Source: an uncultured Rhodospirillales bacterium
GTDB lineage: Bacteria > Pseudomonadota > Alphaproteobacteria > Azospirillales > Azospirillaceae
Direction of reading: 5' to 3'
DNA length: 50,687 bases
Assembly (NCBI GenBank): GCA_903931735.1
Contig: CAIZDL010000045.1
Location: forward strand, 1 to 50,687
Shown here: piece after piece, positions 1 through 50,687 of the stretch
Position numbering within the stretch: position 1 is the first letter of the stretch
Layout of the letters: each line of letters begins with the position of its first letter
The notes under the pieces: model-generated
Told to the model about the DNA's origin: nothing
The model's database searches: none
Seen by the model: only the letters and a program-made list of their open reading frames with translations
Made by a program: the position numbers and the translations under genes

Positions 1-2049
1 CGTGCGGCCCGCTGCCGCCAGCGCCGCGAGGTGCCCCACGTTGGCGGCGGGGGTGAGTTCGGCGTACCACTCGGCAATGCCCAGTTCGTCGGCAACCATC
101 GACGCAACCGGAGCGTGATCTCCCGAGAGTAAGAGCACCCGGTAACCGAGCGCATTCAGCCGGGCAACCACGCTGGCCGCATCGCCTCGGGGCCGGTCTT
201 CACATGAGAAGCAAACCGGCGCCCGGCCCGGTCGGTTCAGCCACAATTCCGGGCCAAGACCAGCCCCCCCTTCGCTCGCCCCCCCTTCGCTGGCGCCGAC
301 GAACCGGCGGTGGCCCAAGCGAATTTCACCATCGGGATGATCCAGAATGAGCCCCGCCCCCGCAACCTCCCGCACACCGACCGCGACGCCGACAGTGGGA
401 GCCGCGCGCACCACGGCCCGCGCCAGGGGGTGGCGACTGGCTGCGGCCAGCGATGCCGCCAGCGTGAGCGCCTCGGTATCGACGCCTTCACCCCGGAGCA
501 CCGGGAGGCCATCGGTGAGGGTGCCGGTTTTGTCGAAGGCAATGGTGTCGACTCTGGCGAGACGTTCCAGCGCTGTCGCCGTTTTCAGCAAAATCCCCCG
601 GCGCAGGAGCCGGCCCGAAGCGATTACCTGCACCGCCGGCACCGCGAGTGCCAAAGCGCAGGGGCAGGTAATGATCAGCACCGATACCGCGATCAGCAGT
701 GCCGGCGGCCACGTCATGCCACCGAGAAAGACCCAGCCGAGAAACGTCAGCAGCGCTGCGAGATGAACCACAGGCGCATAAAGCCGCGACACTCGATCGG
801 CCACCGCGACATAACGGGCCCGGCCTTGTCCCGCCACTTCCATGAGCCGGACGATTTCGGCGAGCAGTGTTTCTTCGCCAATCGCCTCGACGTTCAGATG
901 GAGCGGCGCCGAAAGATTGAGGGTGCCCGCGAAAACTTTTTCCCCCGGCCCGATGGCGGTGGGGGTGCTCTCGCCGGTAATCAGGCTGGTATCGAGATCG
1001 GAGACCCCGAAGGCGATGCGTCCGTCCACCGGCACCCGCTCGCCCGCCGGGACCAGAACCACCATGCCGACCCGGACCGCTTCCGGTGGCACCACGGCAA
1101 GCTGCCCGTCTTCGCCGATAACCGTCACAGCGGAGGCGCCAAGTGAGAGGAGATGCTCGGCCACCGAGCGCGCCCGGCCGCGCGCCCGCTGGTCGAGATA
1201 GCGGCCGATCAACAAAAAGAACAGCAGCGTGATCGCGCTATCGAAATAGGCGTGCTCGCCGCCCCGAATCGTCTCGGCCAAACTCATGATGGTGGTCAGC
1301 GTAACGCCGATGGAGATTGGCACATCCATGTTGGTGCGCAGCGCCCTCAGCGCCCGGAACGCCGAGCGCAGAAAGGGTCTGAGTGCGTAAACGATGGCCG
1401 GCAAGGCGATCAGCGCTGAAAACCAATACATCAGCGAGCGGGTTGCCGGCCCCATGCCCTGGGAATAGCCGGCCCAGATGGCCACCGACAGCAGCATCAC
1501 GTTGGCGGCGGCGAAGCCGGCCACGGCCAGGGTGCGCAACAACTCCTGCTCAATCACGGTGTCGCCATGGGCGAGCCGGCGCGGATCGAAGGGGACGAGG
1601 CGGTAGCCAAGCCGGGCGATGATCCCGACCAGGAGGTTGATGTTCGCCTGCTCGGGCCGCCAGCGCAGGGTTAGCCGGCGGGTGGTCATATTGAGCCGGC
1701 CTTCCAGCACGCCGGGCTGCCGGGCCAGCACCGCCTCGATCAACCAGACGCAGGCCCCGCACTGAAGGCCGTCGACCATTAGATAGAGGGCCGCGCTGCC
1801 GTCGTCGGCGGTCCGGACGTGGGCGCCGAAATCAACCGTGCCGGCGGTATCTTCGGGACGGAGTGGCCGCGCGGAGGGGTCGAGGCTGCGCCGGGCATAG
1901 TATCCGCCAAGACCGAGGGTGCGCACCAAGGCAAAAGCCCCAACGCAGCCGGGGCAGCAAAACCGCCGTCCTTCCCCGTCTACACTTCCGGTTGCATCCA
2001 GTGGTAAACCACAATGGGCGCAGACCGTGGCGGTCAGCCCTTCAGCCAA
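1..2049 (-). CDS. fixI: Copper-translocating P-type ATPase FixI/CcoI, 3' end beyond the window
   Basis: P1B-type ATPase expected to move copper across the inner membrane for assembly of the cbb3-type cytochrome c oxidase. The frame stays open from 2049 to base 1, so the C-terminus (the GDGxNDxP region) lies outside. Visible in order: an N-terminal Cys-rich segment (CAHCG at residues 10-14, then FCCPGC), a heavy-metal-associated CGAC motif, membrane segments, TGES, the copper-type CPC membrane motif near residue 462, the phosphorylation motif DKTGT (Asp about 506) and an HP locus (SRHPLA). The first Cys motif follows fixH so closely that the best start is TTG at 2049, overlapping fixH by 16 bases, with a GAAGG-like ribosome site inside fixH. 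That start is inferred; no ATG is available. Third gene of the fixGHI run; fixS would be expected further left. Confidence 0.9.
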   Translation of the reverse strand, partial: MAEGLTATVCAHCGLPLDATGSVDGEGRRFCCPGCVGAFALVRTLGLGGYYARRSLDPSARPLRPEDTAGTVDFGAHVRTADDGSAALYLMVDGLQCGACVWLIEAVLARQPGVLEGRLNMTTRRLTLRWRPEQANINLLVGIIARLGYRLVPFDPRRLAHGDTVIEQELLRTLAVAGFAAANVMLLSVAIWAGYSQGMGPATRSLMYWFSALIALPAIVYALRPFLRSAFRALRALRTNMDVPISIGVTLTTIMSLAETIRGGEHAYFDSAITLLFFLLIGRYLDQRARGRARSVAEHLLSLGASAVTVIGEDGQLAVVPPEAVRVGMVVLVPAGERVPVDGRIAFGVSDLDTSLITGESTPTAIGPGEKVFAGTLNLSAPLHLNVEAIGEETLLAEIVRLMEVAGQGRARYVAVADRVSRLYAPVVHLAALLTFLGWVFLGGMTWPPALLIAVSVLIITCPCALALAVPAVQVIASGRLLRRGILLKTATALERLARVDTIAFDKTGTLTDGLPVLRGEGVDTEALTLAASLAAASRHPLARAVVRAAPTVGVAVGVREVAGAGLILDHPDGEIRLGHRRFVGASEGGASEGGAGLGPELWLNRPGRAPVCFSCEDRPRGDAASVVARLNALGYRVLLLSGDHAPVASMVADELGIAEWYAELTPAANVGHLAALAAAGRT

Positions 2050-2546
2050 ACCCGCTCTACCTTCTGATAATTTCCCGAGGGATGGCTGATATCGAGCCGC
2101 AGATCCCAAACGCCGGGCAGCGGCACCACCAACTCGGCGCCATACCGGCCGTCCCCTGCGTCGGCCAACTTGGCGTGGCTGTCGGCGCCGGATTTGGTTG
2201 GGCGCAATAAGCCGACCACCACTTCGGCCCCGGTCAGCGGTCGGCCCGCCCGATCGTTAAGGGTTACGTCGAGTCGGCCCCTGAGACCTTCGGTGTTGGT
2301 GAACGATACCTTGACTTGCCAGCCGCGCTCGACTTGGGCCTGGGCTGCTGCCAGGGCCAAGTTGTAATGGGCACCTTCGTCGGAGGCGTGCTCCGAGGTC
2401 AAGCCGCTGAACGACGACAGCGCGTAGTGGACGAGCGCGCCGTTGGCGGCGAAAACCACCAGAAACGGTGCCGCGATCATCCACGGAATGTACCAGCCGG
2501 GCTGACGATCGCGACGGACGTTAAGACGAAAGAGGGACCAAGCCAT
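2034..2546 (-). CDS. fixH: FixH/CcoH, cbb3 oxidase assembly protein
   Basis: 170-residue protein with one N-terminal membrane segment (about residues 18-42) and a soluble C-terminal part rich in beta-strand, the usual FixH layout. FixH proteins associate with the cbb3 oxidase during assembly and with the copper ATPase FixI. It starts 28 bases after fixG and its end overlaps the inferred fixI start, so translation is probably coupled. The C-terminal part has an Ig-like feel (GVWDLRLDISH near the end), as in the family. The call rests on length, topology and position between fixG and fixI. Confidence 0.88.
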   Translation of the reverse strand: MAWSLFRLNVRRDRQPGWYIPWMIAAPFLVVFAANGALVHYALSSFSGLTSEHASDEGAHYNLALAAAQAQVERGWQVKVSFTNTEGLRGRLDVTLNDRAGRPLTGAEVVVGLLRPTKSGADSHAKLADAGDGRYGAELVVPLPGVWDLRLDISHPSGNYQKVERVWLKG

Positions 2547-2574
2547 GATGCGGAGCCTTCCCGATTAGGCCCGA

Positions 2575-4026
2575 TTAGGGACCCATGAAGCTTGTTTCGT
2601 ATGTGTCGTTGATGCCGGCGGTTTCGGACCGGACCACAAAACGCAACGGGGTCGAAACGCCGGCCAACGACTCCCTGGGGGTCCGGACGGTGACCCGGAA
2701 TGTGGCGACGGCATCGGGGACGGCCGCGAGATGCAACTCGGAAACCGGCGTTTCATCTGCACCCGACGTTACCATACGGGCGCCCGAAATGCCTTCAAGA
2801 GTTACGGTGTATTGGTGGGCGTCGCGGGTGAGGTTGGAGATTTTCAAGGTGAAGCCGTTCATGATCTCGCCGCCGGCCATTCGAACATAAAGCGGCGCCC
2901 GGTCGCGCAACAGGCTGACATGAACCAGCGCCCGCTCCGCGTAGGTGGTGACCATAAACACCCCAACCGCCAAGAGCAACGCCATGTAAATCAAGGTGCG
3001 CGGACGCAACAAGGCGTAGCGGGGCTTCTTGCCGGCGGCGCAGGCGATTTGCGCGTTCAGGGTGTCAAACGCGATGAGTTTGCCAGGGCGGCCGATGCGC
3101 TTCATGATGTCGTCGCACGCATCGATGCAGAGTGCGCAGCCAATACATTGTAACTGCGAGCCATTACGAATATCGATGCCCGTCGGGCAAACATGTTGGC
3201 AGGCGCCGCAATCAATGCAGTCGCCGAGACCCTGGGCTTTCCGCTGCTCCCAGCTTACCGACTTGCGCAATGGCCCCCGCCCTTCACCGCGCCATGCGCG
3301 ATAACTGACGATCAAGCTCTCTTCATCTTGCATTGCGGACTGAAAGCGCGGCCACGGGCACATATAGGTGCAGGTGTGTTCACGCAAAAAGCCAGCCAGA
3401 AAGTATACCATCATGCTGAGAATGCAGATCATGACGACAGTTGTGGCCGAAACCGAGCCCGTCACCATATTGTGAACCAGAGTCGGCGCATCGTAAAAAT
3501 AAAAGATAAACCACCCACCGGTAAGAAATGCGATGGTCAACCACGCCCCATGCTTGGTGAGCTTAAGAAAAAAAGTGGCGCGGGTCATTGGCGCTTGGTC
3601 ACGGCGAATCCGCTCGTTGCGGTCGCCCTCAATCAGCCGCTCGACCCACATGTAAAGGTCGGTCCACAAGGTTTGGGGGCAGGCGTAGCCGCACCAAATC
3701 CGGCCAAAGAGCGCTGTCGTTAAAAACAGCACTACTGCGGCTAAAATTAGCAAAAACGTTACGTAGTAAATTTGTTGGGGCCAAATTTCGACATTGAATA
3801 TAAAAAACCGACGCCCGTCGAAATCAAATAGAACGGCTTGGTCTGAAATTCCCGGACCCCGATCCCAGCGTAGCCAGGGCATTACATAATACCCGACCAG
3901 CATTACAATTAGGACAGCCCACTTGACTTGGCGGTGCGGACCACGAACCGACTTTGGCTGGACTTTTGTGTGCGAAGAGAAAAGTGCCGGCTGCTCGGAC
4001 GAGGCAGCGGCTGGGTCGTTATTCAT
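2575..4026 (-). CDS. fixG: FixG/CcoG, polyferredoxin for cbb3 oxidase assembly
   Basis: 483-residue inner-membrane iron-sulfur protein. Family members help reduce copper for cbb3 oxidase biogenesis. Membrane segments are visible near residues 36-52, 86-106, 160-178, 195-214 and 343-361. Two ferredoxin motifs carry Cys270, 273, 276, 280 and Cys294, 297, 300, 304. Further family Cys motifs are WCGYACPQ near 111 and CTYMCPW near 219. The C-terminal 110 residues form the Ig-like FixG_C domain. First gene of fixGHI; the structural oxidase genes fixNOQP are not in this window. Control by an FNR/FixK protein is common for this operon, but I found no convincing TTGAT-N4-ATCAA site upstream. Confidence 0.95.
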   Translation of the reverse strand: MNNDPAAASSEQPALFSSHTKVQPKSVRGPHRQVKWAVLIVMLVGYYVMPWLRWDRGPGISDQAVLFDFDGRRFFIFNVEIWPQQIYYVTFLLILAAVVLFLTTALFGRIWCGYACPQTLWTDLYMWVERLIEGDRNERIRRDQAPMTRATFFLKLTKHGAWLTIAFLTGGWFIFYFYDAPTLVHNMVTGSVSATTVVMICILSMMVYFLAGFLREHTCTYMCPWPRFQSAMQDEESLIVSYRAWRGEGRGPLRKSVSWEQRKAQGLGDCIDCGACQHVCPTGIDIRNGSQLQCIGCALCIDACDDIMKRIGRPGKLIAFDTLNAQIACAAGKKPRYALLRPRTLIYMALLLAVGVFMVTTYAERALVHVSLLRDRAPLYVRMAGGEIMNGFTLKISNLTRDAHQYTVTLEGISGARMVTSGADETPVSELHLAAVPDAVATFRVTVRTPRESLAGVSTPLRFVVRSETAGINDTYETSFMGP

Positions 4027-4355
4027 GAGAGTCTGACCTCAAATTTAGCACGGTGGCATCCTGCCACTCGCCGCAACGAAACTCCACGCCGAAAGGGCCG
4101 CAACTTCGCATGGCTGCGCTGACCACTCCGAGAGGTGATTGGCCCCACTGATAAATTATTTGATAACCTTTTGGGGCTAGTTCATATTAGGGCATGATGC
4201 GCTCAAGCGGAACCGCATCATGCCCTAACTTTTTTGTTTTTAGCGCGGATCAACGCTGCGGTGGTGAGTCCCCCCCGCCGCCGCCCGCTCTAGAAATAAC
4301 CAGCGCGGCTCTTCTTGATTGCTAATTCCCAGCTCGGGGAAGGAGATAGCACCCA
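4027..4355. other. Divergent intergenic region between fixG and a small membrane gene
   Basis: 329 bases without a recognisable gene. It must hold the promoters of fixG (leftward) and of the small gene at 4356 (rightward). The main visible structure is the 15-bp perfect inverted repeat at 4187-4228 followed by a T-rich stretch. A half FNR-like site TTGAT lies at 4160-4164 without its partner half. I see no convincing -35/-10 pair. Confidence 0.6.
4187..4242 (+). terminator. 15-bp perfect hairpin with T-run; terminator-like or REP-like palindrome
   Basis: Arms at 4187-4201 and 4214-4228 are perfectly complementary (core GGGCATGATGCG / CGCATCATGCCC) with a 12-base loop. A TTTTTTGTTTTT stretch follows at 4231-4242. 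It has the form of an intrinsic terminator reading rightward, yet it sits between two divergent genes, where no plus-strand gene ends. It may instead be a dispersed palindromic repeat or insulate the downstream gene from antisense transcription. Confidence 0.6.
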
Positions 4356-4538
4356 ATGTTTGGCAGTAAGTTCGAAACCTTCGGAATTCTCGGCGGGCTG
4401 CTGGCGATCGTCGGCATCATCGTGTCGTTGTTCGTCAACCCATCGATCACCGTGGTCATCTACACCGTGCTCGCGTGGCTCAACACCATCCTTGTTATCA
4501 TGATCTGCGATCCATTCGGGACCCAAGGCTCGAAGTGA
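4356..4538 (+). CDS. Small membrane protein of unknown function (60 residues)
   Basis: Not recognised. A short gene with a good ribosome site (AAGGAG at about 4340, ten bases before the ATG). The product is almost entirely two hydrophobic helices (about residues 9-27 and 31-51) joined by a short NPS turn, ending in DPFGTQGSK. It has no Cys-pair or His metal motif, one Cys near residue 51, and no signal peptide cleavage site. It sits alone on the plus strand between fixG and a TauE/SafE-like gene and is closed by the hairpin at 4545-4596, so it looks like a one-gene unit. A role beside the cbb3 oxidase is suggested only by position. Confidence 0.7.
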   Translation: MFGSKFETFGILGGLLAIVGIIVSLFVNPSITVVIYTVLAWLNTILVIMICDPFGTQGSK

Positions 4539-4544
4539 AACGGC

Positions 4545-4600
4545 ACCAGACTGGGCGTGGCCTTGTCGCACCCGACCCGGCCTCGCCCAGTCTGGTTTAA
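4545..4600. terminator. Bidirectional hairpin terminator between convergent genes
   Basis: Perfect 13-bp inverted repeat: ACCAGACTGGGCG at 4545-4557 and its complement at 4584-4596. An inner GGCC pair can extend the stem. A short T-rich TTTAA follows on the plus strand. It lies seven bases after the small membrane gene and 18 bases before the end of the convergent gene at 4614, so it can serve both. Confidence 0.7.
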
Positions 4601-4613
4601 CATCAGGGTATGT

Positions 4614-5390
4614 TTAGAATATGGCCAGCCGCCACGCCAGCCAGCCTAGAAAGGCGGCGTTGCAGGTTAGGATCAGCGGCGTGATTCGGGCGGCTGCGCT
4701 TTGCCATTTTCGGCCGGCAGCATGGCCGGCGATGCCCACCGCGACCAGGGTTGGCACGGTTCCGGCCGCAAAAGCGAGCAATCCGACCGCCCCTGTCACT
4801 GGGTCCCGCGTTGCTGCCGCCGCCGCGATGGCGCTGTAGAGCAATCCGCACGGCAAAAAGCCGAGGGTCAGCCCCAGAGCCAAGCCGCGCCAACCCGTGG
4901 GGCCAGCGCCCCCGCAGAGGGGCCGGGCGACCCGCGCGAGTGCAGAGCCCACAGCATCGCCGGACAGCCGCCGGCCCGATGGCAGCCGGGGGGCAAGCTT
5001 CATTCCGGCGGCGGCCAGAAACCCCATCGCCGCAAGACCAAGGAGCGCGACGCTCAGCCAGCGCACCCCGGCGAGCGCACCAAACTGCCCGGCAAACCAA
5101 CCGGCTACCGCGCCCAGCGTCATATAGGTGACGGTGCGTCCAAGATGATAGGGGAGCAGCACGGCGCTATAGAGTCGTTGGCGCTCGGATAAGTTTCGGG
5201 CGGGCACCGCTTCCAGGCGCATTTCGACCTGACACAGCACAAAGGGGCCGCACATCGCGGCGCAATGGCTGAAGCTGCCGGAAAAACCGGCCAGAAATAA
5301 CGCCACGAGCAGCCCATCCGCCTGTTCGATCACGACCCGGCAGTGGGCGAAGCCATTTTCGAGCAGTAAAATTGCCCCAGGAGCGTCCAT
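4614..5390 (-). CDS. TauE/SafE-DsbD-like membrane protein (cbb3-associated)
   Basis: 258 residues with about six hydrophobic segments. The motif HCAAMCGPF near residues 42-50 is typical of the DsbD_2 / 'sulfite exporter TauE/SafE' proteins found next to ccoGHIS clusters. In those clusters the protein is thought to act in copper or thiol handling for oxidase maturation; this is family-level inference. Gly/Ala-rich helices continue to a positively charged loop and a GFLPCGLLYSAI motif near residue 175, whose Pro-Cys also recurs in the family. The start at 5390 puts about 25 residues before the first membrane helix. It is separated from fixG by the small plus-strand gene. Confidence 0.8.
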   Translation of the reverse strand: MDAPGAILLLENGFAHCRVVIEQADGLLVALFLAGFSGSFSHCAAMCGPFVLCQVEMRLEAVPARNLSERQRLYSAVLLPYHLGRTVTYMTLGAVAGWFAGQFGALAGVRWLSVALLGLAAMGFLAAAGMKLAPRLPSGRRLSGDAVGSALARVARPLCGGAGPTGWRGLALGLTLGFLPCGLLYSAIAAAAATRDPVTGAVGLLAFAAGTVPTLVAVGIAGHAAGRKWQSAAARITPLILTCNAAFLGWLAWRLAIF

Positions 5391-5414
5391 GGTCGTTGCG
5401 GTTTTAGTTCGGCA

Positions 5415-5810
5415 TCATTGGTCGCCGCCACTGCGCGACGCCTCGGCGGCGTCATCGATCAGATTGCGGAGCTTTCGCACATAAGTGGCATCGCGATGAC
5501 GAACCAACACTATTTTAGCGTTGGCGGTGGTCAGCACCAGTTGGGCTTTTTGAAAAATGATCGCGGTGGTTACTCCAGCAAGCCCAAGGCCGAGCGCCAA
5601 CTCTCCCAGGTCTGAAAGGATTAGCCCGACCACGGCGATGCCAACGGCGAAAAAGGCAATCAGCGATAGGAAAATCTTTTCTTCAATGGCGGTGCCTCCC
5701 CGGATGCGGGTCTCGACGATTTCCTTGATCGGACACGCCAGATCCCCGGATACAACGTGTTCGGCGGTGAGTGTGATGAGACTGTCTTCGAATATGATCC
5801 GCTGCGGCAT
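5415..5810 (-). CDS. DUF6232-like small membrane protein
   Basis: 131 residues if started at the ATG at 5810 (MPQRIIFED), which has a GGGGG-type ribosome site 6-10 bases upstream. An in-frame ATG at 5897 would add 29 residues that look unlike protein, so I reject it. Layout: a short beta region beginning with FEDSLITLTAEHVV, a basic segment, a hydrophobic double helix (about residues 46-85) and a C-terminal strand-rich part. This resembles DUF6232 proteins of unknown function. It ends 24 bases before the start of the TauE/SafE-like gene, so the two may be cotranscribed. Confidence 0.65.
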   Translation of the reverse strand: MPQRIIFEDSLITLTAEHVVSGDLACPIKEIVETRIRGGTAIEEKIFLSLIAFFAVGIAVVGLILSDLGELALGLGLAGVTTAIIFQKAQLVLTTANAKIVLVRHRDATYVRKLRNLIDDAAEASRSGGDQ

Positions 5811-5972
5811 CAATCGCCCCCGATGGTTCCTGCCATGTTGCCCGTTTTCGCGGCCCCGCCGGTCAGAGTGGACGACACCGGCCGCCATGAGTACCACCCC
5901 ACCGATAAAGTCCCGAACTCCAACTGTTCATATCGGCTGTCGGCGCGCTGCATGGATGCGCCGAACGCACCG

Positions 5973-6617
5973 TCACTTGGCCTTTTTGGCCGGTGCGGAC
6001 GGTTGTGGCGGCGGCGGCGGTGGCGGTGGGGCCAAGGTCAACGTCAGCTCATCGAGGGCGAGGTTGAGCTTCAGGAGGTTGATCCGGGGTTCGCCCAAAA
6101 TGGCGTAGTCCCGCTTTTCCACCAGCAACTCAACCAAGGTGCGGACCTCTCCCTCGCCAAGCCGGCGCGCGCGCGCCACCCGTGGCACCTGATAGAACGC
6201 GCCTGCGGGCGAAATGTGGGGGTCGAGGCCGCTGCCCGAAGAGGTTACCAGATCCAGCGGCACCGGGGGCGCTGCGCCGGCCGGATAATCGGCGCGATAG
6301 GCGGCGGCGCGGGCGGTGATATCGGCGATAAGGCGTTTGCTGGTGGCCGAGAGGTTGCTCGCGTTGGATTGGCTGGCATCGTAGCCCCCTTCGCCTGCGG
6401 CCGAGGGGCGGGAATGGAAGTATCCGGGGTGAACAAAGCGCTGGCCGATCAGTGCCGAGCCGATCAATTGGCCGCCGTCGCCTTCAATCAGGCTCCCCTT
6501 TGCCTCAGCCGGAAACAAAAGCCGAGCAGCCCCGGTTACCGCAAGAGGGTAGACCGCTCCGGTCAAGAGTGTCAGCACCAACAAGAGCCGTAGCGCGGGT
6601 TTAAGTTCGCTCAGCAT
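5973..6617 (-). CDS. kdpC: KdpC, subunit C of the K+-transporting ATPase
   Basis: 214 residues. One N-terminal membrane helix (about 7-30) precedes the periplasmic KdpC domain with typical motifs FHSRPSAA, SNASNLS and SGSGLDPHISP near the middle. KdpC stabilises the KdpFABC complex and aids K+ binding. It is longer than usual (about 190) because of a tail made of eight prolines followed by a Lys/Ala-rich end, probably disordered. It follows kdpB by three bases, last gene of kdpFABC. Confidence 0.96.
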   Translation of the reverse strand: MLSELKPALRLLLVLTLLTGAVYPLAVTGAARLLFPAEAKGSLIEGDGGQLIGSALIGQRFVHPGYFHSRPSAAGEGGYDASQSNASNLSATSKRLIADITARAAAYRADYPAGAAPPVPLDLVTSSGSGLDPHISPAGAFYQVPRVARARRLGEGEVRTLVELLVEKRDYAILGEPRINLLKLNLALDELTLTLAPPPPPPPPQPSAPAKKAK

Positions 6618-6620
6618 AGA

Positions 6621-8699
6621 TCACACCACATGCAGGGCGTTAAGAACGATATCAATCATCTTGATGCCGAGAAACGGCACCACGAGCCCGCCCAGACCAT
6701 AGACCAGCAGGTTGCGCCGAAGCTGGCTTGCCGCGTCCACCGGCCGGTAAGCGACCCCTTTGAGGGCCAGCGGGATCAAGGCCACGATCACCAGGGCGTT
6801 GAAGATTGTGGCCGATAGAATGGCGCTCGACGGGCTGCCCAACTCCATCACGTTCAGTTGGGCCAGCTCGGGGTACGTGGTCATGAAGAGGGCCGGGATG
6901 ATCGCAAAGTATTTTGCCACATCGTTGGCAATGGAAAAGGTGGTGAGCGAGCCCCGGCTCATTAAAAGCTGTTTGCCGATCATGACAATTTCGATCAGCT
7001 TGGTTGGGTCGCTCTCAAGGTCCACCATGTTTCCGGCCTCACGGGCGGCCATGGTGCCGGTGTTCATCGCAACGCCGACATCCGCCTGGGCCAGGGCCGG
7101 CGCGTCGTTGGAGCCATCGCCGCACATGGCGACCAAGCGGCCCTTTGCCTGCTCGGAGCGGATCAGCTCCAGTTTGCGCTCGGGGGTGGCTTCGGCCAGA
7201 AAATCATCTACGCCCGCCTCGGCGGCAATGGCGGCGGCGGTCAGTGGGTTGTCGCCGGTGATCATGACGGTGCGGATGCCCATTTGCCGCAAAATCAAAA
7301 AGCGCTCATAGATGCCTGGCTTGATGATATCTTTGAGAAATACGACGCCCAGCCCCAGCCCGTCGCGCGCCACCACCAGCGGCGTGCCGCCGACTTTGGC
7401 CACCCGCTCCACCGCCAAGTTAAGCTCCCGGGCGTTGCGCACCGGCTGGCCGTTGTTCTTTTTGACGAGGTAGCGGTTGAGGATGGTGTCGGGAGCGCCC
7501 TTGCGGATTTCCGAGGTCGGCATATTGACGCCGCTCATTCGGGTTTGGGCGGTGAAGGGGACAAAGCGCAGGGTCCCGAGCGCGCCGGTGGCCGCTTCCT
7601 CTTCCAGGGTTTGCATCGCGTAGCGTTCACGGGCCAGCGACACGATGGATTTGCCCTCGGGGGTCTCGTCGGCCAGCGACGATAAGAGCGCCGCCTCGGC
7701 CAGTTCGCGCTCCGTTACCCCAGGCACCGGAATAAACTCCGAGGCCATGCGGTTGCCCAGTGTGATGGTGCCGGTTTTGTCGAGCAGCAGCACGTCGATA
7801 TCGCCCGCCGCCTCCACCGCACGCCCCGATTTTGCCACCACGTTGACCTTCACCAGCCGGTCCATCCCCGCGATGCCAATCGCCGAGAGCAGGCCGCCGA
7901 TGGTGGTGGGAATAAGCGTCACCAGCAACGCCACCAAATAAATCACCGGCACCATCGCCCCGGAATAAGCGGCGAACGCTTCGAGGGTCACGACCACGAT
8001 CAGGAAAATGATCGTCATGCCCACCAAAAGAATAGTGAGGGCGATTTCGTTGGGCGTCTTCTGGCGCTTGGCCCCTTCCACCAAACCGATCATCCGGTCG
8101 AGGAAGGATTCGCCGGGGTTGGCGCCGATTTCGACTACGATCCGGTCTGAAACCACTTTGGTGCCACCGGTCACCGCCGACCGGTCGCCCCCGCTTTCGC
8201 GGATGACCGGGGCCGACTCGCCGGTTATGGGGGATTCGTCCACGGTGGCGATGCCGGCCACCACATCGCCGTCGCCGGGAATGATCTCGCCCGCCGCCAC
8301 CGCGACCAAATCGCCAACCCGCAGCGCCGCCGCCGGCACAACTTCAAACGTGGTGGCGCCGATGCTTGCCAACCGGTGGGCGCTCATGTCGGTTTTGGTT
8401 TTGCGCAGGGAGTCGGCTTGGGCCTTGCCCCGGCCCTCGGCCATCGCTTCGGCAAAATTGGCGAACAAGAGGGTGAACCACAGCCAGGCCGCCAATTGGC
8501 CGGTCAAGTTGGTCTCGCCGCCGCCAAGAGAAAGGCCTCGGATATAAAGCCCGGTTGCCAGCACCGTTACCACCGCGACCACGAACATTACGGGGTTGCG
8601 GATCATCGACACCGGATTGAGTTTGCGCACGGCATCCACCAGAGCCGGCACGATGATGCCCGGATCGAGGAGCGAGACTTCGGCTGGGCGATGGATCAT
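6621..8699 (-). CDS. kdpB: KdpB, catalytic ATPase subunit of the K+ pump
   Basis: 692 residues, full length for the family. P-type ATPase that powers uptake of K+ through KdpA. Visible: TGES at 159-162, whose Ser162 corresponds to the inhibitory phosphorylation site known in E. coli KdpB; the phosphorylation site DKTGT with Asp307; the KGAPD nucleotide-binding segment; and the hinge motif [12 protein letters not shown]. Membrane helices lie near 35-85, 217-275 and in the last 120 residues. Sits between kdpA (37-base gap) and kdpC. Confidence 0.98.
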
Positions 8700-8736
8700 G
8701 GGGGTCCCATAACGGTGGAAACGCCGGAGGGGGGAG

Positions 8737-10446
8737 CTAAAAGAGTTTGCCGTGCAGCATTGAAAGATGCTCGACCACCGGCCCCAGCGCCAGCGCGGGG
8801 AAGAAGGTCAGCCCGCCGACCACCAGGATGATGCCCATCACCAGCGTGATGAACAGCGGGCCATGGGTGGGCAGGGTGCCGGTGGAGGGCGGCACCACCT
8901 TTTTTGCCGCGAGCGACCCCGCGATGGCCAGCAGGGGGATGATGGTCAGGTAGCGGCCGATCAAAATCACCAGCCCCAGCATTATCTCTTGGTAGGGGGT
9001 GGCGGCATCGAAGCCGGCGAAGGCCGAGCCATTGTTGCCAACGGCGGAGGCGTAAGCATAAAGCAGCTCCGATAGCCCATGTGGCCCCGGCTGCGTGATG
9101 GAGGCGGCCCCGGCCGGCAGCACCAGCGACAGCGCGCCAAAACCCAGCACGCCCAGGGGCACAACCAGCAGCGCCAGCACCGCGAGCTTGATCTCGCGGG
9201 CTTCGATTTTTTTGCCGAGATACTCGGGCGTCCGCCCAACCATCAGCCCGGCGATGAACACGGTGATGATGACAAACACCAACATGCCATAAAGCCCGGC
9301 GCCGACACCGCCAAAAACAACCTCGCCCAGCTTCATGTTGACCATTAGCACCAACCCGCCGAGGGGGGTGAAGCTGTCGTGCATGGCGTTGACCGAGCCG
9401 TTGGAGGCGGCGGTGGTCGCGGTGGCCCAAAGCGTGGAGGCGGCGACACCGAAGCGCACCTCCTTGCCTTCCATATTGCCGGCCCTTTGATCCACCCCCG
9501 CCGTGGCGAGGGCCGGATTGGCCCGGCTTTCAAAATAGGTGGCGGCGCCCAGCCCGGCGGTGAACAACACCAGCATCACCGAGAACAGCGCCCAGCCCTG
9601 CCGGGTATCGCCGACCATGCGGCCAAAGGTGAAGGTGAGGGCGGCAGCGAGCCCCAGAATGGCCCAGGTTTGAACGAAGTTGGCGAGCGGCGTCGGGTTT
9701 TCATAGGGGTGGGCGGCATTGGCGTTGTAAAAGCCGCCGCCGTTGCTGCCAAGCTGCTTGATGGCCACCTGGTAGGCCACCGGCCCTCCGATCAGTGTTT
9801 GCGGCGGTCCTTCCAGGGTGGTCACCACGGCGGGCGGGTCGAAGGTTTGGGGCACACCCTGGGAGACCAAAAACATCGCCAGCACCAGCGACAGCGGCAA
9901 CAGCACATAAAGAATGCAGCGCACGACATCGACGTAGAAATTCCCGATGGTTTTGGTGGTCTTGCGGGTCAGGCCCCGGATCAGCGCAATCAAGACTGCA
10001 ATGCCGGTCGCGGCCGAAAGGAAATTTTGTACTGTGAGACCCACCATTTGGCTGAAAATGCTGAGCGCTTGTTCGCCGCTATAAGCCTGCCAATTGGTGT
10101 TGGTGATGAAGCTGGCCGCGATGTTGAACCCAAGTGCCGATGATACCCCCGGAACATTGGTGGGGTTGAGCGGCAAAAAATGTTGCAGCCGAACCAGCGC
10201 GAACAACAACAGCCCACCCAGCAGGTTGAAAGCCAGCATGGCGGCGGTATAGGTCGTCCAGTGCTGTTCGCGGGCCGGGTTGATGCCGCAAAGCCGGTAG
10301 ATCAGCCGTTCCACCGGCTTCAACGCCGGGTCGATCCATACGCGCTCGCCGCTAAAGACCCGCGCCATATAGCCGCCAAGCACCGGTACTGTCGCCACCA
10401 GCAGCGCCAAAAAAACGGCGATCTGGACCAGGCCTTGAATGGTCAT
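8737..10446 (-). CDS. kdpA: KdpA, K+-channel-like subunit of the Kdp ATPase
   Basis: 569 residues with about ten membrane helices, related to the SKT K+ transporters. The four selectivity-filter regions are recognisable: TNTNWQ near residue 116, [11 protein letters not shown] near 234, SFTPLGG near 358 and GNNGSAFAG near 470. Binds and admits K+ at micromolar concentration. Follows kdpF by 14 bases; the gap carries a GGGGCTGAGG stretch that can serve as ribosome site. Confidence 0.98.
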
Positions 10447-10460
10447 GCTGCCTCAGCCCC

Positions 10461-10550
10461 TCAGAATTTTTCCGGCCGGACCAGAGCGTAAACCAGATAG
10501 GCCATCAAAAGCGCGGCGACCGAGCCGCCGAGCCACAAATCCCAGGCCAT
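10461..10550 (-). CDS. kdpF: KdpF, small stabilising subunit of the Kdp ATPase
   Basis: 29-residue protein, too short for most gene callers. It starts MAWDLWLGG, continues with one hydrophobic helix (about residues 8-24) and ends VRPEKF, the characteristic KdpF ending. KdpF is a single-helix lipid-like stabiliser of KdpABC. It directly precedes kdpA in the same direction, as in E. coli. The ATG at 10550 has a weak GGAACGGGGTGG-type site upstream. Confidence 0.92.
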   Translation of the reverse strand: MAWDLWLGGSVAALLMAYLVYALVRPEKF

Positions 10551-10573
10551 GTTCCACCCCGTTCCTTGCGATC

Positions 10574-10612
10574 AGATGCGGTTCGCTATGATGAGATGCG
10601 GTTAGATGCGAT
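10574..10612. promoter_or_regulatory. Helically phased repeats upstream of kdpF
   Basis: AGATGCG occurs at 10574, 10594 and 10604. The first two copies are the longer AGATGCGGTT; spacing is 20 then 10 bases, i.e. the same face of the helix. They lie 24-62 bases before the kdpF start, where a promoter or activator site is expected. The kdp regulators KdpDE are not in this window, so the binding protein is unknown. Confidence 0.4.
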
Positions 10613-10729
10613 CTATCAGGCGCGTGTATCCGTTGCAGGCCACAAAGAAAACGACAATAGCGACACTATAAACAAAGTCAAGCACAAGACACCTTACAAG
10701 TCTAACTGTTCCGACGGTTGGAGTTGGTC

Positions 10730-12379
10730 TCAGCGATGAGCGACCACACGCTTGGTGTTGATCGCCGCCACCGCGCAACGCAACGGTGGGTCGGCTTCCA
10801 ACTTCGGGTCTTTCGTGTCGGGGGTCGCGGGTTTACCGTCCACGGGCGGCGGAACCTCCGCCGTAACGGTCTCGATGCCGGGGCAGATATCGGCCATGGC
10901 CAGCGGCTGGGGTTGCGGCGCTGGCTGGACGTTGCCGGCGCAGGTGGCGATATCCTGGTGCGGCTCCTCCCCCCGCCCGGCGACCGGAGGCGATTTGATT
11001 TCAAGGTCGGGGTTGACGCCGACGCAATCCACCGAGGTTCCGGCGGGGCGGTAATAGCGCGCGGTGGTGAGGCGTAGCGCGCCACCATCGGGTAGCGGGC
11101 TCACGGTTTGGACCGAGCCCTTGCCATAGGACCGGGTGCCGAACACCAGCGCGCGGTGGTGGTCTTGGAGCGCCGCCGCAACGATTTCCGAGGCTGAGGC
11201 CGACCCGCCGTTGATCAACACCACAATCGGCAAACCGGGAATAACGTTGTCGCCGCCCGCGTCATAGCTGCGGCCTTCGACCGAACGCCGCCCCCGCACC
11301 GCGACGATCTGGCCGCTATCGATGAAGTCATCGGCGACGGAAATGGCCTGATCGAGCAACCCGCCGGGATCATTGCGCAAATCCAGCACCAACCCGGCCA
11401 GGCGCGGTCCGAGTGTTTGCTTGAATTTGTTGATCGCATCTTCCATCTCGGCGGCGGTACGCTCGTTGAAGGTGGTAAGGCGGATATAGCCGACCTCGCC
11501 CTCGGCCCGCGCCTGCACCGGATGCAATTTGACGATGCTGCGGACCAGCGCCACCACTTGGGGTGGCGTGTTTTCGGCGCGATGCAGGGTCAACCGCACC
11601 GCGCTGCCGGTCGGCCCCCGCATTCGGAAAACCGCCTGGATCAGCGTCATACCTTTGATCGGCACGCCATCCACGGCGCTGATCAGGTCGCCGGAGCGCA
11701 GCCCGGCCTCGGCCGCTGGCGTACCGTCAATCGGCGCGACCACACGGACGAACCCGGTTTTCTGGTCGAGGGTGACCTCAATGCCCAGCCCGCCAAACTC
11801 ACCGTGGGTTTGGGCCTGCATGTTCCGGTAGCCTTCCGGGTTGAGATAGCTGGAGTAGGGGTCCAGCGTGCTCATCATGCCGGTAATTGCGGCTTCCATC
11901 AGCAGGCGGTCGGTGAGCTTTTCGCGCGGGGCCTTATCTTGCGCAGCCTTTTCCGGCGCGGCCTTGTCGGCGGCGGCTTTTTCGGGAGGCTCGATTGCTT
12001 TGTGTATCCCCTTGATCGCCCCCTCGATCAAGGCCAGCGGGTCCACCGTCCGAACATGATCCTGAATCACCCGGCTGAACACTTCGCCAAAAAGGGCGAT
12101 GCCGGGGTCGTCGGAGCGCAACGGCTTTTTGGACGGGCGTTGGTGCTCAAACTCGGTTTTGAGGCGCTGCAAGCCGTCTTCCACGGCAGGAGAGTTAAGC
12201 AGCGCCACATCGGCACTGTTGCGCGCGCCGCCGCCAAAAACGGGCCAATCGTTGCAGCCGGCGAGCGTTAGCGCCAGCACGGCCACCCCCAGCACCGGCG
12301 CAAAGCGGCGCGGTCTCGAAAATCCATCGGTGTGACGAGCAAGGCGGGATATGTTGGACACAGGCGTACAAAACCTCAT
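10730..12379 (-). CDS. ctpA: S41-family C-terminal processing protease (CtpA type), lipoprotein
   Basis: 549 residues. Hydrophobic signal ending in the lipobox LAGC (Cys42) predicts a periplasmic lipoprotein. A PDZ domain (about 195-267) precedes the S41 core: catalytic serine within GSASASE (393-398) and the partner lysine in SYGKG (Lys420). Such proteases cleave periplasmic or outer-membrane proteins near their C-termini. Between residues 130 and 155 is an insert of EKAA/DKA-type repeats, probably a flexible linker. The C-terminal 90 residues are Pro-rich. The first ATG lacks a clear ribosome site; a GTG seven codons in is an alternative. Transcribed in the same direction as kdpF but 180 bases away. 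Confidence 0.92.
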   Translation of the reverse strand: MRFCTPVSNISRLARHTDGFSRPRRFAPVLGVAVLALTLAGCNDWPVFGGGARNSADVALLNSPAVEDGLQRLKTEFEHQRPSKKPLRSDDPGIALFGEVFSRVIQDHVRTVDPLALIEGAIKGIHKAIEPPEKAAADKAAPEKAAQDKAPREKLTDRLLMEAAITGMMSTLDPYSSYLNPEGYRNMQAQTHGEFGGLGIEVTLDQKTGFVRVVAPIDGTPAAEAGLRSGDLISAVDGVPIKGMTLIQAVFRMRGPTGSAVRLTLHRAENTPPQVVALVRSIVKLHPVQARAEGEVGYIRLTTFNERTAAEMEDAINKFKQTLGPRLAGLVLDLRNDPGGLLDQAISVADDFIDSGQIVAVRGRRSVEGRSYDAGGDNVIPGLPIVVLINGGSASASEIVAAALQDHHRALVFGTRSYGKGSVQTVSPLPDGGALRLTTARYYRPAGTSVDCVGVNPDLEIKSPPVAGRGEEPHQDIATCAGNVQPAPQPQPLAMADICPGIETVTAEVPPPVDGKPATPDTKDPKLEADPPLRCAVAAINTKRVVAHR

Positions 12380-12447
12380 GGCGAGCGGGCCGGAGCAGCA
12401 ATGGAGACGCCCGCCACCGGCGTGTCAAGCGTCTCGAAAACCAACGA

Positions 12448-12966
12448 TCAACGAGCGCCCGTGGCGCCGGCGCCGCCCGAGGGGGAGGCCGAAGCCCCAT
12501 CCTGCGAGGCTTTGCCCGACTCGGCCTCGGTGCACCGTGGCGAGCAATTCAGCGTGGTTTGTTTCATGCCACGGTCAACGGTGATCACTCCAATGTCGGA
12601 GGGAACCACCATCACCGTGGTTTCCAGCAGTGGCGCGCCATCTGTGCCGATCACGGTAAGGCCGGTGCGGCCAAGTTTGCGCCCAAGCAGGAACATTCGG
12701 CGCGGCGCTGTCACGGTGGCGTCGGCAATCTCGGGAACCGCCACCACAACGGTACGGATATCAGCGCCGACATTCAGGGTCGTCACCGTACCGGCGGTAA
12801 TCGTCATCGCCGCCGTGGGTTTGGGGGCGCCGGTCGGTTGCTCTGCCGGGGTGGCAGCCCGCTCCACCAGGGTGGGCGCTCGCTCTGCGGTCAGGCCGGG
12901 CTGCGGTGCAATCAGGCAGCCAAGCACGAAGCCAACGAGGGTGATCGGCAGCCACCTGGGAAACAT
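12448..12966 (-). CDS. Exported protein with pilus-secretin N-terminal domain (CpaC/BON-like, PF13629 type)
   Basis: 172 residues if started at the ATG at 12966, which follows a GAGAGG site; longer upstream frames would overlap the divergent gene and look non-coding. Signal peptide about 1-26. A Pro/Thr-rich stretch precedes a domain with the pattern TITAGTVTTLNVG, VAVPEIADATV, PRRMFLLGRKLGRTGLTV, as in the N-terminal domain of CpaC/RcpA pilus secretins. A C-terminal CSPRC pair could form a disulfide. No secretin domain follows, so it cannot form a pore itself. Divergent from a TPR lipoprotein 67 bases away; both may be accessory parts of a Tad-like or other envelope system. Confidence 0.75.
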   Translation of the reverse strand: MFPRWLPITLVGFVLGCLIAPQPGLTAERAPTLVERAATPAEQPTGAPKPTAAMTITAGTVTTLNVGADIRTVVVAVPEIADATVTAPRRMFLLGRKLGRTGLTVIGTDGAPLLETTVMVVPSDIGVITVDRGMKQTTLNCSPRCTEAESGKASQDGASASPSGGAGATGAR

Positions 12967-13033
12967 CTCGCTTTGCCTCTCGGTGCGCGGTAGAAGGTGA
13001 GCGATCTTAGACTGGATCGGACGGCGCTCCATC

Positions 13034-13867
13034 ATGCCATCGCTTCCGCTGATCTCCAAGGGCATACCATTCAGGGGACATATCTCTTTGCGATGGTTGC
13101 TGCTGGCCCCCGTGTTGCTGGCGCTCATCGGCTGTGGCAGCGATCCTGCGTCCCAGAGCCCGACCACATCGACCCTTGACCGGATTGTCTTGGGGGCCGC
13201 CGCCGATGCCGAACAGGCGGGAGATTATGCCGCCGCCACCCGCCATTATGCCACGCTTTACCAGGATAACCGGGGCTCTCCCGTGTTGGTCGAGGGCTTG
13301 GCGCGCAATTTGCGCAAGTCTGGGGATCTGGAAAATTCATACGCTTTGTTGAGAGAGGCGCTGCCGACTCTCCAGCCCCCGGCGTCGCTTTTGGTGGAAA
13401 AGGGTAAGGTCGAGATTGGGCTTGGCCGGGCCGATCTGGCCGTGGTGACGCTGCAAGCGGCGGTCGCGGCAGCCCCACTGGAGTGGGAGCCGGCAGCAAT
13501 CCTCGCCATCGCCCTCGACCGGCTCAGTCGCTTTGACGAGGCCGCCAACCAGTATCGCGCGGCGCTGGCGCTGAACGAAACCGATAACGCCGACATTTAT
13601 AACAATTATGCCTTGTCCCGGGCGCTCGCCGGCCGGATCGAAGAAGCAAAAGCCTTGTTGCGCAAGGCGGTGGCGCTGCCGAATGCCAGCGCCCGGGTGC
13701 AGCAGAACTTAGTCTTTTTGGAGGGGTTTCAGCAGGGCAAACCCACCGGGCTGGCGCAACTGCGGGGGCCGGTGCGGCTGCCGGCGCGGCGGATGGCTCC
13801 GGCTCAGCCCGCCAGTCCGTTGTTGGCAATTCCGCCGTCTGCGATTCCGGCGCCGGTCATCCGGTAG
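13034..13867 (+). CDS. TPR-repeat lipoprotein (TadD-like)
   Basis: 277 residues. Signal peptide with lipobox LIGC (Cys34) predicts a lipoprotein facing the periplasm. Residues about 50-240 contain TPR-type helix pairs (AEQAGDYAAATRHYATLY, ALDRLSRFDEAANQYRAAL, ALAGRIEEAKALLRKAV). TadD-type proteins act as pilotins or scaffolds in Tad pilus assembly; here that is inferred from repeats, lipobox and the divergent CpaC-N gene. A TTG at codon 19, preceded by AGGGGA, is a plausible alternative start giving a more standard short signal peptide. Ends six bases before the convergent RHH gene. Confidence 0.75.
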   Translation: MPSLPLISKGIPFRGHISLRWLLLAPVLLALIGCGSDPASQSPTTSTLDRIVLGAAADAEQAGDYAAATRHYATLYQDNRGSPVLVEGLARNLRKSGDLENSYALLREALPTLQPPASLLVEKGKVEIGLGRADLAVVTLQAAVAAAPLEWEPAAILAIALDRLSRFDEAANQYRAALALNETDNADIYNNYALSRALAGRIEEAKALLRKAVALPNASARVQQNLVFLEGFQQGKPTGLAQLRGPVRLPARRMAPAQPASPLLAIPPSAIPAPVIR

Positions 13868-13873
13868 GGGTGA

Positions 13874-14122
13874 TCAGACCCCTGGGCGCTGGCGCGCGTC
13901 CAGCAAGCAGGCCAGCACAAACACCCTGAGGGCGCTCGAAAGATTGCCCTCGCGGCTGCCGTCTACGTGCTCGATAAGCGCGTTGAGCGAGCAGCCGCGT
14001 GCGATTGCGATCTCTTTGAGTATGTCCCAGAAGGGGGCCTCCAGCGAAACGCTGGTGGGATGGCCGGCGATTAGGACCGATCTTTTCTTGACGCTCACGC
14101 TTTGGTATTTCTCGGCGCTCAC
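13874..14122 (-). CDS. Ribbon-helix-helix domain protein (RHH_4 type)
   Basis: 82 residues starting with GTG at 14122, overlapping the grpE stop by three bases (GTGA). The core RSVLIAGHPTSVSLEAPFWD and LSSALRVFVLACLLD match the small RHH_4 proteins common in alphaproteobacteria, presumed DNA-binding regulators of unknown target. A second in-frame GTG eight codons later, created by a 24-base duplication, could also be the start and gives a product beginning nearer the conserved domain. Last gene of the hrcA-grpE run. Confidence 0.8.
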   Translation of the reverse strand: MSAEKYQSVSVKKRSVLIAGHPTSVSLEAPFWDILKEIAIARGCSLNALIEHVDGSREGNLSSALRVFVLACLLDARQRPGV

Positions 14123-14130
14123 GCTTTGGT
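14092..14130. repeat. 15-base direct repeat, period 24, at the grpE/RHH junction
   Basis: CGCTCACGCTTTGGT occurs at 14092-14106 and 14116-14130 (plus-strand reading). The first copy along the minus strand holds the grpE stop and RHH start; the second holds another in-frame GTG. Period 24 keeps the RHH frame, suggesting a small tandem duplication. Confidence 0.85.
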
Positions 14131-14775
14131 GTCGATGTGACCCGGAGCCGCTTCGTCGGCGCTTCGTTTTGCTACTCCGACCATGGCTTCCCGCAGGAGA
14201 CGACCATGGATGGTGTATCCGTTTTGAAGCACCTGGACCACGCTTCCGCCGGGGCGGCCGGTGTTTTCGATTTCGAACATCACCTGATGGAAGTTAGGGT
14301 CGAAAGCCTCGCCCATCGGCTCCAGCTTCTTGATTCCCACCCGTTCAAAGGCCGAGGAAAGTTGGCGCTCGGTGGCTTCAACCCCGGTTGCCAGGTTTTT
14401 CAGCAATTCGTCGGTTTCTCTGCTTTCGACCGGGACGGCATCAAGGGCGCGGCGCAAATTGTCGGCAACGCTCAACAAGTCTTTCGCAAACCCCGAAACA
14501 GCGTATTTGGCGATATCTTCGCGGTCGCGCTGGGCGCGGCGACGAATGTTTTCCGCCTCGGCAAGGGCGCGCAAAAGCTGGTCCTTGAGCTGTGAGATCT
14601 CGGCCTCGAGGCTCTGGGTGCGCTGTTCGGCGCCGGGGTTGGCGGCCCCCGTGCCCGTTGGGCCAGTGGCGCCAGTCGGGCCGGTGGCATTGGTGGCAGT
14701 AGCGCCGTTGGTGCCGGGGGCCACGAAGGCTTCGGGTTCGGCGTTGTGGAGGGGCTTGTTCAACGGGTCCTGCAT
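14119..14775 (-). CDS. grpE: GrpE, nucleotide exchange factor of DnaK
   Basis: 218 residues. The N-terminal 50 are low-complexity with collagen-like GPTG/ATGPTG repeats, followed by the long coiled coil (about 55-105, RALAEAENIRRRAQRDREDI) and the C-terminal beta domain with the family signature around EPMGEAFDPNFHQVMFEI and VVQVLQNGYTIHGRLLREAMVGVA. GrpE releases ADP from DnaK in the protein-folding cycle. A ribosome site AGGAGAG lies about 12 bases before the ATG. It follows hrcA by 32 bases, the usual hrcA-grpE order; dnaK and dnaJ are not here. Confidence 0.97.
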   Translation of the reverse strand: MQDPLNKPLHNAEPEAFVAPGTNGATATNATGPTGATGPTGTGAANPGAEQRTQSLEAEISQLKDQLLRALAEAENIRRRAQRDREDIAKYAVSGFAKDLLSVADNLRRALDAVPVESRETDELLKNLATGVEATERQLSSAFERVGIKKLEPMGEAFDPNFHQVMFEIENTGRPGGSVVQVLQNGYTIHGRLLREAMVGVAKRSADEAAPGHIDTKA

Positions 14776-14807
14776 GGTCTGAGACTCTCTCCTGGTAGCG
14801 GCCGGGG

Positions 14808-15845
14808 TTAGCCGAGCATCCGGCCGATCACTTTGGCAGTATAATCCACAAGGGGAATGATGCGGGCGTAATTGATGCGGGTCGGGCCGATCACACCGAT
14901 CGCGCCAATGATCTGTTCCTTGCTATTGACGTAGGGTGAAACCACCATCGCGCAGCCGGCGTGTTTGAACAGCGGGTTTTCCGATCCGATAAAAATCTGC
15001 ACGCCATCGCCGCGCCCGGTTTCCTCCAGCAGCTTTATCATGGTCTCGCGGGTCTCCAGCACCTCAAAAAGGGCACGGATACGCTCAAGGTCCGAGAGAG
15101 CGGTCACGTCGTCAAGTAATTTGGCGCGGCCACGGATAATAAGTTGGCCGGTGGAGTGGGTGCCGCCCGCCCAGGTGGCGAGCCCTGCCGCGACCACTCG
15201 CGATGATAAGTCGTCGAGTTCGGAGCGCCGTTCGTCGATCTCGCGGGCGATTTCGCCCCGGACATCCTCCACCGTGCGGCCGATGGTGCGGGCGTTGAGA
15301 AAGTTGGACGCCATCACCAGCGTTGAGGCGGGAACGCCCAGCGGCACCTCGATCACACGGTTTTCCACCAAGCCATCTTCGGTGACCATCACCACCAGCG
15401 CCCGACCATGACCGAGATTGACAAATTCGATGTGCCGTAAGGGCCGGTCGATTTTGGGGGCCACCACCAGCCCGGCGCAGCGCGAGAGACCGGAAAGCAT
15501 CTGTCCGGCCTCGCCCAGCATTTCGGCAAGCGAACGCCCGGCGCTGGCGCACTGAACTTCGATCGACTCGCGCTCGCTGTCGGTCAGCGCGCCGATTTCC
15601 AGCAGGCCGTTGACAAAGAGCCGCAAGCCCGCCTCGGTGGGGATTCGTCCGGCCGAGGTGTGGGGGGCGTAGAGCAAGCCGTGGTCCTCAAGATCGGCCA
15701 TGACGTTGCGAATCGTCGCGGCCGAAAGGCTTTGGGCCAGTCGACGCGAAACGGTGCGCGAGCCGACCGGTTCCCCGGTCTCGACATAAGCATCGACGAT
15801 GTGCCGGAAGACTTCCCGGGAGCGTTGATTGAGTTCGGAAATCAT
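14808..15845 (-). CDS. hrcA: HrcA, heat-inducible transcription repressor
   Basis: 345 residues, full length. N-terminal winged helix (LNQRSREVFRHIVDAYVETG, then RRLAQSLSAATIRNVMADLEDHGLL), central GAF-like domain and C-terminal GVIGPTRINYARIIPLVDYTA, all typical. HrcA represses groESL-type genes by binding the CIRCE inverted repeat. No CIRCE sequence is visible near this gene; its upstream gap to the crp-like gene is only 33 bases and carries the ribosome site AAAGGAG. It is therefore probably read through from the crp-like gene. Confidence 0.97.
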   Translation of the reverse strand: MISELNQRSREVFRHIVDAYVETGEPVGSRTVSRRLAQSLSAATIRNVMADLEDHGLLYAPHTSAGRIPTEAGLRLFVNGLLEIGALTDSERESIEVQCASAGRSLAEMLGEAGQMLSGLSRCAGLVVAPKIDRPLRHIEFVNLGHGRALVVMVTEDGLVENRVIEVPLGVPASTLVMASNFLNARTIGRTVEDVRGEIAREIDERRSELDDLSSRVVAAGLATWAGGTHSTGQLIIRGRAKLLDDVTALSDLERIRALFEVLETRETMIKLLEETGRGDGVQIFIGSENPLFKHAGCAMVVSPYVNSKEQIIGAIGVIGPTRINYARIIPLVDYTAKVIGRMLG

Positions 15846-15878
15846 GATTTCTCGCGCTCCTTTGCCGCTCAGGCGGGG

Positions 15879-16616
15879 CTACACGGGTGGGGCATCGCGT
15901 TCACGAGCCAGGATTTCGAGGCGTTTGCGGTCGAGAATGCGCAGCCCGCCCGCCCGCCGTTGGACGAGCCCGGACTTCATGAGATGGCCGAGCGCCCGTC
16001 CCACCATGTCGGTGGTGGTGGCGGCCCATCCCGCAATTTCTTTGTGGAGGGGCACCGGCCGGACCTCCCAGCTTTCGTTTCCGCTGGGGTCGGGCACGGA
16101 AAGCCGGAGCAGCTCCAGGTAAACCCGCTGCACGTCGTTGAGGCTGCTGATTTCGGCGATGCGTTGGCTTGATTGGCGGATGGTGCGGGCCAAGCGAACC
16201 AGCAGGCGCAGGCTGAAGTCGGGGTCGGCGCGCAAAACATTGAGAAACACCGGGCGCGGGCAGGCGGCAATCACCGACTCGGAGACGGTCATCACGTCGG
16301 CCGAGCGCTCGCGCCCATCGATGGCGGCCAATTCGCCCACCATGTCTCCCGGGCCAAAGAGGGCGTAGTTGATCTCGACCCCATCCTTAACCGGCATGAA
16401 CGCGCGCACTGTGCCGGAAACGACAAAATATACCGCGTCGGGCGGGTCGTCGTGCCGGAAGAGGATGCAGCCGGCGGCCAGATGTTTCCATTCACACGCC
16501 TGTTCGAGCGCCGTGAGGGCAGCCGGAGCCATGCCCGCGAGCACCTCGCAGATGGCCAGACCGGTGTTCTGGTTGGCTCTCGGGCTCGCTTCCCGCCTGC
16601 GTTCCTCGCCAGCCAT
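15879..16616 (-). CDS. Crp/Fnr-family transcription regulator
   Basis: 245 residues. The cyclic-nucleotide-like beta-roll (about 35-150, with PGDMVGELAAIDGRERSADV) is followed by a long dimer helix and a C-terminal winged helix (HKEIAGWAATTTDMVGRALGHLMKSG). The Fe-S cysteines of Fnr are absent, so it is not a classical oxygen sensor; the ligand is unknown. Divergent from the DUF2336 gene (138-base gap) and immediately upstream of hrcA, so it may drive the hrcA-grpE run. Confidence 0.92.
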   Translation of the reverse strand: MAGEERRREASPRANQNTGLAICEVLAGMAPAALTALEQACEWKHLAAGCILFRHDDPPDAVYFVVSGTVRAFMPVKDGVEINYALFGPGDMVGELAAIDGRERSADVMTVSESVIAACPRPVFLNVLRADPDFSLRLLVRLARTIRQSSQRIAEISSLNDVQRVYLELLRLSVPDPSGNESWEVRPVPLHKEIAGWAATTTDMVGRALGHLMKSGLVQRRAGGLRILDRKRLEILARERDAPPV

Positions 16617-16754
16617 GCCCGCACCCCTCCATCGTAATGTTTGTCAAGAGTACCATGTTGCGTCCAGTGCGGGGAATTAGCCTGTTATTGCCTGCGGTCC
16701 CGATTATAAAGGAACCGGGTTTGTCGGGCGATCACACTCGTCGGAGGATCGGCC

Positions 16755-18074
16755 ATGGGCTGGAAGAAACTATTGTCGCGGTTGTCCGAGCGCCGGAAGG
16801 CTGGCGGACCAGCCGTTCCGACCGGCGCCTCTCCCGCTGGTGACCCGCCGGATCTCGACTCGCTGGATTATTTGTTCGAGGAACCGGCTCCCTCGGAGCC
16901 GGAGGGGCCGCCAGCGCCGGAGCCTTCTGCCGACGATCCGCGGGTTGATCTTGAGGTGTTAGAGCCATCTGACGCGGGGTTGGCCGAGGCGGGGGTTCCC
17001 TTTGCCGATACCGACCGGTTTGATCTTTCCGGGCCGGACCCGGTGCGCGCGGCGCTGGCAAGCAGGCTTAGCCGGCTGTTGCCAACCCTGTCGCGCAGTG
17101 GCCGGGACAAGGTGTTTAACCTCACCTGTATGGCCCTGGAAAAGCTGGCCCATGACGAGGCCACCGTGGTGCGGATGGCGCTTTCATCGGCGATTCAGGA
17201 TATCGCCTGTGCGCCGCCGGCGGTGTGCTTGCGGTTGGCCCAAGACGTGGAACGTGTGGTCGCCGAGCCGATTTTGCGCTGCTGCACCGCCCTTGGCGAC
17301 AACGAGTTGTTGGCAGTGTTGAAGGGCAAACCGGCGTCTTGGGCGCTTTCGGCCATTGCCGGACGCCAGCGGGTTTCGTCCCCGGTTTCCACGGCGGTGA
17401 TAAATGCCGGCGACTATGTGGCCACCGGCGTTTTGCTCGATAACCGCGGCGCGATCATCCCCGAGGAGAGCATGGATACGCTGGTGGAGGAATCCCGCCA
17501 TCGCGATGAGTTGCAGAGCCGCTTGGTGCGGCTGCCGACCTTGCCGCGCCGCCTTGCCATGCGGTTGGCCGAGTTTGTCGATCAGGCGGCGCTCGAATAT
17601 TTGCGCGGGCGGGAGGATTTTGATGCCGCCACCGTCCGGGATATCGTGCGGGTTACGCGGCGCCGGATTGATTGGCTGCGCGCCACCGATCCCGGTGAAG
17701 GCGTGGACCGCCGAGCCGCGCGCCTGTTTCGCAAGGGCACGCTCGATGAGGCCGCGATAGAAGACGCGCTCTCGTGGAAGCAGTTCGATTTTGCCCGCGC
17801 TGCCCTGGCGATGCGGTCGGGTGTTCCGTTGTTGCTGGTCGAAAAGATTCTCAATTCCCGCAGTGGCCGGGCGATCACCGCTCTTGCCTGGCGCGCCGAT
17901 TTGCCGATGCGCACCGCCTTCGCCTTGCAAAAAGATATGATGATGATCCCGCCCAGCCAGTTTGTGTATCCGAGGGAGGGCGCGGGCTACCCGCTCACGG
18001 CCGACGAAATGATGTGGCAGCTCGAATTTTTCGGCGTTCCACCCTCCCGGCCGGGCGATTTGCCCCGGGGCTGA
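16755..18074 (+). CDS. DUF2336 domain protein
   Basis: 439 residues; GGAGG ribosome site seven bases before the ATG. After a charged, Pro-rich N-terminus (1-85) there is a helical repeat domain (about 95-430) with the DUF2336 pattern: DEATVVRMALSSAI, EPILRCCTALGDNELLAVL, ISGRQ-like AIAGRQRVSSPVS, then a second half with VDQAALEYL and FDFARAALAMRSGVPLLLVEKILNSRSGRAITAL. Family common in Rhodospirillales, function unknown; the folds resemble HEAT/TPR scaffolds. The gene stands alone, convergent with the next gene (ten-base gap). Confidence 0.88.
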   Translation: MGWKKLLSRLSERRKAGGPAVPTGASPAGDPPDLDSLDYLFEEPAPSEPEGPPAPEPSADDPRVDLEVLEPSDAGLAEAGVPFADTDRFDLSGPDPVRAALASRLSRLLPTLSRSGRDKVFNLTCMALEKLAHDEATVVRMALSSAIQDIACAPPAVCLRLAQDVERVVAEPILRCCTALGDNELLAVLKGKPASWALSAIAGRQRVSSPVSTAVINAGDYVATGVLLDNRGAIIPEESMDTLVEESRHRDELQSRLVRLPTLPRRLAMRLAEFVDQAALEYLRGREDFDAATVRDIVRVTRRRIDWLRATDPGEGVDRRAARLFRKGTLDEAAIEDALSWKQFDFARAALAMRSGVPLLLVEKILNSRSGRAITALAWRADLPMRTAFALQKDMMMIPPSQFVYPREGAGYPLTADEMMWQLEFFGVPPSRPGDLPRG

Positions 18075-18084
18075 GGGCGCGCGA

Positions 18085-18996
18085 TCACACCGCGAAATTG
18101 ACCGCGGGCGCTGACGGGGCCGCACTGGCCGAGGGAGGAGGGCCGCTTGCCAACTCGCCCGCGCCATCCCGGCCGAGGGCGCCGACTGCGGTATCGACGG
18201 CGCTGTCGGCCTTATCGACCTCGTGGAGTTGGTCAAGCGCTTCGCGGTGGTGATTATGGTTGGTGTCGTGGGCAGGCGTGCTCGCCCCGTGCCGGATTAT
18301 CGACCGCAAGGCGGCAACCGCACCCCGCACCTCATCGAGAAACGCGCGCTCGTCATGGTGGTCTGCACCGGGGATGCCTTCGGCTGGTGCTGGCTTAATG
18401 GTGCTTGCCGAGGCCGCGCACGCGATGTGCTGCGCTTCTGCGATCGCTTGGCTGGCTGTGGCGCCAGCATCGGGAGTGGCGGCGGCAGTGGCCGTGGCGC
18501 TGGCGGCAGTGGCGTTTGTGGCTTGCGCAGGCGCGGTGGCCGGCGTGGGAGCGCTCTCTTGCCCGCCACCGATGCTGCCCGAGGAGAATTCTTTGGCGGC
18601 GGCGGCGATTTCTTTTGCAAGACGGGCCGCTTGCCGCGCCATTGCCCTTGGATCACCGCCCATTTGGCGCAGAACTTTGACCTGCTCCAGCAATTGTTGC
18701 AGGCGGGTTTTGCCGACGACCGATCGTGTCCGGCGCATTGCCGTTGCCACATCGGTCATGGTGGCAAGGGCGCGTTTTGCCTCATCGAGCTTGGTGTTGC
18801 CCTGCCCGTTGAGGGCTGCGGGCAGGGGGCTGGCTGCGGGGCCGTGGGCTTTTGCGCTGGTCAGGATGGCGAGCGCGCCCGAAGCCGATTGCGCGCGGAA
18901 CGCCGCCAAAAGTTGGGCCGATTGGCTCGCCCCGATCGATATGCCGATCGACATGGATGTCATGGCACTGACCGCCCCCAATAGCAGTGAGGCCAA
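18085..18996 (-). CDS. Ala-rich helical protein of unknown function
   Basis: 303 residues, not assigned to a named family. Short hydrophobic N-terminus (about 1-35). A charged helical segment at about 96-138 (TRLQQLLEQVKVLRQMGG, ARQAARLAKEIAAAAKEF) resembles small coiled proteins of Rhodospirillales. An Ala/Thr/Pro low-complexity linker (145-195) and a His-rich stretch near 245-255 (HDTNHNHHREALDQLHE) follow. Large open frames exist on the opposite strand too, so strand choice rests on the protein-like helical segment and the start near the methyltransferase stop. A start at codon 12 or 15 is also possible. Confidence 0.6.
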   Translation of the reverse strand: MASLLLGAVSAMTSMSIGISIGASQSAQLLAAFRAQSASGALAILTSAKAHGPAASPLPAALNGQGNTKLDEAKRALATMTDVATAMRRTRSVVGKTRLQQLLEQVKVLRQMGGDPRAMARQAARLAKEIAAAAKEFSSGSIGGGQESAPTPATAPAQATNATAASATATAAATPDAGATASQAIAEAQHIACAASASTIKPAPAEGIPGADHHDERAFLDEVRGAVAALRSIIRHGASTPAHDTNHNHHREALDQLHEVDKADSAVDTAVGALGRDGAGELASGPPPSASAAPSAPAVNFAV

Positions 18997-19052
18997 GTAT
19001 AACCGAAACGTCTGTCGAAATCAGCAGTGAACATGGTCGCGATCGGCTGGGT

Positions 19053-19631
19053 TCACACCAGCCGCGCCACCACGTAAAACGAAAGGTAGGCATCGGGAAA
19101 AACGCTGGATTCGACCATTTCAAAGCCGATGCCCGTGAGATGCGCGGGCAGGGCGTCGGGTTCGGGCTGCCAGAGATGATGGTGGAGCACGTCGGGGTGC
19201 CACATCCGGCACGCCGGGTGGGGCACATAAAGGTAAAGCACGCCGCCCGGTTTCAGCACCCGCCGCCATTCCAGCAGAGCGTCCTGCCAACGGTCCAGAT
19301 GCTCCAGGCAGTGGGAGGAAAAGACAAAATCCTGGCTTTCGTCGTTTGCTTTCAGGCGATAGGCGTTTTCTCCGGGGTTGTCCTCCACCGCGCGCGCACC
19401 GGGAAAGGGCCAGCGTCCGGCCCCAACATCCATTCCGCTGCCCCGGCAATAGCGCTTGGCGTGATAGTGGCAAAAGGCCGCCGCCTCGCCCCGGTGGAGA
19501 TAGGCCGGATATTCCGACGACACCTGATAATAGCGCAGCCCGGCGCGGCGATCGACCCAACGGCGCACCATGCCGAAAAGATCGAGCAGCGGCGCCGTCA
19601 GGATCACGGCGAGGGTTTTAAGTTTGCTCAT
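19053..19631 (-). CDS. SAM-dependent methyltransferase (class I), sugar/lipid cluster
   Basis: 192 residues from the ATG at 19631, which overlaps the upstream glycosyltransferase stop by four bases (ATGA). Longer frames upstream lie inside that gene. Motifs: SAM-binding GMDVGAGRWPFPGA, then DFVFSSHCLEHLDRWQDALLEW and LKPGGVLYLYVPHP, typical of Methyltransf_11-type enzymes found among glycosyltransferase genes. Substrate unknown; a glycan or lipid-linked sugar is plausible from context. Third gene of a minus-strand run after GT4 and GT9. Confidence 0.85.
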   Translation of the reverse strand: MSKLKTLAVILTAPLLDLFGMVRRWVDRRAGLRYYQVSSEYPAYLHRGEAAAFCHYHAKRYCRGSGMDVGAGRWPFPGARAVEDNPGENAYRLKANDESQDFVFSSHCLEHLDRWQDALLEWRRVLKPGGVLYLYVPHPACRMWHPDVLHHHLWQPEPDALPAHLTGIGFEMVESSVFPDAYLSFYVVARLV

Positions 19632-20764
19632 TGGGGGCTCTCCAACTCCAGCACCAGTGCCGCCACCCGTTCGGGTGTCAGGCCCGAAAGACATTCGGCC
19701 TCGGTCGGGCACGCCGGGTCGCGGTGTAGGTCTGGATAGCACGGCGCCAGCCCATGGGGGCAGAGCTTTGGGTCGGCGGCCAAACGCCAGCGCTGACAAC
19801 ACAGGCGGGCCAGGGGGTCGGTGCTGCCGAAAATGGCCACAACCGGTGTGCCCACGCCCAGCCCCAAGTGCATCAGGCCGTTGTCGCAGGCGACCAGCAC
19901 CGCCGAGCGTGCGATTGCCGCCGTCGTTTCGGCCAGCGACAGCTCGCCCATCAGGTTGAGCGGCGCCGCGCCCTGTTGTCCGGCCGCGATCACCGCGCCA
20001 AACGGTCGTTCGTCTGCCGAGCCGAGAAGCAGAAAGCGGTAATCGGGCCGGGCCTGGGCGAGCAGGGTGATCAAGGCGCTCCAGTGCTCAAGCGGCCAGC
20101 GGCGAATCCGCGAGGTTGCCCAGGGCGCAATCGCCACCAGCGGCCCTGGCGGCAAGGCCGGCTTGGTGCCTTCATCGGTTGGTTGCCGGGCCGGCAGCAA
20201 AGGCGGCAGCCGGTCTGGTGCGGGCGCGGTATCTGCCGCGCCGGCCAGCCGGAGCACCGCGCGGGCCGAGGCGAGGGCGGCGTCGGTGTAGTGCCGGACC
20301 GGGGCATTGCCGAGCTGGCCACTGGTGGTGTCGATAAAATTGCCGTCGCCCAACCAGACCACGCCCGCAGGCAGGCCGCCCGGCCAGCGTAAGGCCACCA
20401 GTAAGCCCTTGGCGCCGAGCTTGGGCACCAGCAGCAGCCGTCCCGCCGCCGCGAGTTGGTTCACGGCATTGGTCATCGAGGCCCAATCGGGGCAGCGCAG
20501 CCACTCGCCATCCCAGTCCAGCAGGGACGGCAACCCGGTCACCACGGTGACCGGGCCGAGTGGCGCCAGCAGGCGCAGGGCGGGGGAAATCATCAATGCG
20601 TCGCCGAGGCCGAGGCAGCGGTCGAGCAAAACCACGGTGCCGGTGACCGTCGCGGGCCGGCGTGCCCGCCGGACCTGCACCCCAAGGCTAAGACTGGCCC
20701 GTAACGCGCGGGTGAGACCGCGTTTGAAAAACAGGCCGAGGCGATAGCGGGCATAATCGCGCAT
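19628..20764 (-). CDS. Glycosyltransferase family 9 (heptosyltransferase-like)
   Basis: 378 residues. The N-terminal half begins with a basic stretch and TVVLLDRCLGLGDALMISPALRLL, the usual GT9 opening. The C-terminal nucleotide-sugar half has VAIAPWATSRIRRWPLEHWSALI and LVACDNGLMHLGLGVGTPVVAIFG, the GT9 D-x-G-x-x-H signature. GT9 enzymes add heptose or related sugars to lipopolysaccharide core. An unusual Cys-rich patch follows (LCCQRW, LCPHGLAPC, DPACPTEAEC), which in related proteins may bind metal or be disulfide-linked. Three-base gap from the GT4 gene upstream. Confidence 0.9.
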   Translation of the reverse strand: MRDYARYRLGLFFKRGLTRALRASLSLGVQVRRARRPATVTGTVVLLDRCLGLGDALMISPALRLLAPLGPVTVVTGLPSLLDWDGEWLRCPDWASMTNAVNQLAAAGRLLLVPKLGAKGLLVALRWPGGLPAGVVWLGDGNFIDTTSGQLGNAPVRHYTDAALASARAVLRLAGAADTAPAPDRLPPLLPARQPTDEGTKPALPPGPLVAIAPWATSRIRRWPLEHWSALITLLAQARPDYRFLLLGSADERPFGAVIAAGQQGAAPLNLMGELSLAETTAAIARSAVLVACDNGLMHLGLGVGTPVVAIFGSTDPLARLCCQRWRLAADPKLCPHGLAPCYPDLHRDPACPTEAECLSGLTPERVAALVLELESPQ

Positions 20765-20767
20765 TGG

Positions 20768-21838
20768 CTAATTTCCCTCGCGGCCGTGTTCCATCAGGAC
20801 GGCCAGCCGCAGGATCAACTCCCGGTGTTGGCGGTCGGCCTCGATTCGGCGACGCTGGGCAAAGCCATGGGCAGCCTCGCGGGCTTCTGGCGCTGTGCGG
20901 TAGGCGGGTTCGAACGCCGCAATCCACGCCTCGGGCGAGCGATAGTCGGCGACCCGCCACAAGGAACTGGGCACGTTTTCGGGCAGGCCGCCGATGTGGC
21001 TGACCAGCGCCGGCACGCCAAAGCCCTGCGCCTCCAGCGCGACCCGGCCATAAGCTTCAGCGACCTGGGACGGGACGAGCATCAGCCGCAGGTTTTGGTA
21101 TAGCTTGGCCGGCTCGCGTTCCCAGGGGGCCGCCTCGACATTGGGCGGCACGTCGTCGAGGCTGGCGGCTCTGGTGTGAATGCGAAACCGCACGTCGGGG
21201 TAGCGCCGGGCCAGCGCCCGCACGATGCTGCCGCCCTTGTCGGCGCCATCGCCGGCCAACCCCACCATCGAGCCGGGCTCCAGCGGCGTTCCTGCTACTG
21301 GGGTGCGCGGAAACACCACCAGCGAATCCCGGGCGCTGGCGTCGCGGATGCGGTCGGCCATAAAGACCGAGTTGGCCACCAGCAGGTCGGCCCGGATCAT
21401 GGCTTTACGGTTTTCGCGCTGGAACAGGCCGGTAAAGGGGGCCAGCGCCAGCCGGTAAGCTGCTTTGGCCCAGCGGCGGGCGCCGTCTTCGTTATTGGGC
21501 CATTGGTTCCAGTAGGCGACATCGCGGAGAAAATAGGCCACCGGCACCCGCTCGGGCAGGGCGTTGATCACGGTTGGCGCGACCATCGATTGGGCCAGCA
21601 CCAGCCGGGGCGCAGCGCCGCCGCCCACGGCCCGAAGCAGCCCCCGATCCCGCGCCAGCGCCACGAGCGGAAGCCGCCGCAAACGACCGGGAGGGTCGAA
21701 GCCGCCATCGGTTACGGTTACCTTGACCTTCGGGTGCGCTTTGGTCAGCTCATCGAGCACCTCGGCGATGGAGTGCTCGGCGCCGCCCCAGCGCATCGCG
21801 AATTGTCGGGTCACCAGAAGAACATCGACTACGGTCAT
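20768..21838 (-). CDS. Glycosyltransferase family 4
   Basis: 356 residues from the ATG at 21838 (MTVVDVLLVTRQFAMRWGG); an ATG 11 codons earlier is possible. GT-B fold signs: N-terminal GGAEHSIAEVL, central ANSVFMADRIRDA, and the C-terminal donor motif SQVAEAYGRVALEAQGFGVPALVSHIGGLPENV with E-x7-E spacing. Probably transfers a sugar in surface polysaccharide synthesis. First gene of the GT4-GT9-methyltransferase run and divergent (65-base gap) from the GT4-NodB fusion. Confidence 0.88.
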   Translation of the reverse strand: MTVVDVLLVTRQFAMRWGGAEHSIAEVLDELTKAHPKVKVTVTDGGFDPPGRLRRLPLVALARDRGLLRAVGGGAAPRLVLAQSMVAPTVINALPERVPVAYFLRDVAYWNQWPNNEDGARRWAKAAYRLALAPFTGLFQRENRKAMIRADLLVANSVFMADRIRDASARDSLVVFPRTPVAGTPLEPGSMVGLAGDGADKGGSIVRALARRYPDVRFRIHTRAASLDDVPPNVEAAPWEREPAKLYQNLRLMLVPSQVAEAYGRVALEAQGFGVPALVSHIGGLPENVPSSLWRVADYRSPEAWIAAFEPAYRTAPEAREAAHGFAQRRRIEADRQHRELILRLAVLMEHGREGN

Positions 21839-21903
21839 GGCGGGAACTTGTGCTGTGGACAGGAAGACCATACGATAGGCACGCCCCTTCCCGCCATTCC
21901 GTT

Positions 21904-23904
21904 ATGGCCGCCATGACCATTCTCTTTGTCGTAAATTCCGTTTTCGGCGCACGTAAGGCCCCGGGCTTCCGGCCCTGGCAGTTGGTGCGCTTTGGTGCCT
22001 GCCAGCCGCGGGTGATTGCGCGCGGCTCGGCGGTGGATTATGCGCCGATAAGTTTTCCCTTGCCCGGACGCTCGTTGATTCCGCGCGGGCTGAATTTCCT
22101 GCGCATCAAGTTTTTCCCGCGCTTGCCGGCCCGCGAAATCGAGCAGGAGTTGTTCGATTTTCTGTGCGAGAGGCGGAGCCGCTGGGTTAAAGAAACGCCC
22201 CGGGCCGTCCACCTCTGGGATCACCTCCCCCGCACCGCCGCTTATTGGAAGCAGCGGGGCGCGCGGGTGTTGATCGACCTGCATATGGCGCATCCGCGTT
22301 GTTATCAGCCGTTGGTCGATGCCGGACGGATCGAGGCGGCCAAGGTCGGCTCGCTCGAAGACCCCGCCGCCGACGCCTGCATCGCCATTGCCGATGTGCT
22401 GGTTTGCCCCTCGGAGTTTGTAAAAGAGAGCTTGCCTGAAGACGCGCGCCATAAGGCGGTGGTGATTCCCTTTGGCGCCGATCCCGTGGCCGAATTGCCC
22501 AGCCGGGTCGGGCACACCGGGCCGGTCAGGGTGTTGTTCGCTGGCAATATCAACCAGCGCAAGGGCGTGCCGTTTTTGCTCGAAGCCTGGCGCAAGCTTG
22601 GGTTACCGCCGGCCGAGGCTGAACTGGTGATGTGCGGGCGGGTGTTTTCTGAGGCCGCCGACTGGGTGCGCGGGGCGCCACCCGGCGTGCGGTTTGAAGG
22701 CTTTCAGTCTGATATGACGGCCTTTTTTGCCAGCGCCGATATTTTTGTGCTGCCGAGCTTGATGGAAGGGTCGGCCAAGGCGGTGTACGAGGCTATGGCC
22801 TATGGCTTGCCGCCGATCGTTACGCCCCACACCGGCTCTATCGTGCGCGATGGGGTGGATGGGTTGGTGGTGGAAGCGGCGGACGCAGATAGTCTCGCGG
22901 GCGCGCTGAAACGGCTGATCACCGACGTGCCGTTGCGCGCGGCCATCGCCGCCGCTGCCAAGGACAGCGCCAAAACCTATAGCTGGGAGGCGTATGCCCA
23001 CGGGGTCGCGGCGCTCTATCGGCAGGAGCCGGCGCCAGCGGCCATTGTTCCCGATATCCCGCCGGCAAAGCCCGACCCCTTCGAGCCCGGATCATATTTT
23101 CAGCATATTTGGCCGGCGTCCATGCCATCGAAGGTCAATGTGCTGCTCAACCAGGGGCAGATTTATCTGAAGTCGGTTCGGGCCAAGGTCGATACCACGG
23201 GAAACTGGCTGCGTTTTCCCTTTTATCACCATATATTTGCCGATGAGCGTTGGGGGTTTGCGCGCCACCTTGAGGCGATGAAAAATTACGGGGAGTTTAT
23301 CAGCCTCGATGATGCGGTGTCGCTGATTGAAAATAAGACTCCCCTCGATGGCCGCTATATCTGCCTCAGTTTCGACGATGGTTTTCGTAATTGCCTGACC
23401 AATGCTTTGCCGATGCTGGCCGAGCGCAGTGTGCCCGGCGCATTTTTCGTCGTCTCCGGGTTGGTTCCCGATGATCCGGCCGAAACCACCCCCGAGCATT
23501 TGCGCTTTTTTGGTCCCCGGCGGCGGCCAATTCCGTTTTTGAGCTGGGATGATTGCCGCGCCCTGCTCGCGGCGGGCATGACGATTGGGTCGCACAGCGC
23601 CAGCCATCGTCCGTTCATTGGTCTTAGCGACGCCGAGGCTTTTGAGGAGTTGCGGGGCTCCAAGGCGGCGATCGAGGCGGCGCTTGGCATCCGCTGCGAT
23701 CATTTTTGTTGCCCCTGGGGCAAGCCCGAGCGCGATTTTAAGGTTGCGCGCGAGACCGCCAACGCCAAGGCCCTTGGGTATCGCTCGTTCTTAACCACCA
23801 AGTATGGCGCCATGTCCCCCGGCGATTCTCCTTATGCTATTCGTCGTGTCGGCATTCTCGCTCGGTTTGGCACATATCAGTTGCAGCATTTTCTGTCGCT
23901 GTGA
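21904..23904 (+). CDS. Fusion: GT4 glycosyltransferase + NodB-type polysaccharide deacetylase
   Basis: 666 residues from the ATG at 21904 (an ATG three codons later is equally good; neither has a strong ribosome site). Residues 1-385 are a GT4 enzyme: VLFAGNINQRKGVPFLLEAW and LMEGSAKAVYEAMAYGLPPIV. A Pro-rich linker lies at about 385-405. Residues 410-666 are a NodB deacetylase with intact metal/catalytic motifs: SFDDG, GSHSASH and CCPWGKPERDF. It probably builds and N-deacetylates, or trims, a polysaccharide whose precursor is handled by both halves; the order of action is unknown. No signal peptide is seen, so both domains should be cytoplasmic, unusual for deacetylases. The deacetylase half has no stop or frameshift. 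Confidence 0.9.
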   Translation: MAAMTILFVVNSVFGARKAPGFRPWQLVRFGACQPRVIARGSAVDYAPISFPLPGRSLIPRGLNFLRIKFFPRLPAREIEQELFDFLCERRSRWVKETPRAVHLWDHLPRTAAYWKQRGARVLIDLHMAHPRCYQPLVDAGRIEAAKVGSLEDPAADACIAIADVLVCPSEFVKESLPEDARHKAVVIPFGADPVAELPSRVGHTGPVRVLFAGNINQRKGVPFLLEAWRKLGLPPAEAELVMCGRVFSEAADWVRGAPPGVRFEGFQSDMTAFFASADIFVLPSLMEGSAKAVYEAMAYGLPPIVTPHTGSIVRDGVDGLVVEAADADSLAGALKRLITDVPLRAAIAAAAKDSAKTYSWEAYAHGVAALYRQEPAPAAIVPDIPPAKPDPFEPGSYFQHIWPASMPSKVNVLLNQGQIYLKSVRAKVDTTGNWLRFPFYHHIFADERWGFARHLEAMKNYGEFISLDDAVSLIENKTPLDGRYICLSFDDGFRNCLTNALPMLAERSVPGAFFVVSGLVPDDPAETTPEHLRFFGPRRRPIPFLSWDDCRALLAAGMTIGSHSASHRPFIGLSDAEAFEELRGSKAAIEAALGIRCDHFCCPWGKPERDFKVARETANAKALGYRSFLTTKYGAMSPGDSPYAIRRVGILARFGTYQLQHFLSL

Positions 23905-23964
23905 GGGCGTGCCCGGTCTGCGTGGCTGGCACTTGACCTGGGGCGGCCAACCTGTTGAATTCGG

Positions 23965-24028
23965 CATTACCGGCGCCGTCGCGTCGGTAATGAACTTGCC
24001 GGTAACGAACTTAACGAACGCAACGAAC
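23965..24028. promoter_or_regulatory. Inverted repeat and three 9-base repeats before the ferredoxin gene
   Basis: CATTACCG at 23965-23972 pairs with CGGTAATG at 23985-23992. It is followed by ACGAAC at 24005, 24014 and 24023 (period nine). Both lie in the 141-base gap before the ferredoxin start. Role unknown; promoter or leader control is possible. Confidence 0.4.
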
Positions 24029-24045
24029 TCAGGGAGTCGGAGACA

Positions 24046-24237
24046 GTGGCTTATAAAATCGACGCCTCGGAATGTACCGTCTGTGGTGGCTGCGAAGCTG
24101 AATGCCCCAATAGCGCGATCCGTATGAAGGGTGACGCCTACGCGATCAATCCCGATAAATGCACAGAGTGCGGGGGCAAGTTCGACGAGCCGCAATGCGT
24201 TGCCGTCTGTCCGACCGACTCTATTTCCAAGGCGTGA
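24046..24237 (+). CDS. YfhL-type 4Fe-4S dicluster ferredoxin
   Basis: 63 residues starting with GTG at 24046, preceded by AGGGAGTCGGAG as ribosome site. Two cluster motifs: [12 protein letters not shown] near the start and CTECGG...C...CP later, the YfhL arrangement with a longer second loop ([13 protein letters not shown]). Small electron carrier in the cytoplasm; partner unknown. It is likely a one-gene unit: the next gene starts 95 bases later with its own ribosome site. Confidence 0.93.
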
Positions 24238-24331
24238 TGGTCTTTGCGAGGGGGTGGGGCATTATTTCCATCGCCTCGCGATAATCTGCTAAGCTCGCCC
24301 CGGGACCGGTTTTTGTTTGGGGGACAGGCTT

Positions 24332-26047
24332 ATGCGCCCAGCCAGCCTTGTTTACGGCGTCGACGACCGTCCGCCGCTGTCGATTCTTGTTTTGAGCACG
24401 GCGCAGCAGACGGCGGCGTCGGCGGCGATCAGTTTTGCGACCCTGATCGCCGTCCTCGATGCCGCCCACGCCGATCTTGAAACCTCCAGCAACGCGCTGC
24501 GGGTCTCGATGGTGGCGTTGGGGCTGGTGACGTTGTTGCAATGTTTGCGCTGGGGGCGCGTTGGCACCGGCTACCTCGTGCCGGCGGTGTTTGCGACCTC
24601 TTATTTGCCGGGAATGCTGCTCGCCGCTCACGAGGGTGGGATGCCTTTGGTGTTTGGCATGACCATGCTGGCGGGCGTCGCGCAAACATCGATGTCTTTC
24701 GCGCTGCCCCGGCTGCGGCCCTATTTTCCCACCGAGATCACCGGGTTTGTGGTGTTCATGATTGGGCTCGGAATGGGCGTGATCGGGATCAGGGGGATGG
24801 CCGGGGCCGCGAGTGCGGGCTCGATGCAGGGCCATGCCGAGGCTGCTATTTTGGGTTTAGTGACCCTGGCGGTGATTGTGGCGGCTTCGGTCTGGAGCAA
24901 GGGCTCCATGCGCACGTTTTCGGTGCTGCTTGGTATTGTGTGCGGCTACTTGGTCGCCGCTGGCACCGGGCAGCTAGATGTTGCGACCCTATCGGTGGTT
25001 TGGCATGGTGCGCCCTTTAACATCCCCGATTTTTGCGCCCATTTACCCCAGTTTTCAGTGTCGTTGTCGCTGGTACTGCCCTTTATCGTTGGGGCGCTGG
25101 CGTGCAGCCTGCGCACCATCGGCGACGTGACCACCGCACAAAAGATCAACGACGCCAATTGGCGCCGCCCCGAAATGAGTACCATTGAGGGCGGAATACT
25201 CGCCTGCGGTCTTGGTAATATTCTTGCGGGATTTCTGGGCTCGATCGGGTCTAACAGCTCCTCTTCGGGGGTTGGTCTTTCGGGCGCAACCGGGGTAACC
25301 GCGCGCCGGGTCGGTTATGTGATGGCCGGGCTGATGGCTTTTCTTTCCTTCAGTCCCGGTCTTGCCATTGTGCTGGCCGTGATGCCCCGGCCGGTTCTGG
25401 GCGCGGTGATGGTGTTTACCGGCTGCCTGGTCATTATGAACGGCCTCTCGATGATCATGTCGCGGGTCATCGACATGAGAAAAACCGTCGTGGTTGGACT
25501 CTCCATGGTGTTGGGGATTGGCCACGATATTTTTCCCGAGTTGTTCCAGAACGCCCCAACCTGGGCGCAACCGTTCGTCGAATCGTCGGTGGTGCTCTCG
25601 ATCTTGGCGGCGCTGCTGCTGAACGGTTTGTTTCGACTCGGGGTCAAGAAGGTGGTGGTTACCAGTTTCTCGCCCGGCCCTGAGGCCGCTGAGCAAATGT
25701 ACCGCTTTCTCCAAAGCCAGGGCGGCACTTGGGCCGCGCGCCAAGAGGTTATCCAGCGCGCCATTCGGGGGGTGAGCGAGTTTGCCGAACTATCGGGGAC
25801 ACTGGTCGAACCGGGGGCAGGCGTTTCGGTCGCAGCATCTTTTGACGAATACCTCCTCACCATCGAAATTTCTTATCGCGGTCAGCCCTTTGAGATTTCG
25901 CGGGTGATGCCCACCGAAGACGAATTGCTGGAAGATGAAAGTGCTATGGTCCGGCTCGCCTCGATTTTGATGGCGCGCTCAGCCGATCGGGTTGCAATAA
26001 AAAGTGAGTCCGGCGCTCATCGGGTGCTGTTATGTTATAATCATTGA
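24332..26047 (+). CDS. NCS2-family xanthine/uracil permease with extra soluble C-terminal domain
   Basis: 571 residues from ATG 24332 (GGGGGACAGG ribosome site). Residues about 20-440 hold the NCS2 membrane core: YFPTEITGFVVFMIGLGMGVIG, ACSLRTIGDVTTAQKIND, and the conserved block SIGSNSSSSGVGLSGATGVTARRVG. It should import a nucleobase with a cation; the substrate is not set by what I see. Residues about 445-571 are an additional cytoplasmic domain (from EQMYRFLQSQGG) whose pattern of helix, long strand pair and final RLASILMARSADRVAIKSESG resembles a degenerate GHKL/HATPase fold lacking its Asn and Gly boxes. Such a tail is not part of the common NCS2 layout. Confidence 0.88.
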   Translation: MRPASLVYGVDDRPPLSILVLSTAQQTAASAAISFATLIAVLDAAHADLETSSNALRVSMVALGLVTLLQCLRWGRVGTGYLVPAVFATSYLPGMLLAAHEGGMPLVFGMTMLAGVAQTSMSFALPRLRPYFPTEITGFVVFMIGLGMGVIGIRGMAGAASAGSMQGHAEAAILGLVTLAVIVAASVWSKGSMRTFSVLLGIVCGYLVAAGTGQLDVATLSVVWHGAPFNIPDFCAHLPQFSVSLSLVLPFIVGALACSLRTIGDVTTAQKINDANWRRPEMSTIEGGILACGLGNILAGFLGSIGSNSSSSGVGLSGATGVTARRVGYVMAGLMAFLSFSPGLAIVLAVMPRPVLGAVMVFTGCLVIMNGLSMIMSRVIDMRKTVVVGLSMVLGIGHDIFPELFQNAPTWAQPFVESSVVLSILAALLLNGLFRLGVKKVVVTSFSPGPEAAEQMYRFLQSQGGTWAARQEVIQRAIRGVSEFAELSGTLVEPGAGVSVAASFDEYLLTIEISYRGQPFEISRVMPTEDELLEDESAMVRLASILMARSADRVAIKSESGAHRVLLCYNH

Positions 26048-26127
26048 GGGTCTTGCGGTTTTTTACCGTGGGCTCTATACCGATAGCGTGCTGTTGTTGG
26101 ACGCCATGGTCCGGCCGGAGGGTGTGG

Positions 26128-27213
26128 GTGTTGATCGTCAGACTGTTCTGCACCGTGGTTGTGATTGCGCTCTTGATACTGGCGCCCGCGATATCGGCGT
26201 CGGCCGACGGGGCTGGGCCGGTGGTGCCGCGCGCGGCGATTAAGGTGTTGGTCTCGCCGCTCCAAGTGCGGTTTCTCGCTGCGGTGAGTGAGCAGCTTGT
26301 CACCAAATATCGCCTTCAACCCCTTGATGTTTCCACTGTGCTTGCGGCCCCGGCGGTCAAGGCTTTTTGCGCCGGTATCGGCCCGGAGACGCCCGACGTG
26401 ATTGCCATTCCCCGGCAGATGGCGAAGCGGGAGTATAATCAGTGCATTGAAAACGGTGTCATCGATATCGTAGAACTTTCGCCCGGCTTTGATGCTTTGG
26501 TTTTGGTGACGCGCCGGGACGATTTGGTTTTTAATATGACGTTGCGGGCGATGTTTTTCGCCTTGGCCGCCACTGTCCCGCAGGGCGATGAGTTTGTGCC
26601 CAATGCTGTCAAGCGGTGGCGGGAGCTTGATCCGCGCTTGCCAGATCAGGAGATTAACGTCCTCGGCTCCGAAAATGGCACGGCGATCAACGCCTTTTTC
26701 AAAGAGATCTTTATGGAGGGCGGGTGCCGGGGGTTGCACCAGTTCAAATCGATCTATTCCTCCGCAGATCGAGTAAAGGGGTGCACGGCTTTGCGGGAGG
26801 ATGGCCGCTTTATTGGGATCAAGGCACCGATTGCCATAAATTTTAAGCCGGCCATGGAACGTGCGCCTCGTGGTTCAATCGCGGTGGTGCCCTATACTGT
26901 CTATCAGCACAACGCCGATTGGTTGAGCCTGATTCCGGTCGATGGCGTTACGCCCAGCGACGAGACGATTAAAAGCGATGACTATGCGGCCGTATCCCCA
27001 GTGCGCTTTTATGTCAAACGCAAGCACATGGAAGCGAGTTTCGGTGGTCTCGGCGTGGTGACCGGCCTTTACAAATTCATCGAGGAGGCCATGAGCGAGG
27101 GCGCTATCGGGACCGGTGGTTACCTCGATGTGCTCGGATTGGTGGTGGATGATGCCGACGACCGTCGCCGTGACCGGGAATCGGCCATGCGACTGCAACC
27201 CTTCAAACGATGA
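26128..27213 (+). CDS. PstS-like periplasmic substrate-binding protein
   Basis: 361 residues from GTG 26128; a TTG follows at 26131 and both stand behind GGAGG. Upstream in-frame codons to 26044 overlap the permease stop and look non-coding. A signal peptide of about 25 residues ends ASADG. The body aligns by eye with alphaproteobacterial PstS: SENGTAINAFFKEIFMEGGC (PstS usually has TSGTRDAF at that spot), then CTALREDGRFI, DGVTPSDETI, PVRFYVKRKHM. The anion-binding residues therefore appear altered. No pstCAB genes are present. Its stop overlaps the next gene's ATG (ATGA), so the two are translationally coupled. Confidence 0.75.
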   Translation: MLIVRLFCTVVVIALLILAPAISASADGAGPVVPRAAIKVLVSPLQVRFLAAVSEQLVTKYRLQPLDVSTVLAAPAVKAFCAGIGPETPDVIAIPRQMAKREYNQCIENGVIDIVELSPGFDALVLVTRRDDLVFNMTLRAMFFALAATVPQGDEFVPNAVKRWRELDPRLPDQEINVLGSENGTAINAFFKEIFMEGGCRGLHQFKSIYSSADRVKGCTALREDGRFIGIKAPIAINFKPAMERAPRGSIAVVPYTVYQHNADWLSLIPVDGVTPSDETIKSDDYAAVSPVRFYVKRKHMEASFGGLGVVTGLYKFIEEAMSEGAIGTGGYLDVLGLVVDDADDRRRDRESAMRLQPFKR

Positions 27214-28070
27214 GGGCGGGAGTCATGACCATTCTGCGCCACGGCCTGTTCCTTGCGCTTCTTTTCGGCCTGCTGCTGGCGGCGGGAGAGCGGGCGTCGG
27301 TTCTTGCTCAGACCCAAGCTGCGGCTGTCGATGGCCGCCACCCTGTCGACGTGGTGCCGCCACTAGCCGGGCCTGCGCTGGCCTCCATGCCCGCCGGGCT
27401 TTCTGCCCGGCGCACGATGGTTGGCGGTCTGGAGAACGGCGGTCAGGTGTTGGCGCTCGACTTTGCCGCCGCCGACGACAGCGTTCAGGCGCTCGGCGGG
27501 TCCGGGGCGCTGGATGACACCGGGGCGGGAGATCAGCGCGGGATGCTGGGGCGTTGGTTTGACAATGTGGCCTATTGGCTTGGCACGGCCTACACCACCG
27601 TCACCGATGGTTTCACGCCGCCCTCGCCGGAAACTTTTGCCAAAGGCATGAGAACATCCAGTCCCGATGATTTTTGGAAGCTGGTTGGTGATGCCGGTTA
27701 CAAACTAAAAGGGATCTCCACCGACGTTGGGCTGGTTCCCGATGTTGCTTTCAGCTTCCGTTATGTTCGGGAATTGTCGGATGGCGACATCAACTGGCTC
27801 GAGCGCAAATTACGCCACCATGAGAACAAGTACCACGACCCATTATCCTACGCCCAGCGCGCTATCATTTATACTCTGCTCAGCATCAATACCAGCAACT
27901 ACTATTATGTTGAAGAGTTGAAGGTGAAGCTGTTGCCGTTGCCAACCGCCAGCTTTAATCTCAACCCCTGGGACAATGATTTGAACTGGGAACACGATAC
28001 GTTGCTTCGGGCGATCCAGGGGCAAAAGCACGCTCGGCGTAAGCCGGTGGAGGAAGAGTCCCGTTACTAG
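27210..28070 (+). CDS. Exported protein of unknown function, coupled to the PstS-like gene
   Basis: 286 residues; ATG at 27210 overlaps the previous stop, and a second ATG at 27225 has a GGGAG site. Signal peptide about 1-33. The middle is low complexity (Gly/Ala/Asp). The conserved-looking part is at about 115-250: WFDNVAYWLGTAYTTVTDGF, DDFWKLVGDAGYKLKGIST, FRYVRELSDGDINWLERKLRHH, ending in a basic tail. I do not recognise a named family. Context suggests an envelope protein acting with the PstS-like binding protein. Confidence 0.75.
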   Translation: MRAGVMTILRHGLFLALLFGLLLAAGERASVLAQTQAAAVDGRHPVDVVPPLAGPALASMPAGLSARRTMVGGLENGGQVLALDFAAADDSVQALGGSGALDDTGAGDQRGMLGRWFDNVAYWLGTAYTTVTDGFTPPSPETFAKGMRTSSPDDFWKLVGDAGYKLKGISTDVGLVPDVAFSFRYVRELSDGDINWLERKLRHHENKYHDPLSYAQRAIIYTLLSINTSNYYYVEELKVKLLPLPTASFNLNPWDNDLNWEHDTLLRAIQGQKHARRKPVEEESRY

Positions 28071-28097
28071 GTGCGTCAGTTAAATTGCTGGGTTAAC

Positions 28098-28200
28098 GGT
28101 TTCCAAAGGCCGCCGGCCTTTGGTGGGGTCGGAGGGGCAAAGCCCCTACAAAACATTTGGATTGCCTTCGGCGACCAAAGGCCGGGGGCCTTTGGAAACC
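28098..28200. repeat. Nested palindromic repeat (REP/BIME-like) between convergent genes
   Basis: The outer arms GGTTTCCAAAGGCC (28098-28111) and GGCCTTTGGAAACC (28187-28200) are perfect complements 75 bases apart. Each end is itself a hairpin: CCAAAGGCC/GGCCTTTGG at 28103-28123 and again at 28175-28195. A third small hairpin GGGGC-AAA-GCCCC sits at 28134-28146. It lies between the ends of convergent genes, typical for REP-like elements, and may also terminate both transcripts. Confidence 0.8.
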
Positions 28201-28282
28201 TGGACTTTTACCGTGCAATTTAACGAATGCTGCCCACTAGAGCGGATCAACGGGGCTTTCGTCGGGCTGTTACTTTTTGGTG

Positions 28283-29581
28283 TTATTCGTCGAACACCCG
28301 GGCGAAAATTGCCTCCACTTGGCGGGTATGGAACGCCGGGTCGAACAGGCCATCAATGGCCGCGGCCGGCAGGGCGGCAGCAACCTCGGCGTCGGCCTTG
28401 AGCAACGCTTTGAAATCGAGATTTTCCTGCCATGATTTCATGGCGTTGCGCTGAACCGCGGCATAAGACCCCTCCCGCGAAAGCCCGGCCTGGGTGAGCG
28501 CCAAGAGCACCCGCTGGGAAAAATGCAGCCCACCGAGGCTGTCGAGGTTGGCTTGCATCCGCTCGGGATACACCACCAGCTTTTCGATCACGCCGGTGAG
28601 GCGGGCCAGGGCGAAATCGAGGGTAATGGTGGCGTCGGGTCCGATCATCCGTTCCACCGACGAGTGGGAAATATCGCGTTCGTGCCAGAGCGTGACATTT
28701 TCCAACGCCGGAACCACCGCGCTGCGCACGATGCGGGCAAGGCCGGTGAGATTTTCGGTCAACACCGGGTTGCGCTTGTGGGGCATCGCCGAGGAGCCCT
28801 TTTGGCCGGGATGGAAAAACTCCTCCGCCTCGCGCACTTCGGTGCGTTGAAGATGGCGGATCTCGGTTGCCAGATGCTCAATCGAAGAGGCAATCACCCC
28901 GAGTGTCGCAAAGAACGCGGCGTGCCGGTCGCGTGGGATGATTTGGGTCGATACCGGTTCAACCGCCAGCCCGAGTTTGGCTGCCACATGGGCCTCGACG
29001 CTGGGGTCGATGGTGGCGAAGGTGCCGACCGGCCCGGAAATCGCGCAGGTGGCGACTTCAGCCCGCGCCGCCAGTAACCGGGTCTGGTTGCGCTTAAAGG
29101 CGGCGTAATGCCCCGCCAGCTTTAGGCCAAAGGTGGTCGGTTCGGCGTGGATGCCGTGGCTGCGCCCAATGGTCAGGGTAAATTTATGCTCGATTGCCAC
29201 CGTCTTGAGTGCGGCCAGCAGGGCATCGAGATCGGCCAGCAACACGTCGGCGGCTTGGGTCAACTGCACCGCAAGGCAGGTATCCAGCACGTCGGAGCTG
29301 GTCATGCCCTGATGAACAAACCGCGCCAAAGGCCCGACTTTTTCGCCCAAGTGGGTGAGAAAGGCGATAACGTCGTGCCGGGTTTCCCGTTCAATCTCAT
29401 CAATGCGGGCGATGTCGAAGGCGCGATCGCACGCCCAAACCGCCGTCGCCGCTTCCTGCGGGATCACGCCCAACGCTGCCTGGGCATCGCAGGCGTGAGC
29501 CTCGATCTCAAACCAAATCTGAAACCGGTTCTCCGGCTCCCAAATGCGAACCATGGCGGGACGGCTATAACGGGGGATCAT
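28283..29581 (-). CDS. purB: Adenylosuccinate lyase PurB
   Basis: 432 residues, normal for the family. The fumarase/aspartase-superfamily signature GSSAMPHKRNPV is present near residue 263, with TIGRSHGIHAEPTTFG and TSSDVLDTCLAVQ earlier. Catalyses two fumarate-releasing steps: SAICAR to AICAR and adenylosuccinate to AMP in purine synthesis. Starts MIPRYSRPAMVRIWEPENRF. It stands 121 bases after the acyl-CoA dehydrogenase gene in the same direction but is functionally unrelated and probably separately expressed. Confidence 0.97.
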   Translation of the reverse strand: MIPRYSRPAMVRIWEPENRFQIWFEIEAHACDAQAALGVIPQEAATAVWACDRAFDIARIDEIERETRHDVIAFLTHLGEKVGPLARFVHQGMTSSDVLDTCLAVQLTQAADVLLADLDALLAALKTVAIEHKFTLTIGRSHGIHAEPTTFGLKLAGHYAAFKRNQTRLLAARAEVATCAISGPVGTFATIDPSVEAHVAAKLGLAVEPVSTQIIPRDRHAAFFATLGVIASSIEHLATEIRHLQRTEVREAEEFFHPGQKGSSAMPHKRNPVLTENLTGLARIVRSAVVPALENVTLWHERDISHSSVERMIGPDATITLDFALARLTGVIEKLVVYPERMQANLDSLGGLHFSQRVLLALTQAGLSREGSYAAVQRNAMKSWQENLDFKALLKADAEVAAALPAAAIDGLFDPAFHTRQVEAIFARVFDE

Positions 29582-29702
29582 GGGCGGTTGTTTCCGGTCG
29601 GTGGATTTGTAAGGTCAGTAAGGCGTCAAAAGAGCGATTTGAATTTCATCCACCAACATAAGGAACGGACACGGGCGACGCAAGCCGAGCCGAAAGCCCG
29701 GC

Positions 29703-31487
29703 TCACAACGCCGCATCGGCCGCCGCCATCACTGTTTTTGCGCCGGCCATGATCGCGGAAAAGCGACCGCTGGTCTCGGGGAGCAGTTTTGCCATGTAGA
29801 ATCGGGCGGTGGCGAGTTTGGAGGCGGCGAGCGGGTGTTCGGGGCGGGCTTGGACCACCGCTGCCATGCGCAGCCACATGGCGCCGAGGGCGACCAGGCC
29901 AAACAGGCGTAAATAGTCCGAGGCTGCGGCGGCGGCTTCGTCGGGGTCGTCGAGGCCGCGAAACGCAATGGTGGTGGTCGCGGTTTGAAGGCGGCCGAAG
30001 GCTTTGGCGAGCGGGCTCGCGAGTTCGATCAGCACGGCGTCGTCGCCGGCCAAGATCGCGGCCAGTTCTTCTGAAATCGGGTGAAAAAAGCGGCGCAGTT
30101 GCCGGCCCATGTTTTGGGGCAGCTTGCGGCCAACGAGGTCGAGCGCTTGAATGCCGTTGGTGCCCTCATAAATCTGAGTAATACGGGCATCCCGAACATA
30201 TTGCTCAACGCCAGATTCGCGAACATAGCCAGCACCGCCAAATACCTGGACCGCGAGGTTGGCAACGTCGAAGCCAATGTCGGTCAGCAGTGCCTTGACG
30301 ATGGGGGTCATTAACGCCACCAGCTCGTTTTCGGCATCTCTGATTTTGGGGTCTGGGTGATGCTCGGCGCGGTCGATGGCAAGGCCAACCCAATAAGCCA
30401 GCGCCCGCCCGCCCTCGATCAGCGCTTTTTGGGTCAGGAGCATCCGCCGAACGTCGGGGTGGACCAGCAGTGGGTCGGCGGGCCGGTCGGGGTAGCGCGC
30501 GCCCTTGAGCGCCCGGCCTTGAAGCCGCTCTCTTGCATAAGCGAGGGCGTTCTGGTAGGCGACTTCGGCCAGCCCGAGTCCCTGAATGCCCACCGCCAAC
30601 CGGGCGGCGTTCATCATGGTGAACATGGCGCGCATCCCTTTATTGGCCTCGCCAACCAGCCAGCCGAGGGCGCCATCAAAATTCAGCGCGCAGGTGCTTG
30701 ACGCGCGAATGCCCATTTTATGCTCAATGGCCCCGCAGGTGACGGCGTTGGTTTCGCCAAGGCCACCCTCGTCGTCGGTGGGGAGCAGCTTTGGCACGAT
30801 GAAGAGGCTGATACCGCGCGTTCCCGCCGGGGCGCCGGGCAGCCGGGCCAGCACCAGATGCACGATATTGGCGGTAAGGTCGTGCTCCCCCGCCGAAATA
30901 AAGATTTTGTTGCCGGTGATGCGGAAGGAGCCATCGTCCTCCGGTTCGGCACGCGTACGGACAAGGCCAAGGTCTGAGCCGGACTGTGGTTCGGTCAGGC
31001 ACATGGTGCCGGCCCAGGTGCCATCAATCAGCCGGGGCAGATAGCGACGCTTGATCGCTTCATCCGCGTGCAGGTCGAGCGCGTTGTGAACACCGCGCGA
31101 AAGGCCGGGATACATGCCAAATGCCAGATTGGCCGAGCAAATCATCTCCTCGACCACAAAATTGAGTAATTCGGGCAAGCCCTGGCCGCCATAAGCGGGG
31201 TCGCAGGCAAGGCCGGTCCAGCCGCCCTCGGCGAATTTGCTGTACGCCTGCTTGAAGCCGGCAGGCGTACGTACGGCCCCCTGGTCGAACGTACACCCCT
31301 CGGCGTCGCCCGACTGGTTGAGCGGAAAGAGGACGTCCTCGCACAGCTTCGCGCCTTCGGTGATAACCTGAAAGAAAATGTCGGGCGTGACCTCCTCAAA
31401 GCCGGGCAAATTGGCTTCCTGGCCAACATCGAGCAAATCTTCGAGCACAAACCGAATATCATCCAGGGGCGCCTGATAGCGGGGCAT
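29703..31487 (-). CDS. Acyl-CoA dehydrogenase, long type with C-terminal extension (DmdC/FadE-like)
   Basis: 594 residues. Opens with MPRYQAPLDDIRFVLEDLL as in DmdC-like acyl-CoA dehydrogenases. FAD/substrate motifs CLTEPQSGSDLGLVRTRA and ITGNKIFISAGEHD in the middle domain, VQVFGGAGYVRESGVEQ and YEGTNGIQALDLVGRKL in the third, then a C-terminal helical domain (about 470-594). Oxidises an acyl-CoA to the 2-enoyl-CoA, passing electrons to ETF. Exact chain length cannot be told; relatives act on short or thio-acyl-CoAs and on fatty acids. Fourth gene of the beta-oxidation run. Confidence 0.93.
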   Translation of the reverse strand: MPRYQAPLDDIRFVLEDLLDVGQEANLPGFEEVTPDIFFQVITEGAKLCEDVLFPLNQSGDAEGCTFDQGAVRTPAGFKQAYSKFAEGGWTGLACDPAYGGQGLPELLNFVVEEMICSANLAFGMYPGLSRGVHNALDLHADEAIKRRYLPRLIDGTWAGTMCLTEPQSGSDLGLVRTRAEPEDDGSFRITGNKIFISAGEHDLTANIVHLVLARLPGAPAGTRGISLFIVPKLLPTDDEGGLGETNAVTCGAIEHKMGIRASSTCALNFDGALGWLVGEANKGMRAMFTMMNAARLAVGIQGLGLAEVAYQNALAYARERLQGRALKGARYPDRPADPLLVHPDVRRMLLTQKALIEGGRALAYWVGLAIDRAEHHPDPKIRDAENELVALMTPIVKALLTDIGFDVANLAVQVFGGAGYVRESGVEQYVRDARITQIYEGTNGIQALDLVGRKLPQNMGRQLRRFFHPISEELAAILAGDDAVLIELASPLAKAFGRLQTATTTIAFRGLDDPDEAAAAASDYLRLFGLVALGAMWLRMAAVVQARPEHPLAASKLATARFYMAKLLPETSGRFSAIMAGAKTVMAAADAAL

Positions 31488-31505
31488 AGCAACACTCCTT
31501 TATAT

Positions 31506-31528
31506 CAACGCTGGTCTAGCAACGCTGG
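31506..31528. repeat. Nine-base direct repeat between the fadN-like and acyl-CoA dehydrogenase genes
   Basis: CAACGCTGG at 31506-31514 and 31520-31528, period 14, in the 93-base gap 19-41 bases upstream of the acyl-CoA dehydrogenase start. It could be chance or a small regulatory site. Confidence 0.3.
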
Positions 31529-31580
31529 ACCGTCATCACCGGCACATCACGGGAGAGGGGGAACCGTCCGGCCGGGCCGG

Positions 31581-33896
31581 TTAGTTCCTGAGTGGCTTGC
31601 CGGTGGCCAGCATGTGTTCAATCCGGTCGAGGGTCTCGCGGGTGCGCACCAGTTTCATAAACTCTTGAAGCTCCAGGGCCAATAACGCGTCTTCGCCCAC
31701 CGTTTCAGTGATGTCGGTCTCACCTCCGGTTAAAATCGTCGCGACCGCGCGGGAGACCGTGGCATCGTGGGGCGTGGCCTTGCCCTGAAGGCGCAAATTT
31801 TCGATCATCAGTTCAAGGGCGACGCGACCGGCGGGACCGGGCAGCGCCAAACGCGGTGGCGGGCCGGGGGGGCGATAATTTTCGGCCAGCTCCAGCGCGC
31901 GGGCCTTGGCGGTCGCCAGCAGGCGGTCGCGGTTCATGACAATGGTATCGCTGGGACGCAGATATTTCAGCGCCATCGCCTCCGCCGCCGACTTTGCCAT
32001 TTTCGCCATGGCGATGGTCTCAAAGGCTTTGGCAATCGCAGGCATCGGCCCGCCGGGGCGCTTTTTATCGAGGTAATGGCGCACCAGCAGCTCTTTGCTG
32101 CCTCCCCACGCCGGCAATACGCCAACCCCAACCTCGACCAGCCCAATATAAGATTCGGCGTGCGCAGTCACAGCGTCGCAATTGAGCAAGACCTCGCAGC
32201 CGCCGCCGAGCGCAAGGCCGGTGGGCGCTGCCACCACGGGGAAGGGCGCGTCGCGCAGGGCCAGTAGGTTTTTCTGGCCCTCGGCAATCCGCTCGCCGAT
32301 TTGATCCCACAATGCAACGTTGTAGAGGAACATCGCGAGCCCGAGATTGGCCCCGACGGAGAAGTTTTCGCTTTCGTTGTGAATAACCAGCGCTTTCCAC
32401 CGCCCCTGTCCATCGCCGATCCGCTCGATGGCGGTATGGATCATGGCGAAAACCAGCGGGTCGAGGGTGTTCATTTTGGATGTAAATTCCAGACAGACCA
32501 CCCCGTCTCCGATGTCCCAAAGCGATGCCGACGGGTTGCGTGCGACCGGTTTGCTCATGCGTTTGATATCGCCGAGCAGCAGCACACCTTCGGGGCGCAC
32601 GACCGGCTGATAGGCACCATCCGGCCCCAATACTTCTTGCCGGCCCGCTTCCAGCCGGTAAAATGGCCGTTCGGCGGCGGCTGTGACCAAGGGCGGCGTG
32701 GCCAGCCCGGCCTTTTTCAGTGCGGCCGCAAACCAGGCTCCGCCCAGTCGGTCAATCAACTCAAAGGGGCCAAACTTCCAATTATATCCGAGCCTAAGGG
32801 CGCGGTCGATCGCTTCCAGGTCTGGGGAAACTTCCGGCACCAGCGATGCGGCATAGGCCAGCGTTGGCAGCATTGCCGCGCGGGCGTAAGCGCCGCCCCG
32901 GTCGGAGTGATCAAATAACAGGGTGAGGTGCTGGCGCGCGGCGGCGACGCTGGCGAGTTCGGCCTTTTCCGTCGTGCGATAATCGCCGGTGGTCAGATCG
33001 ATGGTTTGTTTGACCCGCGCGCCGCCGGGCCGTTTATCCAGCCGATAAAATCCGCCTTTGCCCTTGCGTCCGGTGTTGCCAGCCGCGATCATGCGGGAAA
33101 ATAGCGGGTGTTCGCGGTAAAGTGCGCGAAAAGCGTCAGCCTCCGGCAGTGCGCCGAGCAGGCTGCGCGTGACATGGGGCAAAAGGTCCAGCCCAACCAG
33201 ATCGATCAGACCAAACACCCCGGTTTTGGGCAGGCCCAGCGGCTTGCCGCACACGGCATCGGCTTCCTCGACGGTGAGGCCGAGATCGAAGGCGGCGTTG
33301 ATCGCCGCTTGGATCCAAAAAGCACCGATCCGGTTGGCGATAAAGCCTGGCGTATCCTGGCACGCGACCACGCCCTTGCCCAACCGATGGTCGGCAAACG
33401 CGGTGATGGCCGCGAGCGCTTCCGGCCGGGTTGCCGGCCCCGTTACCAGCTCCAGCAGACGCATATAGCGAGGCGGATTGAAAAAATGGGTGATTAAAAA
33501 GTCGGCGGCAAAGGCTTCGCTCTGACCAGAAACCAATTTTGCAAGGGGAATGGTGGATGTGTTGGACGAAACCACCGCGCCCGGCTTGCGCACGGCATCG
33601 AGTTGGGTATAGAGCGCAGATTTTGCGCCGGAATCTTCGATTACTGCTTCGATAATCCAGTCTGCATTGGCAAGGTGCGCAAGATCGGCGGTTAAATCAC
33701 CGGGCGTTACCAATGTTGCTGCGGCGCCATCCATGAAGGGCGCCGGCTCGGTCTTGGCCATTCGCTTGAGCGCCGCCGCTGCGGCGCCGGGCACGATATC
33801 CAGCAGCAACACCGGCACGCCGGCATTGGCGATCTGGGCGGCGATGCCGCTGCCCATTACCCCGGCGCCAATTACGGCGGCTTGGCGTATCTCCAT
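31581..33896 (-). CDS. fadN: 3-hydroxyacyl-CoA dehydrogenase / enoyl-CoA hydratase fusion (FadN-like)
   Basis: 771 residues from the ATG at 33896; the open frame continues upstream into the thiolase gene but the family start is MEIRQAAVIGAGVMGSG. Residues 1-190 are the NAD-binding domain (GAGVMGSGIAAQIANAG), 190-450 the 3-hydroxyacyl-CoA dehydrogenase C-domains (CQDTPGFIANRIG), and about 490-720 an enoyl-CoA hydratase domain (SVGANLGLAMFL, GLALGGGCEVLLNCD). This dehydrogenase-first order is that of Bacillus FadN, the reverse of E. coli FadB. Performs hydration and second oxidation of beta-oxidation. Gap of 14 bases after the thiolase stop. Confidence 0.92.
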   Translation of the reverse strand: MEIRQAAVIGAGVMGSGIAAQIANAGVPVLLLDIVPGAAAAALKRMAKTEPAPFMDGAAATLVTPGDLTADLAHLANADWIIEAVIEDSGAKSALYTQLDAVRKPGAVVSSNTSTIPLAKLVSGQSEAFAADFLITHFFNPPRYMRLLELVTGPATRPEALAAITAFADHRLGKGVVACQDTPGFIANRIGAFWIQAAINAAFDLGLTVEEADAVCGKPLGLPKTGVFGLIDLVGLDLLPHVTRSLLGALPEADAFRALYREHPLFSRMIAAGNTGRKGKGGFYRLDKRPGGARVKQTIDLTTGDYRTTEKAELASVAAARQHLTLLFDHSDRGGAYARAAMLPTLAYAASLVPEVSPDLEAIDRALRLGYNWKFGPFELIDRLGGAWFAAALKKAGLATPPLVTAAAERPFYRLEAGRQEVLGPDGAYQPVVRPEGVLLLGDIKRMSKPVARNPSASLWDIGDGVVCLEFTSKMNTLDPLVFAMIHTAIERIGDGQGRWKALVIHNESENFSVGANLGLAMFLYNVALWDQIGERIAEGQKNLLALRDAPFPVVAAPTGLALGGGCEVLLNCDAVTAHAESYIGLVEVGVGVLPAWGGSKELLVRHYLDKKRPGGPMPAIAKAFETIAMAKMAKSAAEAMALKYLRPSDTIVMNRDRLLATAKARALELAENYRPPGPPPRLALPGPAGRVALELMIENLRLQGKATPHDATVSRAVATILTGGETDITETVGEDALLALELQEFMKLVRTRETLDRIEHMLATGKPLRN

Positions 33897-33910
33897 AACA
33901 GCCTCCCCGG

Positions 33911-35035
33911 TCACGCGGCTTCTAAAATGGTGGCGATGCCCTGACCGCCGCCGATACATTGGGTGGCAAGGGCAAATTGCCGGCCGTGGCGTTTGAGTAA
34001 CGCTGCCGCTTTGCCGGTGATGCGGGCTCCGGTGGCGCCAAGCGGGTGGCCGATGGCAATGGCGCCGCCGTCGAGATTGATCCGGGCCGGATCGAGCCCC
34101 AACACCTCGATGCACGCCAGCGATTGGGCGGCAAACGCTTCGTTAAGCTCAATAATATCGATATCTTGCAGCGATAGGCCCGCCCGCGCCAGGGCCTTGC
34201 GGGTTGCGGCTACCGGGCCGATGCCCATGAGATCGGGCTCGCAGCCAACAACCGCGATTGCGCGGATTTTGGCCAGGATTGCCAGCCCGTGGTCGTGGGC
34301 GTAGCGTTCGCTGGTCACCAGTACCGCCGCCGCGCCATCGGTGAGCGGGGAGGAGGTGCCGGCGGTGACCGACCCTGCGCTGTCAAAAGCCGGACCGAGC
34401 GCCGCGAGTTGCTCTGCCGTGGTTTCCGGACGGATGCAGCCATCAACGCCAACCCCGGATATATCGACGATTTCATCGGCCAGCCGGCCTTCGGCGCGGG
34501 CCTCGCTGGCTTTGCGTTGGGAGCCGAGCGCAAAGGCGTCTTGGGCCGCGCGGGAAATCGAGTGGCGCCGGGCCAATTCTTCGGCGGTGCGCCCCATGGC
34601 GTGGTAGGCGGCGGGATAGCTTTTGGCGAGGCCCGGGTGAGGCATGGGGTTAAAGCCCATCACCGGCACCCGCGACATGGATTCGACGCCGGCGCATATA
34701 AAGGCGTCGCCAGCGCCGAGGGCAATCGCCCCCGCTGCGCTGTGAATCGCTTGCATTGAGGAGCCGCAATAGCGATTGATGGTGGTGGCGGCGATCCCCA
34801 GCGGTAAGCCTGCGAGGAAGCCAATGGTGCGGGCAACGTTAAGCCCTTGTTCTCCCTCGGGAAATGCGCAGCCGAGGATCAAGTCTTCAAGGTCGTCGGC
34901 GGGCACGCCGGTGCGGCCGACCAACTCACGAACTACGGCCGCCGCAAGGTCGTCGGGCCGGGTGCGCGCAAGGCCCCCTTTGCCGGCAGGCGTGAACGGG
35001 GAGCGGGCATACCCAGCGATAACGGCATGGTTCAT
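33911..35035 (-). CDS. fadA: Acetyl-CoA C-acyltransferase (thiolase, FadA-like)
   Basis: 374 residues. Nucleophile in NRYCGSSMQAIHSAA near Cys90; the downstream catalytic His in GGAIAIGHPLGATGAR and second Cys in LATQCIGGGQG are all present. Splits 3-ketoacyl-CoA to acetyl-CoA and a shortened acyl-CoA. Its ATG overlaps the merR stop by four bases, giving a merR-fadA-fadN-acd operon in order of transcription. Confidence 0.95.
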   Translation of the reverse strand: MNHAVIAGYARSPFTPAGKGGLARTRPDDLAAAVVRELVGRTGVPADDLEDLILGCAFPEGEQGLNVARTIGFLAGLPLGIAATTINRYCGSSMQAIHSAAGAIALGAGDAFICAGVESMSRVPVMGFNPMPHPGLAKSYPAAYHAMGRTAEELARRHSISRAAQDAFALGSQRKASEARAEGRLADEIVDISGVGVDGCIRPETTAEQLAALGPAFDSAGSVTAGTSSPLTDGAAAVLVTSERYAHDHGLAILAKIRAIAVVGCEPDLMGIGPVAATRKALARAGLSLQDIDIIELNEAFAAQSLACIEVLGLDPARINLDGGAIAIGHPLGATGARITGKAAALLKRHGRQFALATQCIGGGQGIATILEAA

Positions 35036-35487
35036 GATGCAATCCCCTCAGTGATCCCGTGGCGCCGGAGATGGCCGGCTGCCGTTTCAACCATGTCTTT
35101 GAGGTCGGTTAATGTGTCTTGAACGTCGCGCAACTGGAGTTCCAGGGCCGCGATCCGGGATCGGCCCCGGTTGACCAGATAGCGCATTTGCTCAATCTGG
35201 CCGTCTTCGGCATGATAAAGCTCGAGGAAGTCGCGGATTTCTGCGATGGTGAAGCCCAGTCGCTTGCCCCGGCAGATCAACGCCAGCCGCGCGCGGTCCG
35301 CCGGGCCGTAAACACGCTGCCCGCCGGTTCGCGCCGGGGCCAGCAACCCTTGGTCTTCATAATACCGGATGGTGCGTGCCGTCAGCCCAAACGATTTCGT
35401 TAGGGCGCCGATCGTCTCGCCATCATCCAGCGTGTGGTCTCCGGCGTCATGGTCCTTGGTGTTTTGGTTCCTGGCGTTCTGGGTCAT
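35032..35487 (-). CDS. MerR-family regulator of the beta-oxidation operon
   Basis: 151 residues. After a charged N-terminus rich in Asn/Asp/His comes the MerR winged helix (ALTKSFGLTARTIRYYEDQGLL, GQRVYGPADRARLALICRGKRLGF), then a coiled dimer helix (about 105-140). No metal-binding Cys. Resembles the LiuR/PsrA-like MerR proteins that control acyl-CoA degradation operons in proteobacteria; as first gene of this operon it probably controls it, with an acyl-CoA as likely effector (inference). Confidence 0.9.
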   Translation of the reverse strand: MTQNARNQNTKDHDAGDHTLDDGETIGALTKSFGLTARTIRYYEDQGLLAPARTGGQRVYGPADRARLALICRGKRLGFTIAEIRDFLELYHAEDGQIEQMRYLVNRGRSRIAALELQLRDVQDTLTDLKDMVETAAGHLRRHGITEGIAS

Positions 35488-35521
35488 GAAGCGCCTCTCC
35501 CCTGTTCCCGGTTCTGGCTAT

Positions 35522-35560
35522 CCTTCACGTTAAGGTAAGTTCATGGCCTCGTGCGGTCAA
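35522..35560 (-). promoter_or_regulatory. Possible promoter and dyad upstream of merR
   Basis: On the minus strand a -35-like TTGACC (35560-35555) and a -10-like TACCTT (35537-35532) are 17 bases apart. CCTT-N6-AAGG (35522-35535) is a short dyad overlapping the -10, where a MerR protein would bind. Sequence agreement with the -10 consensus is poor. Confidence 0.3.
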
Positions 35561-35570
35561 GGCTGATGCA

Positions 35571-35600
35571 AAAACCCCCGCGCCAATTAAAGCGCGGGGG
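35571..35600 (-). terminator. leuB: Intrinsic terminator after leuB
   Basis: Perfect nine-bp stem CCCCCGCGC/GCGCGGGGG (35575-35583 and 35592-35600) with an eight-base loop. On the minus strand it is followed by TTTTTG. It lies 30 bases past the leuB stop. Confidence 0.88.
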
Positions 35601-35629
35601 CACCATGCCGGCCGTGGAGGGTAAGTAAA

Positions 35630-36751
35630 TCAGACAGCTCCGACGTTGAGTTTGTCGAGTGCACGGAGGATCGAGTCACCCATCACCGTCGTCGAGCAGC
35701 GGGCCATGCCCGGCGCCATAATATCGGTGGTGCGCAAGCCGCCCTTGAGCACTTGAGCTGCCGCCTTTTCGATCATCTCCGCTTCGGCGGCGAGGTCGAA
35801 AGAATAGCGCAGACACATGGCAAAGCTGAACATCGCGGCAATTGGATTGGCGATATCACGGCCGGCGATGTCGGGTGCGGAGCCATGCACCGGTTCGTAG
35901 AGTGCCCGCCGCGTTCCCGTGGCATCGGCAACGCCAAGCGAGGCCGAAGGGAGCATCCCGAGCGAGCCGGTAAGCATTGCCGCTTCGTCGGAAAGCATGT
36001 CGCCGAACAGATTGTCAGTGACGATTACGTCGAACTGCCGTGGATTGCGGATCAACTGCATTCCGCAGTTATCGGCGTACATATGGCTGAGTTCCACATC
36101 GCTAAACTCGGCCGCGTGCAGTGCCGTCACCTCTTCGCGCCACAACAGGCCCGATTCCATGACGTTGGCCTTTTCCACCGAGCAGACCTTACGGCTGCGC
36201 TTGCGCGCCAGCTCGAATGCGACTCGGGCCACGCGCTGAATTTCGCTGGTTGTGTAAACTTGCGTGTTAACCCCTTGGCGCTCGCCATTTTCAAGGGTCG
36301 TGATGCCCCTTGGCTCGCCAAAATAAACGCCACCGGTCAGCTCGCGCACAATCATAATATCGAGACCGCGCACAATGTCCGCCTTAAGCGGTGACGCATC
36401 GACCAGGGCATCCAGCACAATGGCCGGGCGCAAATTGGCAAAAAGCGCCAACTCTTTGCGGAGCCGAAGTAATCCCGCCTCGGGGCGGCGCTCAAACTCG
36501 ATTTTATCCCACTTTGGTCCACCAACGGCGCCAAGAAGCACGGCATCGGCGGCTTTGGCATCGGCGAGCGTGGCTTCGCTAAGCGGCACTCCGCTGGCTT
36601 CGATGGCGGCGCCGCCTACCAGCCCTTCTTTTACTTCGAAGGTCTGGCCCCGGCGTCGGCCCATCCAGTCGACCAGCCGGCGTACTTGCCGCATTACTTC
36701 CGGCCCGATTCCGTCGCCGGCCAGGATCAATAATTTTTTGTTGGCGGACAT
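35630..36751 (-). CDS. leuB: 3-isopropylmalate dehydrogenase LeuB
   Basis: 373 residues, full length. Family motifs: [17 protein letters not shown] at the start, the substrate-binding arginines around [17 protein letters not shown], and the Mg2+/NAD site [27 protein letters not shown]. Oxidatively decarboxylates 3-isopropylmalate in leucine synthesis. It follows leuD by 94 bases and closes with a strong terminator. Confidence 0.97.
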
Positions 36752-36845
36752 GACGTTCGAACTCCAGCTAGAATTTCATTCTGGAACTTATAGAGTTTCA
36801 CAGGCCCCCAGAAAAGACTTTGTTTGCGCCTGCATACAAAATTTT

Positions 36846-37457
36846 TCAGTTCCATAGCCACGGCTGGCTCATGCGTTGCTTCGTTTCGAAAGCATCAATG
36901 GCGCCTACCTGTTGCAGCGTTAAACCAATATCGTCCAGTCCGTTTAAAAGGCAATGGCGCCGGAACGAATCTATGGTGAAGCGATACGTGTCACCATCGG
37001 GGCCAGTGACCACTTGTTCTTCTAGGTCGACCATAACGATGGCGTTGGCGCCGCGCTCGGCATACGCGAGTAGCGCATCGACTTGTTCGCGCGGAAGAAC
37101 AATCGGGAGAATTCCATTCTTGAAACAGTTATTATAAAAAATGTCGGCGAATGAAGGGGCGATGATGCAGCGAATACCGAAATCGAGCAGTGCCCAAGGC
37201 GCGTGTTCGCGGGATGATCCGCAACCAAAGTTCTCCCCGGCAACCAAGATTGAAGCGTTTCGGTAGGCCGCACGGTTTAGAACGAAATCGGAGATTTCCG
37301 ACCCATCGGCCTGATAGCGCATTTCGTCAAAAAGATTGCGGCCGAGCCCGGTACGCTTGATCGTTTTAAGGAATTGCTTAGGAATAATCATGTCAGTGTC
37401 GACATTGATCAGTGATAATGGCGCCGCAACGCCTCGTATTTGAGTAAATTTTTGCAT
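36846..37457 (-). CDS. leuD: 3-isopropylmalate dehydratase small subunit LeuD
   Basis: 203 residues from the ATG at 37457 ([14 protein letters not shown]), with a GGAAGGTGG site about nine bases upstream; the longer open frame (to 37553) has an atypical N-terminus. Motifs: [33 protein letters not shown] and [20 protein letters not shown], all typical. With the LeuC large subunit it isomerises isopropylmalate. leuC is not adjacent; the next gene upstream is the divergent hsp20, so leuC must be elsewhere. Confidence 0.97.
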
Positions 37458-37616
37458 TGAGGTTCCACCTTCCGCCCGTTGCTCCGCCTCATAGCAAATT
37501 TGTAGCGTCGTTTCCAGGGTGACCAGCGCGGAGCAGCCTCCCTCGGGGACCATACCGGCGCCGCCTTAAGCCATCTTGGTTTTGCGTATCGGCTTTGTTT
37601 ATCGCGGAAAGTCGTT

Positions 37617-37644
37617 CTTGACCCGGCGTTAAACTTTTCCATCT
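37617..37644 (+). promoter_or_regulatory. Sigma-32-like promoter of hsp20
   Basis: CTTGACC at 37617-37623 and TTCCATCT at 37637-37644, separated by 13 bases. This is close to the heat-shock consensus CTTGAAA-N(11-15)-CCCCATNT. Located about 97 bases before the hsp20 ATG. Confidence 0.5.
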
Positions 37645-37695
37645 AATACTGGGCTGGCTCATATCAGGCCGGTGAGTAAGGTGAGGCAGGCAACC

Positions 37696-37730
37696 TTGGG
37701 TGTCCGGCCCCAGACGCCCAACCGGAGGAG
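37696..37730 (+). promoter_or_regulatory. Leader hairpin next to the hsp20 ribosome site; possible RNA thermometer
   Basis: TTGGGTGTC (37696-37704) pairs with GACGCCCAA (37713-37721), nine pairs including one G-U, loop of eight. The ribosome site GGAGGAG (37724-37730) begins three bases later; an alternative pairing TCCGG (37703-37707) with CCGGA (37722-37726) would cover part of it. Small heat-shock genes of alphaproteobacteria often carry ROSE-type thermometers. Folding was done by eye only. Confidence 0.35.
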
Positions 37731-37740
37731 ACTGCGTTCG

Positions 37741-38229
37741 ATGACGACACGCCCTTCGATGTTCGATAGCCCTTTGTTGCTCGGTTTCGACCAGTTTGAG
37801 CGGACGCTCGAGCGGATATCGAAATGGTCGACCGAAGGCTACCCGCCTTACAATGTTGAGCAAATCGGTGAGCGGGGGCTGCGTATTACTCTTGCGGTCG
37901 CCGGCTTTACCCTTGATGATCTAAAAATTCAGGTCGAAGACAACCATTTGATGGTGCGCGGCCGTCAAGCCGACGACCGCAATCGGCTTTACCTGCACCG
38001 GGGGATCGCCGCTCGCCAGTTTCAGCGCAGTTTTGTGTTGGCCGACGGTATCGAGGTGGTCGGGGCCTCGCTCGATAACGGCCTGCTGAACATCGATATG
38101 AAGCGCCCAGTGCCGGAACCAAAATTGCGCATAATTCCAATCGACCCTACAGATGCCGGTGCCGGCCCACAGATAATTACCGTAATGGTGGAGGGGCGGG
38201 GTGGTCCACAGAAGCCAGAGCGGGGATGA
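37741..38229 (+). CDS. Small heat-shock protein Hsp20 (IbpA-like)
   Basis: 162 residues from ATG 37741, ten bases after GGAGGAG. N-terminal MFDSPLLLGFDQFERTLERI, then the alpha-crystallin domain (YPPYNVEQIGERGLRITLAV, FTLDDLKIQVEDNHLMVRG, the helper loop YLHRGIAARQFQRSFVLADG), ending LNIDMKRPVPEP. ATP-independent chaperone that holds unfolding proteins. Followed by a DUF1150 gene, a pair common in alphaproteobacteria. Confidence 0.95.
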   Translation: MTTRPSMFDSPLLLGFDQFERTLERISKWSTEGYPPYNVEQIGERGLRITLAVAGFTLDDLKIQVEDNHLMVRGRQADDRNRLYLHRGIAARQFQRSFVLADGIEVVGASLDNGLLNIDMKRPVPEPKLRIIPIDPTDAGAGPQIITVMVEGRGGPQKPERG

Positions 38230-38275
38230 GACGAGCTATCCCAATCGGGTGTACAGCTAAGCGTGCCTTCTTTTC

Positions 38276-38533
38276 ATGCCAGATATCGCGAGTTCAGCCA
38301 TGAATATGTCAGCCATGAATAAGTCATTTGTCAGCGCACATCCGCTGTCGTCCCAGGATTTCGCCGCGTTTGGCGTCGATCTCATGGCCTATGTGAAACC
38401 GATCAGCATTGAGGGCAACCCGGGGTTTGCCATCCATGCGGCGGATGGCACCCAGTTGACCGTGGTGGTCGGTCGGGCCAATGCTTTTGCAACGGTCCGT
38501 CGCCATGAAATGCAACCAGTAAGTGTTCACTGA
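38276..38533 (+). CDS. DUF1150 protein
   Basis: 85 residues. The part from about residue 28 on (FAAFGVDLMAYVKPI, FAIHAADGTQLTVVVGRANAFATVRRHEMQPVSVH) matches DUF1150, a small protein of unknown function often next to hsp20. The N-terminus is uncertain: a TCAGCCATGAATA duplication (38294-38306, 38309-38321) yields extra in-frame ATGs at 38300 and 38315, and none of the candidates has a clear ribosome site. Confidence 0.85.
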   Translation: MPDIASSAMNMSAMNKSFVSAHPLSSQDFAAFGVDLMAYVKPISIEGNPGFAIHAADGTQLTVVVGRANAFATVRRHEMQPVSVH

Positions 38534-38832
38534 CGGGGCGGCGACGCGACCGAATCGAGCGCAAGGCTCCGGGGGCCGTATTCACTCTATAGTAACCATG
38601 CGAAATGGTGTACTATCGACCTGTGGCCATCACGGCCATCATGTTGCGGAACTGCCACGGTAGGCATTTTCTGCCGGGCAGGGGCCGGCAAACGGTAGGG
38701 AATATCGCCACGCTTGATCGGTTCTTTCCTATAGTGTGAAGATGCTGGTTGAGCGCGGCCGGGGTGGTCGCTCGGGTTCGTTTGGGTTCATTCGGCCGAC
38801 GGTTTGGCCGGTCGCGTGCGGGGACTGATCTC
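38534..38832. other. Gap between the DUF1150 gene and fliF
   Basis: 299 bases without a recognised gene. It contains a near-perfect dyad at 38590-38615 (TAGTAACCAT, GCGAA spacer, ATGGTgTACTA with one extra base) that could be an operator or terminator, and a TGCCGG/CCGGCA hairpin at 38672-38690. The fliF promoter must lie here; a clear sigma-54 or sigma-28 pattern was not found. An open frame enters fliF from 38749 but is not credible as coding. Confidence 0.5.
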
Positions 38833-40503
38833 GTGGATGGGTTCTTGTCAAGTCTACGCAATCTCGGCGCGGCCCGGCTGGGGGCGATTGCCATCGTCGG
38901 CGCGGCGGTGCTTGGCTTTTTCATTTACTTGACCGGCCGTTTATCGACTCCGGGGATGGAGTTGCTGTACGCCGATCTTCAAGGGTCCGACGCTGCGGGC
39001 ATTGCCAAGCGGCTCGATGAGTTGAAGGTGCCTTATAAGGTAGACCCCGGCGGCACGCGGATTTCGGTCCCCCAGGATCAGGTTGGGCGCCTGCGGATGC
39101 AGATGGCTCAGGTCGGCCTGCCCAGCGGCGGCTCGATCGGCTACGAGATCTTCGACAAGGGGGAGGGCTTCGGCGCCACAAGTTTTATTCAAAATATCAA
39201 CCAGTTGCGGGCGCTGGAAGGCGAGATGGCGCGGACCATCGGCACCATTGACGGTGTGCAGAACGCGCGGGTGCATTTGGTGTTGCCGAAGCGCGAAATG
39301 TTTTCCCGCTCGGAAAACACCGCATCGGCCAGTGTGTTTTTGAAATTACGTCCTGGCTTCAAGCCCAACACCGAGCAGGTGTCGGCCATTCAGCACTTGT
39401 TGGCGGCAGCGGTGCCCAAGCTCGACCCGTCCCAGGTCGCGATCATTGATGATCATGGCAAAATGCTGGCGCGCGGCATGGGCTCGACCTCTCAGGAGGC
39501 GGCGGTTGCCAGTGCCGACGAGAAGAAGCAGGAATATGAGCGCAAACTCGCCCGCACTATTGAAGAACTGGTCGGGCGGACCGTCGGATACGATAAGGTT
39601 CGGGCGCAGGTTTCAGCCGAGCTGGATTTCGATCGCATCACCACCAACTCGGAAATATACGACCCCGAAGGCCAAGTGGTGCGCTCGACCCAAACCGTGG
39701 ATGAAAAATCCGACGCCCAGGATCGCGACCCCATGGAATCGGTCACGGTTCAAAATAATGTGCCGGGGGGCGCCGCCGGCGATTCCAAGGGCTCCTCCGG
39801 GCCGATTACCAGCAACCGCACCAACCGCAACGAGGAAACCGTCAACTACGAGATCAGCAAGACCGTGAAAAGCCACGTTCGCGAGGCGGGGCAGATCCGG
39901 CGGCTTTCGGTGGCGGTGTTGGTGGATGGTGTCTATACCCCCGACCCCAAGGGTGGCCCTGCGGCCTATTCGCCCCGACCCAAGACCGAGGTTGATCAGT
40001 TGACCGCGCTGGTCCGGTCGGCGGTGGGGTACGATGCCGTGCGCGGCGACAGCCTCGAAGTGCTGAATATGCGCTTTGCCGTGCCAGAGGGCGAGTTTGG
40101 CGCGCCGCCGGAAACCATCCTTGGAATGCCGAAGGATGATCTGTTCCGGATCGCCGAAATGCTGATCTTGGGCATTGTGGCAATTCTGGTGATCCTGCTG
40201 GTGGTGCGCCCGTTGATCACCCGTGCCTTCGAGCGGCCGGTCGAGGCCGAGGAGGACATGGACAAGCTGCTGGCCGATCAAGCCAATTTGCCGGCCCAGC
40301 TAGCCGGACCGGCAGGTGCGTTGGCGCAGGACTTGGCGCTTGAGGCGGCCCAGGCCGACGAGGAACTGGAGCAGATGATCGACATCAATCGTGTTGAAGG
40401 CCGGGTGCGGGCGTCGTCTTTGCGTAAGGTTGGTGAAATCGTCGACAAGCACCCGGAAGAGGCGGTCTCGATCTTGCGCAACTGGCTGTATCAGGAAAGT
40501 TGA
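38833..40503 (+). CDS. fliF: FliF, flagellar MS-ring protein
   Basis: 556 residues from GTG 38833 (GGGGA ribosome site), giving MDGFLSSLRNLGAARLGAIA, the usual FliF beginning; a TTG at 38749 would add 28 odd residues. First membrane helix about 17-37. Ring domains with GYEIFDKGEGFGATSFIQNINQLRALEGEMARTI-type core (signature around residues 120-155) and VQNARVHLVLPKREMF. Second membrane helix about 435-455. The C-terminal tail RASSLRKVGEIVDKHPEEA, which binds FliG, is complete. First gene of the flagellar run; followed by fliH after ten bases, with no fliG between. Confidence 0.97.
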   Translation: MDGFLSSLRNLGAARLGAIAIVGAAVLGFFIYLTGRLSTPGMELLYADLQGSDAAGIAKRLDELKVPYKVDPGGTRISVPQDQVGRLRMQMAQVGLPSGGSIGYEIFDKGEGFGATSFIQNINQLRALEGEMARTIGTIDGVQNARVHLVLPKREMFSRSENTASASVFLKLRPGFKPNTEQVSAIQHLLAAAVPKLDPSQVAIIDDHGKMLARGMGSTSQEAAVASADEKKQEYERKLARTIEELVGRTVGYDKVRAQVSAELDFDRITTNSEIYDPEGQVVRSTQTVDEKSDAQDRDPMESVTVQNNVPGGAAGDSKGSSGPITSNRTNRNEETVNYEISKTVKSHVREAGQIRRLSVAVLVDGVYTPDPKGGPAAYSPRPKTEVDQLTALVRSAVGYDAVRGDSLEVLNMRFAVPEGEFGAPPETILGMPKDDLFRIAEMLILGIVAILVILLVVRPLITRAFERPVEAEEDMDKLLADQANLPAQLAGPAGALAQDLALEAAQADEELEQMIDINRVEGRVRASSLRKVGEIVDKHPEEAVSILRNWLYQES

Positions 40504-40513
40504 TAGCAAACCC

Positions 40514-41230
40514 ATGTCGGGCATTCAGAAGTTTCTCTTTGAAACTGATTTCGACGGCGATAGTCCGGCAACCCAGCGGCGTGCCAAGAGCAAGGAGCCG
40601 CCGCCTCCACCGCCGCCCCCGCCGCCGCCAACCTTCAGTGGCGAGGAACTGGAGCAGGCGCGCAAGGCCGCTTTCGCCAAAGGGCACCATGCCGGCAAGG
40701 TCGAGGGGCATAACGAGGGGTTTGCCAAAGCTTCCAGCGAAATTCAGGCAACGCTCGCCGATGCCACCATTCGGCTTGCTGACGGTATCGAGCAGATGAT
40801 GGCCGACCGCGATGATCTCAACGCCGGCCGCACCGGGCAGCCGTTGAAGATCGCGCTCGCCATTCTCTCCAAGCTGTTGCCGGTGACTATGGAGCAGCAC
40901 GGGCAGGCCGAGTTGGAAACTTTCATTATTTCCTGCCTCACCGAGGCGGTGGATGAGCCCCGTTTGTCGATCAAGGTTGGCGCGAGCGTGCTCCAGCACA
41001 TGCGCCCCCGGATCGAGGAGCTGGCCAAGCAGCGTGGCTTCGCCGGCCGGTTGATCATTCTGGGTGACCCCAAGCTCGGTGCCTCGGATGCCCGCATCGA
41101 GTGGGCCGAGGGCGGTGCTGAGCGCAACACTGAAACATTGCTCGCCGATCTGGTCTCGGTCGCTGAAAAAATGCTGGGCGGCGCCGGCTTAGATCAGCCC
41201 CCCCCCGCCGGCCTCCCCTCCCGGGGGTAA
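40514..41230 (+). CDS. fliH: FliH-like flagellar export protein (FlbE type)
   Basis: 238 residues from ATG 40514. Starts MSGIQKFLFETDFD, typical of alphaproteobacterial FliH/FlbE. A run of 11 prolines lies at about 29-39 (a C/G-rich DNA tract near 40600-40628), followed by a charged helix (ARKAAFAKGHHAGKVEGHNEG) with the Gly-spaced pattern of FliH and a C-terminal globular part. FliH regulates the FliI export ATPase. Sits between fliF and fliN, as in Caulobacter except for the absence of fliG. Confidence 0.88.
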   Translation: MSGIQKFLFETDFDGDSPATQRRAKSKEPPPPPPPPPPPTFSGEELEQARKAAFAKGHHAGKVEGHNEGFAKASSEIQATLADATIRLADGIEQMMADRDDLNAGRTGQPLKIALAILSKLLPVTMEQHGQAELETFIISCLTEAVDEPRLSIKVGASVLQHMRPRIEELAKQRGFAGRLIILGDPKLGASDARIEWAEGGAERNTETLLADLVSVAEKMLGGAGLDQPPPAGLPSRG

Positions 41231-41257
41231 TCCCCGGCCCAACACGGACACCTCGCC

Positions 41258-41566
41258 ATGCCAAACAAAGACGGCTTCGATCTCGACGATCTTGAGGGTG
41301 GTTTTGAAGGGACCTCGGTTAGCAAGGACCTCGAAGCGGTTTACGACATTCCGGTGCAGATTTCGGCGGTGCTGGGCAAATCCACCATGCAGGTGGCCCA
41401 ATTGCTGAAACTCGGTCGGGGCGCGGTGGTGGAACTGGACCGCAAGGTTGGCGAGGCCATCGATATATATGTCAACAACCGCCTCGTCGCACGTGGCGAA
41501 GTGGTGGTGGTGGAGGACCGGTTGGGCGTGACCATGACGGAAATCATCAAATCTGATCGTGGATGA
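41258..41566 (+). CDS. fliN: FliN, flagellar C-ring switch protein
   Basis: 102 residues. SpoA domain with VYDIPVQISAVLGKSTM, LLKLGRGAVVELDRKVGEAIDIYVNNRLVARGEVV (conserved pattern) and VTMTEIIKSD at the end. Part of the switch complex with FliM, controlling direction of rotation. Ribosome site is weak. 27 bases after fliH. Confidence 0.96.
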   Translation: MPNKDGFDLDDLEGGFEGTSVSKDLEAVYDIPVQISAVLGKSTMQVAQLLKLGRGAVVELDRKVGEAIDIYVNNRLVARGEVVVVEDRLGVTMTEIIKSDRG

Positions 41567-41664
41567 TCGGGGCGTGGATGGCCGGACCGGAGACCAAATG
41601 TGATATGGTAAAAATATGGGAACCAGAATGAAGACACAGCATAGCTTCGATCGTGGGTCAGACC

Positions 41665-42492
41665 ATGGCGCGTGAGCCCTCGACCTCCGATACATTGGCT
41701 TCGGCGCGCGGTCGTTTTGGCATTGATGCAGCGACGCTGCTCGGGCTGGCCGGCGCCGTCGCCGTGGTCGCGGTGGCGATGGCCGGGGGCGCCGCTCCCG
41801 CCGCTTACATCGACGTGCCCGCTTTCGCAATCGTGATCGGGGGCACGCTGACCGTGACCTCGATTTCGTTTTCGGTCCGGGAATTGGGGGTGGCCCGGCG
41901 TACGCTGCCGCTGGCCCTCTTTCGCACTGTCTGGAGCCCTAAGGCGGTGGCGCGGCAAATTTTGTTGCTGGCTGAGGCTGCGCACCGCGCCGGGCCGGAA
42001 ACCCTGGAGGCGTTATTGCCCCAGTTGCGGGGCGAAGTGTTTCTCACCCGCTGCCTGACGTTGATCACCAATGGCCATCCGCCCGAAGAGATCGAGCGCG
42101 TGCTGGGTCAAGAGGCGGACGCGATTGCCCATGCCCGCCAACGCACCGCCGCCATTTTGCGCCGGGCCGCCGAGGTTGCCCCTTCCATGGGGTTGATTGG
42201 CACCTTGGTTGGGTTGGTCCAGATGTTGGGCAGCCTCAATAACCCTGCCGCCATCGGTCCGGCCATGGCGGTGGCATTGCTGGCAACGCTTTATGGCGCC
42301 GTGCTGGGCAACATGATTTTAACCCCGCTCGCCGGTAAAATTGAAAGTACCGCCGAGCAGGAAAGTTTGATCCAAACGCTTTATCTTACCGGCAGTGTCT
42401 CGATCGCTCGTCAGGAAAATCCACGACGCCTCGAGATGCTGCTGAATTCCGTGCTGCCTGCCGGCAGCCGCGTGCAATACTTTGACCGGTAA
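41665..42492 (+). CDS. motA: MotA-like flagellar stator / proton channel protein
   Basis: 275 residues from ATG 41665 (a GTG at 41653 is an alternative; neither has a good ribosome site). Four membrane helices (about 25-45, 50-65, 165-190, 200-220). The cytoplasmic loop has the charged stretch LLLAEAAHRAGPETLEALL, and the third helix region APSMGLIGTLVGLVQML carries the conserved Pro of MotA. Supplies the ion flow driving rotation with a MotB partner. No motB is adjacent, so this is either an orphan stator half or the MotA-like protein typical of this cluster in Rhodospirillales. Confidence 0.88.
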   Translation: MAREPSTSDTLASARGRFGIDAATLLGLAGAVAVVAVAMAGGAAPAAYIDVPAFAIVIGGTLTVTSISFSVRELGVARRTLPLALFRTVWSPKAVARQILLLAEAAHRAGPETLEALLPQLRGEVFLTRCLTLITNGHPPEEIERVLGQEADAIAHARQRTAAILRRAAEVAPSMGLIGTLVGLVQMLGSLNNPAAIGPAMAVALLATLYGAVLGNMILTPLAGKIESTAEQESLIQTLYLTGSVSIARQENPRRLEMLLNSVLPAGSRVQYFDR

Positions 42493-42510
42493 GGTGGGAG
42501 ACGCCAAACT

Positions 42511-44034
<1,524 letters not shown>

Positions 44035-44083
44035 AGGGGCGACGATTAATGTGCTTGGTCTCTTTCTCGTTGTGGCGAATTAT

Positions 44084-44101
44084 CTATTTCCAAAGAAATA
44101 G
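44084..44101. promoter_or_regulatory. Seven-bp hairpin before flhA
   Basis: CTATTTC-CAAA-GAAATAG, perfect arms at 44084-44090 and 44095-44101, in an AT-rich island 45-62 bases before flhA. It could be a protein-binding dyad or a leader hairpin. Confidence 0.35.
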
Positions 44102-44145
44102 TGCGACCTTATAGCCCCCGCCCCTAAGGAACCCAGACTCCCCCA

Positions 44146-46293
44146 ATGGCCCTGACCGAACAGCATCCAGAGCGTGGCGAAGGCGGCCCCGGCGATAAGC
44201 CGGGAGCGGGGGCCGAGTTGATGGCCGCCGCCCTGGATTTGTTCAAGCGCGGGGATATCGGCCTGTCGTTGGGCGTGGTGACGATTATCGTCTTCCTCAT
44301 TCTGCCGATACCGACTTGGTTGCTCGATATTTCGCTATCTATCTCGATCACATGCGCCGTTATGATCTTGATGGTCACTTTGTTTATGCAAAAACCGACT
44401 GATTTCAGCTCATACCCAACAGTTTTGCTGATCACAACGCTGTTACGATTATCTCTTAATCTTGCTTCGACCAGACTTATTCTAGCTCATGGCAGTGAGG
44501 GCACGGACGCTGCCGGGCACGTTATTCAGGCATTTGCCGAATTTGTGATGAGCGGCGACTTCGTGATTGGCGTTATTGTTTTCGGCATCATTACGCTGGT
44601 GAATTTTAAAGTCATCCTCGCCGGTTCCGGCCGTATCGCCGAGGTGGCAGCCCGTTTCACCCTCGATGCCATGCCGGGCAAACAGATGGCCATCGACGCC
44701 GATCTATCGTCGGGCTTGATTGATGAGCAGGTGGCAAAGACCCGGCGCAAAGAACTGGAAGACGAGTCTTCGTTCTATGGTTCGATGGATGGTGCCTCAA
44801 AATTCGTGAAGGGCGATGCCGTCGCCGGTTTGGCTATTATTTTTATCAATGTTATTGGCGGTATCATTATCGGTACCTTGCGGCACGATATGCCGTTTAT
44901 GCAGGCCGCCGATACTTTTGTTAAGCTTTCGATTGGGGACGGGCTGGTTTCTCAGGTTCCTGCGCTGATTATTTCGATTTCCGCCGGTTTGCTGGTCACC
45001 AAGGCCGGCGTCTCGGGCAAGACTGATAAGATTCTGGCGGCGCAAATTGGCGGCTATCCTGCCGCTTTCGGCTTGACCGCGACATTGTTGGTGGCGCTTT
45101 CGTTGCTGCCGGAAATGCCGATGCCGCCGTTTTTAGCGCTCGCCGCCATGGCTGGGTTTGCCGCCTGGTGGTTGCCGCGCGAAAAGAAGGCGGCCGAGGA
45201 TAAGTTGGCTGAAGTCGCCGCCGAAAAAGCTGCCGAGGCGGCGCCGACCATTGAGGAGCCGATCTCCACCGCCCTCGCCATCGATTTGATAAGGCTTGAG
45301 CTTGGTTATGGCCTCTTGATGCTGATCAATCAGCCGCAACCCGGCAGCCATCGCCTGACCGACCAAATCAGGGGCCTGCGCCGTCAGATCGCCAATGAAA
45401 TCGGCTTTATCATGCCGTCGGTGCGCATCCAGGACAATCTTCAGCTCGCACCGAATATTTATGTCATCAGAATCAAAGAGATCGAGGCCGGGCGGGGGGA
45501 TATCCGGCCCAACATGCTGCTGGTGATGGACCCGCGTGGCGATGCCATGAGCCTGCCGGGAGAGCAGACCGTGGAGCCGACCTTCGGCCTGCCCGCAATC
45601 TGGGTCGAGCCCAATTACCGGGAGGAGGCGCTGTTTCGCGGATACACGGTGGTGGACCCTTCGACCGTGGTTACCACTCATCTTACCGAAGTCATCAAAG
45701 ACAATATGTCGGAATTGCTCTCCTATACCGAGACCCAGAAGCTTCTCGATGAGATGGATAAGGAGCATCAAAAGCTCGTTGCCGACGTTATTCCGAGCCA
45801 GATTACCCTCGGAGGCTTTCAGCGCGTGTTGCAGAACTTGCTTGGCGAACGTATTTCGGTGCGTGACCTACCCTCTATTTTGGAGGGCGTGTCGGAGGCT
45901 TGTTCGCAAACCCGGAACATCACGCAAATTACCGAGCATGTTCGTACCCGTCTGGCGCGCCAGATTTCCGACGCCAATACCAACGAAATGGGCTTTATCC
46001 CCTTGATTACGCTTTCGCCGGATTGGGAACAAGCCTTTGCGGAATCGTTGATCGGGGAAGGCGATGACCGGCAACTGGCCATGCCGCCGTCGCAGCTCCA
46101 GCAATTCATTACCGGTGTCCGTCAGACATTCGAGCGTCACGCCATGATGGGTGAGGCCCCGGTACTGTTGACCAGCCCCGGTATTCGGCCGTTTGTGCGC
46201 TCGATAATCGAACGGTTCCGCCCAACCACCACCGTGATGTCTCAAAATGAAATCCACCCCAAGGCCAAGATCAAAACCATGGGGCAAATTTGA
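44146..46293 (+). CDS. flhA: FlhA, flagellar export apparatus protein
   Basis: 715 residues, near the family norm. Eight membrane helices in residues about 40-345, with the FHIPEP signature RIAEVAARFTLDAMPGKQM at about 164-182 then IDADLSSGLID. The C-terminal cytoplasmic domain (about 370-715) includes PQPGSHRLTDQIRGLRRQIA and LQNLLGERISVRDLPSILEG. It is the main gate of the type III export channel in the inner membrane. Follows flbD with a 111-base gap. Confidence 0.98.
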   Translation: MALTEQHPERGEGGPGDKPGAGAELMAAALDLFKRGDIGLSLGVVTIIVFLILPIPTWLLDISLSISITCAVMILMVTLFMQKPTDFSSYPTVLLITTLLRLSLNLASTRLILAHGSEGTDAAGHVIQAFAEFVMSGDFVIGVIVFGIITLVNFKVILAGSGRIAEVAARFTLDAMPGKQMAIDADLSSGLIDEQVAKTRRKELEDESSFYGSMDGASKFVKGDAVAGLAIIFINVIGGIIIGTLRHDMPFMQAADTFVKLSIGDGLVSQVPALIISISAGLLVTKAGVSGKTDKILAAQIGGYPAAFGLTATLLVALSLLPEMPMPPFLALAAMAGFAAWWLPREKKAAEDKLAEVAAEKAAEAAPTIEEPISTALAIDLIRLELGYGLLMLINQPQPGSHRLTDQIRGLRRQIANEIGFIMPSVRIQDNLQLAPNIYVIRIKEIEAGRGDIRPNMLLVMDPRGDAMSLPGEQTVEPTFGLPAIWVEPNYREEALFRGYTVVDPSTVVTTHLTEVIKDNMSELLSYTETQKLLDEMDKEHQKLVADVIPSQITLGGFQRVLQNLLGERISVRDLPSILEGVSEACSQTRNITQITEHVRTRLARQISDANTNEMGFIPLITLSPDWEQAFAESLIGEGDDRQLAMPPSQLQQFITGVRQTFERHAMMGEAPVLLTSPGIRPFVRSIIERFRPTTTVMSQNEIHPKAKIKTMGQI

Positions 46294-46366
46294 GCGTTAA
46301 GGCGGATCATTGACAGCGCTGCGCCGACGCATCACACTAAGCAGTGCCCTCGTTCAGGAATACGTT

Positions 46367-46837
46367 ATGGTCGCCATGAGAAAACACGCCCTCGCCGACG
46401 AGACCGCCGAAAGCCTCGCGCTTTTAGCGACGAAAATCGACAGCATGGACCAGCGCCAGACCAGCGCCACCCAAGCGGTGCGTCAGGATATTTTGGGCCT
46501 GCGGCAAGATGTGTCGACTCTGCAACGCGACGTGTCGTCGCTGCAAAAGGGCCAGACCTCGCTTCAGCAGGGGCAGGATTCGGTTCAGCGAAGTGTGTCT
46601 GCGTTGGAGCAGGGGCAGGATTCGCTTCAGCGAAGTGTATCTGCGTTGGAGCAGGGCCAGGCCTCGCTTCAGCAGGGCCAGGCCTCGCTTCAGCAGGGCC
46701 AGACCTCGCTTCAACGAAGTGTGTCTGCGTTGGAGCAGGGCCAAGCCTCGCTTCAGCAGGGGCAGACCGTGCTCATGGAAAATCAGCTTCAGATAAATTC
46801 GAAGCTCGATTTGATACTAAACCGTCTTGGCGGCTAA
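46367..46837 (+). CDS. Heptad-repeat coiled-coil protein of unknown function, between flhA and flhF
   Basis: 156 residues from ATG 46367, which has AGGA eight bases upstream; a TTG at 46310 would add 19 residues. Short N-terminus (MVAMRKHALADETAESLALL), then about 15 consecutive seven-residue units from about residue 50 to the end: STLQRDV, SSLQKGQ, TSLQQGQ, DSVQRSV, SALEQGQ and so on, with Leu/Val fixed at the third position, then INSKLDLILNRLGG. No signal peptide or membrane helix, so a cytoplasmic parallel coiled coil is likely. The DNA repeats in 21-base units. I do not recognise a family; standard flagellar operons lack such a gene here. Confidence 0.75.
   Translation: MVAMRKHALADETAESLALLATKIDSMDQRQTSATQAVRQDILGLRQDVSTLQRDVSSLQKGQTSLQQGQDSVQRSVSALEQGQDSLQRSVSALEQGQASLQQGQASLQQGQTSLQRSVSALEQGQASLQQGQTVLMENQLQINSKLDLILNRLGG
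46514..46786 (+). repeat. 21-base tandem repeat (seven-codon units) inside the coiled-coil gene
   Basis: About 13 units of 21 bases, with cores CGCTTCAGCAGGGCCAGGCC, GCGTTGGAGCAGGGCCAG and CTTCAGCGAAGTGTGTCTGC recurring nearly identically. The unit keeps the reading frame, so gain or loss of units would change length without a frameshift. Confidence 0.9.
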
Positions 46838-46933
46838 GCTTTGTGGAACTTTGAGATGATGGTTTAATTTGCCGACATAGGGTTAGATGCGCATTTCTTT
46901 TTCCGGCCCCGGGTTTCGAAAGGACAGGCAGAC

Positions 46934-47956
46934 GTGCGCCTGAAGTCTTTTTATGCCCGGACGGTGGCGGAAGCGATGCGCCAGGTTCGGCTTGTGCTTG
47001 GGGACGAGGCGATCATCGTCGCCACCCGCGAGGAGGAGGGCGGGGGCGTTCGGCTCACCGCCGCCATTGAGGATGATGTGGCGCCGCCTGCGGTTGCTAA
47101 TGCGCCGATAACGGGAACCAGTTACGCGAACCATCGCGGCGCTGGTCGCTATGAAGATGAATATGACGTGGCGCAGGTGGTGGCCGACACGCTTTATGCC
47201 CATGGGACTCCAGCCGTGATATCGGAACGGTTGATCGAAGCTATTGAGGAGCTGGACATTGGCGACCCGCTGCTGGCCTTGGGTGCGGCGCTGGATGCTG
47301 TGTTTACGTTTGAGCCCTTGGGGGAGGAGCCTTCCGGGCGGCCGATGATGCTGGTTGGTCCGCCGGGTGCCGGTAAAACTCTGACTGTGGCTAAGTTGGC
47401 GGCGCGGGCAATGTTTCGCAATCGGTCGATTGGGATTATCACCACCGATACCGTGCGCGCGGGCGCGGTGGAGCAGCTTTCGGCCTTCACCCGCCTGATG
47501 AAGCTGAAATTACTCACGGTTGAAGATGCGGCGGCCCTCGCGGGCGCCCTCGAGGTTAATGCCGGAGCCGATCAGATCGTGATCGATACTGCGGGCAGCA
47601 ACCCCTTTGACAGCGCCGATATGGCTGAACTGCGCGAGATGATGGCGGTAACGCCGGTGGAACCCTTGCTGGTGATTCCGGCGGGCATTGATCCGGTGGA
47701 AGCGGCTGAGATGGGCGCTATTTTCCGCTCGGTTGGGGTGCGCAGGGTGATCGTGACCCGCCTCGACCTCACCCGCCGCTTTGGCAGTATGCTGGCGGCG
47801 GTTTACCAATCCCGTTTGGACTTTTGCGACGTGAGTATTTCACCTAAGGTTGCGGAGGGGTTGACTCCGCTTAATCCGCTCGCCCTAGCCCGGCTGATGA
47901 TGCCGAACCACGAACGGACAGTCCGGGCAACCCGCCATACGGGTACCCACGCATGA
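46934..47956 (+). CDS. flhF: FlhF, SRP-like GTPase for flagellar placement
   Basis: 340 residues from GTG 46934 (AGGACAGG site). N-terminal MRLKSFYARTVAEAMRQVRLVLGDEAIIV, then the GTPase domain: P-loop GPPGAGKT (about 141-148), TTDTVRAGAVEQL (FlhF usually has DTYR), DTAGSNPFD and TRLDLTRRFG. Polar flagellum positioning with FlhG. The B-domain is short. Preceded by a 96-base gap after the coiled-coil gene. Confidence 0.94.
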   Translation: MRLKSFYARTVAEAMRQVRLVLGDEAIIVATREEEGGGVRLTAAIEDDVAPPAVANAPITGTSYANHRGAGRYEDEYDVAQVVADTLYAHGTPAVISERLIEAIEELDIGDPLLALGAALDAVFTFEPLGEEPSGRPMMLVGPPGAGKTLTVAKLAARAMFRNRSIGIITTDTVRAGAVEQLSAFTRLMKLKLLTVEDAAALAGALEVNAGADQIVIDTAGSNPFDSADMAELREMMAVTPVEPLLVIPAGIDPVEAAEMGAIFRSVGVRRVIVTRLDLTRRFGSMLAAVYQSRLDFCDVSISPKVAEGLTPLNPLALARLMMPNHERTVRATRHTGTHA

Positions 47957-47993
47957 GCCCGACACGCCAGAGCCGAACGATGAGTGAACCGAC

Positions 47994-48782
47994 ATGACCG
48001 AACAGGCATTTCCCGCCATGCCCACGAACGTTAAGCCGCTGCGCGGCCACAATGTCGTTGCGGTGGCCAGCGGCAAGGGCGGCGTGGGCAAAACGTGGTT
48101 CTCCATTACGCTCAGTCACGCCATGGCTCGCCAGGGGCGCAAAACCCTGCTGTTTGACGGCGATCTTGGGCTCGCCAACGTCGATATTCAGCTTGGCCTG
48201 ACCCCGGAATATGACCTTGGGCAGGTGATCGCCGGCTCGGTGACCATGGTTGGGGCGGTGGAGCGTTTTAACGAGGGCGGGTTTGATATCATTGCCGGCC
48301 GATCGGGGTCGGGCAGCCTTGCCACGTTGGCGTCTCAACAATTGACCGGCCTGCGCAACGAGTTGTTGGAGATGGCCCGCACTTATGATTGCGTGGTCAT
48401 GGATATGGGCGCCGGCATCGATCGGGTGGTGCGGCAATTGGCGGGGCCAGCCGGAACGACCCTGGTGGTGACCACCGATGAGCCGACCTCGATCACCGAC
48501 GCATACGCTTTCATCAAAGTGACCCGGGCCACCAACCCGGCGGCTGATATTCGGATCGTGGTTAATCTTGCTCAAAATCAAAAAGAGGGTGAGCGGACCT
48601 ATGGCACGATTTTTAAGGCCTGCCAAAATTTCTTGAAGTTTCAGCCGCCACTGGCCGGCATTGTCCGGCGTGATATCAAGGTGCGGGAGGCGATTCGTCA
48701 TCAAGTGCCGCTGCTGACCCGCTCGCCTTCCAGCGATGCCGCGAGAGATGTTGAGGCGGTGGCGCGGGGGTTAAATATCTGA
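47994..48782 (+). CDS. flhG: FlhG, MinD-like ATPase controlling flagellar number
   Basis: 262 residues. Deviant Walker A KGGVGKTW, then LLFDGDLGLANVDIQLGL and CVVMDMGAGIDRVVRQL, and later TTDEPTSITDAYAFIKV. The N-terminal extension of about 15 residues is short. Partner and activator of the FlhF GTPase; restricts flagella number. Follows flhF by 37 bases. Confidence 0.95.
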   Translation: MTEQAFPAMPTNVKPLRGHNVVAVASGKGGVGKTWFSITLSHAMARQGRKTLLFDGDLGLANVDIQLGLTPEYDLGQVIAGSVTMVGAVERFNEGGFDIIAGRSGSGSLATLASQQLTGLRNELLEMARTYDCVVMDMGAGIDRVVRQLAGPAGTTLVVTTDEPTSITDAYAFIKVTRATNPAADIRIVVNLAQNQKEGERTYGTIFKACQNFLKFQPPLAGIVRRDIKVREAIRHQVPLLTRSPSSDAARDVEAVARGLNI

Positions 48783-49087
48783 TCCTGGGAGTCTCGGGCG
48801 CGGGACATGAGATAGGCATATTCGGCGGATAATACCAAATCTCACTGAGGGTAACCGATCGGGACTTGGTATCGGCGGCGCTGGCAAGTGAGGTTTCGCT
48901 GCTGGGCTCTTCCGCAGCGAAAAATGGTATAATACCAGCGCGCAAAAAGATTGACACATCGGTGCGCTGGTATCCCGCCGCGACCGCGGTGGCGCGCCAC
49001 GTGGCGCGGAAGTCCTGATGAGTCAGGACTTCAATAAGATGGTATAAGGCATTTACATGCCATAAAGCGACCTTACCGAGGCTGGCC
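48783..49087. other. Gap between flhG and the FliK-like gene
   Basis: 305 bases without a recognised gene. From 48832 to 49061 it is almost entirely made of inverted repeats (separate entry). The first 49 bases hold nothing I can name. A GAGG site stands eight bases before the next ATG. Confidence 0.6.
48832..49061. repeat. Cluster of seven inverted repeats (possible MITE or structured RNA)
   Basis: Perfect arms: ATACCAA/TTGGTAT (48832-48838, 48866-48872); TTTCGCTGC/GCAGCGAAA (48894-48902, 48914-48922); TGGTAT-A-ATACCA (48925-48937); ATACCAGCGC/GCGCTGGTAT (48932-48941, 48964-48973); CGCGCCAC/GTGGCGCG (48993-49008); GAAGTCCTGA/TCAGGACTTC (49009-49018, 49023-49032); GGCAT/ATGCC (49048-49052, 49057-49061). 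The motif TGGTAT/ATACCA recurs five or more times, so alternative folds are possible. None has a T-run, so a simple terminator is unlikely. Confidence 0.75.
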
Positions 49088-50668
49088 ATGTCTGACATTG
49101 GCTCTCTTGCGACGAAAACCGCGCTGGTGGCCACTGCTGTTGGCGGGGCGGCGGCGGTGTCGGTTGGCGAGGTCGGGCTGGAGGGGGTGCCAGCGCGTCT
49201 CAGCCAGCTTTTTCGACCGGTGGTGATCACCGGAACCGTCATCGGCCAAGCCGATGATGGCACCACCCGGGTGCGGACCCAGGCCGGGGAAGTGGTGTTG
49301 CGGACCGGCGCGTCTTTGCCCGCCGACTCCTCGGTGACGCTTCAGATTGGGGCGGGTCAGCCACCGACCCGCGCCAATGTTTTTCTGACCTCTCAGGCGG
49401 GCAATGCCGCAATCGCCGGCACGCTGGCGCAGCTTCCCAATTTGGGGGCGGAGGAGCCGGCGCCTGCGAGCGTCTCCGGAGCCGGCGGAAAATTTGCTTC
49501 AATCGGCGCCGATGGCCATGTCCCCGCGCCGGGAACCGTGGTGCCGGCTCAGGTGTTGTCGTCCCCAGTGCCGCCGAGCCAGGGGGCGTCGGCGCAGGTG
49601 TTGTCCGGGGGGCTGCCTGCGGTTTCAGCGCCGGCTTCGTCTGCGGCGTCTTTGGTGGTAGCGGGCGCGGCGGGGCAGGGGCAGCCGCCCCAGGGGCCGG
49701 TATCCGGGCCGATTCCCCAGGCGGTGACGCTATCGTTGGTGCCCGGCGCCACCGTCGCGGTTCGTATTCTGGGCGCTGACGGTGGGGGGGGCGCGATGGA
49801 GGCTGGCTCGGGCCGGGTGCTGGCCGGAACAATCGCCGGTAGTACCAATAGTGGCCAGCCGGTGTTGGTAACGTCCCAAGGGAGCCTTTCGCTGGCGGTT
49901 CGGGGGCCTTTGCCTCAGGGGATGAAGCTTTTGGTCGAGTTGGTTGATCCCCGGCAGTTGGTGTTTGCGCATCCGGCCGATGGCGGTGCTGCCGGTGCAG
50001 GGGCGCAGCGCTGGCCGGCACTTTTTGAGACGTTTGCGGCGTTGGGCGGGCCGGAGGGCGCGCTGGTGCAATCGTTGCTTGGCACCATCGTGCCGCGACC
50101 GAATCGTAAACTGGCGGCGGCTTTGGCATTTTTTCTGGATCGGGTCCGCCACGGCGACGCTCGCGGCTGGCTGGGGGAGGAGGCGACCGGCGCTCTTGAA
50201 AAGGATGGCCGGGGGGATGAGCTTGCGCGCCTCACCGATGATTTTCGGGCTGCGGCCCGGGAAGCGGCCGAAACACCGCCCGGAGAGTGGCGCCCGTTGG
50301 CAATCCCGGTGTGGGATGGCGCGGCCTTTCAGCGGGTTGAGCTTTATGTTAAGGCGTTGCGTGACGATGCCGAGCAGGGCGACCGTAAGGGCGGGGGGGA
50401 GCGCAGCCATCGTTTTATTCTCGACCTTGATCTTAGCCGCTTTGGGGCGCTTCAGCTTGATGGTTTGGTGAAGCAGCGGCGTTTTGATTTGATCTTACGC
50501 AGTCATTGCTCGTTACCCGATGCGCTCCGAGGCGATTTGTCCCGCTCTTTTTCCGCCAGCCTTGATGCCGTGGGTTTTTCCGGCGGCCTTGCTTTCCAGG
50601 CCGGGAGTCGCAACTGGGTTAAACCTCCGCCCGTCGGCCGCCGCTCGGGGCCTGGGGTGGTGGCGTGA
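49088..50668 (+). CDS. FliK-like flagellar hook-length control protein
   Basis: 526 residues. Long Pro/Ala/Gly/Val-rich N-terminal and middle parts with beta-strand repeats (VVITGTVIGQADDGTTRVRTQ, later VAVRILGADGG and GRVLAGTIAG), then a C-terminal domain (about 440-505) with HRFILDLDLSRFGALQLDGLV, RRFDLILRSHCSL and SFSASLDAVGFSGGLAFQ, the pattern of the FliK C-terminus. The N-terminal stretch is hydrophobic but has no clear cleavage site. The call is by C-terminal resemblance and location only. Confidence 0.6.
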   Translation: MSDIGSLATKTALVATAVGGAAAVSVGEVGLEGVPARLSQLFRPVVITGTVIGQADDGTTRVRTQAGEVVLRTGASLPADSSVTLQIGAGQPPTRANVFLTSQAGNAAIAGTLAQLPNLGAEEPAPASVSGAGGKFASIGADGHVPAPGTVVPAQVLSSPVPPSQGASAQVLSGGLPAVSAPASSAASLVVAGAAGQGQPPQGPVSGPIPQAVTLSLVPGATVAVRILGADGGGGAMEAGSGRVLAGTIAGSTNSGQPVLVTSQGSLSLAVRGPLPQGMKLLVELVDPRQLVFAHPADGGAAGAGAQRWPALFETFAALGGPEGALVQSLLGTIVPRPNRKLAAALAFFLDRVRHGDARGWLGEEATGALEKDGRGDELARLTDDFRAAAREAAETPPGEWRPLAIPVWDGAAFQRVELYVKALRDDAEQGDRKGGGERSHRFILDLDLSRFGALQLDGLVKQRRFDLILRSHCSLPDALRGDLSRSFSASLDAVGFSGGLAFQAGSRNWVKPPPVGRRSGPGVVA

Positions 50669-50687
50669 ATCCGTCCCTTCGCGACCC
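50665..50687 (+). CDS. Start of a further gene at the right edge (possibly FhlB-like)
   Basis: GTG at 50665 overlaps the previous stop (GTGA) and continues MNPSLRD to the edge. In this cluster a small FlhB-C-terminal-domain (FhlB) gene often follows; seven codons cannot show this. Confidence 0.3.

Follow-up and report, generated by a model that had tools for sequence, protein, structure and literature searches.

A conserved gene pair for a PstS-type binding protein and a new family of exported proteins may serve unrelated secondary carriers

TRAP transporters are made up of DctPQM and TTT transporters of TctCBA, where DctQ and TctB are proteins with four transmembrane segments. Na+/phosphate cotransporters of the Npt/YjbB type are, to our knowledge, not known to use a substrate-binding protein (SBP). 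The paper on the TAXI-GltS system asks why secondary carriers seldom use binding proteins and suggests that carriers of the elevator class are able to do so, an idea that more classes of such systems would test (PMC12344293). For UraA an elevator-like motion combined with rocking was described (PMC5539350), and the NaPi-II carriers have been modelled as elevators (PMC6325988). In UraA the residues Glu241 and Glu290 hold uracil (PMC5539350); their counterparts in UapA, E356 and Q408, form the substrate site, and E356 is irreplaceable (PMC3405029). Npt is listed separately from the Pst system, which PstS feeds (PMC7250820). Searches of the open-licence PMC literature gave, by the titles and first lines of abstracts listed, no paper on a gene pair like the one described here.

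The window, i.e., the whole stretch of DNA that was analysed, is the complete contig C45 (50,687 nucleotides) of an uncultured Rhodospirillales bacterium. Its plus strand encodes, in this order, an NCS2-fold permease, a PstS-like periplasmic binding protein (PBP) and an exported protein (EXP), whose features are collected in Table 1. A preliminary description of this DNA had pointed out a PstS-like protein and an exported protein of unknown family in adjacent reading frames, and this pair is borne out; the N-termini of both PBP and EXP are signal-peptide-like when judged by eye, and the window's EXP seems to be exported and soluble. Seven proteins flanking the trio were scanned. They are of the glycosyltransferase type, a lyase resembling adenylosuccinate lyase and a fatty-acid oxidation set, one being without any match, and no parts of ABC or TRAP transporters were detected in them at E 1e-10. 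The earlier statement that no pstCAB genes are nearby holds for PstB, since the PstB profile has no match on C45; a PstB above the cut-off is encoded elsewhere in the same genome, on contig C182.

Table 1. Position of the genes, residues and motifs of the trio in the window.
Feature	Position	Strand	Basis or remark
Membrane protein with NCS2 fold (xanthine/uracil permease family), 571 aa	24332..26047	+	PF00860; proposed carrier of the module
Codon of Arg261, column of UraA E241 / UapA E356 (substrate-binding Glu)	25112..25114	+	Pairwise alignments to solved NCS2 chains
Codon of Ser312, column of UraA E290	25265..25267	+	Same alignments; equated with UapA Q408 (PMC3405029)
C-terminal extension of the permease	25634..26044	+	No known family; also kept in L024 and L025
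PstS-like periplasmic binding protein (PBP)	26128..27213	+	PF12849; GTG start at 26128 (or 26122)
Altered pocket loop SENGTAIN of PBP	26668..26691	+	VHGTRDAF in the PstS-type protein of the same genome (C70)
ATGA overlap of PBP stop and possible, less likely EXP start	27210..27213	+	Sequence; ortholog comparison
EXP, exported, new family, 281 aa	27225..28070	+	Proposed bridge between PBP and carrier; no convincing Pfam family
Conserved EXP core, residues 147-250	27663..27974	+	AlphaFold2 model: helix-strand-strand-helix-helix-strand-strand

PBP matches PF12849 (E 4.3e-14, above cut-off) and thus belongs to the periplasmic-binding-protein superfamily, but with 37.6 bits it stays far below the cut-off of the PstS-family model TIGR02136 (206.6 bits). 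Among solved chains the phosphate-binding protein 9jwy comes closest (E 1e-31, and E 5e-78 with the family profile). The changed anion loop that had been recognised from the sequence is confirmed, the full string being SENGTAINAF. Changes are also seen in the remaining three loops of the pocket, with VSPLQVRF for GSSTVFPF, TVLAAPAV for STGTGGGF and AIPRQM for NASRPI. All four phosphate loops differ throughout the clade of the window (VSPLQVRF, TVLAAPAV, AIPRQM and GTAINAFF). Contig C70 of the genome encodes a further PstS-type protein, whose loops resemble those of 9jwy. PBP neither groups with this protein nor keeps its loops, and the outcome named as a refutation in the preliminary description, a grouping with ordinary PstS, was not obtained. 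In the same genome a second PBP-EXP pair is present on contig C55. The fourth PF12849 protein of this genome is encoded on C175 next to a permease-like gene and appears to be of the tungstate type by eye only.

One reading of these data is that PBP supplies an ABC transporter whose genes lie elsewhere, e.g., Pst, with EXP as an accessory protein or chaperone. The membership of PBP in the PstS superfamily and the PstB gene elsewhere in the genome agree with this. However, the lack of a PstB-profile match on the contig of the window and the presence of another PstS-type protein with 9jwy-like loops speak against it, as do the fusions and the adjacency described below, which point to secondary carriers, and we consider such feeding highly improbable.

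The preliminary description had assumed that the two genes are translationally coupled by an ATGA. The overlap is indeed present, but it is probably not where EXP starts: a second in-frame ATG is located at 27225 with GGGAG just upstream, and in the nearest ortholog (L024) the stretch from -40 to +90 around the PBP stop contains a single start codon, at +11. A start of EXP at 27225 rather than at the ATGA is likely on these grounds. Among 46 pairs a start codon with an overlap of exactly four bases is available in 14. Tight joining of PBP and EXP is common, and the ATGA as such is not what is conserved.

EXP had been assigned to no known family, and this assignment stands, as the protein from the window has no Pfam or NCBIfam match over the cut-off, the best being DUF6396 with E 0.052. 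None of the 37 members of the EXP alignment matches NCBIfam at E 0.01, and the single match to Pfam (1/37; MtrF, 0.0094) was taken as chance. In the AlphaFold2 model the block of residues 147-250 reaches a pLDDT of about 87-94, with 70.7 for the whole protein and a pTM of 0.59. Foldseek found no solved structure at E 0.001 for this model, and in a structural comparison the best Z score of 5.5 was obtained for DcrB and a second chain. Because there is no clear match to a solved structure, the fold neither supports nor excludes a role of EXP as a bridge. A clear structural match was thus obtained neither for a DcrB/PsbP-like fold nor for a fold like that of PilO, as in the bridge domain of TAXI-GltS; the latter was considered for EXP and set aside (PilO Z 3.9, Foldseek rank 37, E 1.3).

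To describe the spread of the pair, 82 genomes of the family of the window (here also the order) were searched with the EXP profile A1. EXP was found in 10 of them, with 16 matches in total, of which 10 are strong (at least as good as E 1e-50) and the other 6 weak. PBP directly adjoins EXP in eight of the ten strong matches, with the order reversed, EXP then PBP, in one genome (G022); the other two strong loci (G081 and G077) have no PstS-like neighbour. The six weak EXP-domain matches stand alone with no PBP nearby. Three family matches (G067, G070 and G072) were discarded, as they covered only residues 39-105 inside frames of 837-878 aa and vanished with the profile. By eye the gene adjoining EXP in G081 and G077 gave the impression of a TAXI-type binding protein; this assignment was dropped, since the protein has no Pfam match over the cut-off, no solved relative and no profile match to the PBPs of the pairs.

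In the class and phylum samples at most seven candidates per genome were scored, and the counts are lower bounds. Of 385 genomes sampled from the class, at least 6 have EXP; the nine matches outside the genome of the window all come with a PBP, adjacent in eight and fused in one. In the phylum sample (398 genomes) a strong match was seen only in the genome of the window, among the matches listed, and the earlier suggestion that the conserved core is widespread is not supported. Doubtful phylum matches were obtained for G483, G524 and G553 (E 5e-5 to 2e-4). A wider scan of a named genome collection (84,980 species) with the EXP alignment, led by EXP and without requiring PBP, gave 39 loci, of which nine apparently coincide with loci of the genomes sampled above, so that the sets overlap; in all 39 PBP lies directly upstream of EXP. 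Hosts include Stella, Magnetospirillum aberrantis, Roseomonas, Falsiroseomonas, Neoroseomonas and many metagenome bins. The check for co-occurrence of the two genes, suggested with the preliminary description, hence came out positive: the PBP-EXP pair is real and conserved but uncommon.

The permease beside the window pair matches PF00860 (E 3.6e-40, over cut-off) but does not reach the cut-offs of the NCBIfam models TIGR00801 and TIGR03173. Arginine and serine occupy the columns of the two residues that form the substrate site in UraA and UapA (Table 1), the UapA column of Arg261 lying within the stretch CECIGD, and both residues are invariant in L024 and L025. Since Arg261 and Ser312 replace both substrate residues, the permease belongs to the NCS2 fold family yet is very unlikely to be a nucleobase carrier. 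SLC4 and SLC26 proteins are relatives of the same fold and offer the anion comparison for an arginine in the site; by this analogy Arg261 suggests an anion as substrate. For the C-terminal extension neither a Pfam match at E 0.1 nor a solved relative with an E value under 0.76 was found. The permease can rightly be called modified, as had been proposed.

Among ten chosen family genomes the permease is present in three (window, L024 and L025), each time adjoining the pair on its upstream side. The window and L024 have further neighbours in common on both sides and are therefore not independent. For L025 (G047) and the window NCS2-PBP-EXP is the only shared unit and the other flanks differ. The genome G050 carries a window-type pair (L026) with the remodelled PBP loops, but it has no NCS2 match; therefore, the loop change and the permease are linked by clade, although imperfectly.

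A different carrier adjoins the pair elsewhere. In 9 of the 39 loci of the wider scan a Na+/phosphate (Na/Pi) cotransporter is encoded immediately 3' of EXP, and this number includes a fusion of EXP and carrier (L068 in G428; 787 aa) with a Na_Pi_cotrans domain (PF02690, E 1.8e-25). The genome of the window has no match to PF02690. A fusion of PBP and EXP was found in an alphaproteobacterial bin (L063 in G396), where residues 44-350 of a 526-aa frame form a PBP domain and residues 411-522 an EXP domain. The EXP part of this fusion is recognised with 97.5% probability (E 5.9e-12) by an EXP profile built without it, and in the model of the fusion its helices and strands follow one another as they do in the EXP core from the window. 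The model gives no confident domain arrangement; its use as a view of the PBP-EXP interface was rejected, as the pTM is 0.60 and the linker and the C-terminal part are weak. Each fusion is known from one genome, and for either taken alone a fault of assembly or sequencing is possible.

In a PBP tree of 41 rows all nine rows linked to the Na/Pi carrier fall into one group of 11 rows with a support of 99/99. The other two rows of this group are L083, where the carrier is encoded 3.4 kb away on the other strand, and L114, where the contig ends. The PBPs linked to the Na/Pi carrier have loops of the PstS form, e.g., GSTFLAPF, FGGTGRGV, AMSRRI and GLGSRGFF in L065. The loop after the first transmembrane segment of the carrier contains 3-7 K/R and 0-2 D/E in the four readable of six proteins, and because this loop is positively charged, the positive-inside rule would place the N-terminus of the carrier, and with it the fused EXP, in the periplasm.

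Taken together, the pair may be part of a binding-protein-dependent secondary transporter with EXP as a bridge to an ion-driven carrier, a reading to which we give slightly less than an even chance. The elevator-like motion of UraA and the elevator models of NaPi-II carriers are in line with it. PBP would capture the solute in the periplasm, EXP as an exported alpha/beta protein would hold the loaded PBP or dock it onto the carrier in the inner membrane, and the carrier would move the solute inward with the ion gradient. The physical complex, the transport, its ligand and its direction are what we infer from linkage, fusions and altered sites. For the relatives with the Na/Pi carrier the ligand is probably phosphate, because a Na+/phosphate cotransporter serves as their carrier and their PBP loops have the PstS form. 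The window system probably handles another anion, because the nucleobase-binding Glu of NCS2 is replaced by Arg and the PBP loops are remodelled. The earlier proposal that the pair and the permease form one module is strengthened in this respect, as NCS2-PBP-EXP is the sole unit common to the window and L025 and as a Na/Pi partner is found elsewhere, once fused to EXP.

Not all neighbours of the pair are transporters. Clustering of neighbours over all open frames was given up because of false frames in GC-rich DNA, and a codon-score gene caller and seeded profiles were used instead. In the tally of 48 loci from the seeded profiles, which was counted by hand, excludes a distant NCS2 match in L093 and includes two loci with EXP without PBP, a Na/Pi, NCS2 or bestrophin-like membrane partner is encoded in the stretch in 38 loci; many of the loci are close relatives, so that these counts are not independent. 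The 'MlaFE' profile seems to pick up ABC ATPases of any kind, and there is cross-matching between the p144 and CAlike profiles. An overlap filter hid EXP in L100 and L103, where the wider scan shows it. None of the three membrane partners was found in ten loci, two of which end with the contig just after EXP; the ten include the other pair in the genome of the window (C55).

Histidine kinases are encoded convergently after the pair in four of the eight PBP-EXP loci of the family. The kinase of L025 and L026 is a single syntenic hybrid kinase, for which a Cache match stays below threshold. L010 has a PAS kinase with one gene in between and L027 a CheB/CheR-PAS kinase; beside the window pair or L024 no histidine kinase was found. 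SpoIIE/HATPase and STAS proteins are encoded near the pair in L083. These genes would suit a sensing module, in which PBP signals its ligand via EXP to a receptor-like carrier protein or a sensor kinase with little transport. Such a module would also agree with the Cache-type part in L025 and L026, with the pairs that have no carrier and with a permease that has lost both nucleobase residues and gained its C-terminal extension. However, the kinases are of three unlike kinds, lie on the opposite strand and are absent next to the window pair and L024, the recurrent neighbours in the wider set are membrane transport-type proteins, one of them fused to EXP, and the PBPs linked to the Na/Pi carrier retain PstS-form loops. 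Because of the kinases near four of eight family pairs sensing keeps a place among the readings, but we regard it as unlikely. The module had been introduced as one for sensing or uptake; both are putative roles, and uptake has more support.

Many loci of the Acetobacteraceae type lie within a larger cluster that is unlike a simple transporter, with bestrophin-like, single-TM coiled-coil and DUF6524 proteins. In the 48-locus set bestrophin-like membrane proteins occur in 25 loci (those of the Roseomonadaceae type plus G081 and G077), single-TM coiled-coil proteins, which match Mitofilin weakly, in 27, DUF6524 in 9 and a ParA-like ATPase in 4. This company, including the Mitofilin match, would suit a reading in which PBP and EXP are the structural periplasmic part of an envelope-organising or anion-channel complex that recruited carriers secondarily. 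No such proteins were found near the window pair and most loci with a Na/Pi carrier are without them; moreover, the fusion of EXP to a carrier would be left unexplained, and we think this arrangement improbable. The loci without a carrier, the lone EXP genes, the kinases and the larger clusters are the reason why sensing and envelope organisation are weighed here besides binding-protein-dependent transport.

A broader version of the transport reading is that one pair of PstS-type SBP and adaptor was combined in evolution with unrelated carriers and represents a further class of anion SBP-dependent secondary transporters, in which the NCS2 protein was turned from a nucleobase to an anion carrier by the Glu-to-Arg exchange and which perhaps includes bestrophin-like partners too. 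As a whole we put this forward tentatively and hold it to be doubtful. If true, the PstS-type protein with a Na+/phosphate cotransporter and the pair with an NCS2-fold protein would provide two tests of the elevator idea in different carrier folds. A family of phosphate carriers would thereby gain an SBP partner, and the fold of nucleobase carriers would have been recruited for another substrate.

Compared to the known systems, the locus shares with PstSCAB a PBP that is a relative of PstS (9jwy), and it differs in the missing PstB-profile match on C45, in the changed pocket loops of the window clade and in EXP as a new partner. The carrier that is found beside or fused to EXP in other genomes belongs to the Npt/YjbB Na+/phosphate cotransporters (PF02690). 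UraA and UapA (NCS2, SLC23) represent the fold family of the window permease, which in contrast to them has Arg for the substrate Glu in TM8, Ser at the second site in TM10 and an extra C-terminal part. With TRAP and TTT the proposed system has the three-part logic in common, i.e., a soluble SBP, a small partner and an ion-driven carrier. However, the carrier in the window is a PF00860 protein and not DctM or TctA, neither of which was found in the seven flanking proteins at E 1e-10, and EXP looks exported and soluble, whereas DctQ and TctB are four-TM proteins. As in TAXI-GltS, an SBP gene is coupled to a secondary carrier outside TRAP and TTT, fusions exist in some genomes, an extra alpha/beta part is proposed as the bridge and the carrier is of the elevator type (PMC12344293). 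In that system, as described there, the SBP is of the TAXI type and itself carries the extra domains, whereas here a PstS-type SBP is combined with a separate adaptor family, and the carriers are a Na/Pi cotransporter or an NCS2-fold protein instead of GltS, with a PF12849 SBP and a PF00860 carrier in the window. The general mark of an SBP-dependent secondary transporter, an SBP gene linked to an ion-driven carrier, is found for the NCS2-fold as well as for the PF02690 partner.

The window's genome carries a second pair of the PstS-like binding protein (PBP) and the exported protein of the new family (EXP) on contig C55, where a gene named by eye as ilvD-like lies directly 5' of it. None of the three candidate carriers (NCS2-fold permease, Na/Pi cotransporter, bestrophin-like protein) was found for this pair within the stretch read. 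In genome G396, a pair-linked Na/Pi cotransporter is present besides two tandem frames of this type on contig C17. At four loci of the window's family, including the second pair, a histidine kinase lies 3' of the pair, and three different architectures occur among these kinases.

At four loci the pair, or EXP alone, lies in a larger envelope cluster, whose members across these loci are single-TM coiled-coil proteins (with a weak match to Mitofilin), a ParA-like ATPase, DUF6524 and bestrophin-like proteins; the content varies by locus and the full list is not present in every one. SpoIIE and STAS proteins are found in the cluster of L083 and an ABC-MlaE fusion protein in that of L063.

Weak EXP-like domains were also observed in six proteins that have no PBP neighbour; in two of these, at L052 and L053, the domain is apparently present twice. 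L030 and L029 share, near EXP, a conserved protein that looks exported and belongs to no known family, and in both genomes the EXP locus is without a PstS-like PBP.

The system is also present in bins titled Asaia bogorensis (L076, L080, L090, L106). Genome G428, the source of L076 and L080, measures 5.0 Mb, which we take to be large for this species, and its label is therefore doubtful.

In the window, palindrome-like repeats lie shortly 3' of EXP and are perhaps a terminator or a REP-like element. The ordinary enzyme genes beyond them encode adenylosuccinate lyase-type, acyl-CoA dehydrogenase, 3-hydroxyacyl-CoA dehydrogenase/hydratase and thiolase proteins. A tandem repeat elsewhere in the window is apparently contained in a coding frame.

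Coordinates of the features at the loci compared and in the window
Feature	Location	Remark
Second PBP-EXP pair	G000:C55:36524-38331	L010 6525-8332
Two Na/Pi cotransporter frames	G396:C17:122959-125408	tandem
Histidine kinase after pair	L025 3434-5944	convergent
Histidine kinase after pair	L026 7021-9534	convergent
Histidine kinase after pair	L010 9601-11547	convergent
Histidine kinase after pair	L027 2424-6524	convergent
Envelope cluster with PBP-EXP	L083 2539-13004	
Envelope cluster with PBP-EXP	L063 1729-15560	
Envelope cluster with PBP-EXP	L099 4842-14334	
Envelope cluster with EXP alone	L030 1283-12001	
Weak EXP-like domain protein	L048 5935-6894	
Weak EXP-like domain protein	L049 6287-6934	
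Weak EXP-like domain protein	L050 6057-6671	
Weak EXP-like domain protein	L051 5429-6166	
Weak EXP-like domain protein	L052 6055-6927	
Weak EXP-like domain protein	L053 6017-6988	
Exported-looking protein near EXP	L030 4461-5426	
Exported-looking protein near EXP	L029 7169-8134	
Palindrome-like repeats	window 28090-28205	around 'aaaggccg...cggcctttgg', by eye
Ordinary enzyme gene set	window 28283-35035	- strand
Tandem repeat	window 46566-46765	21/42/84 bases
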